A stretch of DNA of 64,000 nt from Taiwanofungus camphoratus (lineage: Eukaryota; Basidiomycota; Agaricomycetes; Polyporales; Taiwanofungaceae): assembly GCA_003999685.1 (NCBI GenBank), contig CP021228.1, positions 310,001-374,000 on the forward strand, given 5' to 3'. Below the pieces are notes generated by a model. It worked only from the letters and a program-made list of their open reading frames with translations. It ran no database searches and had not been told where the DNA came from. The position numbers were made by a program, and so were the translations under genes. Below are positions 1 to 64,000 of this stretch, one piece after another; position 1 is the stretch's first letter; each line of letters begins with the position of its first letter.

Positions 1-25
1 CGATGCGGCGCTCTCAACCTCGACT

Positions 26-3000
26 ATGTCTTCCAAAATAGTGAGTGTTCGGTTCGTGGTCGCAGGGCAGTGTGCTCACGTCTGGGACGGCCAGTCTTCT
101 TCCTCGATCAGCAAGTCGCGCAACGCGCCGCCCGCGCGGCAGAACAGCGTGCCAGCTAGCGCGAAGCCCGTGCCCTCTGTGGCGCCCTCCCGACGCACCG
201 TGCGGTCGACGTCGGTGTCGATGTTCACGTCCGACTCGGACACGGGGCTCAAGACGGCGCCGACGACACCGCGCATGCGGGTGATGTCCACGCCGCGCCT
301 GGTGTCCGGGCAGGGCAAGCCAAAGAGCAAGTCCCCTTCGGCGGGCATGAGTACGGACGCGTCTTCGCCATCGATCACGCTCACGTCACCGAGCGTTGCG
401 CCCACGAAAGCGAAGACGGCCGCGACGACGCCCAAGACAACGCCCACTCGACCGCCGCGGCCGCCGAGCACAAGGCCGTCGCCTCAGAACACGCCGGGGA
501 AGAAGAGCGCGGGCTCGCCTGCAGCGAAGAAGGTGGCGGAGAGCACGGTCAGTGGATCGCCACCGGTCATGCGGGCGCTGACGCTGACGGTGAACGGGAG
601 CACGCTGAACGGCGGAGAGGATGGGGCGCTGTCAATGTGGGACGGGGATGACATGACGCTGGACATGGTTACGGACGCGGGGGACGGGGAGATCGACGAG
701 GAGGTGTGTGCGGGTCCTGTTTCTAGTCCGGGCAGAGCTCTGACGACGGCGGACGGCACAGATGCAGGGCGCGCTGCAGGCGGTCCTCGGGGTGCACACG
801 CGCAAGGTGCTGCACCTGAAGCGGCTGTTAGAGCGCGCACAGGCATCCACAGCGGCGCAGCTGCACGCGTTACAGGCGGAGGTGCGGCTCTTACGCGACC
901 GCGAGCGAGAGAGCGCGCAGGTTGGCGTGCTGGACAACCTGGAAGGTGCAGACGACGATAGGTACTGCGTATGCGGCGGTAGGAGGAGGCGCGAGTATTG
1001 GAGTGGGTATCGCGGGAACGAGGACGACGGGGTGGGTGTGGAGGTGGACCTCGCGACGGCCCTGAGGGGTGACGGTAGTGGAGGCTTCAACGAGATCGAA
1101 GTGAGGAGGGCGGTGCGCGGGTTGGGAAGAGATGACCGCATGCGATTGTGAGCTTTCGCTTTCTTGTTCCTCCTTCTGCTTGACTAAAGCGTTTGGAACA
1201 GGATTAGCATCATTTTAGACTCGTGCATGCCTGGAGACATCAGGTTACAGATCCTCCTCCTGGAAAAGTATGCGAAATCGACGTTCGATATTGTGGGCAA
1301 TCTTGCTCCCGACCTAGTGTTCAAGGTGTTCAAATGGCTCAGCATCAAAGAGTTGCTTGGCGTTGAACCGGTGCATCTTTATGGTGTTATTATCCATGAA
1401 GAGGCACTAAAGATATAATAGATATCTAAGAAGTGGCAAGAGATGGTCCATCTCCCTGCATTGTGGAGGTATCATTGCCTGAGGATAACATCCACGGATC
1501 CCATGCCTATACGGCCGCCTTCGAAACCTGAAGGATGGTAGGCAGTCTTTGATCAGTTTGGTGATAGCGTATATACTCAAACATCCGTAGGGAACCTCTC
1601 TATCGCTCTCTTCATCACCGGGAGTCCAACTTCCGGAATGCATTACCGCAGAGCGTGCGGTTCCTGAATGGGCATACAAACTACTGTACGACGTTGCTGC
1701 TACGCGGTATGTTCAATTATTCCATGCCCATGCCCATGCCATCACTAAGTAGGGTTCATTAGGCAAGCGTCTGATCAGTGGATCGTACGACGAGACTATC
1801 CGATTCTGGGATGTTGAGACAGGTGAGATGAAGAAGTGCTTACAAGTCAAGAAACCCGTCAGCTGTGTCGATTTCCTTGCGGAAGAAGGTACTGCTCCTT
1901 TTCATGATTCGATATGCATATAGACTCCATTGACTATCTAACCGATCCAGAGGTGTTCGTCGTTGGGTTCCACGATGTTGGGTAAGAGTGTTATACTGTG
2001 CCGTGAGACTCGTGCTCATTGTGTGACTGCTCTCAGCCGTGTACATCTCTTCTCGTCGCTCACGTTCACGCCGCTGCAGCAGCTCGCAGGGCATCTTAAT
2101 GGTATTCGTGCCGTGGCATTGTCATCAAAAAACCTCGTCTCTGCGGGTGCGGACAAAGCGCTTGTGTGTTGGGATTGGCGTGCGGGTACCAAGATAGTAC
2201 GCTTCGGCCAGCAGACAACGGTCAACATAGGGGTGCAGATCATCGGTGGTGGAGGTCCGGAGGAGGGCGAACGGATTGTTAGCGTTACAATTGATGGCAT
2301 CGTCAGGGTGTTTTCTATCAGTGAGTCAGGCTCGGTTCTCTCCGTCTCAATCTAGTTGTGAGACAAGGCTGCTGATCTGCAATCTTCCGCACTTTAGGGC
2401 GCCGAGAGATGGTCTCGCAATTCAGATTGGCTGAACTGGGAGGGAGTGACCCAGCCCTGAATATGAAGCTATTCAATGTTGGTAAAGCACCAGATAACAT
2501 GCTGCAGTAAGTCCTTGCATGTTGACTGTCAGTGATCGTATTGCTTACAATGCATCTAAGATGGTTTGCAGCCAAAGGGACACAAATGACGGTAAGACCA
2601 ATCCGGGCTCATACACACCCTTGACTTATTATATGTTGATGTTGTTTCATAGTGTGCTACGAAGTCTGTTATTCTGCACTTGCAATGGACAGAAGAGGAC
2701 GGGTCGCCTGCAACGAGCGCTGGTGCAGCTTCCCAAGATGCAGCAAGTCCTACCACACCCTCAACGCCCGGCGGGCTCAGTCCGAGCGCCCCTCGCCCCG
2801 GCACCATTCCATCGCTCTCCCGCTCCACCTCGTCCATTTCAACACCACAACGCCGGAGTACCCTCTCGTTGACAAAAAGCCCGCTCGCGATCTCCCCTGC
2901 CGCACTTGAGTTCGGCCTGAAGGGCCGTCTATCGTTAAATGTAGCAAGACCGAGCACCCCGAGCACGCCTCTTAGCCCTTCGCCGAGGACAGGCACCCCA

Positions 3001-3724
3001 GTGTCTACGACGACATCCGCTTTTCCGATCCGCTTCGGCCGCGCTGCGGTGCTTACCGCCCCTCCGAAGTTGGTCGCGGTGGTAGAAACTCCCGATATTG
3101 CTGTTGGTGCCGTCGATCCCAGGAAGAGGCGTGTGGTCACTGCGACCCGCTTCAGCACGAGAGCAGGTGCAAGTCGGACTGTGAGTATATACTGCTTGAT
3201 TCTGTTCCCGTGAGTTTCGTGACACATCGTTTATGGATTGCAGATCTATCTTTCAACACACCATGACAAGGAGCGAGCACCGAAGAACTCTGCTGACGGA
3301 GAAAGAGAAGATGATCAACGTGACGAAGGACGCACACCATCCCCTGATGCGGACGTCAATTCGGACATATTACCTCTGACTGGCGCGTGGTCTGCATTGG
3401 CGGAGGGCGATAACGTCTCCTCTGCAGGAGTGAAGGGTTTACTTGGTCAATTGCCAGCCAAGTTTCAAGGGTTGGCGACACCAGAAAAGAATCCCATGTC
3501 CATGCAGCTGAGCCACGAGGAGGTTGTGGTCGGATGTGCTGATGGCACTATCTAGTGAGTTCTTGTCCTTGTGTCTAAGTGAAATTTCCATACTGATGTC
3601 CTTGATACATTGCAGCGTAATGAACTTTGTGGGGTACGAGTATCGGAAAGAACGGCGAAGTGAGATGACGACCGACGACCTGCAGGAGGAATCAGAACCT
3701 GGTGCTGGGGAGCAGGAAGGTTAG
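26..3724 (+). CDS. F-box/WD40-repeat protein with long Ser/Pro-rich N-terminus and coiled coil
   Basis: Probable substrate adaptor of an SCF ubiquitin ligase. I read 14 exons: 26-40, 95-703, 762-1147, 1202-1370, 1422-1537, 1591-1706, 1763-1888, 1951-1981, 2037-2320, 2398-2506, 2561-2591, 2653-3180, 3244-3554 and 3616-3724, about 979 residues with every phase consistent. Order of parts: a Ser/Thr/Pro-rich disordered region (about 1-205); a coiled coil around [16 protein letters not shown]; an F-box near residue 370 ([20 protein letters not shown], then SKKWQEM); WD40 blades ([35 protein letters not shown]); a Ser/Pro-rich insert; a final blade-like strand ([15 protein letters not shown]). Intron 1 is 54 nt and in frame, so its retention would leave the protein open. 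The frame is open to the window's left edge, so the start could lie upstream. Family is sure; the target is unknown. Confidence 0.85.
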
Positions 3725-5856
3725 AAGTACAATTGTCAACAAACCATACACATTCCTTGATTTCGAATCTTCCTTTGTGGTTATATGCATCGCATGGGTC
3801 TCGATTATGCATTGGCGTAACTTACATGCTTCTAATTTTATGAATTTACCTTTGTGCAAATGTTGTATATGAAGCGCTTGAGGAATCTCATGTCGGTAAC
3901 GACATCATCAGAATAAGAATTCAACCATAAGGTCCAAGGCCAAAAACTGTTGTCGAAGGACGCAGTACTTGTCCTCTACTACAGTCAGGGAGACACCAGG
4001 TCTTGACAGAAATCAGGGTGCTGCACAGCCAGCAGAGAAAATGTACACAAGAGCGGGTTGAAGTTGGAGTACACCTATAGGTAGTTAGGTAATAAGGTAT
4101 ATACTCCGGACAAGGTCCCCCGCTTGAATTCTGCTTTTCTGTACTATACATGGCAAGGCTGTCCATGAAACCGTAAGGAGCGTCGGCTCCTAAGCTAGCA
4201 ACGACAGCCTTACCTGCTGCAGTCCGGCCTTCAATATCACCAGGATCTGCTTCGGTAACAGAGATTATATATAGCTGAATATGTCCCGAGGTGTGTCGTA
4301 CTCAGGGATGAATTGTTCCGTAATTTCTTGACTCCGATGACAAGCACCACGCCTTACATCGTCCTCCAACTCCGTCTCCTAGGTGCCTGAAGAACATGCA
4401 GGCTCCCAATGGAGTCACACGAGAAGGCATTTCAGTGTAGCGTATTGGTATGGAGGCTGATTGTCGCTGCATCGAGAAATGCAGGCAAATCGAGCGGTTG
4501 CTGTAGTGTGACATTCAATGCAAGGAAGGAACCTTTGACTGGAGCCGCGTTGGTTTCACTGCGCGATCTGCGCAGAAATTATGTCAATCTAGTGTTCTGG
4601 ACATTGACCAGCGTCCGAATGCCCGATGCTGATAGCGGAGCTGAGCGCAGGACACGACTCGGAAACAAGATTGAAGGGTCTTCGATGCCCGGGCTGAAGA
4701 CGCTTGCAATAGAGTGGTTCCATCTAGCAAGGGACACATGAGGGCCCCATGTACTCGACTGCGTCAATTGTGCGCGACTTCAGCGAGAACGAATCTGCGA
4801 ACACCACGAAGCGCGTGTTGACCTTGATGTGTTCCCATAATATTCCAGCAACGACCGTGGCTCCGGCGTCCTATACGTTTTTGAATAGGGCATAGAGAGC
4901 ATCGAAACAGAAGGGTTGAACCATCTGATCACGGCCGGAACTTGAGGAACCAACGAGACAAAAAAACGACCGGCGAGAACCACTGTTGTTTCCATTGATG
5001 AAGACCACTTTCCATACGTTCATTTACACCTCTATCCTGTGCTGCTTTGTATACCCCTTCCTTGTTATGGGAACGTATGAGAGCGTCTCTCGCCAGACAC
5101 TCGGAGACGGCGCGATCTAGGCATCGTATGCAATAGTGCTAGTGCCGAATGCACGTTGTGTATACCTTCTTCGTTTGAAGGCGGACGCTGATAGCCTTGA
5201 CGATGAACAAACGAACCAAACACCAAGGGCAAAATCCTATTAGAGGGGTCCTCAGTTGTCGCATTGTGGGATGATATTATCGACTGCAGTTATGAACGAG
5301 CGGCAATATTCTGAAGCTACGATGTTAGACATGGTCATTGGACAATGTAAGACTATCAGCGCTCACTTTAAGCCAGAAAGGTTTACGGACCGTCAGTTGT
5401 CAATAGCATTCGAGTTCAGAATTCCGTCAAGATCATTGCGTGGATGTCTGGAATGATTGCCATGGTGCCGAACACTTCAAGAAACTACGTTCGCCATTTA
5501 TGACAATTAGTACTATAGGGGGGCACATGTATTGTCATTAGCAGAATGTACGGCGTCGAAATCGAAATCAACTTTCCGATAATTGCGGTGTGCGACATCT
5601 GTTATTCGTGTCTATATACGGTCAGCAGCGGAGACTAGTCAAAAATGAAAACATACCCCAAAAGGAAAGCGGTTGAATCCGCAACTCCTGATTGGCTATG
5701 GAGACATGATACGGCGATGAGGTCACTCCTCCACTCCCCGCCCCCGTACTCTGTAGCACTTGCGTCGCGTCATGACATTCCATATATTCTTCACAATATG
5801 TCATGCAACTGTACACACAGCCATATATATAAACCCACACGGATTCCCTTCGCCTC
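3725..5856. other. Intergenic region, possible F-box-type gene relic
   Basis: No intact gene is visible. Around 4560-4960 (+) short stretches such as MPGLKTLAIEWFHLARDT followed by HLITAGT look like the C-terminal part of basidiomycete F-box-like proteins, interrupted by stops. This is a weak resemblance only. A TATA-like run (tatatataaa, near 5823) precedes the HHE gene. Confidence 0.3.
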
Positions 5857-6783
5857 ATGATTCCCCGCCTCATCTCTCTCTCCCGCTACCACCGCCTGTC
5901 GACCCCCCTCCGCGTCCATAGCTCTCCAGCAGTCGCGTACTCCCTGACACACCGCCGCGCCATGTCTCAGAAGACGCTCTTCCAGGCCGTGAAAGAGGAC
6001 CACGAGGAGGTGCGTGCGCCCCGGCAGACACGGGCCAAGTTGTCTGAGCCGTGAGCAGATGTACGAGTACCACGACGAGTACAGGAGTGCGCACGAGCGC
6101 GGCGACGTCCCCGCGCAGGCGCGCTGGGCACGGCAGCTCACGTGGGAAGTCGCGCGCCACGCCGTCGGCGAGGAGATTGTCGTCTACCCGCTCATGGAGA
6201 AGCACCTTGGCGACAAGGGCCGCGAGCTCGCCGACCATGACCGCGGGGAGCACCAGGTGAGTTCGCCGACCGCCACTGCAGGCTGCGTGAATACTGAGGT
6301 GTCTTTGGCAGCATGTGAAGGAGCTCCTGTACAAGCTCGAGTCGCTCAAGCCCGAACACGCGGATTACAGCGCGCTCATCGAGCAGATCATGGTGACGCT
6401 GCATCCGCACAACGACGACGAGGAGATCAAGGATCTCCCCCTGCTCGAGTCTGTCATCGGCGAGCGGGCGAGCAAGGAGGCGGCGGTGAGTTTCAAGAAG
6501 ACCAAGAAGATTGTGCCCACACGGTGTGTATCGCGCCTGTCTCGTCGTCCGCTTTGGCTACACATTGATCTGATGGCGAATCGTACTCTGCAGAGCGCAT
6601 CCCTCCACACCGAACAAGCCGCCCTTTGAGACGCTCGTCGGGCTGCTCGCGGCACCGATCGACAAGATCAAGGACTGGTATGCAGCTTTCCCTACGGAAG
6701 AAGAGATGCAGTCAGCAAAGAAGGAATTGAAGACCCGCGATCACGATGCCGCTGCGGGTCGTGCTGCTGCGGGAGAACTGTGA
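5857..6783 (+). CDS. Hemerythrin HHE cation-binding domain protein
   Basis: Exons 5857-6009, 6059-6256, 6312-6523 and 6594-6783 give about 250 residues. The hemerythrin fold is a four-helix bundle whose His and Glu residues bind a di-iron or other metal centre. Candidate ligands lie in KEDHEE (about residue 48), ARHAVGEEIVVYPLMEKH (about 85), DHDRGEHQHVKEL and LHPHNDDEEIKDLP. The C-terminal part, KPPFETLVGLLAAPIDKIKD, is typical of the fungal members. The first 35 residues are rich in Arg, Ser and Leu without acidic residues, which would suit a mitochondrial targeting peptide; the alternative start MSQKTLFQ at 5962 would give a cytosolic form. A TATA-like motif lies about 30 bases upstream. 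The exact substrate is unknown; metal storage, oxygen or nitric oxide sensing are family-level possibilities. Confidence 0.88.
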
Positions 6784-7538
6784 ACTGGGGATCTGGACCG
6801 CGTATCCCTTGGTATTTGATTGGTGGACTCTGCGACATCGTGTATCCAAAAGGCCCCTGTAAACTTCAAAGCTTCATGTACAATAGCACAACAAACCGAC
6901 GTATAATACTGAACCAATATCGCGAGCGATCAGGCGAACTGGGTGTTAATGAAAGAGACAAATGTGTGACAGATTTACATCACCTGAATTTGAGACCTGT
7001 TTGGTATATTCGTCGGACCGCGGAGCAAGTGTACTGAAGCAACCCACGCTGAAGGTTAAGTTACATACAAATGCAGCGTCTGAAAGCGAGAGACGATGCT
7101 TATCACCGACTTAGTCCACAGACGTACCGCATAATGAGGAGACTGGTGGTCTATCTTGACGCTGGGATTCTGTTAGCCTCAAACCCTACAGTTACAGGCG
7201 CGCTCAGAGACAAGCTCATAGGGCAGACAGCCAAGGAAAGTGGTCGTTTGGAGCTCAACGATTGGCCGGTGTCTTCTCTTGATGATGTGCATTTGACGCT
7301 CTTAGTGATCACGATTCTGTAGGGATCCTGTATCTTTTGACCGTCGACGTAACGAGCACCAGAACGATAGATTTTTACAGTAGCACAGTATCTAGGCATG
7401 TTAGCCTTGATCGTATATAAGGAAGGCTTTTGGCAGGAACATCCTATACCAAATAATTAAAAATCTAGCTGACACTGATAGGCATTGAGTATGATTCTCC
7501 GTCGGTGGCACCAGACAGTCATTATGTTAATCCGTACT
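6784..7538. other. Intergenic region between convergent genes
   Basis: The HHE gene (+) and the mucin-like gene (-) converge here, so the stretch holds their 3' ends. Short open frames (for example 7071-7322) show no recognisable domain, codon pattern or splice context and are not called. Confidence 0.5.
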
Positions 7539-9489
7539 TCAATAGTAGGGAGGCGGTAATGTCCCCGATGAAGAACGGCTAATAGAAGCCCCCTCCTCCT
7601 GCCCAAGGGCTTCCTCGGAAAAGGGCGGGACAACCCAACGAACATGGTTTGGGGCCACCGCAGTCTCTTCACTAAGCGGAGGGTCGACCGAGGTGACAAG
7701 CGCACTTGATGATTGGAGCATGGCGACCGGGGTTTCCGGTAGTCCTGAATCATGATGGAGCGAAATATATGAAACGTCCCTGAATGGTCTCTTTGTGACT
7801 GCCCCGACATGGGATGCGCCGCTCCATCCTAGATCGAGCAACTCTTCAGCCCTCGTCGGTCCTGACACGTCAGACACGTACCTCCGCGAGACTGGGTGGC
7901 GTCGAACGGCTCGACAGCGACAGCCGCACGTGTTGGCTGTCGCCCACGGAGCCTTCTCGAGAGGAACAGCGCACCGAGCACTATGCCTGCGAAGCCAAGA
8001 ACGCCCCCGACTGCACCTCCCGCTATTGCGCCCGTGTCTGAAGACGAGTCCTGGTGGTGTGTTTGCGTGGCACTAATTGACTGCAACAGCGCTGGGGAAG
8101 ATTGACCTGACCTGTCGGACGATGAGCCCGCGGCAGTAGAGGCGGCTGTTGAGGCGGCTGTTTTAAATGCGGAAGCGTTAGAGGCAGTAGCGGAAGAGGT
8201 GGTAGCTTTAGAGGCGGAATTAGAGGCGGAAGCCGTCGAGGAGGCAGAATTAGCAGCGTCAGAGGTGGTAGCGATAGAGGCGGGTGTGTTAGAGGCGGGT
8301 GCTTTGGAGGCAGATGCGTTGGAGGCAGGTGCGTTAGAGGAAGGTGCGGTAGAGGCGGGTGCGGTAGAGGCGGGTGCGGTAGAGGCGGGTGCGGTAGAGG
8401 CGGGTGCGGTAGAGGCGGGTGCGGTAGAGGCGGGTGCTGTAGAGGCTGGAGTAGAGGAAGTAAGAGACACGATTTGGTTCGCGCAGTGTGTGAATGTATT
8501 ATTGGCATTTGAAACTTGATCTTCTTGGGCAGTTTCCCTAGTATAAGTGCTGTGCGTGGACGTCAATTTACAATCTTCTTTCCAAGTATGATACCTTACT
8601 AAAACCTGAGAACGAATGGCATTTTGTAAGTCCGAAACGTCAAGGCAAGGTTGCAGCGCACTTACCAGGTTCCGTCATTCCAGAAGAGAACATACAGAAA
8701 GTCATCCAATCTGATCCCCTCGTTACAGACCGCGCTCTGAACATCTGCAGGAAGCCTGGAGGGGCACTGAACATTCCGTGCGGACAAATGCCAATTTTGA
8801 ATGACTGACGATTGATTAGTGCCAGGGGTGCACCATGTGGTACTGCTAGACATTCGGTACATAGAATATGCGCCCACTCCTAGAGTCGAGTACGCGGTGT
8901 CAGTGCAAGCTAGCTGCTTGGCACACACGAAGTAGAATACCAGCGTCGATGCCGTTCACATTCCCTCCATTTGTATCTTGCTGGCAACTGAGTAGCAACG
9001 ATCAGATCAGCGATAAATTCAGGCTACGCGTAATATCACAAGTTAGTGCCACGCACTTCATGCAAAGCATGCTCAACGCCCAGGACACGGAATTGCAGCA
9101 ACATGCCTCTACGAACAAGTTACCACAAACAGAAGAGAACAATGAATGCGGGACATACGTAGCTGATCGTCGCAATTGTCACCTGGTGTATTAGGTCGGA
9201 AGGACGGTACCTGGTCTGAAAAGGTATAAATATAAGAACGACTGTGAAGGTGAACAGTATTCCGTACAGTCAGCATTACAGATCTGCCGGAGGCGCTGGT
9301 AGGTCATGCCTGTAGACAGCTCAAGAAACCTATTAATTGGCGCAGTCATTCTGAACTAAACTCACAGGGCGTCTCCCCGACGGCATCTGTGTACCAATCA
9401 AGACCATTGCCTATACAAGTGGTATTGCCACCGCGAACAGTACTGAGAAACAAAAAGGTTGCAGCAAGGGCTTGAGTTAGGACTTTCAT
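7539..9489 (-). CDS. Secreted-ectodomain, mucin-like single-pass membrane protein
   Basis: A Polyporales-type cell-surface protein family known to me only as hypothetical. The start at 9489 gives a signal peptide (MKVLTQALAATFLFLSTVRG). Exon 1 is 9366-9489. Further small exons encode an ectodomain (GLDWYTDAVGETPC, MTYQRLRQIC, NCDDQ, ACCCNSVSWALSMLCMKC, GIDAG, GAYSMYR, AVCNEGIRLDDFLYVLFWND) and the juxtamembrane segment NNTFTHCANQIV. A Ser/Thr/Ala mucin-like region with tandem PASTA units follows. One membrane helix (AIAGGAVGGVLGFAGIVLGA) precedes a basic stop-transfer SRRLRGR. A 53-nt intron (7829-7881) joins the helix exon to a cytoplasmic tail ending SSSGTLPPPYY. The layout resembles Mid2/Wsc-type wall sensors, but sensing is inferred. 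The splice before YHTWKED uses a weak TAAG acceptor and is my least certain join. Confidence 0.78.
8344..8448. repeat. 15-bp tandem repeat encoding PASTA units
   Basis: About seven near-perfect copies of gaggcgggtgcggta (plus strand). On the minus strand they encode Pro-Ala-Ser-Thr-Ala in the mucin-like stalk of the membrane protein. Imperfect units continue to about 8160, rich in Ala, Ser and Asn. The unit length is a multiple of three, so copy-number change keeps the frame. Confidence 0.92.
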
Positions 9490-11409
9490 CCTTCCGAAGA
9501 ACACGTAGTACATAAAGACAAGGGAAAGAGATGAGCGCTGAGAGGGGCGCGTATGCTGCTGTCATCTGCAGCTTACTGGGAACCCCCGGGGAGCCAGAAC
9601 ACTCTCACAAATAATTTTTTTGGATTCTCTGCTCCGGTCGGATGACAGACAGCGGCCAGTGGTGATCCCATATCGGCGACGCGAATGCAGCCTCCACACT
9701 GCACACGAAAGTTGACAAGCTTAGTCTGTTGAGCACGAACGTTAACGACAAGCTTACGCTTCGAAGCTTGAGCTAAAAAGGTCCACACGGTACGACGTAC
9801 AGCATTCAACTTGTACTGCAGACCGTTAGTATTCATTCGGGTTTATGGTCGAAGTACAAATATAGACCGTAGGATGACTCACGATGGATAAAATATCAAA
9901 CAAACAGAGTTTATTGATGAGACCAGACAGCCGTGGAAGCTATGCCCTGGCCGAAGCGGATTGGAACCCCAAATGAGGACATACTTGTCCTTTCTTCTCC
10001 CCCTCACATACAACAATGTTTCAAGAAGGGAGGGTTGCTGGGGTTTCCTGCTTCCTAAAGCGAAGGTGTGTATCGCCCCATGTGTTGATTGACAGTTCGG
10101 TTGATGCCCGACGTCGCACAATGGCCCATATAGTACAAGGAACATCTAGGAGAATTCCAGTCAAAATATCAGCATGGCTAACGACACATGCCTTCAGATC
10201 CCGACTGTTAATGTGTGACTTCGACCTTGTTTGGGTTGTTGCAATGCTCACTCGGGAGAAGGGATTTCATTCAGGGTTAAGCTGCAACCGAATTGCGTGA
10301 AAGGTTCTTTGAAACAGCCCGTGCTTATAATGGAAAACAGGTTTTATTATACATGGCATCACGATGCTCGGCGTGGTAATGACAAGATGGCTGATATTTC
10401 TTGTCGCGCTTCAACTTGTTGAGTTTCAGAAGTGAGTGGCACTTGATTGCAATTCGAGTGCATTATGTAAGCTGACCCGGACTCCCGACAGGAAACAAAT
10501 GTTTGAAACTGGCAGAAGCTGAATTTGAGAATCAAGTACGGTATCCGTATAATCATACCGCAGACACCTGAGAACTGTGTTGGATTTGAGTGCTCGAATT
10601 TTGTATAAGAGGAAGGTTTATCACGAAGCCCCAAGTTGCCGTCTTCGTAGTCTGGCAACTTGCAGACGCAAGAATTACCGTATCCTTGCGTGGCCAAGAC
10701 CAATCGAATCTATTCCAGTCCTCGCAATCCATTTCGTTTCCTTCATCACTCGTTACAAGCTTAGCACTCACTGGAAAGCACCGTCGTATACGACAGTCCG
10801 CTGAGCATTAGCGCTCTCTGTCAAGTGTCTACTGATGTTGCTGTCCGACGACGCGATACACCGGGATACTTATTGCCACAAACTGCAATGCCCTCATCGT
10901 CTTGCTGATGAATAAGTAATGAGAACCATGGCCACTAGTTTGAGGTCTCGTTTTTACATATTCTTTGTGTCCAATTCCATTCAAACATCCTGTCCGGGTC
11001 GTTGCTCAACCATTGCATTGATCAGCGGGCGTTCATTGCTAGTTTCAAGCCCACCACATTCAGAACTCAGAGGCATCACTTCCGGCCCACATAACGTGCA
11101 CGCTTAGCACACCGTGTCAAGTCCAATCGGCGGCTGTGTCAGAACGACAGCACTACTTTAGGGACCTCGTTCACCCGGTGAGCCTGCCTCATATCAACGT
11201 CGATCCTGACTTACCATATCGCTGTAAGAAGGTACCTGATTTTCGACTTGAATGATGTCATGTTGACAGACAGTTCAGACCGTCTTTTCCAGTGTCCTCG
11301 TACTTTGTGAGGCATGTCAATTACCACGTCCACACACGTCAGGCGGACCGCAGACCCCAACCGCGCTCACTTCGGGGTATGTGCACCTCCCGCTGTTGCC
11401 TGACATCGC
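9490..11409. other. Intergenic region, no gene supported
   Basis: Several short open frames on both strands lack domains and splice continuity. Position 9650-9790 holds repeated HindIII-like motifs (aagctt) and a locally repetitive block of unknown origin. The minus-strand stretch at 10553-10771 (MDCEDWNRFDWSW) is faintly reminiscent of F-box family C-termini but is too short to call. Confidence 0.4.
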
Positions 11410-12623
11410 GTGCTCGCTCATTCCCCGATACACAATGGCGTCCAGCCCCGCATATTCGCTCTTGTTATCGTTATCGACGACTATCCAGGTATCAATCGCC
11501 TACAAGGTTGTGTGAACGATGGCAATGCGATGGTACAATTCCTTCGGGGGAGGCTGTTCGTCCCGCCTCAGCAGATCGTGACCCTGTTCGATAGAGCGGC
11601 TACGCGTAGGGCGATCCTGTCCACGTTCCGCAGCCATTTTATTGAGAACGAGAACATTCAGAAAGGGGATGCAATGGTATTCTTTTATGGCGGACACGGG
11701 AGCGTTGAGCCCGTAGATGCTAGTTGGCTGGCGGAGAGGAACAAGGTGGAGACAATATGCCCGTTTGACCTTGACTTTAAGACAGTGCGTGGGATCCTCA
11801 GGTTCACGTTCGACGGACTGATGCAGGAGCTGGCGTATAGCAAGGGAGACAATGTTATGCGTTGTGCATTCAGTTGCTTGAGCTGGAAAGGCGCGATCCA
11901 CTTGTGAAGAAATATGGGGGAAGCGGGATCTTGTTACCCGAACCTCACCAAGTCGGGCGTGTTTTTGATGCGATAGCACAGTTCAGCTTCCACCTTTACA
12001 GGCAATTCAAAGGGGTGGGCGAGCCCCCCCCTGTGTCAGTGGAACTGTCGGCTGGAGAAGGCAAGCTGAATATACACCCGGGTGAATCAACAAAATCTGT
12101 TCTGCTTGCAAGCAGATACAACAGCATCGAATCTTCATCACTCCACGAAAGTGCCAGAAGCGCTGTTATAACCGACCTCGAACCCTTCTATGGTCGAAAT
12201 TGATCAACGAATCTCACCGCGACCTGTATCCATACTTGTTTTACTTCGACCCGTCGACTTATAGCATCCAGGTAGAGGCTCCTCTACTCCTTGTCTTTCT
12301 GAGCTGATTTTTCCTCTTTGAAGAAATGTTACTCTCCGGAGTCCGCGAGCGCATCGCTACCACTCTCTGGTCAAGGATACATTTCGGTTGGCTATGGTGC
12401 ACCGGGCATGGGCGCACCAAGCATTAAGTTCTCGATACCGGATGGTGCGGTGTCGGACTCGGGATTTCTCAGGCTCCTTGTCTCAACGACCTACGTGGAC
12501 ATGTCAGTCATTGTGCAAGACTCTCCTTGGCTATGCCTCCGCAAGGTGAGATGTGGGGAGCCAAGACTTATGTCATCACAAGCCGCAAATCAACCTTGCA
12601 TTCAGAATAGAGTTTCTTCATGA
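11410..12623 (+). pseudogene. Decayed fungal caspase-domain (peptidase C14) gene
   Basis: The first half is a clear caspase p20 region: FALVIVIDDYPGINRLQGC, VNDGNAMVQFLRGRLFVPPQ, RGAT-like RAATRRAILSTFRSHF, and the catalytic His motif VFFYGGHGS, then VETICPFDLDF. The Asp-Cys-Cys-His-Ser-Gly block with the catalytic Cys, expected after GDN (about 11850), is missing; sequence jumps to the distal part LLELERRDPLVKKYGG in another frame, as if an internal deletion removed it. The downstream region (LLPEPHQVGRVFDAIAQFSF, then LYPYLFYFDPSTYSIQ, intron about 12272-12324, then GYISVGYGAPGMGAP and LLVSTTYVDMS) matches the usual C-terminal part of agaricomycete caspase-like proteins, but a one-base frameshift near 12195-12205 separates its segments. 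The N-terminal start is uncertain. No protease activity is expected. Confidence 0.8.
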
Positions 12624-12972
12624 CACCTCGTTCGTTGTTATTGCCTGAAACGTGACTTCTTCCTTCACTTTCAACGAACACTTTTGGGAGATGGACCGCT
12701 GTGCATTCTGTATTATTACAGCTGTGTAAAATTCTAGATGTATGTATCAGATGTGATTTTTACCAGCGCCCTTACTGTGCTGTAATATCCAGCGCTGTAA
12801 TGAACGATTGACATCTCAGAGAGAAAGCTTTTAATGACTCGCCAGCACGCTAGGACGACGCGATCACGTGGACAACGTGACTTGATGAAACGCGTGACGA
12901 TTCGTGTTGTGCCACACACGCGCCTACTTGGACAAACTCAAATCCTCGAACCCTCTTCACTGTTCTACCTTC
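12624..12972. other. Intergenic region, promoter side of the Sld3-like gene
   Basis: Between the caspase relic and the Sld3-like gene. No coding signal is seen. A cluster of ACGCG/CGCGT words lies at 12848-12925 (gacgacgcgatcacgtgg, aaacgcgtgacg). These resemble the MCB motif (ACGCGT) of G1/S genes, which would fit a replication factor; this is inference. Confidence 0.35.
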
Positions 12973-14922
12973 ATGGCGGTTTCACCCCCACTGTATGCTA
13001 TAACCGCAGATATCTCTGCAAAATGGACCACAGCACAGGAGAAATCTATCGGCAAGGATTATCCATTCACCGATCTAGCTACCGAGACACCGGAAGACTA
13101 CGTCTTGCGCACCTATCTCCAATTCCTATGGTTGCCTGAGGTATGTACAGGCATCTCTGATACCAGGTTTTCTTGATATTTTTGTGATCTATTCTGAAGC
13201 CTGATATATCAATTGTGCAGTCCATAATGCCTCTACACTATCTCGTGCCGTCACTTCTCCGTGTGTCTGCATCCCCGACGTCGACGCATATGCATCTCTC
13301 TTCCTGCGCTACACATCCACTTCAAACACTTTTGAGCCCACTCCTTCTTACACCCCGTTCTGCTGCACAGAAGTACCATGGACACATCGCGCAGGTCCTT
13401 GCTGACGACGGAGGCGCAGGCGACGCAGAAGAGAATATGATGTGGTTTGCTCTCAAGTATGAGAAAGTAGAGGAAAACGATGAACAGATTGATCAAAATT
13501 TTGATGAAGAGACCTCTGAAGAGAAGTGGACGAAGAACTGGCTGGACCGGATGGAGAGGCGAGAGTGAGTTCTCTTGTTGTGGGTCGCCATTTAGTGTCC
13601 TGACAAGGCGTTCGTGCCAAGGGTACAGATACAGATTATACTGCACTTCCTCCTTCTGTCGTTACCCGGTGCCCCTCGCACCACTGATTCGGAATCTCCT
13701 CCCGACCCATCACCGGTAAACTTATCACCGTCTCCAAAGAAGCGCAGACACAAACAGCGCGACCCCGTTCCTGCGCCGCCTGTGATGACCATGGAAGAGT
13801 GCCTCGAATCGTTCATGGATAAATTGTCAATGTGGCAACTCATGGCGTCCCTGGACGTCGACGACGCCAAGAGAGGAAACCATGCGCCTTCGAATGGCAA
13901 AGGCAAAGAGAAAGTACTGGACGAGCGAGACTGGATGCAAGTATTCTGTGAAGACGTAGTCGAGCAACAGTGGGTCTCTTCCCCCGACTCATTTTCTATA
14001 GCTGGAGACGTGCTTCCATTACATTAACAGATTGCTAACAGCAATTTCCTCCCACAGATTCAAGCCGAAGCTCCCAGAGCTATGCGCGCTTTTACGCTCG
14101 AAGGTCTTCCAGGACTCAGCCTTTTCCGATGTTTCCGACTCGTTCCTATCTTCACCGTCTCCGCCGTCATCCCCGCGACAGCGACATAAGCGGCTGAAAT
14201 TGTCCGGATCAGCCGCCGCTGTCTCTAGTTCTGCCCAGTCGTCCTCACGACCGTCGCCTATGTCCGAGGCGTCACATACACAACCACCTGGTTCGAAACA
14301 GGCCCAGGCACGCTCTCGGTCACGCTCGCTGTCTGTCTCACTCGAAGAGGAGCGTGCGCGATCGCGCTCACTCAGTGTCGGCCCTGCGAATCTGCGGAAG
14401 CGCATTCTCTCACGGGAGGTGAGCATGACGAAGGGATTCAAGGCCAAGGCGAAAGCGAAGGAGCAAGCAAAGGCTGCTGCAGGGAAGGCGCGAACCACGA
14501 GAGTGGTGCCTGCAGCGGATCGGGAGAAGCTCGCTGCCGCAGAGAAGGCGAGGGCGAGGGACAGCGCGAAAGGCGTGACACTGGTTGCTGCTACTCCCAC
14601 CAAGCCGAAGGCGCAGAAGAGTCGTACTGCTCAATTTTCCATCGCGGCCTTGGGATCGCAAGCCAGGACCACACAGCCACTTCCTGCGTTTGCGTGGCAG
14701 CCCCAGTCTTCGCTTAGTGATATCTTAGAGGGCGACTTCGACGATGACGAGTGGACGTTGCCGAGCTCACCAGACGTGCTCTTACTGGGCTCGCAGGACC
14801 AGGACGATGATGTGGACTCTGAAGAAGACGTTGGGCGTCCTGGCAGCATGGGAAGGAACGGGAATGTTTTAGTCACAGACACTCCAATCAAGAGCAAGCG
14901 TTCAAGTGCTCGTAGAGGATAG
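12973..14922 (+). CDS. Sld3/treslin-like DNA replication regulator
   Basis: Exons 12973-13140, 13221-13564, 13622-13969 and 14058-14922 join in consistent phase to about 574 residues. The central part WLDRMERREVQIQIILHFLL, followed later by QFKPKLPELCALLRSKVF, resembles the Sld3 core in which an RE-x-QLQ-like helix precedes the C-terminal domain. Sld3 brings Cdc45 to the Mcm2-7 helicase when origins fire and is a target of CDK. The tail (residues about 310-574) is disordered and basic/Ser-rich, with REVSMTKGFKAKAKAK, LVAATPTKPKAQK and VTDTPIKSKRSS. The ATPxKPK and DTPxKxK sites fit the CDK consensus S/T-P-x-K/R. I recognise this by motif memory only, so Sld3 is a probable, not certain, call. 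The start gives MAVSPPLYAITADISAKW. Confidence 0.6.
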
Positions 14923-15087
14923 GACAATGGACAATCGTCAACTTCGCTATCAACGTATCACATAATGCTTTGAGCGATGCAGTCTCACTCGATTGTGCGA
15001 TCCACGCTTCATGCCAATGTCCAGTGCGTGCAGTTATTACTTAATGCAACATATATACAAAAACAAATACGTATGAGCACTCTCGCA

Positions 15088-16410
15088 TCAAACTCGCCAT
15101 CGACCTTTCGCCCGCCCGCGCCCCTGTGACACGGGGACCGTCACTGGTGTCTCCTCCCCAACCAACACACCCCACACCATCCGTACAACGAGGAAGAACA
15201 GCACTAGCAGCAGCAGCGCCACAAACACAACCACTCCGCTGAACTTGTACCAGTACAGCTCCGCGAGCTGTGCGAGGTACCGCAGCATGACCTTGCCTGT
15301 GAGCTTGCTCTCGCCCGCCGCGCGCAAGCCGAACGCGAACGGCACCTCGGCGATCGCGGTGTCCTGGATTTGCGCCTTGACAAGCAGCTCGAGCGCGATC
15401 TTGAAGCCTTGCGTGTCCAGGTTGCGCGCTTTCAGGAACTACGGGATGCTCGGGGGGTTGAAATGAGCGGTGTGAGGTTGGAGTGGACGTGCGTAAGTGA
15501 GCGGACGACAGCAGGAACCAGCAGCGTATACGCACAGACTCTTTTCGGATACCGAAGAAGCCGGACATGGGGTCGCTAGCGGAGGTGAGAGGCAGCGCCA
15601 GCATGCGTGCACCGCCCGAGATGACGCGCCGGTATAATGGCCAGCCCTCGTCAACAGCACCTGCGCCACCGCCATACCGAGTGCCCAAGACAAATTGGGC
15701 AGAGGGCGAGAGAGAGGCGAGCATTTGCGGGACATATTCAGGAGGATGCTGAAGGTGGGTGATATCAGTACGGAGTGGCAAATATGTTAAGGTATTCGGG
15801 ATGTGGGATCTGATCATTATTGAGATGCAAATAAACTGCAAGAGGGACGCGTATATATTCGCCCAATGAACGAGCTTGATATACTTTTGAAGGAAATTGC
15901 AACAGCGCACTGTGTGATGGATATTATGAAGTCACAGAAGTGTAGAACACGATTGACGGCAGAGTAGAGGGATCCCTGCTTGCCGTAGAATTCCACATCT
16001 GTGTCTTCGCAGTCATCAAGCGTATATACGACCCAAATACTCCACGAATTACTCCGAAACGTAAATGCACAGAGAGTACATGAGAACAGGCTTACTTGCA
16101 GGTCAGCATCCATACACAACAAATTATCGCCCACTGCCTCCTGGAACCCGCGCACGACGGCGCTGCTCAGGCCTCGCTCCGTCGTCCTGACGATGATGCG
16201 GACATTGTAGCCTTCCTGCTGCAGCGCATGCACCACCTCCACAGAGCCGTCGCGAGAGTTATCGTCGACGACGATGACTTCGACGAGTTGTGCCGGTACG
16301 GGCGAGTCGGGGCGACGAAGTGCGGCGAAGATGCGCGTGGCGAGCGGGCGGAGGTTGCTCGCCTCTTTGTAGGCGGGGACGATCACGGAGTATTGGGCGG
16401 TGCCAGACAT
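15088..16410 (-). CDS. DPM1: Dolichol-phosphate mannosyltransferase, yeast Dpm1 type
   Basis: Transfers mannose from GDP-mannose to dolichol phosphate on the ER membrane, supplying N-glycans, O-mannosylation and GPI anchors. Exons 16096-16410, 15536-15748 and 15088-15438 give 292 residues. GT2 motifs: SVIVPAYKEASNL (8-20), VVDDNSRDGS (about 48), MDADLQHPPE with the DxD metal site spanning the first splice (about 101), and SGFFGIRKE. GFKIALELLVKAQIQDTAIAEVPFAFG is the conserved late domain (20-residue limit exceeded only by its length, so key parts are GFKIALELL and EVPFAFG). A C-terminal helix (FSGVVVFVALLLLVLFFLVV) anchors the protein, as in Saccharomyces-type Dpm1 and unlike the soluble human subunit. 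Intron 1 is unusually long for this window (15749-16095, 347 nt). Confidence 0.93.
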
Positions 16411-16954
16411 GGTTCAGTACTCAATGTGTGTAAGAAAGCCCAATTATCCTTCGACTACACAAGATTTGCGGGGATGAGGAGACGTGTACGGATCCGAAGA
16501 CTTTGGTATTATTCTGGAAATTGAGAAGGAGCGGAAGGTTGGCCAAGCCTGGATGTATGTGTGGTTTCGGTGAAGCGATAGATTTTCAGTACACGACACA
16601 CACAGCCTGAGCCGGGCTTGGTAGTTGCGGGAATGTGCGATCGTGGCTACTACAGCTTGAGCTTCATGTATGCTATGTACAAACCTGGAATATTTATTTG
16701 TGTAAGGACGTGGGCGACTCAGAATGTGACAGTATCATATACGTGTACAGACGTATGCCAGTGTATGTGGTAAACTTGGTTCTTGCGTTGCGCGTTGCTC
16801 TAATAACTCAGTTCCCAAGACAGTAACCGACAGCCTTCAACGATGAGTGGATTGCTGCAGCTTTGCAGAGCGTCATAACGGCTTGTATCTTCATATACAT
16901 CGAATTTGAAGTGCCAGCATTTGCCATACACACGCCAAAATCCTTCAACTTTAA
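16411..16954. other. Intergenic region between DPM1 and the retrotransposon
   Basis: Upstream of the minus-strand DPM1 start and before the retrotransposon end at 16955. No coding signal is seen. The sequence should be continuous with that beyond 22653 in an empty allele. Confidence 0.5.
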
Positions 16955-17146
16955 ATCTATGTACGTCCAGTACGTGGATTTGAGAAAGAGAGTAGGATAA
17001 TACTTTGTTATTAAGGATGGGTTGCGGCAGAGCCGCCAATACAAACGATAAGTGATATTAGCATATGTGGGCAAAAACCAGAGGTTTTTTGACCCGAAAC
17101 AAGAGCCCGAACCTAGCAAAGGGAGAAAGACTAACGTGAGCTGTGA
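16955..17146 (-). repeat. Split direct repeat B2 of the DIRS-like element
   Basis: 192 bp, matching 17431-17622 base for base as far as I can compare by eye. It forms the 3' terminus of the element in its sense orientation. Confidence 0.92.
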
Positions 17147-17273
17147 GGGCGGGTGGGCCTCAGCAACTCTAGCCCCAGGTAGGTCGCGGGAGAGATGCGT
17201 CGAGTCGGAGAAAAGGAAACCGAATGTAACCGATGAAGATGCAAGTTGCTGACCAAAGGGAGAGGCGGGTGGG

Positions 17274-17431
17274 TGAAATTCAAAGCGACACTGTCGACTG
17301 AGAACTGTGTCGTCGAGCAGTGTTTTTGCAGTGTGCGACGCTGGATAAGAGAGAGCGCGTCGCACTGCCTAATCCGTACGTAGACTATATTCTATGGTCG
17401 CGCTCGTGCCTCGCGCTCGCTTAGAAGCCGA
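17274..17431 (-). repeat. Split direct repeat A2 of the DIRS-like element
   Basis: 158 bp, matching the 5' terminal repeat at 22496-22653. It abuts B1 at 17431. A2 and B2 are separated by 127 bp of unique GA-rich sequence (17147-17273). Confidence 0.92.
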
Positions 17432-17622
17432 TCTATGTACGTCCAGTACGTGGATTTGAGAAAGAGAGTAGGATAATACTTTGTTATTAAGGATGGGTTG
17501 CGGCAGAGCCGCCAATACAAACGATAAGTGATATTAGCATATGTGGGCAAAAACCAGAGGTTTTTTGACCCGAAACAAGAGCCCGAACCTAGCAAAGGGA
17601 GAAAGACTAACGTGAGCTGTGA
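17431..17622 (-). repeat. Split direct repeat B1 of the DIRS-like element
   Basis: 192 bp copy of the terminal repeat at 16955-17146. It lies just after the recombinase coding part in sense orientation. Confidence 0.92.
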
Positions 17623-20600
17623 TTCCCATGAATTAGGAGTCTCGCGACGCGTCGAAGCGAAGGTTAGATACCCCTGTGTTAGGAGCGGGAAAACGTACCT
17701 CGGTCTATTATCGAGCAGGTGGCATGGTGTACCGCGTGAAGGGTTCCAGGATGGGGGTGCCTTGCAGATATGGTGCCATGACCACTGCATGCTGCCGGAG
17801 ATAAAGTGTGAAACTGTCTCCGCTCCAGCGGCCGAGAGATTTGACAACATCAAATGGTACTCCCCGAAGTAGATACTCCAGCGTAGCTCCAATCCGTATG
17901 CCGTGCCCTTTGAGCGACTCGACTCCAAGCGCGCTCGCTGCAATGTTGAGCCGTTTCAGAAAAACCGATCGTGTAAGTGGCTCCATGCCTTGTCGATGTC
18001 GTCGTGCGAAAAGCGGCCCATCCCTTGGTGGTTTGTTGACGGCGAGGTGGTTTGCGAGTGCTGCTGCGGGATCCGCAAGTCCCATTTGGGTGGCCCAATA
18101 GACATCTTCCCCTTCCACTGCGGCGACTTTGGTGCGTGGGATATGGAAGACTGTGACGTCCAAGCCATGACGGTCTTGCCTGGTCGAGATATCACTGGGT
18201 GTGACGTGCGTCTGGTGGTCGAAAGCTTTGGAATTTGTTAGTGTGAATTCACCTAGTCTTGCCATGCTAAAGAACGTCGTTGTCAGGCATGCGAAAACTG
18301 CTGCGTCCAGTGGTAATGTGATATCGAGTTTTGACCGAAGCTGGGTGATGAAGTCAATGGTGAAGGGGTGACGCTTCGGTCTTCTGGAGGTGGGTGGAGC
18401 AAGTTTGGTAGCGCCATCGAGCGCTGCATTCATTTCGGCATGGTTCATCTCCCAAGGCTGGCCATGCAGGGTATGCCATGCTTTGATTGCATAGAAATAG
18501 TTGGCTAACGACTTGCCTGAATATGCTCCTGCACAACTTGCGATGAATGCTAACATAAGAACATTGCCAGCCGGGCAACGCTGCGACTCTGGAATGTTGC
18601 GAGTATCACAGAAGACGTGAAATACCAGAAGACCTGCCCCATACGTCTCCCGAGTGCCTTGTGCCCATGACACTGTAATGACTGCTAGCACCCGGTCAAG
18701 GTCAGCATCTGTTATGGTGATTGGCTTCCCTTGCTGATCTTTGGGTGTGCGCGATGTCAATGGTCGCCAGAGTCGTAGCCGATCTCGTGCCAGGCAGTGG
18801 GGACGCAAGTTTGATGGTATGGGAGTCAACCCTACTCGATATGGTTTTGGTGTGTTATATGCAGATGTCGATGATGGAAGGGGAGCCGAGAAACGCTGAG
18901 TACCATCAATGGTCGTCATCCTGGAGACTGCTGTAGATGCACTTGTCACGGAAGTCGTCTGTGTCAAATTGTTCACGGGCACGAGTATCTGCGACAGCGT
19001 TCGCAATTGACTTTGCGATCGCTTTTGGATAACGTCCCTCTCGGAGGCATCGTAGCTCTGTAGCTGTGTAGGGTTCTTCAGCATCGATAATAAAGCGTCC
19101 GAGTTCTGATGGAAGCTCGAGTGGTGGGAGGAGGAGGGACTTGGATGAGTAGACACCCCGAGATGGGGCATCTGCTGGATTGTGCTTGCTGGGTATGTAG
19201 GCTGTGTGTATGCACTCGGGATTGTTGCCTTCGGTGAGGTACTGATGAATTCTTTTGAAAACGGCATTGATGGCTTTGCTCCGACTTCGGCTGTTTCGCC
19301 ATCCATCAACAACGCCCTGGTTGTCCCCGTATATCCTGTAATGGCTCGTAAAGCCGCGAGTCCTGGTGAGGGTGCGTACTGCAAGTTCAAATCCGACTGC
19401 CTCTGCCCATCCAATATCTCTGCGTCCATCCAATGTTTGCCATCCTGGGATAAGCCGCCAAGCTCGCCACCAGCCATTGATGATGACGCCAATGCCAATG
19501 CCTGAACTGGCATCTGAGAATGCTCCGATATCGACGACCTCGATGTTGCTGTCTGGTATGGACCGTATGGGTCCTGGAGCAGCCTGGCTGAGGATGGCAG
19601 CCCACCATTCCAGATCTGCGGTGACACCTTTGGCAGGTGCGTATGGCATGAAAGGGCGATCAGAGCAGATTCCGAGCATGGTCTCCAGTCCAGTGAGATA
19701 CGCACGTCCTCTGGGAACAACCAGGCAGGCATGTAACAACTTGCCGTAGAGCCTTTGTACCTCGAGAAGGGTATGCCTGCTTTGATGTTGCCAATCAAGG
19801 ATCGCTTGTTGGTATTTCGCCGTCTTCGTTGCTGCGAGACTGACTGTCGCTTGCGTAAGGTTCCATACCAGGCCAATGAATGTTGCCGTAAATGCGAAGG
19901 CAATGTCCTTGCTGCGCTCCCATGGAATGCCAAGGTCACTTGAAAGGGCGTCAATGTCAGTGAAGTTGTAGGTGTACTTGGCCTCATCCTGGCTTCGTGG
20001 TGAAGATGATGATAGGTCTTTGCATGCGAAAGTGTAGTCTTCATCAGACTCCCTACTGACATTGTTGGCTGAGGATTTTGTGCCATACCAGATGCGTCCT
20101 CCATCATGATGGCGTTCTCGTGTGGCTGGATTTTGATGTAAGTCGCTGCGATGACTGTTGTATTGCTGAAGCTCCTGTCGAAGAATTCGAACAAAGAGGT
20201 GATCATCCACCCATTTCGATAGCGGCAGTATCCCTTGTGATCTAAAAATATCATTTTCGGCATCTGCAACATAGCCATATACTCCTGATGATGGTGTGCT
20301 CCCGAAGGATACACAAGTGTCCACTCGAAACTCGTTGTCTCCTGTACATACCACTGATCCTGGCCACTGTGAGTAGTGAAGTGGAATGGTGCGATAGGCT
20401 TCTGCCACATCTCGTGTGGCTGCTTGTGAACCTGGGGGTAGTCCTCGAATAAGTTGCGCAATGATGGTGAAGGTCCCCCATGTGCTCGGAAAGTCATCGG
20501 AATTAATGGTGGAATTGATAGAGGGGTTTGGAAATTGAACGGATGGACGACGAGGAAAGGAGAAATTCTGAACAATCCGATACTTGCCTGGCTTTCCTGG

Positions 20601-21361
20601 CTTTGGAATGATAGAGAACGGTGATGTCTGAAAAGGCCCAATAAGCTGCTCAAGTGCATCCTTTGAGAATGGACCAATGTATCGGCCTTTTCTTGTCTCC
20701 GTGGCAACAATATTTTCAAATTCATGCGAGAAATCAAGTACAGAATCTGTGTTAGATGGAGTTTGTGTATGCGATATATCAGGTATGTTGATGATGAAGC
20801 CGTTTCGCAAGCCTGCCAGTAGAAGATCATATTTCGGAAGAAGTCCCGCGCTCTGTAAGTAAATCTTCCAATGATCTCTTTTATACGGTGTGATAGGTTG
20901 ATGCTTTCTCTGCTCGAGGACACTGCTGAGCTCCGTGAGTGTTCTGTCCACACCCTGAGCATAAATGACGTTCGTCGTGGTTCCTGCTTGTGCATCCTTC
21001 GGGGCGTTGCCAATTGAAGCATAGGGCTCGGCCGTCTCGCAGCGAGAGAACTTTGTTGATTCGCTGCGCCAGAGATGAGTGTGTTTTGTCCCATATGCTT
21101 GTGTCGCAGCATTCCATGACACGGTGTTGATGACGTCCAAGACAGATGGCACAAGCAGAGAGGACACGTCCACTTGTGCCGGCTTGAAAATTCTGTTTTC
21201 GAGATGGATAAGGTTGTGCCGCAGTTCTCACATTGGCATGCTGATGGCTATCTGATGGCACTCGACCAATGTTCGAGCTGCTTTGGGCATGACTCAAGTG
21301 TCTTGGCAAGGATATCACCATATTCGGATTTTGCATACTGCGCTGTTCAGCTCGGCTTTGC

Positions 21362-21507
21362 GATGGCACATGATGGCACATTGATTGATGGCATATGATG
21401 GCAGATGGCATATGATGGCAGATGGCATTTGATGGCAGATGGAATAGGATGAAAAAAGGGAGATAAATCCCGACATTGAAAGAAGGTGGGGGGGGGGGGG
21501 GGGGGGG
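21362..21507. repeat. GATGGCA-type minisatellite and 20-G homopolymer inside the retrotransposon
   Basis: From 21362 to 21442 the words gatggcaca and gatggcagatggcatat recur about eight times. From 21488 to 21507 there are 20 consecutive G. Both lie between the gag-like frame and the zinc-knuckle/polymerase part. The G run could form a G-quadruplex and is also a place where assembly length may be wrong. Confidence 0.9.
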
Positions 21508-22495
21508 TAATGTGAGTATAAATTTCTAAGGCATATGAATATTATGGACATACAAATCTCTCTGATTGTCTTTTTGTCGTCGGTCTTCCCAGTAAACTCG
21601 TGCCCTGGTTTTTTCTAAGATCTCTTCACTGATTCGTGATAGATTCCATGCACCCTGTGCTGAGGGGATGGCCATATGCCACAGTTTCCGCTGCTCCGCT
21701 TGATAGAGCAGTAGCGTCTTCTGATCCAATGGATCTCTCGATGACCGCATTGGATGAATCTGAAGATTTCCCCAGAACGTTGCGACCATGAGGACTCGCT
21801 CCGCAAGCCATCCAGCTTGTTCCATGGCAAGGATCATTCTCGGAACTGCCTGGCAGAAATCTTCCCACACCAGATCCTTGTCATCGATAACACCATGCGC
21901 ATCTCTGGTTGCGGCAGCAGGTACCCACGCCGTTGTTCCATTTGCATTTTGTTGGAGAACCATTGCTTCATCATCAATTGTGCCAGTGACATTGATTGCC
22001 TCGTCAAGCCCCTTGTTAGTGTAATAGTACATCTCCACATACAGACCTTTTTCCATCTTCCTGACTGCATAAGTTGCCGGAAGAACTGGTGTGATGATTG
22101 GTGCATCTCGGTCTGGAATAGGAATGTATTTCCCTTTGTTCTTCTTTAGTTCTTCCTTCCGTGTGGCTTCTTCTTCGATCTTTGCAGCTTCACGCCGATG
22201 TGTCTCGGCTTCCTCTGCTAGATGAATGTGGTTTTCTAGTATTGCTGCCTGTTCATCTAGCTGGTTTTGCCACTGTTGTCTATCCACCTGATTGGCTTCA
22301 TGCCATATGTTTATCAGCAGCTGGATTGCTTGAGCCTCAGTAGTGTTGGCATTGATACATGATGCCCGAGTAGCTGCATATCTCGGAGATGCATAGTCTG
22401 GACATTGGGCCTCGGATGGATCCGATAGTAGTCTCTGCATTGCTCTGACGTGTTACTGCCTAGGATACTAGTCTCAAGGTACTCTATATCAATTA

Positions 22496-22653
22496 TGAAA
22501 TTCAAAGCGACACTGTCGACTGAGAACTGTGTCGTCGAGCAGTGTTTTTGCAGTGTGCGACGCTGGATAAGAGAGAGCGCGTCGCACTGCCTAATCCGTA
22601 CGTAGACTATATTCTATGGTCGCGCTCGTGCCTCGCGCTCGCTTAGAAGCCGA
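22496..22653 (-). repeat. Split direct repeat A1 of the DIRS-like element
   Basis: 158 bp 5' terminal repeat in sense orientation, matching 17274-17431. The host sequence resumes at 22654 (catacgg). Confidence 0.92.
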
Positions 22654-23365
22654 CATACGGTATTTCTCAAATTTCGAGGTACCATCGACTTACGGCCACG
22701 GTGCTCATCACCTATGGCGGTATAAATCTAAGTACAGCTTTCGTCGTGATGCGACCGAAATTGACCATGTTCTTCGATTCTCGATTCTTTCTTCGAGTCG
22801 ATACGATGACAGTCAGCGCTCCCTCCCAATAGTCTCTGAAAGCAGACCAGATACTTCCTTCAACTTTCGAGCATCAGGATATCTGTATCTGACCCTCCCA
22901 AATATAAATTACTGGTTCTGGTGCCTCGTAAATGTAGCAGGGCGGATGCGCCGTCTTTATGATTCCAGTTTTCCATGCCTCGACGAAGCGCACTCGCAAG
23001 GTGCGCAAATGCTGAAATATCGTCATTTTCTCTACACGGATTGATGCTGATGATCGACTATTGGGAAAGTGTGCTCAGCCCATATCCGAATATGACGCCA
23101 ATATCTCGATGTATTCATTCTTCCACCATAAACTTGCCATATGCAACACTGTTTCCAGATCTGCTGCACTTTGTTCAATGACAAATTCATCAGAGCCGAC
23201 AGTAGATACACGCGAAAAATTGAACTTGGCAAGCAGCCCGCCGGAGCATTCTTATATTCCAATAAATTGACCCAACAGCAACAAGATCCGTGTTGATAGC
23301 GCGGTAAGTGAACATGACTCTTGCCATATTTTCACATAATACCGAGACTAGTGCTGTGTGTTTTC
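22654..23365. other. Intergenic region between retrotransposon and HET gene
   Basis: 3' flank of the minus-strand HET gene. No domain, repeat or RNA gene is recognised. Confidence 0.5.
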
Positions 23366-25072
23366 TTATGACCAATTCGATGACTCGGTCCGAAGCAGTT
23401 TCGGTACATGTTCTTGACCAGAACCACCAATATCGAATGAACAGAGCGGCCATTCATTCATCATCCATGCATGGAAGGTATTCCCCAGACGACACCATGA
23501 TCTTACGTGGAACTTCTTGGGCGCATGTTCCTCAACTACTAAAGCTCCAATGGCGCGATCTCCGATCCGGTCGACCTCTCCCCACGGGCACTGCTTCCCT
23601 ATAGATACTACAAAAGTTTTGAAACCTTGCGTCTGCCTTTCTAGGTTCCGCGGTATTTCCCAAACGGTCCCATCTGTTGCGGTGATATAGATGGTACTCG
23701 TGTCTTCATATTCAGTCATTCCAGAAAAATGGTCAACCTTGTTTTCCACGAACGTTAGGGGAGCGGCGCGGCTCGAGAAAGTAAGATACCCGGCATCATC
23801 CATGCTCGCTGGGGCCGGCATATCATCCAACCACCATTTGGCATCCGAGCCCCGGTACATTATTCCCGCCACCTCAACAAAGGTGCTATCCTTTAGTGTA
23901 TAGCCTAGACGGACCTCCCCATTCAGCAATGATGTCTGAGGTGGGTCTGGAAACGTCGAGATCTGGCTGCTAGGCGGAAGAAAGAAAGATATTGCAAGCC
24001 AGTTCGCAGGGCGGCCATTGCGCAGAGTCACCTGGGCCAGTGCCCTGGTCGCGAGCAGGCGATCATTCTGCCCGTATACGTGCGTGTCGAGCGTGACGCC
24101 GAAGAGACCCATTATACTGAAGATCATGTCGACAGGGCGGGAGGAGGTGCGCATCATCGAGCTCCGCCATATTGCCTGCTCTCGGGCAGCCCCTTTCAAA
24201 TTCATTGCGCCCCAGAGCGCTATGAGCTGCACCCGTGCACTCTCCGACGACGTTGCATCGCCTTTTGTGTTGCGAATTATAGCAGGGGGATCTCCATCCG
24301 CGGTGGCCAATGGTATGGCATTCGCGAGAATGTCTTTCAGAGGTGCCATAGCGCACCTGTATGACAGGACTTCCTCGACATTGGTTTTTGACCACCCGTG
24401 CTTCCACTTCCAGTCAAAGTTATCGAACAAGACATAAGCTTCTGGGGGCGCTACAGCTTCCTGCAATGTCCATGCACGAGTGATCCACTCCGTCTCCTCC
24501 TGCAAGGGCACTAAACGCTGGATACCGCCCGGAAGGATCAAACACACGTTGCAACGCTTGTAGATCGCAAACATGTTGCTGATCTGATAAGCCTTATCAC
24601 TGCGGTTGTTTTGGATGATGCATAATCTGTCGATCCACAGGTACTTGTACCCCTTGTTCCAAGCCGCCTCGCATGCGTAGGCTAGAATGGCGATGCCGAT
24701 TGGGTCTGAGTCTTCCGCGGCGCCCTCTACATTGAATCTTCCCCAGGAGGCATCCGAATTGCGTGGAATAGGATTACCACGCCAGACGTAAGACAGCGTC
24801 GCATACGGGACGCCAGTGTCTGGAGGAAACGAAGAAAACTCGTCCACGCACAGTTTTCTTGTCCACATCGCACCTTGGGTGAGCTTCTCGCAGTCCAGCA
24901 GGCGGAATCGTCCCGGGGTGGCTGTGCCGTTTGAGGTGATGTCGATCACTTTCCCCCTCAGCTGAAGGAGAGAAATTTCGAAAATTGTGGTCGGAGAAGC
25001 CATCGATGCGTCGGCGAATGGTTGATATGTGTGTAAAAGACTGCTATAAGGCAGCGATGACCACGATACCAA
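23366..25072 (-). CDS. HET (heterokaryon incompatibility) domain protein
   Basis: Uninterrupted 568-codon frame without introns, unlike its neighbours. The N-terminal half carries the three HET blocks: VPYATLSYVWRGN (about residue 87), KYLWIDRLCIIQNNRSDK with AIYKRCNVCLI (about 140-180) and WITRAWTLQEAVAP (about 198). HET domains have a TIR-like fold; in ascomycetes they trigger cell death when unlike individuals fuse, while in basidiomycetes the role is mostly unknown. The rest has features common to such proteins (RPVDMIFSIMGLFGV) and a C-terminal region with no domain I can name. The alternative start MASPTTIFEISL at 25003 would drop 23 residues with no domain signal; I cannot decide between them. 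It lies next to a young retrotransposon, but no damage is visible. Confidence 0.88.
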   Translation of the reverse strand: MVSWSSLPYSSLLHTYQPFADASMASPTTIFEISLLQLRGKVIDITSNGTATPGRFRLLDCEKLTQGAMWTRKLCVDEFSSFPPDTGVPYATLSYVWRGNPIPRNSDASWGRFNVEGAAEDSDPIGIAILAYACEAAWNKGYKYLWIDRLCIIQNNRSDKAYQISNMFAIYKRCNVCLILPGGIQRLVPLQEETEWITRAWTLQEAVAPPEAYVLFDNFDWKWKHGWSKTNVEEVLSYRCAMAPLKDILANAIPLATADGDPPAIIRNTKGDATSSESARVQLIALWGAMNLKGAAREQAIWRSSMMRTSSRPVDMIFSIMGLFGVTLDTHVYGQNDRLLATRALAQVTLRNGRPANWLAISFFLPPSSQISTFPDPPQTSLLNGEVRLGYTLKDSTFVEVAGIMYRGSDAKWWLDDMPAPASMDDAGYLTFSSRAAPLTFVENKVDHFSGMTEYEDTSTIYITATDGTVWEIPRNLERQTQGFKTFVVSIGKQCPWGEVDRIGDRAIGALVVEEHAPKKFHVRSWCRLGNTFHAWMMNEWPLCSFDIGGSGQEHVPKLLRTESSNWS

Positions 25073-26923
25073 TCAGTAAATATTGGCAGCATCTGAGCGC
25101 CAGAATCATAGGTATCGAGTGGTAACGCTTAGATGATTCCGTCCATTATACCCACAGGTAGTCGACGTTCTGGCAACCATCAGTGTACCTTATCATCAAC
25201 ATGCGTTGTTCGTGTAACGCGAGTTTGTAATGTGCATCGTGATCAAGAATTACACTGTCCTGGGACCTATGCGTATCAACGTAACGGACAACGATTTGGA
25301 AGCGTTTTGAGCGTAGGACAAGAACCCTGAAGTGAGAGAAATTCTACCCAGATATTATTGTCAGCGGACTGAGATCGGAGTCGAGTGTATCCAATCAACG
25401 TAAGGTTAGACATCGTCTGAGATAGATAGGTAGGTACGAGGTATACGTTATAATACCATCCCGTAAGCCTCACATATGTTGAGGGAACCATTAGTTCATA
25501 ATGGTACCGTTCTTATCAAGTTGACGCATCAAGACAAAATACGTTCATATTGTGGTACCGACGGTACAATCATTCCAGTTCATACTTGTACAGGTGCAAA
25601 CAAAACAAGACGACAGGAATCCGGTATCGACATCTGCTAGACACAAGGAAGAGACGATAGATGCTGGAAGGAGGACGGGGACATTGTCTGCAAGAAAGGA
25701 AACGAGACGGAAAGAGGAAAAAGAAAGACATCATGGTCTACCATATATGCATCACCCGGTATACTGGGTATGGGATATGTACAGCACGGAACTACCTCTC
25801 GGACGCTGGTATTGGAGCAGAAGCGCGGTCGTACTTGGAATCATAAGGTGACAGGCTGGAGCAGGGAAGGAGCCGAACTGCAGATGGTCCGCGTTTATCT
25901 GATCATGATCCGACACACTACAAGCTTGAAGTAGACCGATGGAGGCGTCTAGGACAGGTATGTCATGGGGCCGCAGGAAAATGGCATGTGCCCTCCTCAG
26001 AAACCGAAGGTAGGCAAGGGAAGGAAAGTGGTGGTGAGAGGGGAAAACACGACTGGCTACGCCGGAACTTGAGCCACGAGTGCCTTGACTTTGATGTTGA
26101 CGTCGGGGATATAAGATGTGGGAGCAACGGCCATGTCCTATGTCCGTGTAAATCAACGTTAGCTTGACCAAAGCGAACAATAACGGCGTCTAGACGGTAT
26201 GGTAGATGGGCAGAGGCACCCATATCAGTAACTGCCCTGCTGCTGCATCACGATGCGCCATCGAAAGCCAACATCACATCGCGAAGACACAAACACGGTT
26301 TGAACGGAGCGCCTTGGATACACGAGGTGACACCTTATACACCATTCGCCTGGAACGCCTGGGATGCCACCCATAGATAGTGATACACGACATCCTACTC
26401 CATTAGCTCCGACATCACTGACGTCCTAACAGGGTATTGCATAGCCAATCGCGGCACCATTGTCGGGCATATCCTACAGTCTCGATGCGTCAGGTCGATG
26501 CGATGGGCATAGATTAACCTGAGCCATGTTGGAAGCGAAGTTATGAATTGCGTGCGATGTGATTCTGATCCGAAGGCGAGAAGACATAATGTCCGCACTG
26601 GTGAGTGCTTGACAATATATAGGGAGGATCGCATGGGTGGATTTGACTATGAGAATTGAAGACTGTGCTGGTAAAAGAAACGATGTCGGAGAGGCTTGAG
26701 ATGAATGATGGCTGATTGATAGACGGGTACGAGTGCGTGATGGAGTATAGTGGTGGAAAATAGAGCAGCAATGTGGAAATAGCAGGAATTATGGTGGACG
26801 AGCCGGCGAAGCGGTAAGATTCGATAATGTCGGGCAGAATGGTCAGTTCAAGGGTCGAGGATAAGATACAGGTAGACAGATCGACGAAAAGGAGAATGTC
26901 AGGTTAATGAGACACCAGGCGAC
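25073..26923. other. Long intergenic region
   Basis: Promoter side of the HET gene and 3' side of Mo25, both on the minus strand. Sequence is purine-rich in places (25590-25740, aagaaagacatc). Open frames here are short, lack splice continuity and match nothing I know. Confidence 0.45.
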
Positions 26924-28347
26924 TCAGAGGTTCTGAATCTGAACGATCAGGAACTGTTTCTCGTCCTGCATCATGTACAAGCAATTTGTCAAGTAGTCAG
27001 CGAACAACAGACTGTTTGCAAAGCCTTAGCACGTACCGTGAACTGTTCGTCTGTGGAACAATAAATGAATTCGTAAGCGGAAACTACAACATAAGGGTTG
27101 CCACAGAACACGACGTACCCTCTTTGTCATTGTGGAAGTTCTTGAGGAATGCAAGGAGCTTTTCCTTGTTACGTCGGAGTATATTTTCTATCTGTGGTGG
27201 CTTCTTCGGATTCGCCACGAACACCTGAGCAAACAGGCACCATACACATCCAACTCAATGACAAGAAAAGGTTCCTATGCCGGCGCACCTTGAACACATG
27301 GAATGCCTCAAATTGAATGTTGCGGCTCTTATCGCGGAGGAGGTTCATCATCATCTTGAGGTTCGCCTCGCTCGCGATATAGCGCGTCATCACAGCAAAA
27401 TTCGCTCGATCAAGTAGGATCTCGCCAAGTAGTTTCAGAGACTGCCGCTTCGTCACATAATTGCCCGACATGATGAGAGTGGTATATGACTGGAAGAACT
27501 GTTGTAAAAGGATTAGAGATGAGAAGTAGGCTTGATTACTAATGACGTACACGCTCGTAGTTCTTATCAAGATAGTCCGCGACCATAGTCTTGTGGCGCG
27601 TAAGTGTCTCCTTGAGATTTGCAAACGCATCGCACGACACACCGAACGTTGTCGTCTCAATAAAATGTGGGAACGTGTAGAACCTGGACTGGACGTCAGG
27701 CCAAGGCCACAGGCAACCCATGGGACGATCGCCACACTTACTGCTCCGAATGCAGCAGGATCCTCGCGAGCGGCTCGTGACGGAGCATCTCGCGGAGGAT
27801 CATACCGGTGTTCAGCGCGACATCCTCGTTCTTGTACCCATCAAATGCCGCGAAGAGCACTTCTGGCCGCCCGCACAGGTACTCCACCGTCGGGAACCGC
27901 GCGCCGATCTGCCTTCGCAGTAGGTTGTTGAAGATCTGCACCACATCCTTACGTGCCTCGAACTCGAGCCGCTGGATGTTCGCCAGAAGATGGTACAGCA
28001 GGTCTGTCGAGTACGTCTCCTGTGCCAACTGCGCGACCAATTCCGGGAGCGGGTCTGTGAATGAGTCAGTGAGTCAAGAAGTAACATACGACTTGTCTAG
28101 TAAGCGGGTGAGCGGGGGCTTACCGCCGTCTCCGTACAAGATCGCCTTGATCTGCTGCAAGTTCTTTGCTACCTCATCGTTCGCCTGAAGTACAAATATA
28201 AGCTGAGCGAGACTGGTTGAAAGCAGTGACGCTCGCCTTCCGCCTAGTTTCTCCGCCTGGTGGGCCTGCTTCCAACTTCGGCAGCGCGTCTCGCAATCCA
28301 CGGATGAGGTCTGGCGGTGTGCGTGGCTTGCTCTTGAAGAAATTCAT
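26924..28347 (-). CDS. HYM1: Mo25/Hym1 family scaffold protein (CAB39-like)
   Basis: Mo25 is an armadillo/HEAT-like scaffold that activates GCK-type kinases: STRAD-LKB1 in animals and the RAM/MOR network (Hym1/Pmo25) controlling polarity and cell separation in fungi. The start at 28347 gives [20 protein letters not shown], the canonical N-terminus. Later blocks: [147 protein letters not shown] and, last, [13 protein letters not shown]. About seven short introns interrupt it, for example after RRKAS, GDG, LLHSEQ, KNYER and HVFK. Length is close to the family's 330-340 residues, and all the conserved blocks I expect are present. Confidence 0.93.
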
Positions 28348-28814
28348 AGTGATGGCAGTGGAATATGTGCCCAAGTTGGATCAGTGTGCCAATGGGGCAG
28401 AGACAGCCGCCAGTGTCTGTTAAGATATGAAGCGGCCGGTCTACGTCAGAGCGTTCAGGAAGGTATATAGCAAGGGTATAGCTGGTATTGCGCGCCGGAT
28501 CAGCCAGCAATAAGACGGGGGTTATATAGGTAACAGGTTTCTATACCCGAATATACAAGTCTGCGACGAGATGAAGAGGATGAGATGAATCGACCCGGAA
28601 GCTCCCCAGCCCAGTGGTCCATTTCAACTTTGCACGTGATTTCAATCTGTAGGCACGTGGCACGCGTCTCCAGATTGAAAATATCGCGTGGATATTATGC
28701 ACGTGAACTCTCGGATGTAGCATACGATTGGCTGCTAGGAGGTAGAGAGCTTTAACAAGCTGACCGCAGCAGTTGGGACAGAACGCCATAACAGAAATAG
28801 TGTCCCTTATCCAC
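28348..28814. other. Intergenic region with diverged outer edge of the inverted repeat
   Basis: Upstream of Mo25 (-) and of the left SNARE copy (+). From about 28750 the sequence (gctgaccgcagcag, cataacagaaat) matches the promoter of the right SNARE copy near 40680-40760 in reverse complement, at clearly lower identity than inside the arm. Confidence 0.55.
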
Positions 28815-29726
28815 GTATCGGGACCCAGCAATGTCTCTCGTATGAGCTGCTTTTTCAAACCCCATGACATTGTCTTAGATGCTCTGCGATGGTTGAGACT
28901 CGCGCGACGAGGGCGTGGATTTGAGCCGGTTTTCTTACGAGGTGGATATCCTCAAGTTTTGCTCTCAATTTTTGCTTGAGAGGCGATTGGACCTAACATG
29001 ATTGTAGCAACTCAGACGATTTTGTCCAAGATCCCTCCGAACAATAGCAAGTTGACTTATGTCTGGGAGCAGTATCTGTTCCACTACGTGTCGGAGGGAG
29101 GATTCACGTATCTCGTCATGGCAGACGATGCTGCAGGACGGTGAGTATTTCTTGCTGAATCCGTTCTGCCAGGATGACTCAGTGGCAAGGGCCTGATGAC
29201 AGCCGAATGCCGTTCACCTTCCTCGCTGAGCTCCAGCAGAAATTCACCTCTCTCCCCTCCGCTTCCGACACCACCTCGCTCTCCGCCGCGCCCGCGTACG
29301 GCCTGCAAGGTACCTTCGGGCCGACCATCGCGCAGCTCATGCACACGTACAACACCGCGCCCCCTGCCGACGAGCTCACACGCGCACAGTCAGAGCTCGC
29401 GCAGGTCAAGGACATCATGGTGCAGAACGTCGAGCAGATCCTATCGCGTGGGGAGCGCATCGAGCTACTCGTGGACAAGACGGACAACATGGCGAGCCAG
29501 GCGACGGCGTTCAGGCGAGGGGCGCGGACTGTGAGGCGCAGCATGTGGTGGAAGAATAAGCGGGTGGTGGGCTTGAGTATTGTGGTGGGCTTGGTGTGTA
29601 GATACTTACGAAGCCATCACGTCACCTGGCACGAGCTCACGGTCCATTTCTTTGTAGGTCCTTCTCTGGATCATTGCAGCTCAGTTCTGTGGAGCGGGCT
29701 TGAACGAATGTGGGACAAGTTCATGA
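28815..29726 (+). pseudogene. VAMP7-type R-SNARE copy with an inverted exon
   Basis: Paralogue of the intact gene at 39752-40653. Its 3' exons are whole: longin part TQTILSKIPPNNSKLTYVWE onward, SNARE helix and membrane anchor, ending at 29726. The 5' end is not. The first exon ATGTCTCTC is kept (about 28823), but the segment 28879-28928, where exon 2 should lie, is the reverse complement of the intact exon's first half (gatggttgag..gggcgtggat reads on the plus strand in both copies although the arms are inverted). Read as an exon it meets a stop at once. The sequence beyond the inversion (ttctta, gtggatatc) is again in normal orientation, so this is an in-place micro-inversion of about 50 bp. 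A shorter protein from an internal start is possible but unsupported. Confidence 0.82.
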
Positions 29727-30191
29727 GCTAGGCGTACGTCTGTTTCTTTTTTACGTGTCCGGTCTCCATGCATAGCAGATCTCTGCCACCCGCTGCCTAA
29801 TGTTAGACTTATTCATATTCATCTTCTACTTTTTTTTTTTCTATTGTACATCAGCAATCGATTGTCGCTTTCTGTTTTCGTCGCGTGTTCGCGCATATGT
29901 CTCTGCAAGAGAGTTGTTCCAAGTCCACTGCATCAGCTCGAGAGCACGGTTGCAGGTTAGCTTCGTTCTTCCTTTCGAGTGCTGTTGATAAGAAAGAAGC
30001 ACATCAAGCTGCGACGGTTGCTTACCTACGATTTCATAAGCTTGAGGGTTTCTGCGAGTACTGACAAGTCTTGGCCATCAAAGGAACTATGGCAGCGTGT
30101 ATTTTGCCGCGCGGCTGTCTCGCGATTCTAATATGGGGGTCAGCAGCGCAGACCAGGGATGTTTGGCGACGGTGCCCCAATCGTAGAAGCG

Positions 30192-30251
30192 GCCTTTCTC
30201 GAATGGTGGAACATGAAGGACCGATGTATATATCCTGGAAGGAAAGCCTGA
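30192..30251 (-). repeat. Scar: promoter copy of the MDR gene without the gene (left arm)
   Basis: Reverse complement of 39227-39286. About 87% identical to the stretch just upstream of the MDR gene (34208-34268: gccatccctcaggctttc, then ggtccttcatgttcca). The sequence continuing past it matches the stretch downstream of that gene (36229-36372), with the gene missing. Confidence 0.75.
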
Positions 30252-30361
30252 GGGATGGCTAAAGCTATGGAGCCCTATGTATCTGAGAACCACACATATG
30301 CTCTTCACTGTTATAGCACGCCAGGCCTCTGAACTGTTGACTTTGAGCACTGCGTCGTGAT

Positions 30362-31169
30362 TAGTGTGGTGGGCAAAACTCCAGGAGACCTCGCCAATCG
30401 CCGGCGAGGCAATACTGTCGTCAGTGCTGCCTGGTGACTGCTGGCGATGATGGCGAAACTGGTGAAACTATGAAACTGCTCGTTCTAATGAAATGGTACT
30501 GCAGGTAGCTACAAGTATGATGATAATACAGTCAACTCCCTCTTAACCCATACCTCTCAAAACCCATACTCCCTTTAAACCCATAGCTTTTCCGATCCAC
30601 CAAATTGCTTTGTGGGGTGTAACAGTCCTCCCCATAACCCATACTCCCTGATAACCCATAGCTTGTATCTTCCACTGAGGGGGTATGGGTTAAGAGGGAG
30701 TTGACTGTAATAAATGATGTTGAATCCCACTTCTCGGCGCCTGTCTCCGTTGCGATATGTGCTCCGGGCCTACTAACCACGGCATCCCCCACCAAGTTGG
30801 GGCTGCCGCAGATCATGTGAGCGCACATTTCACAGGCAGCTGAAACTCAAGAGCAGGACAGGTAGACAGAGATGATCAGACTTTGTCGTCAACAGCATAC
30901 TCTGCTGGCATGCATGACTCCAAGGTGTACCAGAAAAGGGGACTCCTCAACCACCTTTTACTGTTGTTCAAGCAAGATTATGAAAATATATGTACATAGA
31001 AAGAGTGAGTGTAGTGAATGCAAGAATCATGAGGATACCGACTTTGGGGGGCAGCTCCGGCGCTTATGAGTTTGGCCAGGTATCGCCATAAAGAGGTGCG
31101 TCGCCAGGCTGGCGATCGCCGTCGCCGGCGATGGCGAGTGTTTCCGGCGACGTTTTGCAAACAACACTA
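30362..31169. mobile_element. Non-autonomous hAT-like DNA transposon (left arm)
   Basis: 808 bp bounded by the 8-bp target duplication GTCGTGAT (30354-30361 and 31170-31177), the length made by hAT transposases. Imperfect terminal inverted repeats start TAGTGTGGTGGGCAAAAC and, from the other end, TAGTGTTGTTTGCAAAAC. Subterminal regions are rich in GGCGA/TCGCC words (30390-30450 and 31095-31150), like hAT transposase binding sites. There is no transposase frame. A mariner-type MITE is nested at 30529-30707. Confidence 0.85.
30529..30707. mobile_element. Tc1/mariner-type MITE nested in the hAT element (left arm)
   Basis: 179 bp with terminal inverted repeats CAGTCAACTCCCTCTTAACC, flanked by TA on both sides (30527-30528 and 30708-30709). 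The termini resemble those of pogo/Fot1 elements in fungi. Internally the phrase aacccatactccct recurs in both halves. It has no coding capacity and must have inserted after the hAT element. Confidence 0.88.
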
Positions 31170-31338
31170 GTCGTGATATCTGATGCTCGGAGATCTCCGA
31201 AAACACGAGAATTGCATGTGGCCACCCTTCCTTCCGTCCTCGTTCAATCGTCTGTGCAGCTACGCTCGACTTATCGAGATGACACGACCCTTGTGCGTTT
31301 AAGCTGATGCATATCTACCCTCACACCGCCCATTGAAA

Positions 31339-32500
31339 ATGCGCTTCAAACACCTTTTTAGCTGCTCACCCTTCTCTGGCCTCCATATACGACTACGACT
31401 ACCGTTCATGTCTGCCTTTGACGACATCGTACATCTCAAACGTCTCTTCGAACCGTGTGACGAAAATCCTCGTCGTGACAATAAGCCATACTCTATCGTT
31501 ACGCTCGAGCAGCTGTATGTCAGCGGTGACCCCAGGCTTTATGACTGTGTGATCTCTGAGATCACACTTTGGAAGTCCAGGTCTCTGCCGAATCATGAAT
31601 TCGTTGTCGCACAAGTCAGCTACCAGGGGAGGATCATTGGCGCTCTGCGGATCGAACGCACCATCATGCCCACTGATGGTCCTTCGGCGAACTCGTCAAG
31701 TGTGTCCCTGACCAGCAGCCCATCTTCCCCTGGTCTTCGTGCACATGATCCCATCACGATCTACACTTCGGAGGACATCATCGCAGCGACGAGAGACTCG
31801 CATAAGATTGCACCCTACATCTTGACGGAGACTGTGACTATCGCTTCGGTCATTGCGGCCTGCTTCGTTCTAAACCAGGAATATCCAGTGTACCAATTGC
31901 CCTCAAAACAGTGCTACTGGTTTGCAGGACTGGCGTTCCGTCTGATTGCTGGAGACAATGTGATGCAGCAGATGGAAGTTAGGGACACACGGAGGGCCGG
32001 AGACTTTGGCAGCTTCATCCATGTGATGAAAGAGCCGGACATGACGCAGCAAGCGCAAACCTTCAGACCAAAGTTCGAGGCCAAGTTACAAATGATTGAA
32101 GATGGTGTCGCTGAGAGAAAGCGAATGCTCTCCGCAGAGAGGAGGTTGACCGAAATGGAGAGGCAACACAGGGATGAGGCAGAGAAACGCAGGGAGGAGA
32201 CAGAGAGACACAGGGAGGAGACAGAGAGACTCAAAGATGAGGCAGAGAAACGCAGGGAGGAGACAGAGAAACGTAGGGAGGAGGCAGAGAGACTCAAGGA
32301 CGAGGCAGAGAGACGCAAGGACGAGGCAGAGAGGAGGTTGACCGAAAAGGAGAGGCAAAACAACGCACTTGAGCTTGAACTAAGGAGGTATAGGCAGATG
32401 CACTTGGAGACCACTGCGGTGAGTGCCTCGTATGGTCGTCCCTCTTGCCTATCTCATGCTCACTTTTGTTCAGTCTGAGGAACCGAGCAGGCAACTTTGA
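31339..32500 (+). CDS. Orphan protein with conserved N-domain and long charged coiled coil (left copy)
   Basis: Two exons, 31339-32418 and 32474-32500, about 368 residues; a second ATG at 31408 gives MSAFDDIVHLKRLF and may be the real start. The N-terminal 200 residues contain YSIVTLEQLYVSGDPRLYD, TVTIASVIAACFVLNQEYPV and QCYWFAGLAFRLIAGDN, a pattern I have met in agaricomycete hypothetical proteins without known function. Residues about 250-345 are a Glu/Arg-rich coil of 7-residue units (EKRREETERHREET, ERLKDEAEKRREE) framed by two RRLTE-ERQ blocks. The gene ends ETTASEEPSRQL after the short intron. It is a near-identical paralogue of 36786-38139 but with 64 fewer coil residues. Function unknown. 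Confidence 0.75.
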
Positions 32501-32573
32501 ACACGCCGCGGGCACTCTACAAGGCGTAGAACGTGTGCATTCGGAATCGTCATATCGCATGACTCGGTAGGGC

Positions 32574-34207
32574 TGTCGTTCGTCCCGTCTTGTCCACATA
32601 CCATATTGTCGCTTTCATCGCTGTCGCTGTTGCTCTCGGTGTTCCATGTCCTTGGTCGCTTAGCTTGATCTGTCACTATGCTTCTTGCTGTAAATGTCGT
32701 GTTCGCGCATCTTTGGTCCAGTCACATCTGCTGTCGCGCGATTGCTTGGATCATGTATGTACTGTGTAATGAGTGCTCTATAACTGTCCGCTAATGTCTG
32801 CTCCGTTGAGCTTAAGCTTGAATGCATGAGCATTCGTAGACGACAATCTCCTCGAGCGCACAACTATCCATGGCGGACTTCTTGCGGCCAAATGGACACT
32901 TTTAACTAGTCCTGTGATTCCTGTCAACCCTCAACAAACAGTCTTCCTAATTCTTTAGTAGGTCTCCGATTGATAAGGGCTGTTGACAAAGAGAGACGAC
33001 AAAACGTCTAGAGAAATTCAACTATGAATCGCAATGAGCGAAACGGTATATGGTGATTGCAAGTCACTGTAATTTGGCATTTGGCTCTGGGAATGGTAGT
33101 CGACTTGGGGTTTACAATAGCTTCGCCCTGTCCGCCGCCCACGCCGCCTACGCCGCCTTATGTACGGTATTGCGTGCTTGCGGTCAAGACTGCCAGAAGT
33201 TTCAAGTATCGACGATCGGCACTTGAGGCCAGAAATTCACTGCCTTAAAACAATCTATGCTGGACCTGGCAAGTTCCCTTGGCCCAAGGGTGCGTGGTGC
33301 AGATCCTATTAATGAACACACCATCTCTCCAGCATTTGCTGTCGAAATATCAGATGAGATTGTGAATGTGCCGGAGAGCATACATAGGAAGCCCTTTCCC
33401 ATACCTAAGTGGTGTGACTGCATGCGCCCTCACACTTGCCTCAACTTTCCATCCGCCACTTGATTTGGAACGGAAGTGCAACAGCTTTGCAAGGTCTGTC
33501 CGAGAGTTTCGGCAAAGAGGCCGGGTAGCAGATTTGATTTTGGACTCTGATTTTGGACTCACGCTATTTGTATTGCGAGCCCAGAAGGTACAATCAGCGT
33601 TCTGAACCCATAGCGACTAACCTTAGTAGGAGGTGCATGATATTTGCGCTCCCACATACTCGTACTGATGGCAAGGTCACCGCACCGGGTCATAGGTGCG
33701 ATCCTCACCGCGTCTTAGTACTAGCTTACTTGTTGCGGTATATGAATGCTGATTTCATCATCATCATCATAGGTGCGATCCTAGTCCTAGAGTACAGCGT
33801 CTGGAACGGGAGAACGAGGGCCTCAATATACGCGAAGCTCACACATCCTACATTTGTCGAACGAACCGACGGTCACGGACGGGATTGGATGTGGGTACTG
33901 CACTTGATGACTGATCTTCGAGGACTTTGTATCGGATTGTATCGATAGACTCGTCGAGATTATGCGGCGACCAAGGGGGCGATACATGTGCTAGATTTGA
34001 AAGTAAGACGACCTTTCTTGGTCCTGACGTTCGACTCGATAGGCCCGGGACCTGCATTGAAGGTTCTAACTTAGGGGCAGGATTAGGCGCTCTCAGAGAT
34101 CAAACTTGGCCTGACACATTGGAAGATGAATTTGACCACTGGACCTGCGCCACAGATGTCGACAGGTCTACAGCGATGATGCATGATGCGTAAGCGAGCG
34201 CTTGCAT
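32574..34207. other. Left part of the spacer between inverted arms
   Basis: From 32574 to about 32840 the sequence is still homologous to 36435-36712 (reverse complement) at reduced identity, with small insertions and deletions. From 32840 to 34207 I see no homology to the rest of the window and no gene. Short frames at 33257-33605 show no domain. Catcatcatcat at 33758 is a small simple repeat. Confidence 0.55.
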
Positions 34208-34284
34208 GGCCATCCCTCAGGCTTTCGCTTCCACGATATATATAGGTCCTTCATGTTCCATCAATCGCAAATTCCAGTCTGACC

Positions 34285-35858
34285 ATGGCGGCCTCTCACT
34301 ATACACGCATCATACTGGCAGAAAGACCGACTGGCCAAGTTAATCCCGCCAACTTCCGCCGCGAAGTGGTCCCTTTTGATCTCAAGCCCAGCAATGATCA
34401 AGTTCTCGTTCGTGTTCAATACTTGTCAGTAGATCCCGCCATGCGTCTGTGGTTGAGTGAGTCGTCCCCAGCGCACATGCCGCCAGTACAGATCGGCGCT
34501 GTCATGAAAGCGTATGGCGTGGGCGTCGTGGTTGAAGCCGGTCAAGGCAGCGCATTTGCGAAAGGCGATCTCGTCAGCGGCATGTTCGGTGATTGAACAT
34601 GGCTTTTCAAACGTCTTGTGTCCCTGATAGTCTTACGACACGAATTGGTGTAGGTTGGGCGGAGTACGTCGTACGGGGTGGTGCAGAAGTCACAAAGATC
34701 GAGTAAGTCGAGTAATTGTACCCGGGAAAATGTTTCGAATATCCTTTGCATCTTCGCAGCGTTCCTGAAGGCGCGGAACTGCTTGATTTTCTTGGCCCGT
34801 TGAGCTTGACAGGTGACCACAAAAGATATTGACTATCAGTCAACTACGTTCTGACGAATATGACAGGACTCACAGCTTATGTGGTGTGTGTGTGGAGTTT
34901 TCAAGTGTAGAACGAAGAGCCTGAAGATACCCATATCTATGACAGGGTCTCGAGGTTGTGGCCAAAGTACAAGCGGGTGAGAAACTCGTCGTGTCAGGCG
35001 CCGCAGGTGCAGTCGGTTCTTTGGTATGTCAAATCGGGAAGGAAAAGGGCGCCAAAGTGTACGCCATCGCTGGCTCCGCGGAGAAGTGTGCGTGGCTCGA
35101 GCAGGACGTGGGAGTCGACAAGGCGCTCAACTACAAGAGCCCGACGTTCCATGACGACTTTGCAAACGCTGTGGGCAGTTTCGACCTCTTCTTCGACAAT
35201 GTCGGTGGAGAACTCCTGGACTACTTGTTGACCAGGATGAATTTGCACGCACGGGTCATCATATGTGGTATGATCTTGATTCGCTCTCGCGATGCGCGAT
35301 GCAACCTCAGTCATCGCCTTCATTGCAGGTTACATCTCAGACTACAGTCAGCCAGGAAACACCTGCTTATCCCTCTGCGCTGACACGTCTTTGCACACTC
35401 TGCAGATGTGGCCAAACCCAAAGGTCTGACCGAATATGCGAACATTCTCTCGAGTCAAGCAACTGTGCAAGGGTTCACTGTGTAGGTCATGTAACGTTCA
35501 TCCAAGGGTGTCTGACTTACACAGTCCCCATGGCTGAATGTCCGTTGCTCTTTTCTGGCTATGCATCCAATCGGTCCACAGGATGAGTTATCCCGAGAGC
35601 TTTCCTGCCGGCCGAAAGTACTTCGCTGAGCGTCTCAAATCCGGCACTTTGAAACGAAAATTCCATGTCATCGAGGGCCTGGAAGAAGCACCCAAGGCAC
35701 TGGCCATGCTGTTCAGCGGGCAGAACAATGGAAAATTGTAAGTCAGTTGCGCTAACATCCTTTTCCGCTTTGTTTCTGTGTATAGCTCGATTGGCAGATA
35801 CTCGGTCTTAGCTTATTGTGTTGTTTTTCTTGACAGGGTGCTCAAGGTGACGGGATGA
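34285..35858 (+). CDS. NADP-dependent MDR oxidoreductase (PTGR1/alkenal reductase type)
   Basis: Zinc-independent medium-chain dehydrogenase/reductase that reduces alkenals, enones or quinones with NADPH. Exons run in phase from MAASHYTRIILAERPTGQVN to KLVLKVTG; introns follow SGMFG, TKI-D, SLT-G, TAYV, VIICG, SDY, GFTV and NNGK. Motifs: VQYLSVDPAMRLWLSE (substrate region), YGVGVVVEAGQGSAFAKGD, the NADPH-binding loop SGAAGAVGSLVCQIGKEKGA, FDLFFDNVGGELLD, and the C-terminal KRKFHVIEGLEEAPKALAML. About 345 residues, as usual for COG2130. A TATA-like gatatatatagg lies at 34237. The gene sits alone in the spacer of the inverted repeat and looks intact. A close relation to fungal RED1-type alkenal reductases is inferred. 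Confidence 0.9.
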
Positions 35859-36712
35859 TCAAGGGCATTCGGAAAGATACCAAGTAAGGTCTATTGCTTG
35901 TAAGGTGTATTAGAGATTCCGCGATCAACTACATTGCGAGTTCGAATAGCTGTAAGGGAATGATATGTATGAATGTTGTGTACACATAGTATTACAAACG
36001 TATTGATCACTAAGGGAGTAGTACAGTGTTGTAGGTTGAGGGTAAAAGTTTCCCTGTCTTGACAACAGCTTCAGAGCTCTTATTTCCGACTTGCCCAGTG
36101 ACAATGTTTGGCTTACGTCACGGTCCAGGAGTCCATTGAAGGTATGGTCTTAAACTATAATGTCATTGGTGCTGTCTCTAACTGGGAGAACAAATTGCAA
36201 GCTCCACGCATTCCAACTTGGATGTTGATGGGAAAAGACCGCTTGAATTTAGTATCGCCACCGGACATACCTGGTCTGCGCCGCTAATCTCCATTATGAG
36301 GATCGCGGGCTACTACTACGCGGCAAGATACGCGCTGCCAAAGTTCCTCTGACGGTCAAGACTCGTCAGTACGTCCCGGAACGCACCCGCTGAGACCCTC
36401 AAGCTTCGCGCTCGACGAGATTGTCCTCTGCGAATGCTCAAGCACTCAAGCTTAAAGCTCGGCGGAGCAGACATTAGCGGACAGTTATAGAGCACTCATT
36501 ACACTGTACATGATCCAAGCAATCGCGCGACAGCAGATGTGACTGGACCAAAGATGCGCGAACACGACATTTACAGCAAAAGCATAGTGATAGATCAAGC
36601 TAAGCGACATGTAACGGTATCGGCAACGAACCAAGGACATGGAACACCGAGAGCAACAACGACAGCGATAAAAGCGACAAAATGGTATGTAGACAAGACA
36701 GGACGAACGACG
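35859..36712. other. Right part of the spacer
   Basis: 3' flank of the MDR gene. The stretch 36229-36372 (tacctggtctgcgccgct, cgcgctgccaaagttcct) is a diverged direct copy of 39286-39420 in the right arm. From about 36435 to 36712 it is the diverged inner margin of the right arm, homologous to 32574-32840. No gene is seen. Confidence 0.6.
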
Positions 36713-36785
36713 GCCCTACCGAGTCATGCGATATGACGATTCCGAATGCACACGTTCTACGCCTTGTAGAGTGCCCGCGGCGTGT

Positions 36786-38139
36786 TCAAAGTTGCCTGCT
36801 CGGTTCCTCAGACTGAACAAAAGTGAGCATGAGATAGGCAAGAGGGACGACCATACGAGGCACTCACCGCAGTGGTCTCCAAGTGCATCTGCCTATACCT
36901 CCTAAGTTCAAGCTCAAGTGCGTTGTTTTGCCTCTCCTTTTCGGTCAACCTCCTCTCTGCCTCGTCCTTGCGTCTCTCTGCCTCGTCCTTGAGTCTCTCT
37001 GTCTCCTCCCTATGTTTCTCTGTCTCCTCCCTACGTTTCTCTGTCTCCTCCCTGCGTTTCTCTGCCTCATCCCTGTGTTGCATCTCCATTTCGGTCAACC
37101 TCCTCTCTGCCTCCTCCCTACGTTTCTCTGTCTCCTCCCTACGTTTCTCTGCCTCATCCCTGCGTCTCACTGCCTCATCTTTGAGTCTCTCTGTCTCCTC
37201 CCTGCGTTTCTCTGCCTCCTCCCTGCGTTTCTCTGCCTCATCTTTGAGTCTCTCTGTCTCCTCCCTGTGTCTCTCTGTCTCCTCCCTGCGTTTCTCTGCC
37301 TCATCCCTGTGTTGCCTCTCCATTTCGGTCAACCTCCTCTCTGCGGAGAGCATTCGCTTTCTCTCAGCGACACCATCTTCAATCATTTGTAACTTGGCCT
37401 CGAACTTTGGTCTGAAGGTTTGCGCTTGCTGCGTCATGTCCGGCTCTTTCATCACATGGATGAAGCTGCCAAAGTCTCCGGCCCTCCGTGTGTCCCTAAC
37501 TTCCATCTGCTGCATCACATTGTCTCCAGCAATCAGACGGAACGCCAGTCCTGCAAACCAGTAGCACTGTTTTGAGGGCAATTGGTACACTGGATATTCC
37601 TGGTTTAGAACGAAGCAGGCCGCAATGACCGAAGCGATAGTCACAGTCTCCGTCAAGATGTAGGGTGCAATCTTATGCGAGTCTCTCGTCGCTGCGATGA
37701 TGTCCTCCGAAGTGTAGATCGTGATGGGATCATGTGCACGAAGACCAGGGGAAGATGGGCTGCTGGTCAGGGACACACTTGACGAGTTCGCCGAAGGACC
37801 ATCAGTGGGCATGATGGTGCGTTCGATCCGCAGAGCGCCAATGATCCTCCCCTGGTAGCTGACTTGTGCGACAACGAATTCATGATTCGGCAGAGACCTG
37901 GACTTCCAAAGTGTGATCTCAGAGATCACACAGTCATAAAGCCTGGGGTCACCGCTGACATACAGCTGCTCGAGCGTAACGATAGAGTATGGCTTATTGT
38001 CACGACGAGGATTTTCGTCACACGGTTCGAAGAGACGTTTGAGATGTACGATGTCGTCAAAGGCAGACATGAACGGTAGTCGTAGTCGTATATGGAGGCC
38101 AGAGAAGGGTGAGCAGCTAAAAAGGTGTTTGAAGCGCAT
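36786..38139 (-). CDS. Orphan protein with conserved N-domain and long charged coiled coil (right copy)
   Basis: Paralogue of 31339-32500 on the opposite strand, about 432 residues in two exons with the same splice near the 3' end. The N-terminal domain reads the same as the left copy. The coil has an additional 64 residues, including an extra RRLTEMEMQHRDEAEKRREE block, so the expansion or contraction involved a 192-bp unit containing a non-heptad block rather than single heptads. Several Arg/Glu-rich heptads are nearly identical at the DNA level (agagaaacgcagggaggag), which would favour slippage or unequal exchange. No function is known to me. Confidence 0.75.
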
Positions 38140-38308
38140 TTTCAATGGGCGGTGTGAGGGTAGATATGCATCAGCTTAAACGCACAAGGGTCGTGTCATC
38201 TCGATAAGTCGAGCGTAGCTGCACAGACGATTGAACGAGGACGGAAGGAAGGGTGGCCACATGCAATTCTCGTGTTTTCGGAGATCTCCGAGCATCAGAT
38301 ATCACGAC

Positions 38309-39116
38309 TAGTGTTGTTTGCAAAACGTCGCCGGAAACACTCGCCATCGCCGGCGACGGCGATCGCCAGCCTGGCGACGCACCTCTTTATGGCGATACCT
38401 GGCCAAACTCATAAGCGCCGGAGCTGCCCCCCAAAGTCGGTATCCTCATGATTCTTGCATTCACTACACTCACTCTTTCTATGTACATATATTTTCATAA
38501 TCTTGCTTGAACAACAGTAAAAGGTGGTTGAGGAGTCCCCTTTTCTGGTACACCTTGGAGTCATGCATGCCAGCAGAGTATGCTGTTGACGACAAAGTCT
38601 GATCATCTCTGTCTACCTGTCCTGCTCTTGAGTTTCAGCTGCCTGTGAAATGTGCGCTCACATGATCTGCGGCAGCCCCAACTTGGTGGGGGATGCCGTG
38701 GTTAGTAGGCCCGGAGCACATATCGCAACGGAGACAGGCGCCGAGAAGTGGGATTCAACATCATTTATTACAGTCAACTCCCTCTTAACCCATACCCCCT
38801 CAGTGGAAGATACAAGCTATGGGTTATCAGGGAGTATGGGTTATGGGGAGGACTGTTACACCCCACAAAGCAATTTGGTGGATCGGAAAAGCTATGGGTT
38901 TAAAGGGAGTATGGGTTTTGAGAGGTATGGGTTAAGAGGGAGTTGACTGTATTATCATCATACTTGTAGCTACCTGCAGTACCATTTCATTAGAACGAGC
39001 AGTTTCATAGTTTCACCAGTTTCGCCATCATCGCCAGCAGTCACCAGGCAGCACTGACGACAGTATTGCCTCGCCGGCGATTGGCGAGGTCTCCTGGAGT
39101 TTTGCCCACCACACTA
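38309..39116. mobile_element. Non-autonomous hAT-like DNA transposon (right arm)
   Basis: Inverted copy of 30362-31169 with the same 8-bp flanking duplication (ATCACGAC on this strand, 38301-38308 and 39117-39124). Because the flanking duplication is shared, the insertion predates the arm duplication or its homogenisation. Confidence 0.85.
38771..38949. mobile_element. Tc1/mariner-type MITE nested in the hAT element (right arm)
   Basis: Inverted copy of 30529-30707, 179 bp, with TA at both flanks and the same terminal inverted repeats. Confidence 0.88.
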
Positions 39117-39226
39117 ATCACGACGCAGTGCTCAAAGTCAACAGTTCAGAGGCCTGGCGTGCTATAACAGTGAAGAGCATATGTGTGGTTCTCAGATACA
39201 TAGGGCTCCATAGCTTTAGCCATCCC

Positions 39227-39420
39227 TCAGGCTTTCCTTCCAGGATATATACATCGGTCCTTCATGTTCCACCATTCGAGAAAGGCCGCTTCTACGATTG
39301 GGGCACCGTCGCCAAACATCCCTGGTCTGCGCTGCTGACCCCCATATTAGAATCGCGAGACAGCCGCGCGGCAAAATACACGCTGCCATAGTTCCTTTGA
39401 TGGCCAAGACTTGTCAGTAC
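39227..39420 (+). repeat. MDR-gene scar in the right arm
   Basis: 39227-39286 matches the sequence just upstream of the MDR gene (34208-34268) and 39287-39420 matches the sequence downstream of it (36229-36372), in the same order and orientation. The roughly 1.96 kb gene itself is absent. Identity looks like 75-87% by eye. Confidence 0.75.
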
Positions 39421-39751
39421 TCGCAGAAACCCTCAAGCTTATGAAATCGTAGGTAAGCAACCGTCGCAGCTTGATGTGCTTCTTTCTTATCAACAGCACT
39501 CGAAAGGAAGAACGAAGCTAACCTGCAACCGTGCTCTCGAGCTGATGCAGTGGACTTGGAACAACTCTCTTGCAGAGACATATGCGCGAACACGCGACGA
39601 AAACAGAAAGCGACAATCGATTGCTGATGTACAATAGAAAAAAAAAAAGTAGAAGATGAATATGAATAAGTCTAACATTAGGCAGCGGGTGGCAGAGATC
39701 TGCTATGCATGGAGACCGGACACGTAAAAAAGAAACAGACGTACGCCTAGC

Positions 39752-40653
39752 TCATGAACTTGTCCCACATTCGTTCAAGCCCGCTCCACAGAACTGAGCT
39801 GCAATGATCCAGAGGAGGACCTACAAAGAAATGGACCGTGAGCTCGTGCCAGGTGACGTGATGGCTTCGTAAGTATCTACACACCAAGCCCACCACAATA
39901 CTCAAGCCCACCACCCGCTTATTCTTCCACCACATGCTGCGCCTCACAGTCCGCGCCCCTCGCCTGAACGCCGTCGCCTGGCTCGCCATGTTGTCCGTCT
40001 TGTCCACGAGTAGCTCGATGCGCTCCCCACGCGATAGGATCTGCTCGACGTTCTGCACCATGATGTCCTTGACCTGCGCGAGCTCTGACTGTGCGCGTGT
40101 GAGCTCGTCGGCAGGGGGCGCGGTGTTGTACGTGTGCATGAGCTGCGCGATGGTCGGCCCGAAGGTACCTTGCAGGCCATACGCGGGCACGGCGGAGAGC
40201 GAGGTGGTGTCGGAGGCGGAGGGGAGAGAGGTGAATTTCTGCTGGAGCTCAGCGAGGAAGGTGAACGGCATTCGGCTGTCATCAGGCCCTTGCCACTGAG
40301 TCATCCTGGCAGAACGGATTCAGCAAGAAATACTCACCGTCCTGCAGCATCGTCAGCCATGACGAGATACGTGAATCCTCCCTCCGACACGTAGTGGAAC
40401 AGATACTGCTCCCAGACATAAGTCAATTTACTATTGTTCGGAGGGATCTTGGACAAAATCGTCTGAGTTGCTACAATCATGTTAGGTCCAATCGCCTCTC
40501 AAGCAGAACTTGAGATATCTACCTTGTGAGAAATCCCGCTGTCCGCTCTGATGTTCCGCGAGGATGGTTGAGCCTCGCGCGACGAGGGCGTGGATCTAAG
40601 ACATAGTCAGACAATGTCATGGGTTTCGAAGCATCAGCTCATACGAGAGACAT
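39752..40653 (-). CDS. VAMP7-type longin R-SNARE (intact copy)
   Basis: R-SNARE for fusion of vesicles with the vacuole, endosome or plasma membrane. Exons: 40645-40653, 40523-40595, 40338-40470, exon 4 from 40275, and a last exon ending at 39752. The longin domain reads MSLIHALVARGSTILAEHQS, QRDFSQATQTILSKIPPNNS and YLFHYVSEGGFTYLVMADDA. The SNARE helix has AQVKDIMVQNVEQILSRGER with the central Arg, then LLVDKTDNMASQATAFRRGA; the membrane anchor is VVGLSIVVGLVLLWIIAAQF. The first exon holds only three codons. It lies in the right arm; its left-arm twin is broken at exon 2, so this is probably the only working copy. The stretch Thr-Ala-Pro-Pro-Ala before the SNARE motif is a normal linker. 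Confidence 0.92.
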
Positions 40654-41192
40654 TACTGGGTCTTGATACAGTCAAAGAAAAGAAGGAAAGTGTTGTGTAT
40701 AAGTAACACGATTTCTGTTATGATATCTGCTGCGGTCGGCTTGTCTAAGCAGTTACGGTGCAGGCCGACCGACATAGAACCCAACCCTGGAATAGGGTTT
40801 ACGGGCCGGCCGAGTCTTTTTATTTTATTTTAATTCACCGGGTTTATACTCCATACCAAGTCACAAAATGCTTTCATAACATATGGAGTTAAACTAACAT
40901 GAACAGCCTGTTCTGTAAGTTGGAGAGCTTGTTTTAGAGCCATCACACCAATCCGACGCCCCAACTCTCAAGGGTGAAATGGAGTGGAAGTTACCAAATC
41001 TGGGAGTATCATTTTCTATAATTTTGAGTTCTTCGAGGATTGGTCCACTTAGTCGCCTTGTGATTGGCGGGAGGACGAAAGTCACGCGACGCGCGATCGT
41101 GTAGTACTCGTCCATGCCCACGTGGAGTCATTCATACACTCAGAACACGACACCCGCCAGCACATCTCACTTTTGTCAACCTATATTTTATC
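40654..41192. promoter_or_regulatory. Shared upstream region of SNARE (-) and Sec61 beta (+)
   Basis: Divergent promoter region. 40654-40760 is homologous but diverged relative to 28750-28815. At 40735-40830 an unusual GC-rich stretch with inverted words (gcggtcggc / ggccgaccg; aaccctggaatagggttt) precedes a T-rich run. Two CCAAT-type words (gattggt at 41037, tgattggcgg at 41061) lie 130-160 bases before the Sec61 beta start. Confidence 0.5.
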
Positions 41193-41881
41193 ATGGTATG
41201 TTCTTGCGACGCGTACGAGAAATTTTGAACACTGGCTGATGTCTCATGTGTGTAGTCTGACTCGGATGCCCCTCGTCCGAACGGTTCAGGCCGCCCTTCA
41301 GGCACTGCTGTTGCAAAGCCCCCTGGAGCTCAGATACGGTGCGTTTACTTACATCTACGAGCAAGGTGGAGAGGATATTGATCTTTTGTCCCATCCCTCG
41401 TATGTCATACACGACATGCACCGTCTTGGTTGCGTGCATTGGTATGAACTTCAATGCGGTCACAGGCGGCGAGCGGCGGGTTCGCAGGTCGCGAGGCCTA
41501 ATTCCACGCGTGCTGCAGGTGCGGGTGGATCGTCCAACACCATGCTCAAGCTCTATACAGATGATTCACCGGGACTTCGAGTGTGCGTTCTCTTCTGGCT
41601 CTGTTCCCTCCTCCTTTCATTCTCTCAGACCTTTGTTCACGCTTCAATATCCCTTCCTTGTTAATAATTCTCTTCGCTCGATCTTTGACCCCCATTCACT
41701 TTCTGATACGTTGAAGTACTGCTGCGTGCATGCCCAGGACTTCCGCTGATTCCGGATACTGATTCTGACATGGCTACAATACAGAGACCCCTTCATCGTC
41801 CTCGTCCTCTCCCTCTCCTTCATCGCCTCCATCTTCTTTCTCCACATCTCCGCGAAAATTATTCGTGCGTTCACAAAATAG
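41193..41881 (+). CDS. SBH1: Sec61 beta subunit of the ER protein translocon
   Basis: Small tail-anchored subunit of the Sec61 channel. Exon 1 is the ATG alone (41193-41195); exon 2 starts at 41256 with SDSDAPRPNGSGRPSGTAVA; the next begins RRRAAGSQVARPNSTRAAGA and runs through GGSSNTMLKLYTDDSPGLRV, the hallmark of the family; the last gives DPFIVLVLSLSFIASIFFLH, the membrane segment, and ISAKIIRAFTK. About 100 residues, as expected. The C-terminus is a single tail anchor. All four exons join in phase; the second intron is about 130 nt. Confidence 0.95.
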
Positions 41882-44399
41882 GTCGTCCTCGATTGACATC
41901 ACACTATTTGGACCATCCGGGCGAGCTGCCAAGTCACAGATTGTTGTGATGGGTGATTGTCTTGGCGAGGGGGAGCACACTTGGATGCTGACCAGTGGGG
42001 ACTACGGGTAGTAATATTGGGACAGGTGGGATGTGTCATGCGACATTCCTTGTACCAAAATTTATTATACTATGTAGTACCTTGCTCGCGCGCAAGCTAC
42101 GCATATTCTTAGTTGCATATCCTTCGTTCGTTTATGCATGTCCCGAGAACGTTACTGTATCTGCACTGTGTCTTGATGTGGTTAGGTTGAACAATGTGGA
42201 AAAAAGAAATCAAGTTCGCCTTTGCGTTGAATAGAAAGTAAGCAGACATTACATGGTCTGGGAGTTGGAGAAGTTTGGCTCAAAAATTATCAGCTGTTAT
42301 AAAGTGTACAATGCCGGCGTTTCAAGTTCGTCCCTTGCTACCCGGTCACCCAGTGCTCGTTCTTCTCCAAACGTCTTTTGATTGAGGCTTTGCCCCTGAC
42401 TTTTGCCCCAGTACTATATAATGGGTTTGTCTCATGGTGAATTGTAATGCATAAAAAACAGCTCTGTGTGGACCTCTTCACAGAATCTCAAATGTCGCTG
42501 TTTCTCTCTACATACGACGTCACGTTATGTGTTTTTCCTCCGGCGTCCTGGCATCGATGTACCACGTGCATACTTCTGACCTGATCTTTGAACTGTCTAC
42601 ATGGGATCTCATTAATATTCAGTACATTGGAACCGTCTGGTACGCTCATGCTATAAGTTATTAGGCCAATGGGTTTTCGCTGCTCTCTTGGCGAGGCGAT
42701 CCTGCACTACAACGCCCGCTCTACTAGGCATTTGAAATCGACGCCGAAGAAGGTTTCAAGCAAGCCGGACAGGGAACCTTACAGGAGCGGCAAAGACTTG
42801 TATTTTGCGTGAAGCAATCCCATTCACACTTGGTATTCTTGTTGTCATGCATGGTCAACCAGCTATTTGCATACTGAGACGTCCTTCCGGGTCAGATCCT
42901 CCGTAACTTACGGCGGACAAGTCTCAACTTGCTAAACTCCTTTGTTGAATACCGATACGACAGCTCGCGCAATCTTTTGAGAAAGGATATATCAATGAAA
43001 CCCACATACCCAGGCTTAAGAGTCCCGCGAAGGGCCCTTCATGTATTGTCGGCATAGCATCGGTGCCAAGCGTACTTTCCCTGACATTCAGTTTTAGCCT
43101 TGCCTGATGTCCCGGAGGATGGCCGCAGCATCAGTCCCGAGTAATGGCTACGAGATTGGGCCATTTTGAATCTTGTTTTCACAGTTCCGAAACCTCCGAG
43201 ACACCTGGCCAACAGCAACAGTCCTCGTTCCGTTCTGGGAACAGAACATACCAAGACGCAGCGCATCATATCAAAGTTCGCTGGCCTTCGCGTCACTTGA
43301 TGGATGCTATTCAATGCCCTTGGCCCTTTTCATTACTTATCTTCATTCCTTGGTGCACTTCCCTCACGTTTCGTCGATCATCGCTGTGCGATCTCCTGCA
43401 TGCTTCTCGCTTCAGTGCAAAAGGCAAATGCATGAACTTGCTTTTTGGGTACGTTGATTGGCATTGCAACACGCACCGTTTCCTCGTGAGATTCTCCTAT
43501 CTCATCCTAGGCCCGTCCGACTGTGACACTGGAGTGCTACTAAGTCCGGGGCGACTTCTCCAATTCGCTTCTGCCTACACGCGGAGACTGTTCAGGGCAG
43601 CGGGTAACAGTGTTCATCGCGCGTGCAAGACAATGCGTTCCCAGGCTGGTGTGTGTCGTGGACTTGGTATGAGCGACTATTGGCTGAAGTTTCATGGTAT
43701 GTGAGCGATTGGTCAAATTGCGTTTTGGCCTATCGCCCATCAATCTTCACCCTTGTCTCTGACTCGTGGAGCACAATTCCCTCGGCATCTATCTCTGACA
43801 GCTAAGTCAAAATCATAATGCATATCAGCAATGCCAATACTTCAGCGCATGGTGCCTAGCCTATCTTAGCGCGAGCTGGGGCGAGATCGTTCGGTACCTT
43901 TCTGTCCAAGCACCCTGGTACAACATTTGTGATCTTCAGAGAGTCGTTCCGGGGCTCTATTGAAAGAACTTCTGCTGCGATAGCATTGAAACGACTCTCA
44001 TTGGTCAAATAGAGCCTGATAGCTAATGTTGTCCCCTAATTTGGTCTCAGGGAGCGCTCAAACGGCGGAGAGAAACGGTGAGAAGTTGAACGGCTCTTGC
44101 CCCAGCGTTATGCATTCCATCCTTTGATTGCTTCAGAAATAAGAAACATTCTGGAACACAACAGTCCCTCCATGACCTGTATAACACAGAGAGGACGCAA
44201 GGTATACTTTACATAGGCGCAGATAGATACACGAAATGGAAGCGGAGAACATGGTCCCAATCGATCGTCTAGAACGAGTCAGGCATGCATGATAATATAA
44301 TTGGCTATGTCAAAACTCCTGCTCTATCCACGCCTATCGGCGACGACAGGCGTTGCCCATTGTACAATGACTTCCGTCCGCGCTGTCGGTGTGCCATTA
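41882..44399. other. Long intergenic region with a possible F-box-like relic
   Basis: From 43140 to 43800 (+) fragments such as SLCDLLHASRFSAKGKCMNL, LFGYVDWHCNTHRFLVRFSY and DNAFPGWCVSWTWYERLLAE have the look of agaricomycete F-box-associated C-terminal regions, in different frames. No start or continuous gene can be built. 42240-43100 and 43860-44400 show nothing recognisable. Confidence 0.3.
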
Positions 44400-46508
44400 T
44401 TACACCCGTTGCGCCTCCTGCATCGCCCAAAGACTCCTCGTCAATCCCGACGCTGTTGCTGTGGCCGACTTGCTCTTCAGACTATCAATTGATTGCCGCC
44501 TAGAATACTGCGGCCTCGTCTGCGAATGTGGTTGACTTGGTGGCGGCGGCGGCGGCGGCAGCATCAGTTCGTAGTCTTTCGTCGCAGCCGCACGTGGCGC
44601 TGACGTTTGAGAGGTGGCAGAAGTAGCAGGGTGCATTGCCGAAGCGCGTGCACGTTCAGCCGCTAATGCCGCTGTGCTTGCCCTCGATATTGTGTTCGAC
44701 CGTTGAAGAGGCTGATGCTGAGTACAGCCTGGAAGTGGTGGTGCAAGCACAGCGGATGCAGACGCGGAGACAGACGCAGCAGTACTAGGTGACACTGGAG
44801 ACGGATTACGAGGAGCAGGAGTCGACTGAGGGGCGCTGGGTTCCTTCAAAATTTCGGATCCCGAATCGAAGTGCCGTCTAGTCTTTAGCGAGGGATCATC
44901 AAGCAGGTCACGAAGTTGGACACGTAGACGTTGGCGCTGTTCCTCGACCTCCGGGTCACAAGAGTCGCTGTGTGAGCCTGCAGACGTTCTGCGGAAATCA
45001 TCCATACGGAGGCCCAGCGCTCCCTCATGAGAACTTCTTACAGAACTAGAAAGAACATCACCATGTCCACATGTCGAAGGGGATATTATCGAGATGTTTG
45101 GTGATGATGAGCAACTCGCCATATGTACGTCAAGGGACCCCCGAGGTACAGAACGCCAGCTAACATCGGCGTCGTACCGACTGAGTAGTGAAGAGTTACT
45201 CGGCATCCGGTGTAAGTTAGACTTGATTGGGATTGGTTGAATGGTCCGTAATAGATACGGATTTGTACCGCTTTTCTGGCTCTTGTTATCGTCGTCATCG
45301 TCGCGATCGTCCATATCATCGGTGAGTGGGCGGAAGGTGGACGACGGTAAGGCTGGGATGGGAAGAGTGGGTGGGATGGGTGATAAATGAAACATATCCT
45401 CCTTGCCTGTTGTCTGCATCTTGAGGCCATTCAACGAGTCAAGGGAGTCGTCTTTGACGATGGCCATCGAGTCCGCAGTTAAAGAGACCCTCTCTGCGGC
45501 ATAGATCTGGCGCGATTCAGCTGATCGAGGGACTGGTGGAATGTTGTATCGGTTCCGCTTGAGTTCCTTCAGTTCGTTGTTTAGCCGACGGCACTCAGCC
45601 ACACACACCTCCAACTTGAGTCAAATGTATCAGTGAAGTATCCATAGACAACAACGAAACGCCTGCTTACTCTCCTAAAATCTGGGATCAATCATCAAGC
45701 ATGAAACAGATCTTAGATCCATGACTTACAGATTCCAATCCTTTTCCGCTTTGCTATGGTGCTCCCGTAAGCTTTTTTCGACCGCCTTGGCTGTCTCTTG
45801 TTCGTCAATCCTCATCCGACATAGGTCTTCATACCTTGCCGTTGCGTCTTCCCGCTCCGATCGCAGCTGTTCTTTCAAGTCTTGACAGGTACGCTGCAAT
45901 TCAGGCAAGGTGTGCTTTTCTTCGACAGCTTTATATTGTAAGTCGGTGTATCGAAATAGTAACAAGTACGCCGAGCGTAGATCTGCATGCTAAAAAGGCA
46001 AGAAGCCATTGTGTCAGTGTCATAAGTCCATTTTGGCGCACGAATCACAAGACCGATACCTCATCGGGTGGTTGCGTAAGGAGCCATTCACGGACATCTT
46101 CGATTACATCGCGAACTTCGGTAGACGGTGCACCTTCACGTACTATCCGTGTGATGCAGTCGTGTAGATGTCGGGCATGACAGTGGGCCTCGCTCGAATA
46201 GGTCTGGAGCGATGATGGTGGAGTTGGAGGCCGACTGCCTTTGTCGATATGCAACTTCCGAGCATCAGAAAGAACAAAGGGTGTCCGGCAAAGGGGGCAG
46301 CATTGTCGACTTAACGACTGCAAGCACCTAAGGGGATGGCAACACAAAGGCAGAGAAGATTGTCAGGAGCAACACATTGAAGACGACGACAAATGGGATG
46401 ATACCTCAAACAAAAGATGTGTCCGCATGAGATTGCGTGAGGGACGTTTACACTGTTGTAACCTTCGAGGCAGACGTCGCACGTCGAATTGGGATGGAGA
46501 GCGAGCAT
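44400..46508 (-). CDS. RING-finger protein with coiled coil and Ser/Pro-rich tail
   Basis: Probable E3 ubiquitin ligase. The start at 46508 gives MLALHPNSTCDVCLEGYNSV. The C3HC4 RING is CDVC, CGHIFCLRC and CCPLC, with the join after FCLR across an intron of about 80 nt. A helical segment (VRDVIEDVREWLLTQPPDE) and a coiled coil (LQRTCQDLKEQLRSEREDAT, VAECRRLNNELKELKRNR) follow. The tail (about 380 residues) is Ser/Pro-rich and disordered, with DDMDDRDDDDDNKSQKSG and a run of nine prolines (MLPPPPPPPSQP). Several short introns lie between 45600 and 46080. It is a diverged paralogue of 50245-53190, in head-to-head orientation. Substrate unknown. Confidence 0.85.
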
Positions 46509-49500
46509 GATTGGCGAGGATAGGACCCGCACGGAAGCAACCTGCGATAAACAGACTTTGCAGACCGGGCATAATAAGTAAAGTGGCACTGGCCGGTCGC
46601 CTAGCCTGTATCGCGTGCCGAGGCCATGTACAAGGAGCTCAACCGGAAGGACATGTCTCCCATTGCGAACACGAGGCGATCGGGACTCTATCTAGCCAGA
46701 CACCCAATGCACCCGTCTACTTTCGAAGTCAGAGATGTCACAACCCAGAGTGGGATGATGAGACCGATCATCTGGAACAGATTTCGGACCTCCAGATGTC
46801 ACCAGCAGCGGAATAAGAGCGTGACCTGACGATAACAATCGGAGCTTACAATCCGTCCGAGACACTGTCCAGATGCTATTTGGAGACCTGAGTTGTCATA
46901 ACACACTGTTTGGAACGGTCTACGACACTGTCGGACGCGCCGGAGGAAGGAGAAAGCGTGACAGATTAAGTATAGAACGGCGAAGCACCTGATCGGCAGC
47001 CGGATCGGGTCCCTAGGCCTCATGTCTGCAGCGTGTTTGCGGAGGTGAGACTGGCCGAAAATGGCGAATTTTAAGATGTTTTGCTCTAACAAACGGTCAA
47101 CACTTTGATTGACGTACGATGATGACACGAGGTTTTTGAACGTAGATATGAACACACTAGAGGATAGCACGCACCTGTCAGCGTTCGTGCGCAAAATAAT
47201 TGCAACATCAGTTACACAGGAAACCAAGGTGAATCTGAGTTACGACTAATCGGACAGAACAGTAATGTTTTCCGGGCCCAATACACCCACGGTATCAGTT
47301 TCTAAGAAGCCGTATAGCCAGAAGACGGAGTTCTCTCAGAATGCCAACAGGAAAACCACAAAGTCATTTTGGAGACGGACAATATATATTGAGAGAAGCC
47401 AGCGGTGTCGCAACGAAGAGATTAGGTGATATTCTGATCAGATCCTCAAATTTGGCCTTGCGCTTCACAAATGATTTAGGGGTTCGAGAGACAAGGTCCT
47501 ATGAACGAACTGGTGAGTATGTCACCCATTTAGACAACTCAATAAACTCAAAGATGAAAGTTCCACGATCCTTCTGTATAAAAACTGAAGGTAACACCTC
47601 ACGAGCACGAGGAGAGAATTCAGGTGGAGCTAAGGCACGTTCGGTTTCCGTGCGAGGAAGCTGCTGCAAATGAATGGCTTCTTAACTATTCTGTCGACAA
47701 CGGGTTTCCATTCGCCGCGCGGCATTAATACTGGATGAAAGCACTCTTGGGAAGGTTTGTTCAGATCACGCGCTGATCCCCGGATAACAACACGTTCGTG
47801 CAGAGACCATCTGTGCAAACAAGGAGCAGGACAGCTATGAAATTACAACGCAGCAAGCAAAATAAGCTCACTGATTTTGCATACACATTTACTGAAGGTT
47901 GGTCGCGAAGGCATCGCTTTTTTAGAGGGCGCTTAGGTCTCAGAACCCGAGATATAGATGCAAAGCTCTTGAAATACTTCCGCATATGAAAGGAACAGAA
48001 CTTAACTCCAAAGAGATGCGAGCTCGCATGGTACTGCAGTGTTCAAAACCCGTCCGGTGATAGGAAAATTGACATACACTGTTCTAGCATCCTTGATGGA
48101 CTAATTCATTATCGAGGGCTTGAGAATCGTATTAATATCCGCTCAGATTTTGCTATGGATCCATCTGAGTCGTACTTCAAATGCCGTTATTAGAATCGTG
48201 AGACTGATGCACCACACCACTAAGCACAGATTCACGCTTTCGAAAAGTTAACTGAGCAAGCTCTATTGAAGGCGTAAAAGGGTAGACAAAGGCCAGACAC
48301 TGGGGAAGCCTTTCAACACTGCATAGTATCTGAGCACGTTGCATATCGGAGCGTGGGTCCCCGATGAGAATTGAGCTATGGCACAATGCAGGAGCCATGG
48401 GAGATACAGCTGATCTGGATTTGAATGACTGATGAAAGTATTCAAAGCAAACTTGACAAGAGAAACACAGGCGTTACACGGCTCGCTGAGACGCTCCTCA
48501 GAGACCCTGCCCTAAGCTAAATCACGTGCTTCTTGTGCCCTGTCTAGGTTCAGAAATGTACAGATGTGGTACTCAATACAACTTCATCTCGAAACGAGTC
48601 AAGCGGCCCCTTCTGGCTTGGTCGGACCTCTCTGATTGCCTGGCTCAGTATTTCCACTAGAAATGAAATTAGTCAAGCTAATAAGTTCTGTTGAGTCCTA
48701 TGCAGCCCTTTCTAAGCCTAGACCGATATTTGTCTACAGATACGAGGAGGAACTTTCAGAGCAAATCACAATTTTGCTCCGATTCAATAATGTGCATGGA
48801 CATGTCTTGCTTTCTACTTATGTGGATTTGAAGTTCCTACATGGTCCTACGTAGAATGACAGGGAGAGCTTTCAGCGTGGCATCCTAGTGTCTTCCTTCA
48901 AGTCGTTCCTTTGGGCACGTCTGATTGCTATCCTCGTGCCAAAGACTGCTCCTGCTACGTCCCTCGATCTCTTGCGCGTATTGCGAACAGACGGTCCAGA
49001 TTGCTTGATATGTCTCTCCGAAGAGAAAAGTAGAAGTAGCGCGCCAGTCACACGAGGTCGACGTTTGAACTCTAATCTGTCTCACCATTGGAACGCTCAG
49101 TCCACAAGGTGAAGATAACGGTCATTAATCAGTGCGTATCTGATCAATCATGTTTTAAGCTTTCATTTCTGAAGGTCATCGATGACTCGGATGCGAATAC
49201 GAAAAGTTTTGGCGGCTCGGCGGTCCGATAATGTAACGAACAGTCTGGAACTCTTGTGGCCTAGCATTGGAAATTTGGAGCACGTCTTATTGGCCTCTTG
49301 AGCTTGAATGTTCAAGCGGCCAGTAGAGCCAGCGTCATGCGAGCGTCTCGAATGGTGTGATTAGAGCGTATTCGCACCCAATTTGAACTCGAGCAAAAAG
49401 GGAAAAAATACGCAAATAATGGTCTCTGATTGGTGTGGGGCCCAATTCGAACTTGGCTGCGAATACGCTCTATTGCACAGTCTCCTATTTCAACTGCATC

Positions 49501-50244
49501 AGTCATCTCGAGCGTTGAGCGGATGATTCGACACCATGTACTGACTGAAATTCAGTTTTTTTTTCAGAATGCTATCAATGTTGGAGACAACCTATGGAGC
49601 AATTCGTTCACTTGCAAAGATGTCACCGTCCAACACCGAGAGCGAAGAATTTCAGGTTAACGTGTTTCCATATAGTTCAATGGTTGACTCGGCCTTGTAT
49701 CCATCATCCTTCTTGAGGGTCATAGCTCTTGATTTTCCTTTGTGGCAGCACCCTGGTAGTCATGATATTTCGTCTGTTCTTGTATAACCTTATACACAAG
49801 TCTCAGTACGTAGGAACGCCAGATCAAGTTGCCCGGCAATCATTCACACTCGAGCACAATTGTAGCATACAATTCGGTTCCCTCGATACCATTGTTCTGC
49901 CAATCACCAAATATCATAATCTGCTGTTGTATAAAGCAAGCCACTTATATATAATCGTCTCCGAGAGTTGGTTCAGCAGGTAATGGCGGATCATAGTAGT
50001 CTGGACCGTGTGTGTATTCTGCCAATACTCATTGCAGCCTAGATCTAGGCTTTACCGTCTTTGTATACCTTGCAAGTAACGCCTGAGCCGGAAGCAAATG
50101 GATGTTCCTTAGCAGGCTTCATAAGACCTGCCAAATACGGACGTCGAGGAATTGATGGCTCAAAAATCCTGACGCTCTTCAGATCGCTTTTCAAACGAGT
50201 TCAACGTTCTCCTCCGCTAGACTGCGTGAATTTCCAAGTCATTT
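46509..50244. other. Intergenic region between the RING paralogues
   Basis: 3.7 kb separating two divergent paralogues. No intact gene, repeat family or RNA is recognised apart from the MITE at 49364-49470. It presumably includes both promoters. Short frames (47341-47673, 48888-49112) have no domain support. Confidence 0.45.
49364..49470. mobile_element. Small palindromic MITE, TA-flanked
   Basis: 107 bp beginning GAGCGTATTCGCA and ending TGCGAATACGCTC, flanked by TA on both sides (49362-49363 and 49471-49472). The inverted homology continues imperfectly for about 15 more bases (cccaatttgaactcg against gccaagttcgaattg). The TA flanks point to the Tc1/mariner superfamily. Confidence 0.7.
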
Positions 50245-53190
50245 ATGCTCATTGTTCACCCTTCATCGACATGCGATGTTTGCTTGGATGGATATAACTG
50301 GTCAACTCCTTCAAACGCTCCGCACGCAATCGCTTGCGGTCACGTCTTTTGCTTGCAGTGCGTCTGCAGCCGGGAGACGCTGGCCATCGCTTACGGATAG
50401 GCCTATCAGATGTCTACGGTCGTTGAGCCCGAGCAATTGTCCTCTCTGTCGCAAAGCATTCCAGCCAGATCGCATCAAGAAGCTGCATGTGGACCGCTGG
50501 AGTGCCGGCAGCGAGCAAGACGTGAGCGTAGGGGCAGAAGAGAGTGAACTCCTGCAGCGCGTGGCATTTTTCTTTGGTGAGAATAGCCCTGATGAGGATG
50601 TTAATGCTGTCATGGAGGAAGCCCACCAATGGCTTATTACGCATTCAGATAATGTCATGGCGGTAAGTAGGGTACTTCATTCTACCCTGATACGCTCTCT
50701 GTGCTGCACCCATGGAGTATTTATGCCAAAAATTGCTATCGTCACTGCTGTAATGGCTACTTAGCACAGGACACTACGATCAGCAGTGGCTGCTCTTCAC
50801 AGATACAAAGCACTGCAGCAGGAAAGCCGGACAGACAAGGAAGTTATTGACGGTCTTCATCGTGAGCATCGTCGTAAGATGCACATCAAACAACAAGATT
50901 TGGATACCGCCCATACTATAGAGAAAAATCTTTTGTCTCAAATGGAGAAAATGGAAGATGACTACAGGGCGTACGTCCTCGATCCGGTCTGAAGAATCAG
51001 CTAATGAATACCTTCGTTTTTCTCTTTACAGAAAGGTACATCATTGTCTACTTACTGTTATATTTCTTTTCCTTAATGGATGTGTTTGCTTTGGCCTAGT
51101 TATCACTGTTGGAGTTCGATCTTGCGACCTTGCGTGCTGAGCATGCACGACCCCGTCCTGAATACCATCGGTCTAGTAGATCCTCCAACCCGCTTCCCCA
51201 ACCTCCTCGACCAATAGCGAATGAGCGATTGACATCGTTCGCTCGCCCGTACACTTCAATGAGTAATCATTCTCTTCCCAAGGTGCCTGAGGCCCTTCCG
51301 AATTCCAATGGTAACAGTGTTATGGCTCGTGCGTCCACAGAGCTGACCGCCTCGTCGAATGCTCTCCCTGTTGTATCAGAGAGCAACGAAGAGTTGCGGC
51401 GAGACCGATCCTTGCGGCCTCCCGTCATTGTGCCAGGTGCTCCTTCCACTCACAAAGTCATTCCGCCCCGCCCGGCGAATGATGCAGATGGTGACAGGCA
51501 TAATGATGACAGTGACGATGGGCGGCCTGTTGAATTATCTTCATCATCACGCAGTGCAACAGCTGCCCCACGGCACGGCAGCGCAGCTAGTCTGGATGCC
51601 AGGGTGGAAAGGCGACAATCCGGCTCTCAAGTCAGTCCTACGGTCCAATATGGCTATATACCGGGTCAAGGCTACGTGTGGTACCAACAGCCCTCGGGAT
51701 CCTCAACATCAAGGGCAGCTTCTACCCTTGGAGAGCTACGTGATGTTACCGGCGGCCAGCCGGCATATGGCCGTCAAGATGGAGGCTATGGGACCCATCG
51801 GAGGTGGAATGAATCACCTGTCCAAGAAGCAGAGAGAATGCATGATGTCATTGCCAGAGAGCCGGGCACAGGCGATAGTACGCGGGGCCATCCCACAGGA
51901 AATATGTCAGAAGGTCCTTGGGCACCACGAAATGCACCCACGGATTCGAACATAGCACCAGCATCCAATTCTACCTCGAACACCAACTCGATGTCAAGTA
52001 GTAGTCTCAGGAACATGGAACTTTTGGTCCCACCGGCGACTCAGCAGACTCGAGAGCGGTATACAAATGCACCGGAGCATCGGGACATTCTGGATCTGCT
52101 TGGTGTAAATACTGTGCCATCACAACCTTCACCTGCATCAACGTGGGGAACAGTCCATTCCTCACAAGTTGCCTCCAGAAACTCTACGAACTCAAGTTTA
52201 GGGGACTTGGGGCTGGTTGGGCTTCCTCAGAGACCGGACGAATTTCCTCCTAGTGCAGGTGCTGAAACAGAATACAACCTTGGCCACAGCGATGGTGACA
52301 GTCTTGATGAAGGCTTCATAACACCGAGAGAGGCTCGAAGGACTTTGCCTCATGAACGACCGGGTGGATCACACCAGTCTTCGCGCCCGAGTCGACCCGG
52401 ACGTGGACTAGGGTTGACATTGGACTCAGACAATGGTAACTCGCGCGAGATTATAAGTGGACAACAGGACTTGCATCTGGTCAGTCAGTCGCTCACGCAA
52501 TTCCTAAGTCAGAGTAGTACCACCAATCGCGATTGCCCTCCACACTCCACACGGTCCATGATTACATCTCATCCGAGCGATTCCTCAGAGCCCATTGTGG
52601 GCGCAAGGACTGGCATCCCTCTTTATTCGAGGCCTCAGTCACGACAGACACAAGGAGACGGAACACTGCTGGGATCGATTTTATACAGTTCACAAAGCAG
52701 AACATCTCGTCATCACGACCGAGTTAGTACCAGTGACTCGGAGCATTCACACGCACAGGCTGGAAGCGGCCATGAGCGGACACAATCTGGATACCGTCGA
52801 CATCAACGTCATTCTTCTGTGTCCGGCAATGCTGCGACATCCACAATGGCCGCCGGAACGAGACAGCCATCTGTCGCACCCCGGATATCAACTCGTGCTC
52901 ATTCGAGTGCCTATTCACACCCAGTCTCTGTGTCTATGTCTTCCAGGGATCGAACGAGGAGTCACGAGCCAGAAACCACGATGTCCTCGTCTGCCGTCGA
53001 CCTGAACGGCTACGTACCTGTTTTAGGCCAGAGTTCACTCTTATTGTCATTTCCTACTGCCGGACCTAGCACTTCTGTGGCTGTCACAGGTAGAGGTGAG
53101 GACTCTGCTATACACGCTCCAGCCCCCCGTCCTGTAAATAGCCGACAGAACAGCCTGTTCAATTTATGGAGCTTCACAAATGGACGATAA
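50245..53190 (+). CDS. RING-finger protein with coiled coil and long disordered tail (paralogue)
   Basis: Probable E3 ubiquitin ligase. The start at 50245 gives MLIVHPSSTCDVCLDGYNWS. RING ligands: CDVC, CGHVFCLQC and NCPLC, with an intron of 62 nt after FCLQ, at the same place as in the other copy. Shared blocks: RIKKLHVDRWSAG (compare DARKLHIDKGSRP), EDVNAVMEEAHQWLITHSDN (compare VRDVIEDVREWLLTQ) and a coil HRYKALQQESRTDKEVIDGL. The tail of nearly 690 residues is Ser/Asn/His-rich without a domain I can name, ending SRQNSLFNLWSFTNGR. The two genes share exon layout and N-terminal halves but their tails have diverged beyond alignment by eye, so the duplication is old. Confidence 0.85.
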
Positions 53191-53570
53191 AATATATTCA
53201 TGACTACTAATATGTAAATTATACTGCTACTTAGGTCTTGCTTAGGTCTTGTTTTCGACATCTACGATGTGTATGCTTGGATTGTTAGGATCTCACAAAA
53301 TCACTGTACTGTATTATTTCTACCGTGGACTCCTCATGCTGGTACATGTAATGAGTGGCTGCTGCATTCTTTCGTTGAGCTAGAAATTTCTACTGACACA
53401 ATATTCAAACCTGTGGTATGAAGTATAAACTATTCATTAGGTCCATGTAGATCATTCGGGAGAACAGTAAAGTTTGTAAGCGGTGCGGGATAGTCGAGTC
53501 CGGTCGGATACTCACCTACACTTTGGTATTGAACGTCCACTGGTATGCCATCATTCCCAGTTGTGAGTCA

Positions 53571-56104
53571 CTAATTTGGTCGTAATGCAGTCGGGTATTG
53601 TAGTACAACCTCGCCCAAGTCCCTTGCTTGAGCATTACCTCGCTTTTGCACATGGTCGATGAATTCCGCTAGAGCGCATATCGCCTCCGATCTTGCCACA
53701 AATAGATGACGTATTAATCTGCACGACGCCAGAGCTGGACGACAGGAGCTTCCGTTCCTTTTGTTTTGTAGCATGTTTTCTCTTCCTGATGGACGGTCAG
53801 TTGAGAGGGGCACTGCACGGTGGACTTCAGCATGATCACGACGTTTGATGAAGGGATTAGCCCGAGGAGCCGGTGGTGTAAAACATGTGTCAAGTTGCTC
53901 GGAAGGAATATCCACCGACTTGGGCGATAGAATACCGATAAAGACTTTGAACGACGTGAGCAGACGTTTCAGCCTGGAAATAAAATCCGGTCATTGGAAG
54001 AAAATGATGATGTGATGGAGAATCGACTAGTCCACCATAACCAACAATTACACGGGGAATACTCACTGTGCATAATTCCCTGCAACGAACAAGCATTACT
54101 GTGTCAGTCTTCATATCGTTATGAAGTCTTAAATCCATGAAATCCCGGGGATGCAATGAGACTAACCTCCGACCAACGCATTATGCCACTTCGACAAGAC
54201 CCACGCTGTACCATATAAGATGCCACAAACTCCCAGCAATCTCTTGACTCTGCCTCCGACAGACTGCACCCCACCAATCTTGAAGAACCACATTCCAATC
54301 TTACATAGCACCTGCAGTCCCAATTCAGTTTTGTTGCTAGGACTCCTCATGGAGTCGCGGAGTGAGTGGGCATCGATCATGGAGCCCAACGCTCTGGTGA
54401 CAACACTACCAACAAGAAGATACACAGCCTCAGCACCAAGTCCTCCAAGGATAGCTTTATACTGAGCCTGCGTCTCTTCGTAAGAGGGGCTAGCTAGGAC
54501 ACGTCCAGCAAGCCAACCAATGAAGTAAGCCGGGATGTGAAGTATGAATACAGGAAAAAAGAGGAAGGAGCGGGGGTGTAAGAAAGTGATGGTGATTTGG
54601 CGCGCGAAAATGTATGCTGCTTGGGGGCGAGTAGGCCATCGACGTGAGGGAGGCAAAACGACGGATAATGTTCCGTGCGATATATCACAATGGTATAGCA
54701 GAGAGTAATATCTGATCAGGGACCTTTTCGCGCGAGAAAGTGAAGGAGATGGTTCAGAGCTTGCAAAGAGGTCGATTAAGCTACATGTGATCAAAAGCCA
54801 GAATACAGTACACAGCATCAGCGCTGATTCCAACCACAAACAGCTTGACTTACGTCTGCGAAACAGTCACATAGCGTTCTAGAGGGATATTCTTTTCACT
54901 GCCGTAAAGGATGTCTCTTGCAACTGTCGCTATATGCAAAGTATCCCTGCGGCTTGTTCAGGTCTTACTATCTAATACGTCTGTTTGAGCTCACCAGTCT
55001 GGCGCGTTGACGGTGACCTGCATCAAACGGCGTTCTATTTCTTTGCTCAGGCTTCTGATAATCGCTCGCACATCATTCTCTGGCCCTTCAAGGTACTTCT
55101 CGGCATACGACATAATATCTATTGGTTTTCCCCATCTAGATGCGCGGGCGTGAGCGCGACAAATACAGCTTTCTGGACTTGAACTGACCTAACACAGACC
55201 TGTTCGTGGAGTTGAAGGTGTAGTATAGGTAAGCTCAGTGTAGCGACAAAAGAGACATCAAGACCTACTCACGCGACTTTGATACTGAGACTTTCCAGTG
55301 TATACAATACCCACTGGGATGATAAGCAATTGTCTGTTCGCGTTCTCTTCGCCATCGCCATTATTCACTTTTCGCCAGCGCATATACTCCAAAGCAGCCC
55401 AAGCGGCGCCGTCCTTTATCTGAGCAATTTGGGGCTCGGTATAACTCGTTCCCTCGGGAAATACACCAACCGCTTCACCGGCATCAAGGGTGCGGAAAGT
55501 CTCGAAGAAGAGTGCTTGATGCAAATTTGCAATAGAAGTGTCTGTCTTTGTTGCACGACGAACCGGGATGCTCCCGGAAGAGAGAAGGACTGCACGAACA
55601 AGTGGACTTTTGAACAGTGTCGACTTGGCCCAGAAACAAAGGGTCCGTCGATGGGGTATGGTCACCGCTGTCAAGGAAGATCAGCATCAACGGCACAAGA
55701 GTAATGTGAGGCTTACCGAGAGTAGCAATATCGAGTATTTCGTTGTGATGAGAAGAGACTCTGAAGGATCAAAAGCAGTCAGCTCTCGCCCACCTGGACG
55801 AGCGTCGATTATCGCGGATATGGTACATGCACGAGTAAAGCAACATTGTCCGTACAACAAGCCATTCGACATTGGGACATGAAACATCAGCATCCTTAAA
55901 ATTAGGCAGACCTCCAGGTGTGATCTGGCCTTCGGCCGTCCAACAACTCGGGCACAGCCTCTCGACACAAGAATACAAGACATACACTATGACTGGCCCA
56001 TATTTGGGAACGTTCTCGACGCCGTCGACCTGTATTTCAGAATAGAATCCAAGCGCCCAATCCGATGCTTGGCGAAGTGCCCGATAGACGAACTTGAATA
56101 CCAT
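53571..56104 (-). CDS. Glycerol-3-phosphate/DHAP O-acyltransferase (Sct1/Gpt2 type)
   Basis: First step of glycerolipid synthesis in the ER: acylation of glycerol-3-phosphate or dihydroxyacetone phosphate. The start at 56104 gives MVFKFVYRALRQASDWALGF, then VDGVENVPKYGPVIV (PlsC entry). Later blocks: SSGSIPVRRATKTDTSIANL, GEAVGVFPEGTSYTEPQIAQ (substrate-binding FPEGTS) and PVGIVYTGKSQYQSRV; WGKPIDIMSYAEKYLEGPEN; LMQVTVNAPDW. Then membrane-associated parts: HPRSFLFFPVFILHIPAYFI, GWLAGRVLASPSYEETQAQY and GKIGMWFFK-like CKIGMWFFKIGGVQ. The last exon (from LKRLLTSFKVFIGILSP) ends at 53571 after APRANPFIKRR and a low-complexity tail. About ten short introns. The acyltransferase HxxxxD motif should lie in the exons near 55850-55990, which I did not resolve fully. 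Confidence 0.88.
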
Positions 56105-56321
56105 GCCGGGGGTTCAAAGAAAGCAGTGGGTGAAGCGCACGGCCTACGAAGCACCTGACAAAAAAGCAGCTGAAGTGCGGCATCTGGCGCCACGAAATGG
56201 ACATCTACACAAACGGACATAGCAATTGAGTCCACATTCGACACACAACCCACACTTATGCAAAATTCAGGTACTTATATTGACGGTATACGGACAAGCC
56301 ACTGAGGATCCAACATGATTA

Positions 56322-57159
<838 letters not shown>

Positions 57160-58150
57160 CTTGTGAGGGTGCTGGGGTGTCTTGAGGAAAAATTTGAGGG
57201 AGGTGAGCACGGAGCGGGACGAATAATCAATAAATCCGTCTCGTCGTTTCTTTAGCTGCATGTCACGGATGTCACGGATGTCACAATTGGTGTCACACCA
57301 AGATTCGTCCGCACTCGCTCATCTCATCTCGTCTAGTCGTTTACTTTCTTTGAAAAGCGTCGCCGCAGAAATGATCTTCTTTCACCTGATCATATGTATA
57401 AGGAATACATTGTCCTAACCTGTGTCTGGACCCTGCTTTTGATCTTCGGGACGGTTTATGACTAGGGGATATTATCCCGAGGCACGAAGGTTGAAGGAAG
57501 TATCTCGTCTGCCCGTGGAGACTAAAGTGGTAACTTGGAAGATCCATACTCATACTGGCACAGTCTTTGTGCGCTCACTGCCCGTTTGCAATTATGACCC
57601 ATATCTTACCAGGGACACCCCGATTAAGGCTCACCAAACGTGTCTTCGTATATTCTGTTCAAAGGTGGTAGCAAGACTCTTTCTGGTGTGGCCCCGCTTC
57701 CAAACGTTTTAATTGATGTAGGCATAATAGAATGCCATAATGAAATTGCTATTCGCATTGTAAGTGGACAAAGGCTCGCTAACACCGGACTACTTGTTGG
57801 CGTTCGATTACTAGGAACAGTGTTCGGATGGCTGTCCTGGACACATTGGCTCCCAGCTGCCTTCTGTGAACCCCTGAACCCCAGAATGTTGTGTGTGTGA
57901 TGCTACGATATCGTAACTTGGTAGCTGCTACACTTGGCCTGATTGACCTCGGAACGTTGCGATAAGGTATGACGGCTATCGTTGGTCATCTGACTATCGC
58001 GGCTTTATCGGGTCGCCTGTGGAACATTGCTGGACGGCTAAGTACATACCGCTAGGCGACTCCTATAAAAGCCTGCAAAAGCCATAGTCTTCATCGATTC
58101 GTCCTCATCCAAGACTTTGTACAACTACTCGAATCCTTCCTTTAATAAGC
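57160..58150. promoter_or_regulatory. Intergenic region between RPS14 and the mini-cyanase gene
   Basis: Divergent upstream regions. The repeated tgtcacggatgtcacggatgtcac lies at 57262-57285 (three gatgtcac units). A TATA-like ctataaaagcc at 58062 lies about 90 bases before the next start. No gene is seen in between. Confidence 0.5.
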
Positions 58151-58532
58151 ATGGCCCCCAGTCCTCAGTGCTCCGCTCTTGCTGCCGCGAAGGACAAGAA
58201 AGGTGTGTGCCTCTGCTACCACGAGTGTGTCATGATATTTAATCTGATTCTTCTCCAGGCTTGTCCTACGGTCAGATCGCAACCCAACTGAACGTCTCAG
58301 AGCAACGGGTCATTGATAGTGCGTAAACAGTCATCTCAGGCGAAACGTAGGTTAAGCACAAAATTGGTAGTATGCACGGGTGCCGCTGTGCCGACGACAT
58401 CAGAGTTTAACAGCCTCGCCAGTGTCCTTGGCATCAAGGCCCCTGTACGTTGAATTTTTCTTACTGTGTCACTCGAATAATAGAGGGTGTACAATACAGG
58501 TTCCTCAAGACTCCGCGCACGTCAGGGTTTAG
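58151..58532 (+). CDS. Miniature cyanase N-domain-like (helix-turn-helix) protein
   Basis: Four exons joined in phase encode about 76 residues: MAPSPQCSALAAAKDKKGLS, YGQIATQLNVSEQRVID, ICTGAAVPTTSEFNSLASVL and GIKAPVPQDSAHVRV. The pattern (AKDKKGLSYGQIATQL, E-RVIDICTG, P-EF-LA-VLGI) is that of the helical N-terminal domain of cyanate hydratase, which resembles a lambda-repressor-type HTH fold. The catalytic C-terminal domain (Arg-Glu-Ser decamer core) is absent and no homologous coding sequence follows to 59400. I have seen similar tiny proteins in other agaricomycetes, so this is likely a real small-protein family. It cannot be a cyanase; a binding or regulatory role is conceivable. Confidence 0.72.
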
Positions 58533-59469
58533 GTACTGGAACTTCATGATGTAATATTGGACCCTTGGGCTGTATCTCACTTCAATCCTTGTAACTACCA
58601 TCACGAACGTCTCGCATGCATTTTGTCCCACAATGATGTTCAAGTACTCACGGAATGATTGTGTGTTTTGATTGATTATGATCTACGATCTCGACTGGAC
58701 TTTAGCAACCATCACAACTGACGGACGGACGAACTTGGGTACTCTCCGTCGCTCTTCGTTTCTGTTATGCATGTCATTTTTCACTCAGAAGCCATTCTTA
58801 CCTTCGCGACGACCGAACAAATAAGGTCGTACGAGACCTGTTCGGAAGGACGTTGCCTTCCTTTTCTGGACAAGTCGTGATATTCGGGTTGCACTCATCC
58901 CTGAGAATAAGTAGGATTCTGTCAACTAAAATCCCCATACCTACTGCCCACCTACCAGTTGTTTAGCAACAAGGATAACGAGACTCCCCTTAAACACGTT
59001 TATTGAATCCGGTCCCGCATGATCCTCAGCGCGTGTAAGCACCTTTCAATAACGACTGGAAGTTCATGACCAGCTCGAACATCGTGACTTGCACACTCGA
59101 AAAATATTTGCCAATACGATTACCGGGCCTTGGCAATAGGCGGGGCTGGTGCCTCGCAACCATGGAAGGATAGAATATCATTATGGAACGAGTTTTGCGG
59201 CCCACCTCGGGTCTAAGGAACATAAAAGCCCAAGAACGAGCAGTGATGGTCCTCAGTGTTTCAGACGTTCCTTTCTCACCAGCCAGCCTGGTTCATCGTT
59301 GTACTTCAAGTTTTTCGGTGAGTACTCGTCGATACTATCCGTCCAGATGTATGTTCTAATACACCTTAATCGTGTACATAGATTCGCAGGTCGCCGGCGG
59401 TTCCATTCATTCTGACTTCAGCGTTCATTTTGTTTGATACTCCCACCTCTATCTGAGGCTTTTTTCATC
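58533..59469. other. Intergenic region
   Basis: No coding signal beyond short frames. Contains the 3' flank of the mini-cyanase gene and the promoter of the secreted orphan. Confidence 0.45.
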
Positions 59470-61700
59470 ATGCTTTGCTTTAAATTTGCTTTCTTTGCCC
59501 TCGTTTGTTCTGCCCTGGCTTTGCCTATCAAACGCGAGGTACCTCAAGGTATTTTAATTGCTCTATACCATGTTCACTGGCCCGGGGGGAGGTGATCTGC
59601 TGGGCAGCTATAGAGTATCTGTACCCTGAAGAGACCCTCCTTAAACAGCCGTATTCTGACCGTGATATTGATAGAGCACTCACACAACTCAATCTTGGCT
59701 TCTGTCCGAACCAGTCTCAATGTCAACAACCCTGACCAAATTCAAGATCCTGTGTTTGCTCTCTTGGGTGCTGCTGCTGCATCACAGGGTGCCGGTAAAA
59801 TCAATGTGAGCTCTCTGTATCATACTTCGTTTTAAGAGCCGATGAGCTTATCTCTAGAGTGCAGGACACCGATTGTCTTCAACAAGCTGTCGCAGACCAA
59901 GCATTTACCAATGCCAAGGCAGCAGGCGATGTAAATAGCATGGTGAATGCGCTGATTTTCCGTGCTCTGGAGCGAAACAGTGGTTCAGTAGGCGCGACTA
60001 CCAACCAGTGTACCAGCTTGACGGCTGTCAACCCCGAGATTGCAGCTATTCAACAGCACCAGGTAACGTCATTTCTGCGTTATCAGTGTTTGTCCTGACA
60101 CAGGCACACTGGTAGGATCCTGCATCGACAAATGCTGCGAGTGTGAACAAGGCCATCGTTCTCGAACTTGCTAAGCAGATTGCATCTGTTGGTGGTAATG
60201 CTACAGACGCACTGCAGTCGGGCACATTTGCTCCGGGTCAGATTGGTGATCCCACAGCGCGAGGCAACTCCTGCGATGATGCCAACGACACACAGGGGTG
60301 CATTTTCACTCAAAATCTTCTGGTCGACGACGCTACCGTAGATGAGATCAACTCAGCGGTCGCTGGAGTCTCTGCATCTGTGACTGTGTCGTCCGCCGTA
60401 TCTGCGACTGTGTCGTCCACTGCATCTGCAGCCGCTGTCACCGGTACGAGTGAGGCGGCAGCTACATCCTCCTCCTCGGACGACACTGCGACTTGCGGCA
60501 CACTTGGTACAGTACCCTCATTTTGTTCGCCCACTTGCTAACGAACAGGTCCCTAGTTACCGTTACTGTGACTCCCTCTACCACAGCGAGTAGTGCTAGT
60601 GTTGTCGATATTGCTTCTGCTTCGGCCACTGCCTCCGCGTAAGTGCTTTCTCCAAATACCCAAGCAGGTTCTCATTCCAAGTTGATAGTGTGGCTGTGAC
60701 AAGTGCTTCCGCAGCTACTGCGACGTCTTCAGTGTAAGGTCCTTTGTTTGAGTTTTGTGATCTACCTTACTCATTTGGTCAGTGCTACTTCCTCTAGCTC
60801 TGCCGCTTCTGGGGCGAACCTCCAAACGTTCACTGGTGCACGTACGTCCGATCTGGCATAGTCGTGGTGTCTTGGAAATAATATACGATTTTACCTAGTT
60901 GACGGTATTTCCGCACCTGCTGTTACCGCGGGTGGTCGAGGCTTCGAGGTTGAAAACAATGACTCTTTCCTCAATCTGGCCGCTGCTTTGGGTCGCTCTT
61001 GCGATGTTCAGCACAACCAATGCGCTGACGCTGCCAATGCCGGCGGTCAATCCTTCACAGTTGGTGACTGTGACACTCAGAACACACAGTGTAAGGCCGC
61101 CGAGAGTTCTGCGACGTCTAGCGCTACAGGAGCAGCAGCAGCAAGTTCCGGCGCTATATCCGTTTCTGCAACGGCCTCAGCGTAAGATATTTTGTGTTTG
61201 AGTTTCAAATTGTATCGCTCTTATTGAATAGTATTAACAGTGCGGCTGTAACGAGCTCTGATGCAGCAAGCTCTGCTGCGGCAAGCTCCGCTGCTGTAAC
61301 CTCTTCGGCGTAAGTGCCCCTTTGCATGATGGTAATGACTTCTGACAAATGGTGTCGAAAGTGCGGCTGCAACGAGTTCTGCTGCCTCCGGCCAAAACCT
61401 TCAAACTTTCACCGGTGCTCGTACGTTTTATATTGTCATTTGGGTGATGATCCGAAACCGATACCCTGTCCATTTATTGCAGTCGGTGGTGTCTCCGCGC
61501 CTGCCGTCACTGCTGGCGGCCGCGGATTCGAGGTTGAGAACAACGATTCTTTTCTGAACCTGTCCGCTGCGTTGGGTCGCTCTTGCGACGTCCAACACAA
61601 CCAGTGTGCTGATGCTGCGAACTCCGGCGGCCAGTCGTTCACAGTTGGTGACTGTGATACCCAAGACACTCAGTGCAAGGCTGCCGCTGGAAGCTCGTAA
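59470..61700 (+). CDS. Secreted Ser/Ala-rich orphan protein with duplicated C-terminal cassette
   Basis: The start at 59470 gives a signal peptide (MLCFKFAFFALVCSALALPI) and a KR site, then an exon with DPVFALLGAAAASQGAGKIN. The N-terminal domain includes DTDCLQQAVADQAFTNAKAA, LERNSGSVGATTNQCTSLTA, AIVLELAKQIASVGGNATDA and NSCDDANDTQGCIFTQNLLV. A long Ser/Ala/Thr/Val stalk made of several small exons (SASATASA, VAVTSASAATATSS and the like) follows. Then comes the cassette LQTFTGA, GGRGFEVENNDSFLNL, RSCDVQHNQCADAANAGGQS and GDCDTQNTQCKAA, and after another Ser/Ala linker the same cassette again. This family is frequent in wood-decay basidiomycete secretomes, normally (as I recall) with a single cassette. 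Four conserved cysteines per cassette suggest disulfides. Function unknown. The exon chain across the stalk is approximate. Confidence 0.8.
60895..61697 (+). repeat. Tandem duplication of the GFEVENNDSF cassette
   Basis: Copy 1 (about 60895-61180) and copy 2 (about 61480-61697) encode nearly the same 70 residues and differ at a few places (AAALG/SAALG, DAANAGG/DAANSGG, DTQNTQ/DTQDTQ). The preceding LQTFTGA exon is also repeated (60817 and 61398), so the unit is about 580 bp and includes introns. Confidence 0.88.
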
Positions 61701-62167
61701 GTGGGTAGGACGCAAGACGATTTTTGCCCGGAGAACTAAGTTATAGTGGCCTGCTGGATCATAACGGGTTACTTTGGGGATTTAAGGTGGATATGTATCA
61801 AAGCTTTTTTCCTGTTGTCATGTATAACCCGGCATCGCGATTGAATTAACTTGAACTACGCATATTGACGCGGGAGTTGAGGAGATAGCCAGGATGTGCC
61901 CGAAGAGGACACGGGCTATCAAGAATCCGGATCATGCAGGGTTTGAGTCCGTTGTCGCGGAACGCCGTAACACGCAAGTCATGATACTTCTAGTTCGATC
62001 ACTCCGTTTTATTCTCGTCCTTCTTCACCTTTCTACGAATAGAGCATAGAGCGGAAGCACTTCTACAGCTTGCTGCTACTGATGAACCTTGATCACAGGT
62101 GGAGATCATGTACCTCGGATCGAGAATGAGGATATGCTCCGCTTTCCGAAACAATGGAAGGTGGAAG
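61701..62167. other. Intergenic region between convergent genes
   Basis: 3' ends of the secreted orphan (+) and the F-box gene (-). Nothing else is recognised. Confidence 0.5.
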
Positions 62168-63205
62168 TTAATCGCTGTCGTCTATCACCGTAATCATAGT
62201 CTCGACAGACTCCACTGGGAGTCCGAGATAGGTGAAGTACCACTCCACCCGACGCAGCGAGGGAGGTGTAGGGTGCGGGGACTTCTTTTTTTCTACCCAT
62301 TCACTTCGAAATGCTTCATCGGCATACATAAGAGACATACAGTGATCGCATTCACCACACCACATGTTGTCGTTAGCATCATGTATACTGGTTCCACCGT
62401 CCGTATCGAAACCTACAATCAGATGAACGGTTTGCAAGTGCACCAAGGGAGCTAGGAACTGGTGGTAATGGCTCTGAGGCGACGAATGAACATCCTGAAG
62501 CCGCTGAGAGTGAAAACACACAAACGAACCGGCAAGCCCTTTCCGCTCGTGTAAACGAGTGGTGACGGAGGTGGCACATTGAAAGATGCTACATTGCACG
62601 TATTGCACAGGCCGCACCATATAGCATTCTGAGACAGCTTGAGGACGCGTAGTTCGGGGAACGTCTCCGCTATCGACTGCATCACCATAGGCGATGGCCA
62701 AGGATGGTCGTGCATCTCGAGCTCTTGGAGTGCTGGTGGCGTATGCCGAAACCTCAACCGGTAATTGTAGTCCAATGGATCTACATCCAGCCTCAGCTTG
62801 CACACCCGCGGAAAGCGTCGCAGATCCCACTGAGTATCATCGTCATGAAGGGCCCGATCGCGATCCCTACAATGAAGCTGGCTTGCCTCGGTTATGAGAT
62901 CACGAGCTGTGTGATGCAGTCCATGGAACATACCTCGTCCAGCTGCTAATTTGGGAATATATATCAATTTGAAGTAGGTCGCTCGGGTCCTTTGCCACAA
63001 ATATCTCAAACCAGGCTTCAAGGAATAGGATACGGAACGTTCTGGAGACCAAGGAGAGATTTTCAATGCATTTCCATTCAGGTTTTGAGCGGGATGCGGT
63101 GGCGGGCACAAGGGTTGAAGGACACGCGTTGTGCACAGCATAAAGAATTATTTCGCGTACAAGTTCTGTAGGCAATGTAGAAATCGACATGACATGGAAA
63201 ACCAA
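62168..63205 (-). CDS. F-box-like protein of the agaricomycete type
   Basis: Start at 63205 (MVFHV) or more likely 63190 (MSISTLPTELVREIILYAVH), an F-box start of the LPTELVREII type, then ENLSLVSRTFRILFLEAWFE and IFVAKDPSDLL. Exon 2 (DRDRALHDDDTQWDLRRFPR) continues with VCKLRLDVDPLDYNYRLRFR, TPPALQELEMHDHPWPSP and ETFPELRVLKLSQNAIWCGL, leucine-rich-repeat-like strands, with a CxxC pair. The last exon has LVHLQTVHLIVGFDTDGGTS, WCGECDHCMSLMYADEAFRS and the end VETMITVIDDSD. Such genes form large, fast-changing families in mushrooms and probably supply SCF substrate receptors. Two or three introns; exact joins around 62480-62530 and 62860-62950 are uncertain. Confidence 0.8.
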
Positions 63206-64000
63206 CTTTCCAACTGTGGAGCAGAGCTCGAGTGAGGTATGGAAGCCGTCTTTGAATTGTCGATTCAGCTAGGCGCTATCACATCTCGGCTTTTCCCTGT
63301 CACTTGAAGATGCGGGACTCTGTAACTGCGGAAATCAGCCCCGCTGCCCAAATGTTCAATTTGAACTCTAAAACACCTTTGGAGGAATGAGATATTACAC
63401 GGTGATAAAAGGAGTTGCTCTTGAAGATATTCAACGTTCAACTGTCACTGGCAGTAGAGGGCAAATTTGAGGATTAACATGCACTAGTACTATGCTGTAG
63501 TACGTCACGGTTCTCCTCCATTCTCGAAAATCAGAAATGTTTCACAAGACACGCTATCTTATAACAGCCGACGACGACCGATCGTGCAGGCGACATCGAG
63601 GATTCAAAGGATGAATTTCATATATTTTGTTTCTTATCTTACCCGTCACTCAACGCATGCCGAGGGAATCACAACAAGATGCAGCGAAGGAATCACCAAA
63701 GAATGATGTCAAGATTCTATTGCTTCTGCTGGTACAAGAACCCATATAAGAGGTTTACCAGTTTGCAGCGAGAAGAAATCCGCATTGCCTTCAAACTTCG
63801 TCGCATTGTCAAGAGCGACAGTCATGGATCCGAGCCCTGTGCCGATATTCAAATTTCACCTGGATGACACCCTCGGGATATCTTATATAGGTATGCAATC
63901 TTGTTAACTCTGAAAACAGTATTCTGAACTCAATCCATCGGTCAGGAAATCTTGCGGCAGCCATGTGGGTTGTGATTGTTACATCCCGTCGCGAGTTCTG
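63206..64000. other. Right-end intergenic region
   Basis: No gene supported. The short plus-strand frame at 63679-63867 has no domain. The region includes the promoter of the minus-strand F-box gene. Confidence 0.45.

Follow-up and report, generated by a model that had tools for sequence, protein, structure and literature searches.

Interlocus gene conversion between dispersed duplicated blocks, in which short stretches are exchanged, has reportedly been described for human segmental duplications. In the account of the human Y chromosome palindrome P6, conversion tracts running from arm to arm have a mean length of 2068 bp (PMC3723533). The willow W chromosome, according to the passages on its repeats, carries palindromic repeats in which conversion is limited to parts of the arms and was inferred from absent paralogous variants (PMC7023750). 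With regard to the mating-type loci of Cryptococcus, the relevant part of the report suggests a conversion-based repair of divergent pheromone genes in guarded terms ('If confirmed') and likens the arrangement to the Y palindromes (PMC12510652).

The window analyzed here comprises 64,000 nucleotides of Taiwanofungus camphoratus contig C9 (C9:310001-374000), in a genome of 33.19 Mb and 15 contigs. Telomeric TTAGG repeats are present at both C9 ends; they speak for a good assembly in general and are not evidence on the arms discussed below. Two inverted arms of ~4 kb each were found at ~28746-32863 (left) and ~36404-40757 (right), with a spacer of ~3.5 kb between them. Our analysis indicates that diverged inverted copies recombined at this locus, and that at least ~2.6 kb of the left arm was quite probably pasted over the right by ectopic gene conversion. 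The features are collected in Table 1.

Table 1. Features of the inverted locus, in window coordinates.
Feature	Position	Strand	Remark
Left outer margin, old SNARE 5' region	28746..28972	+	~80% like right 40757-40506, with indels; outer end approximate
Left SNARE exon 1 (MSL), then GT donor-like site	28831..28839	+	Common to right 40653-40645
Left microinversion, SNARE exon-2 sequence reversed	28878..28926	-	
Left 99% tract, 7/691 bases differ	28973..29663	+	Carries SNARE exons 3 and 4
Left SNARE exon 3	28981-29140	+	Within 99% tract
Left SNARE exon 4	29203-29593	+	Within 99% tract
Left SNARE exon 5	29658-29726	+	Mostly within identical tract
Left 100% identical tract, no difference, no gap	29664..32253	+	Most of SNARE exon 5 and coil gene up to minisatellite
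MITE-like repeat, ~186 bp, terminal inverted repeats ~30 bp	30523..30712		In both arms and the C13 copy
Left coil gene ORF, 391 codons stop to stop, clade I	31303..32478	+	
Left inner margin	32574..32863		Clade I at inner end
Spacer part duplicated at C9:31-35 kb	32992..36403		From 34666 also at C9:95-97 kb
Alcohol dehydrogenase-type reductase gene in spacer	34246..35741	+	Pfam, remainder by eye
Right inner flank, no mismatch over 400 bases, 5 gap columns	36200..36599		Relative to C9:35 kb and C9:97 kb
Right patch	36580..36712		Five states in common only with C9:199 kb
Right coil gene ORF, 455 codons stop to stop	36808..38175	-	Clade I core adjoining clade II flank
Right SNARE gene	39752..40653	-	Longin and synaptobrevin
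Right SNARE predicted exons	40653-40645, 40595-40523, 40497-40338, 40275-39885, 39820-39752 (stop included)	-	Borders by eye
Right outer margin	40506..40757	-	Exons 1 and 2 in coding orientation

Identity layers along the arms

The initial annotation had described near-identical inverted arms at 28973-32573 and 36713-40505 with sharp edges, and these were recovered with the edges at 28973 and 32573 exact to the base: the dense outer differences stop at 28972, and the inner ones restart at 32574 (36712 in the right arm). Homology at lower identity outward of the core was likewise found, with 28746-28972 and 40506-40757 being ~80% alike, and so was the proposed lack of uniformity along the arms, where a core of 100%, a 99% tract and an outer margin of ~80% are to be distinguished. 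The lower-identity inner margin is also present, but its extent is slightly larger than had been proposed, reaching 32863/36404 and not 32840/36435. Chance similarity of the arms was ruled out by a match of 3.5 kb, and uniform identity by Fisher contrasts between the tracts.

These contrasts are marked. Differences between the arms amount to 7/691 in 28973-29663 and 0/2470 in 29664-32133 (Fisher p = 2.3e-5). Six of the seven are located within 28973-29299 and the single remaining one at 29663, and with a border set post hoc the counts are 6/327 in 28973-29299 vs 1/2954 in 29300-32253 (p = 6e-6). From 32254 the arms diverge in a coding minisatellite with units of ~7 codons, which is longer by 192 bp in the right arm (192 gap columns and 2 mismatches); one further mismatch is found at 32382. 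The inner margin contains a 23-bp indel and, in its last part, 10 mismatches in 63 positions, and the inner tract edge is close to this indel and to the end of homology. The outer tract edge adjoins a 14-bp indel and a microinversion; identity in the outer margin is 83.3% on one side of this opposite-orientation stretch (100/120 aligned bases, 40 gap columns) and 78.1% on the other (25/32 bases, 23 gap columns). Given that sequence ~80% alike continues beyond the core, the arms are more alike in the tract than in their homologous flank, a mark of gene conversion.

A recent inverted duplication of the left block into the right site, with the margins being older duplicates that already flanked it, is the first alternative to be weighed. 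Such very recent copying would fit the 100% identity of the core over 2.6 kb. However, homology runs past the core on both sides, into SNARE exons 1-2 and the 3' flank of the coil gene, and the presence of stretches with 1.8% and near-zero difference implies at least two layers. Taken with the results on paralogous copies given below, we consider this duplication quite unlikely. Near-identical inverted repeats are also known as trouble spots of assembly, and reads of one arm could have been used for both arms during assembly or polishing. This is very improbable, since the arms retain different array lengths, 7/691 differences and different margins, and diverged copies elsewhere have not been made identical to the arms. 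Moreover, if long reads were used, their length would well exceed the 4 kb of an arm.

The SNARE gene and the coil gene family

The SNARE gene of the right arm has five predicted exons with GT-AG borders and is open through the longin domain, the synaptobrevin motif and a hydrophobic C-terminus. Pfam returned Longin (1.5e-22) and Synaptobrevin (3.4e-26), and among solved structures human VAMP7 is the closest (4b93, E 1.1e-32, residues 1-199). The predicted product is a VAMP7-type longin R-SNARE, the C-terminal membrane anchor being judged by eye from the translation. An exon-by-exon protein search of the genome, which may miss distant R-SNAREs, found an R-SNARE in the two arms and nowhere else; residues 1-27 match the right arm only. 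The first hint of the microinversion was a plus/plus match between the inverted arms (28888-28920 vs 40563-40595, 96.97%, E 8.7e-8). The exon-2 stretch has 89.8% identity when turned and 69.0% unturned, and a chance match was ruled out by its score of 28, compared to 3.5 at best in 1000 shuffles. The left copy thus appears to be devoid of an intact longin N-terminus, its exon 2 being inverted; of the two genes only the right one looks intact, exon 2 of the left seemingly broken by the microinversion. This may serve as a warning, as the apparent pair of near-identical SNARE genes consists of an intact gene and a copy whose exon 2 is inverted.

Between the arms, 6/7 differences in SNARE exons 3-5 are synonymous, and one of the seven is a transversion; the probability of at least 6/7 synonymous changes is 0.0065 if all are taken as random transitions. 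Much of the divergence in these exons therefore looks constrained, and it may predate the inversion or have accumulated on the right lineage, or else the left body may still be in use. The 99% layer contains the greater part of the SNARE, and the identical tract holds exon 5; counted from 29300, the tract also takes in the latter portion of exon 4 and a single difference.

The coil half of each arm (30227-32863) carries a gene with a charged, heptad-like repeat. The one copy submitted to Pfam, from the right arm, gave no match; a single weak PDB match to a phage tail fibre was obtained (E 0.07), and a single-sequence AlphaFold model was uninformative (mean pLDDT 37.7). A protein search of the genome placed this gene at nine loci, including both arms, plus one weak extra place, and the family falls into two sequence clades ~5% apart. 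For the coil half, a closed pair of arms was ruled out by these genome searches. An open frame of 352-455 codons is found in 6/9 loci; in the other three, stops occur within the matched stretches when introns are ignored. Over a stretch of 765 bases, NG86 dN/dS was 1.04-1.53 in 13/15 pairs, the remaining two pairs being identical (left/right and C9:199 kb/C13). There is therefore no sign of constraint on the coil ORF.

The copies differ in their surroundings. Those at C9:35 kb and C9:97 kb extend into the spacer toward the right arm, and those at C9:199 kb and C13:923 kb extend into the left side. The former, clade II, are near-identical (23 mismatches in 4070 columns) and hence do not count as two independent witnesses; the C9:199 kb and C13 copies differ at 1/1020 positions in 31096-32133. 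No SNARE match was found beside the coil gene at the clade II loci C9:35 and C9:97 kb, so that a full old SNARE-coil block on the right is uncertain, a point in favor of the recent duplication weighed above. Against it, the sequence at the inner end of the right arm is paralogous to the coil gene, so homologous sequence would have been replaced at least at the ends.

As for the remaining content of the window, Pfam recognized the spacer reductase by two domains, ADH_N_2 in ORF 34246-34596 and ADH_zinc_N in ORF 34943-35383. The MITE-like repeat occurs at no fewer than 26 further places (40/96 candidates scored); beyond it, no element spanning the whole arm block was noticed in the comparisons made here. 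Nine further window ORFs gave nothing in Pfam at E 0.01, and no mating-type gene match was obtained among the 18 proteins or ORFs put to Pfam, which cover part of the window.

Mosaic affinities and probable history of the right arm

The copies at C9:199 kb and C13:923 kb served as the clade I reference and those at C9:35 kb and C9:97 kb as the clade II reference. Within the homologous range, the minisatellite excluded, 61 sites separate the clades, 50 in the core and 11 in 32605-32863; a longer list of 253 sites includes minisatellite and non-homologous flank sites and was not used for counts. Of the 50 diagnostic sites in the core, 46 have the clade I base and 4 the clade II base, in the left arm as in the right. 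At the 11 sites in 32605-32863, the right arm matches clade II throughout (11/11) and the left arm matches clade I at all but one (10/11), the switch of the right arm between the two regions being highly significant (Fisher p = 3.3e-9). Past 32806/36462 toward the spacer, the right arm belongs to clade II, whereas the left arm continues as clade I; clade I sequence thus lies on either side of the left coil core. In between, C9:199 kb is the only copy with which the right arm agrees at 32574, 32595, 32605 and 32627 and in a deletion at 32684.

AU tests on 6/9 coil sequences in three partitions, whose borders were picked after viewing the differences, favored the grouping of right with left in the core (alternatives p = 0.029 and 2e-6), of right with C9:199 kb in 32382-32699 (p = 0.002 and 0.001) and of right with clade II in 32700-32863 (p = 5e-7 and 2e-78). 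AU (0.029) rejects the core tree joining right and clade II, whereas KH (0.070) and SH (0.348) do not; this contrast is weak because the left arm is close to the node and the branches there are near zero. The tree of the tract conflicts with that of the flank, as gene conversion would have it, on post hoc partitions and, for the core, by AU and not by KH or SH. Furthermore, mismatches between the right arm and C9:35 kb number 38/800 in the coil core and 78/~3400 in the spacer next to it (Fisher p = 4e-4), as if the core had been replaced after that copy split off. These conflicting affinities make the right arm a mosaic.

It could be argued that the right arm had always been clade I and that the clade II copies at C9:35/97 kb replaced its inner flank (~36200-36600). 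A recent exchange is in fact probable there, as the mismatch-free 400 bases stand against 1-15 mismatches per 200 in the other spacer bins, and the adjoining patch is nearest to a clade I copy. However, such overwriting leaves the 2.6 kb of 100% arm identity to be explained by conversion or recent duplication all the same, and yet another event would be needed to account for the coil core being more diverged from C9:35 kb than the spacer is (38/800 vs 78/3400). We therefore regard it as unlikely. The mismatch-free stretch and the single difference between C9:199 kb and C13 suggest that other family members were also touched by exchange or recent copying, between chromosomes too. Specifically, the C9:199 kb patch and the 400 clade II bases show, as far as sequence comparison goes, further exchanges that may have run in either direction.

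Returning to conversion from left to right, which gives the simplest history, the starting state would have been an old inverted pair of blocks, each with an R-SNARE and a coil gene, whose margins were ~20% diverged and which enclosed the reductase-bearing spacer. A recent ectopic, probably intrachromosomal gene conversion would then have copied the left arm into the right. The converted tract would be 29664-32253, or would begin at 29300 if the difference at 29663 arose later; 28973-29299 may represent an earlier or less complete conversion tract. The tract ends would have been set by heterology, namely the 14-bp indel and the microinversion on the outer side, and the 23-bp indel and the end of homology on the inner side. 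We infer the left-to-right direction from the coil half, together with a single event and ends set by heterology; the core of the right coil gene was most likely copied from the left arm. The identical stretch continues into the 3' end of the SNARE, and it is therefore likely that one tract spans both; further copies exist only for the coil half, and the direction proposed for the SNARE half thus follows solely from contiguity.

The initial annotation had proposed an older inverted duplication whose middle was rewritten by gene conversion. Conversion over diverged copies is supported by the conflicting affinities of the right arm, but that proposal omitted the nine-locus coil family, and the arms are accordingly not a closed, palindrome-like pair. 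Moreover, the right inner margin is sequence of the other clade beside a patch shared with a third locus and not mere decay, and the microinversion in the outer margin, which breaks exon 2 of the left SNARE, had been passed over.

A more tentative and rather doubtful suggestion is that the half-broken left SNARE templated at least the 3' part of the only intact VAMP7-type SNARE of the genome, in the same tract that replaced the coil gene, with the older tract perhaps accounting for the rest of exons 3-4 and the inversion barring transfer of the damage. If the left donor holds for the SNARE too, the locus would be a naturally occurring case in which a damaged copy templated an intact one without transmitting the damage. 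Because copies that departed earlier preserve the older state, a single genome is enough to read off the edges of the tract, a likely donor and no fewer than three partners in exchange.

Comparison with known systems

Like palindrome P6, as far as its account goes, the locus has inverted arms homogenised around a spacer and probable conversion tracts of several kilobases (PMC3723533). Unlike P6 as described there, near-identity is confined to a core of ~3.6 kb with old diverged margins, and the coil half takes part in exchange with further loci as well. The parallel with sex-chromosome palindromes drawn in the initial annotation is valid for the process but not for arm identity: near-identity is confined to 28973-32573, and the arms do not exceed 99% over nearly their whole length, the outer margin being ~80% alike and the inner end having 10/63 mismatches. 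The willow W palindromes, in the passages concerned, resemble the locus in that conversion affects parts of the arms and is read from missing paralogous variants; they differ in having four arms, ~200 kb and a sex-determining region, and in a sister-species test where same-genome paralogues were used here (PMC7023750). The Cryptococcus pheromone genes are likewise inverted gene copies in a basidiomycete, but what the relevant part of that report offers is a suggestion at a mating-type locus, whereas here tract borders and a likely donor are readable from sequence (PMC12510652).

Among the matches listed in our literature search, which was not aimed at SNAREs and had most subscription journals outside it, none concerned conversion around a fungal SNARE, and no absence is claimed. 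As in human segmental duplications, dispersed duplicated blocks trade short stretches, although the blocks are smaller here, lie on a fungal chromosome and include an inverted pair among the copies. The locus is a well-resolved, ordinary case of known interlocus gene conversion that calls for no new mechanism, its unusual detail being the inverted exon beside the tract edge.

Mobile elements in and near the inverted pair

The DIRS/Ngaro-like element carries two sets of repeats that are each 100% identical (22496-22653 against 17274-17431, and 16955-17146 against 17431-17622). The Phage_integrase match in one of its ORFs is weak (E 0.0084, under the Pfam cut-off), and a Pfam search of two more ORFs returned no other match. 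Three additional full-length copies are present on contigs C7, C6 and C1 at 100% identity (rounded), along with several more at 99%, and the element looks recently active. The MITE-like repeat was found in at least 26 other places among the matches listed, and is likewise contained in the C13 copy.

Features in and near the inverted pair (window positions)
Feature	Position	Strand	Basis
DIRS/Ngaro-like element	16955-22653		Repeats; ORF with weak Phage_integrase match
HET-domain (heterokaryon incompatibility) ORF, 568 codons	23366-25072		Pfam, E 2.2e-16
Mo25-like gene	27169-28380	minus	Pfam on ORF 27738-28073 only, remainder by eye
MITE-like repeat	30523-30712		~186 bp, terminal inverted repeats ~30 bp

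Neighboring genes and a second coil-gene pair

The HET-domain ORF sits near the inverted pair. The left SNARE and the Mo25-like gene are arranged head to head. The coil-gene loci at C9:199 kb and C13:923 kb form a second near-identical pair, with members on two different chromosomes, and differ at one of 1020 bases in the coil-gene core (31096-32133).

Telomeric repeat

The telomeric repeat at both C9 ends, the C13 start and the C4 end is TTAGG, not TTAGGG; among the matches listed, it also occurs at either end of both C1 and C2, as well as at the C3 start. TTAGGG is described in a review as widely conserved in Basidiomycota (PMC7952879), but TTAGG has already been published for Rhizoctonia (PMC7884421, though the methods there name TTAGGG) and Boletus edulis (PMC12134998).
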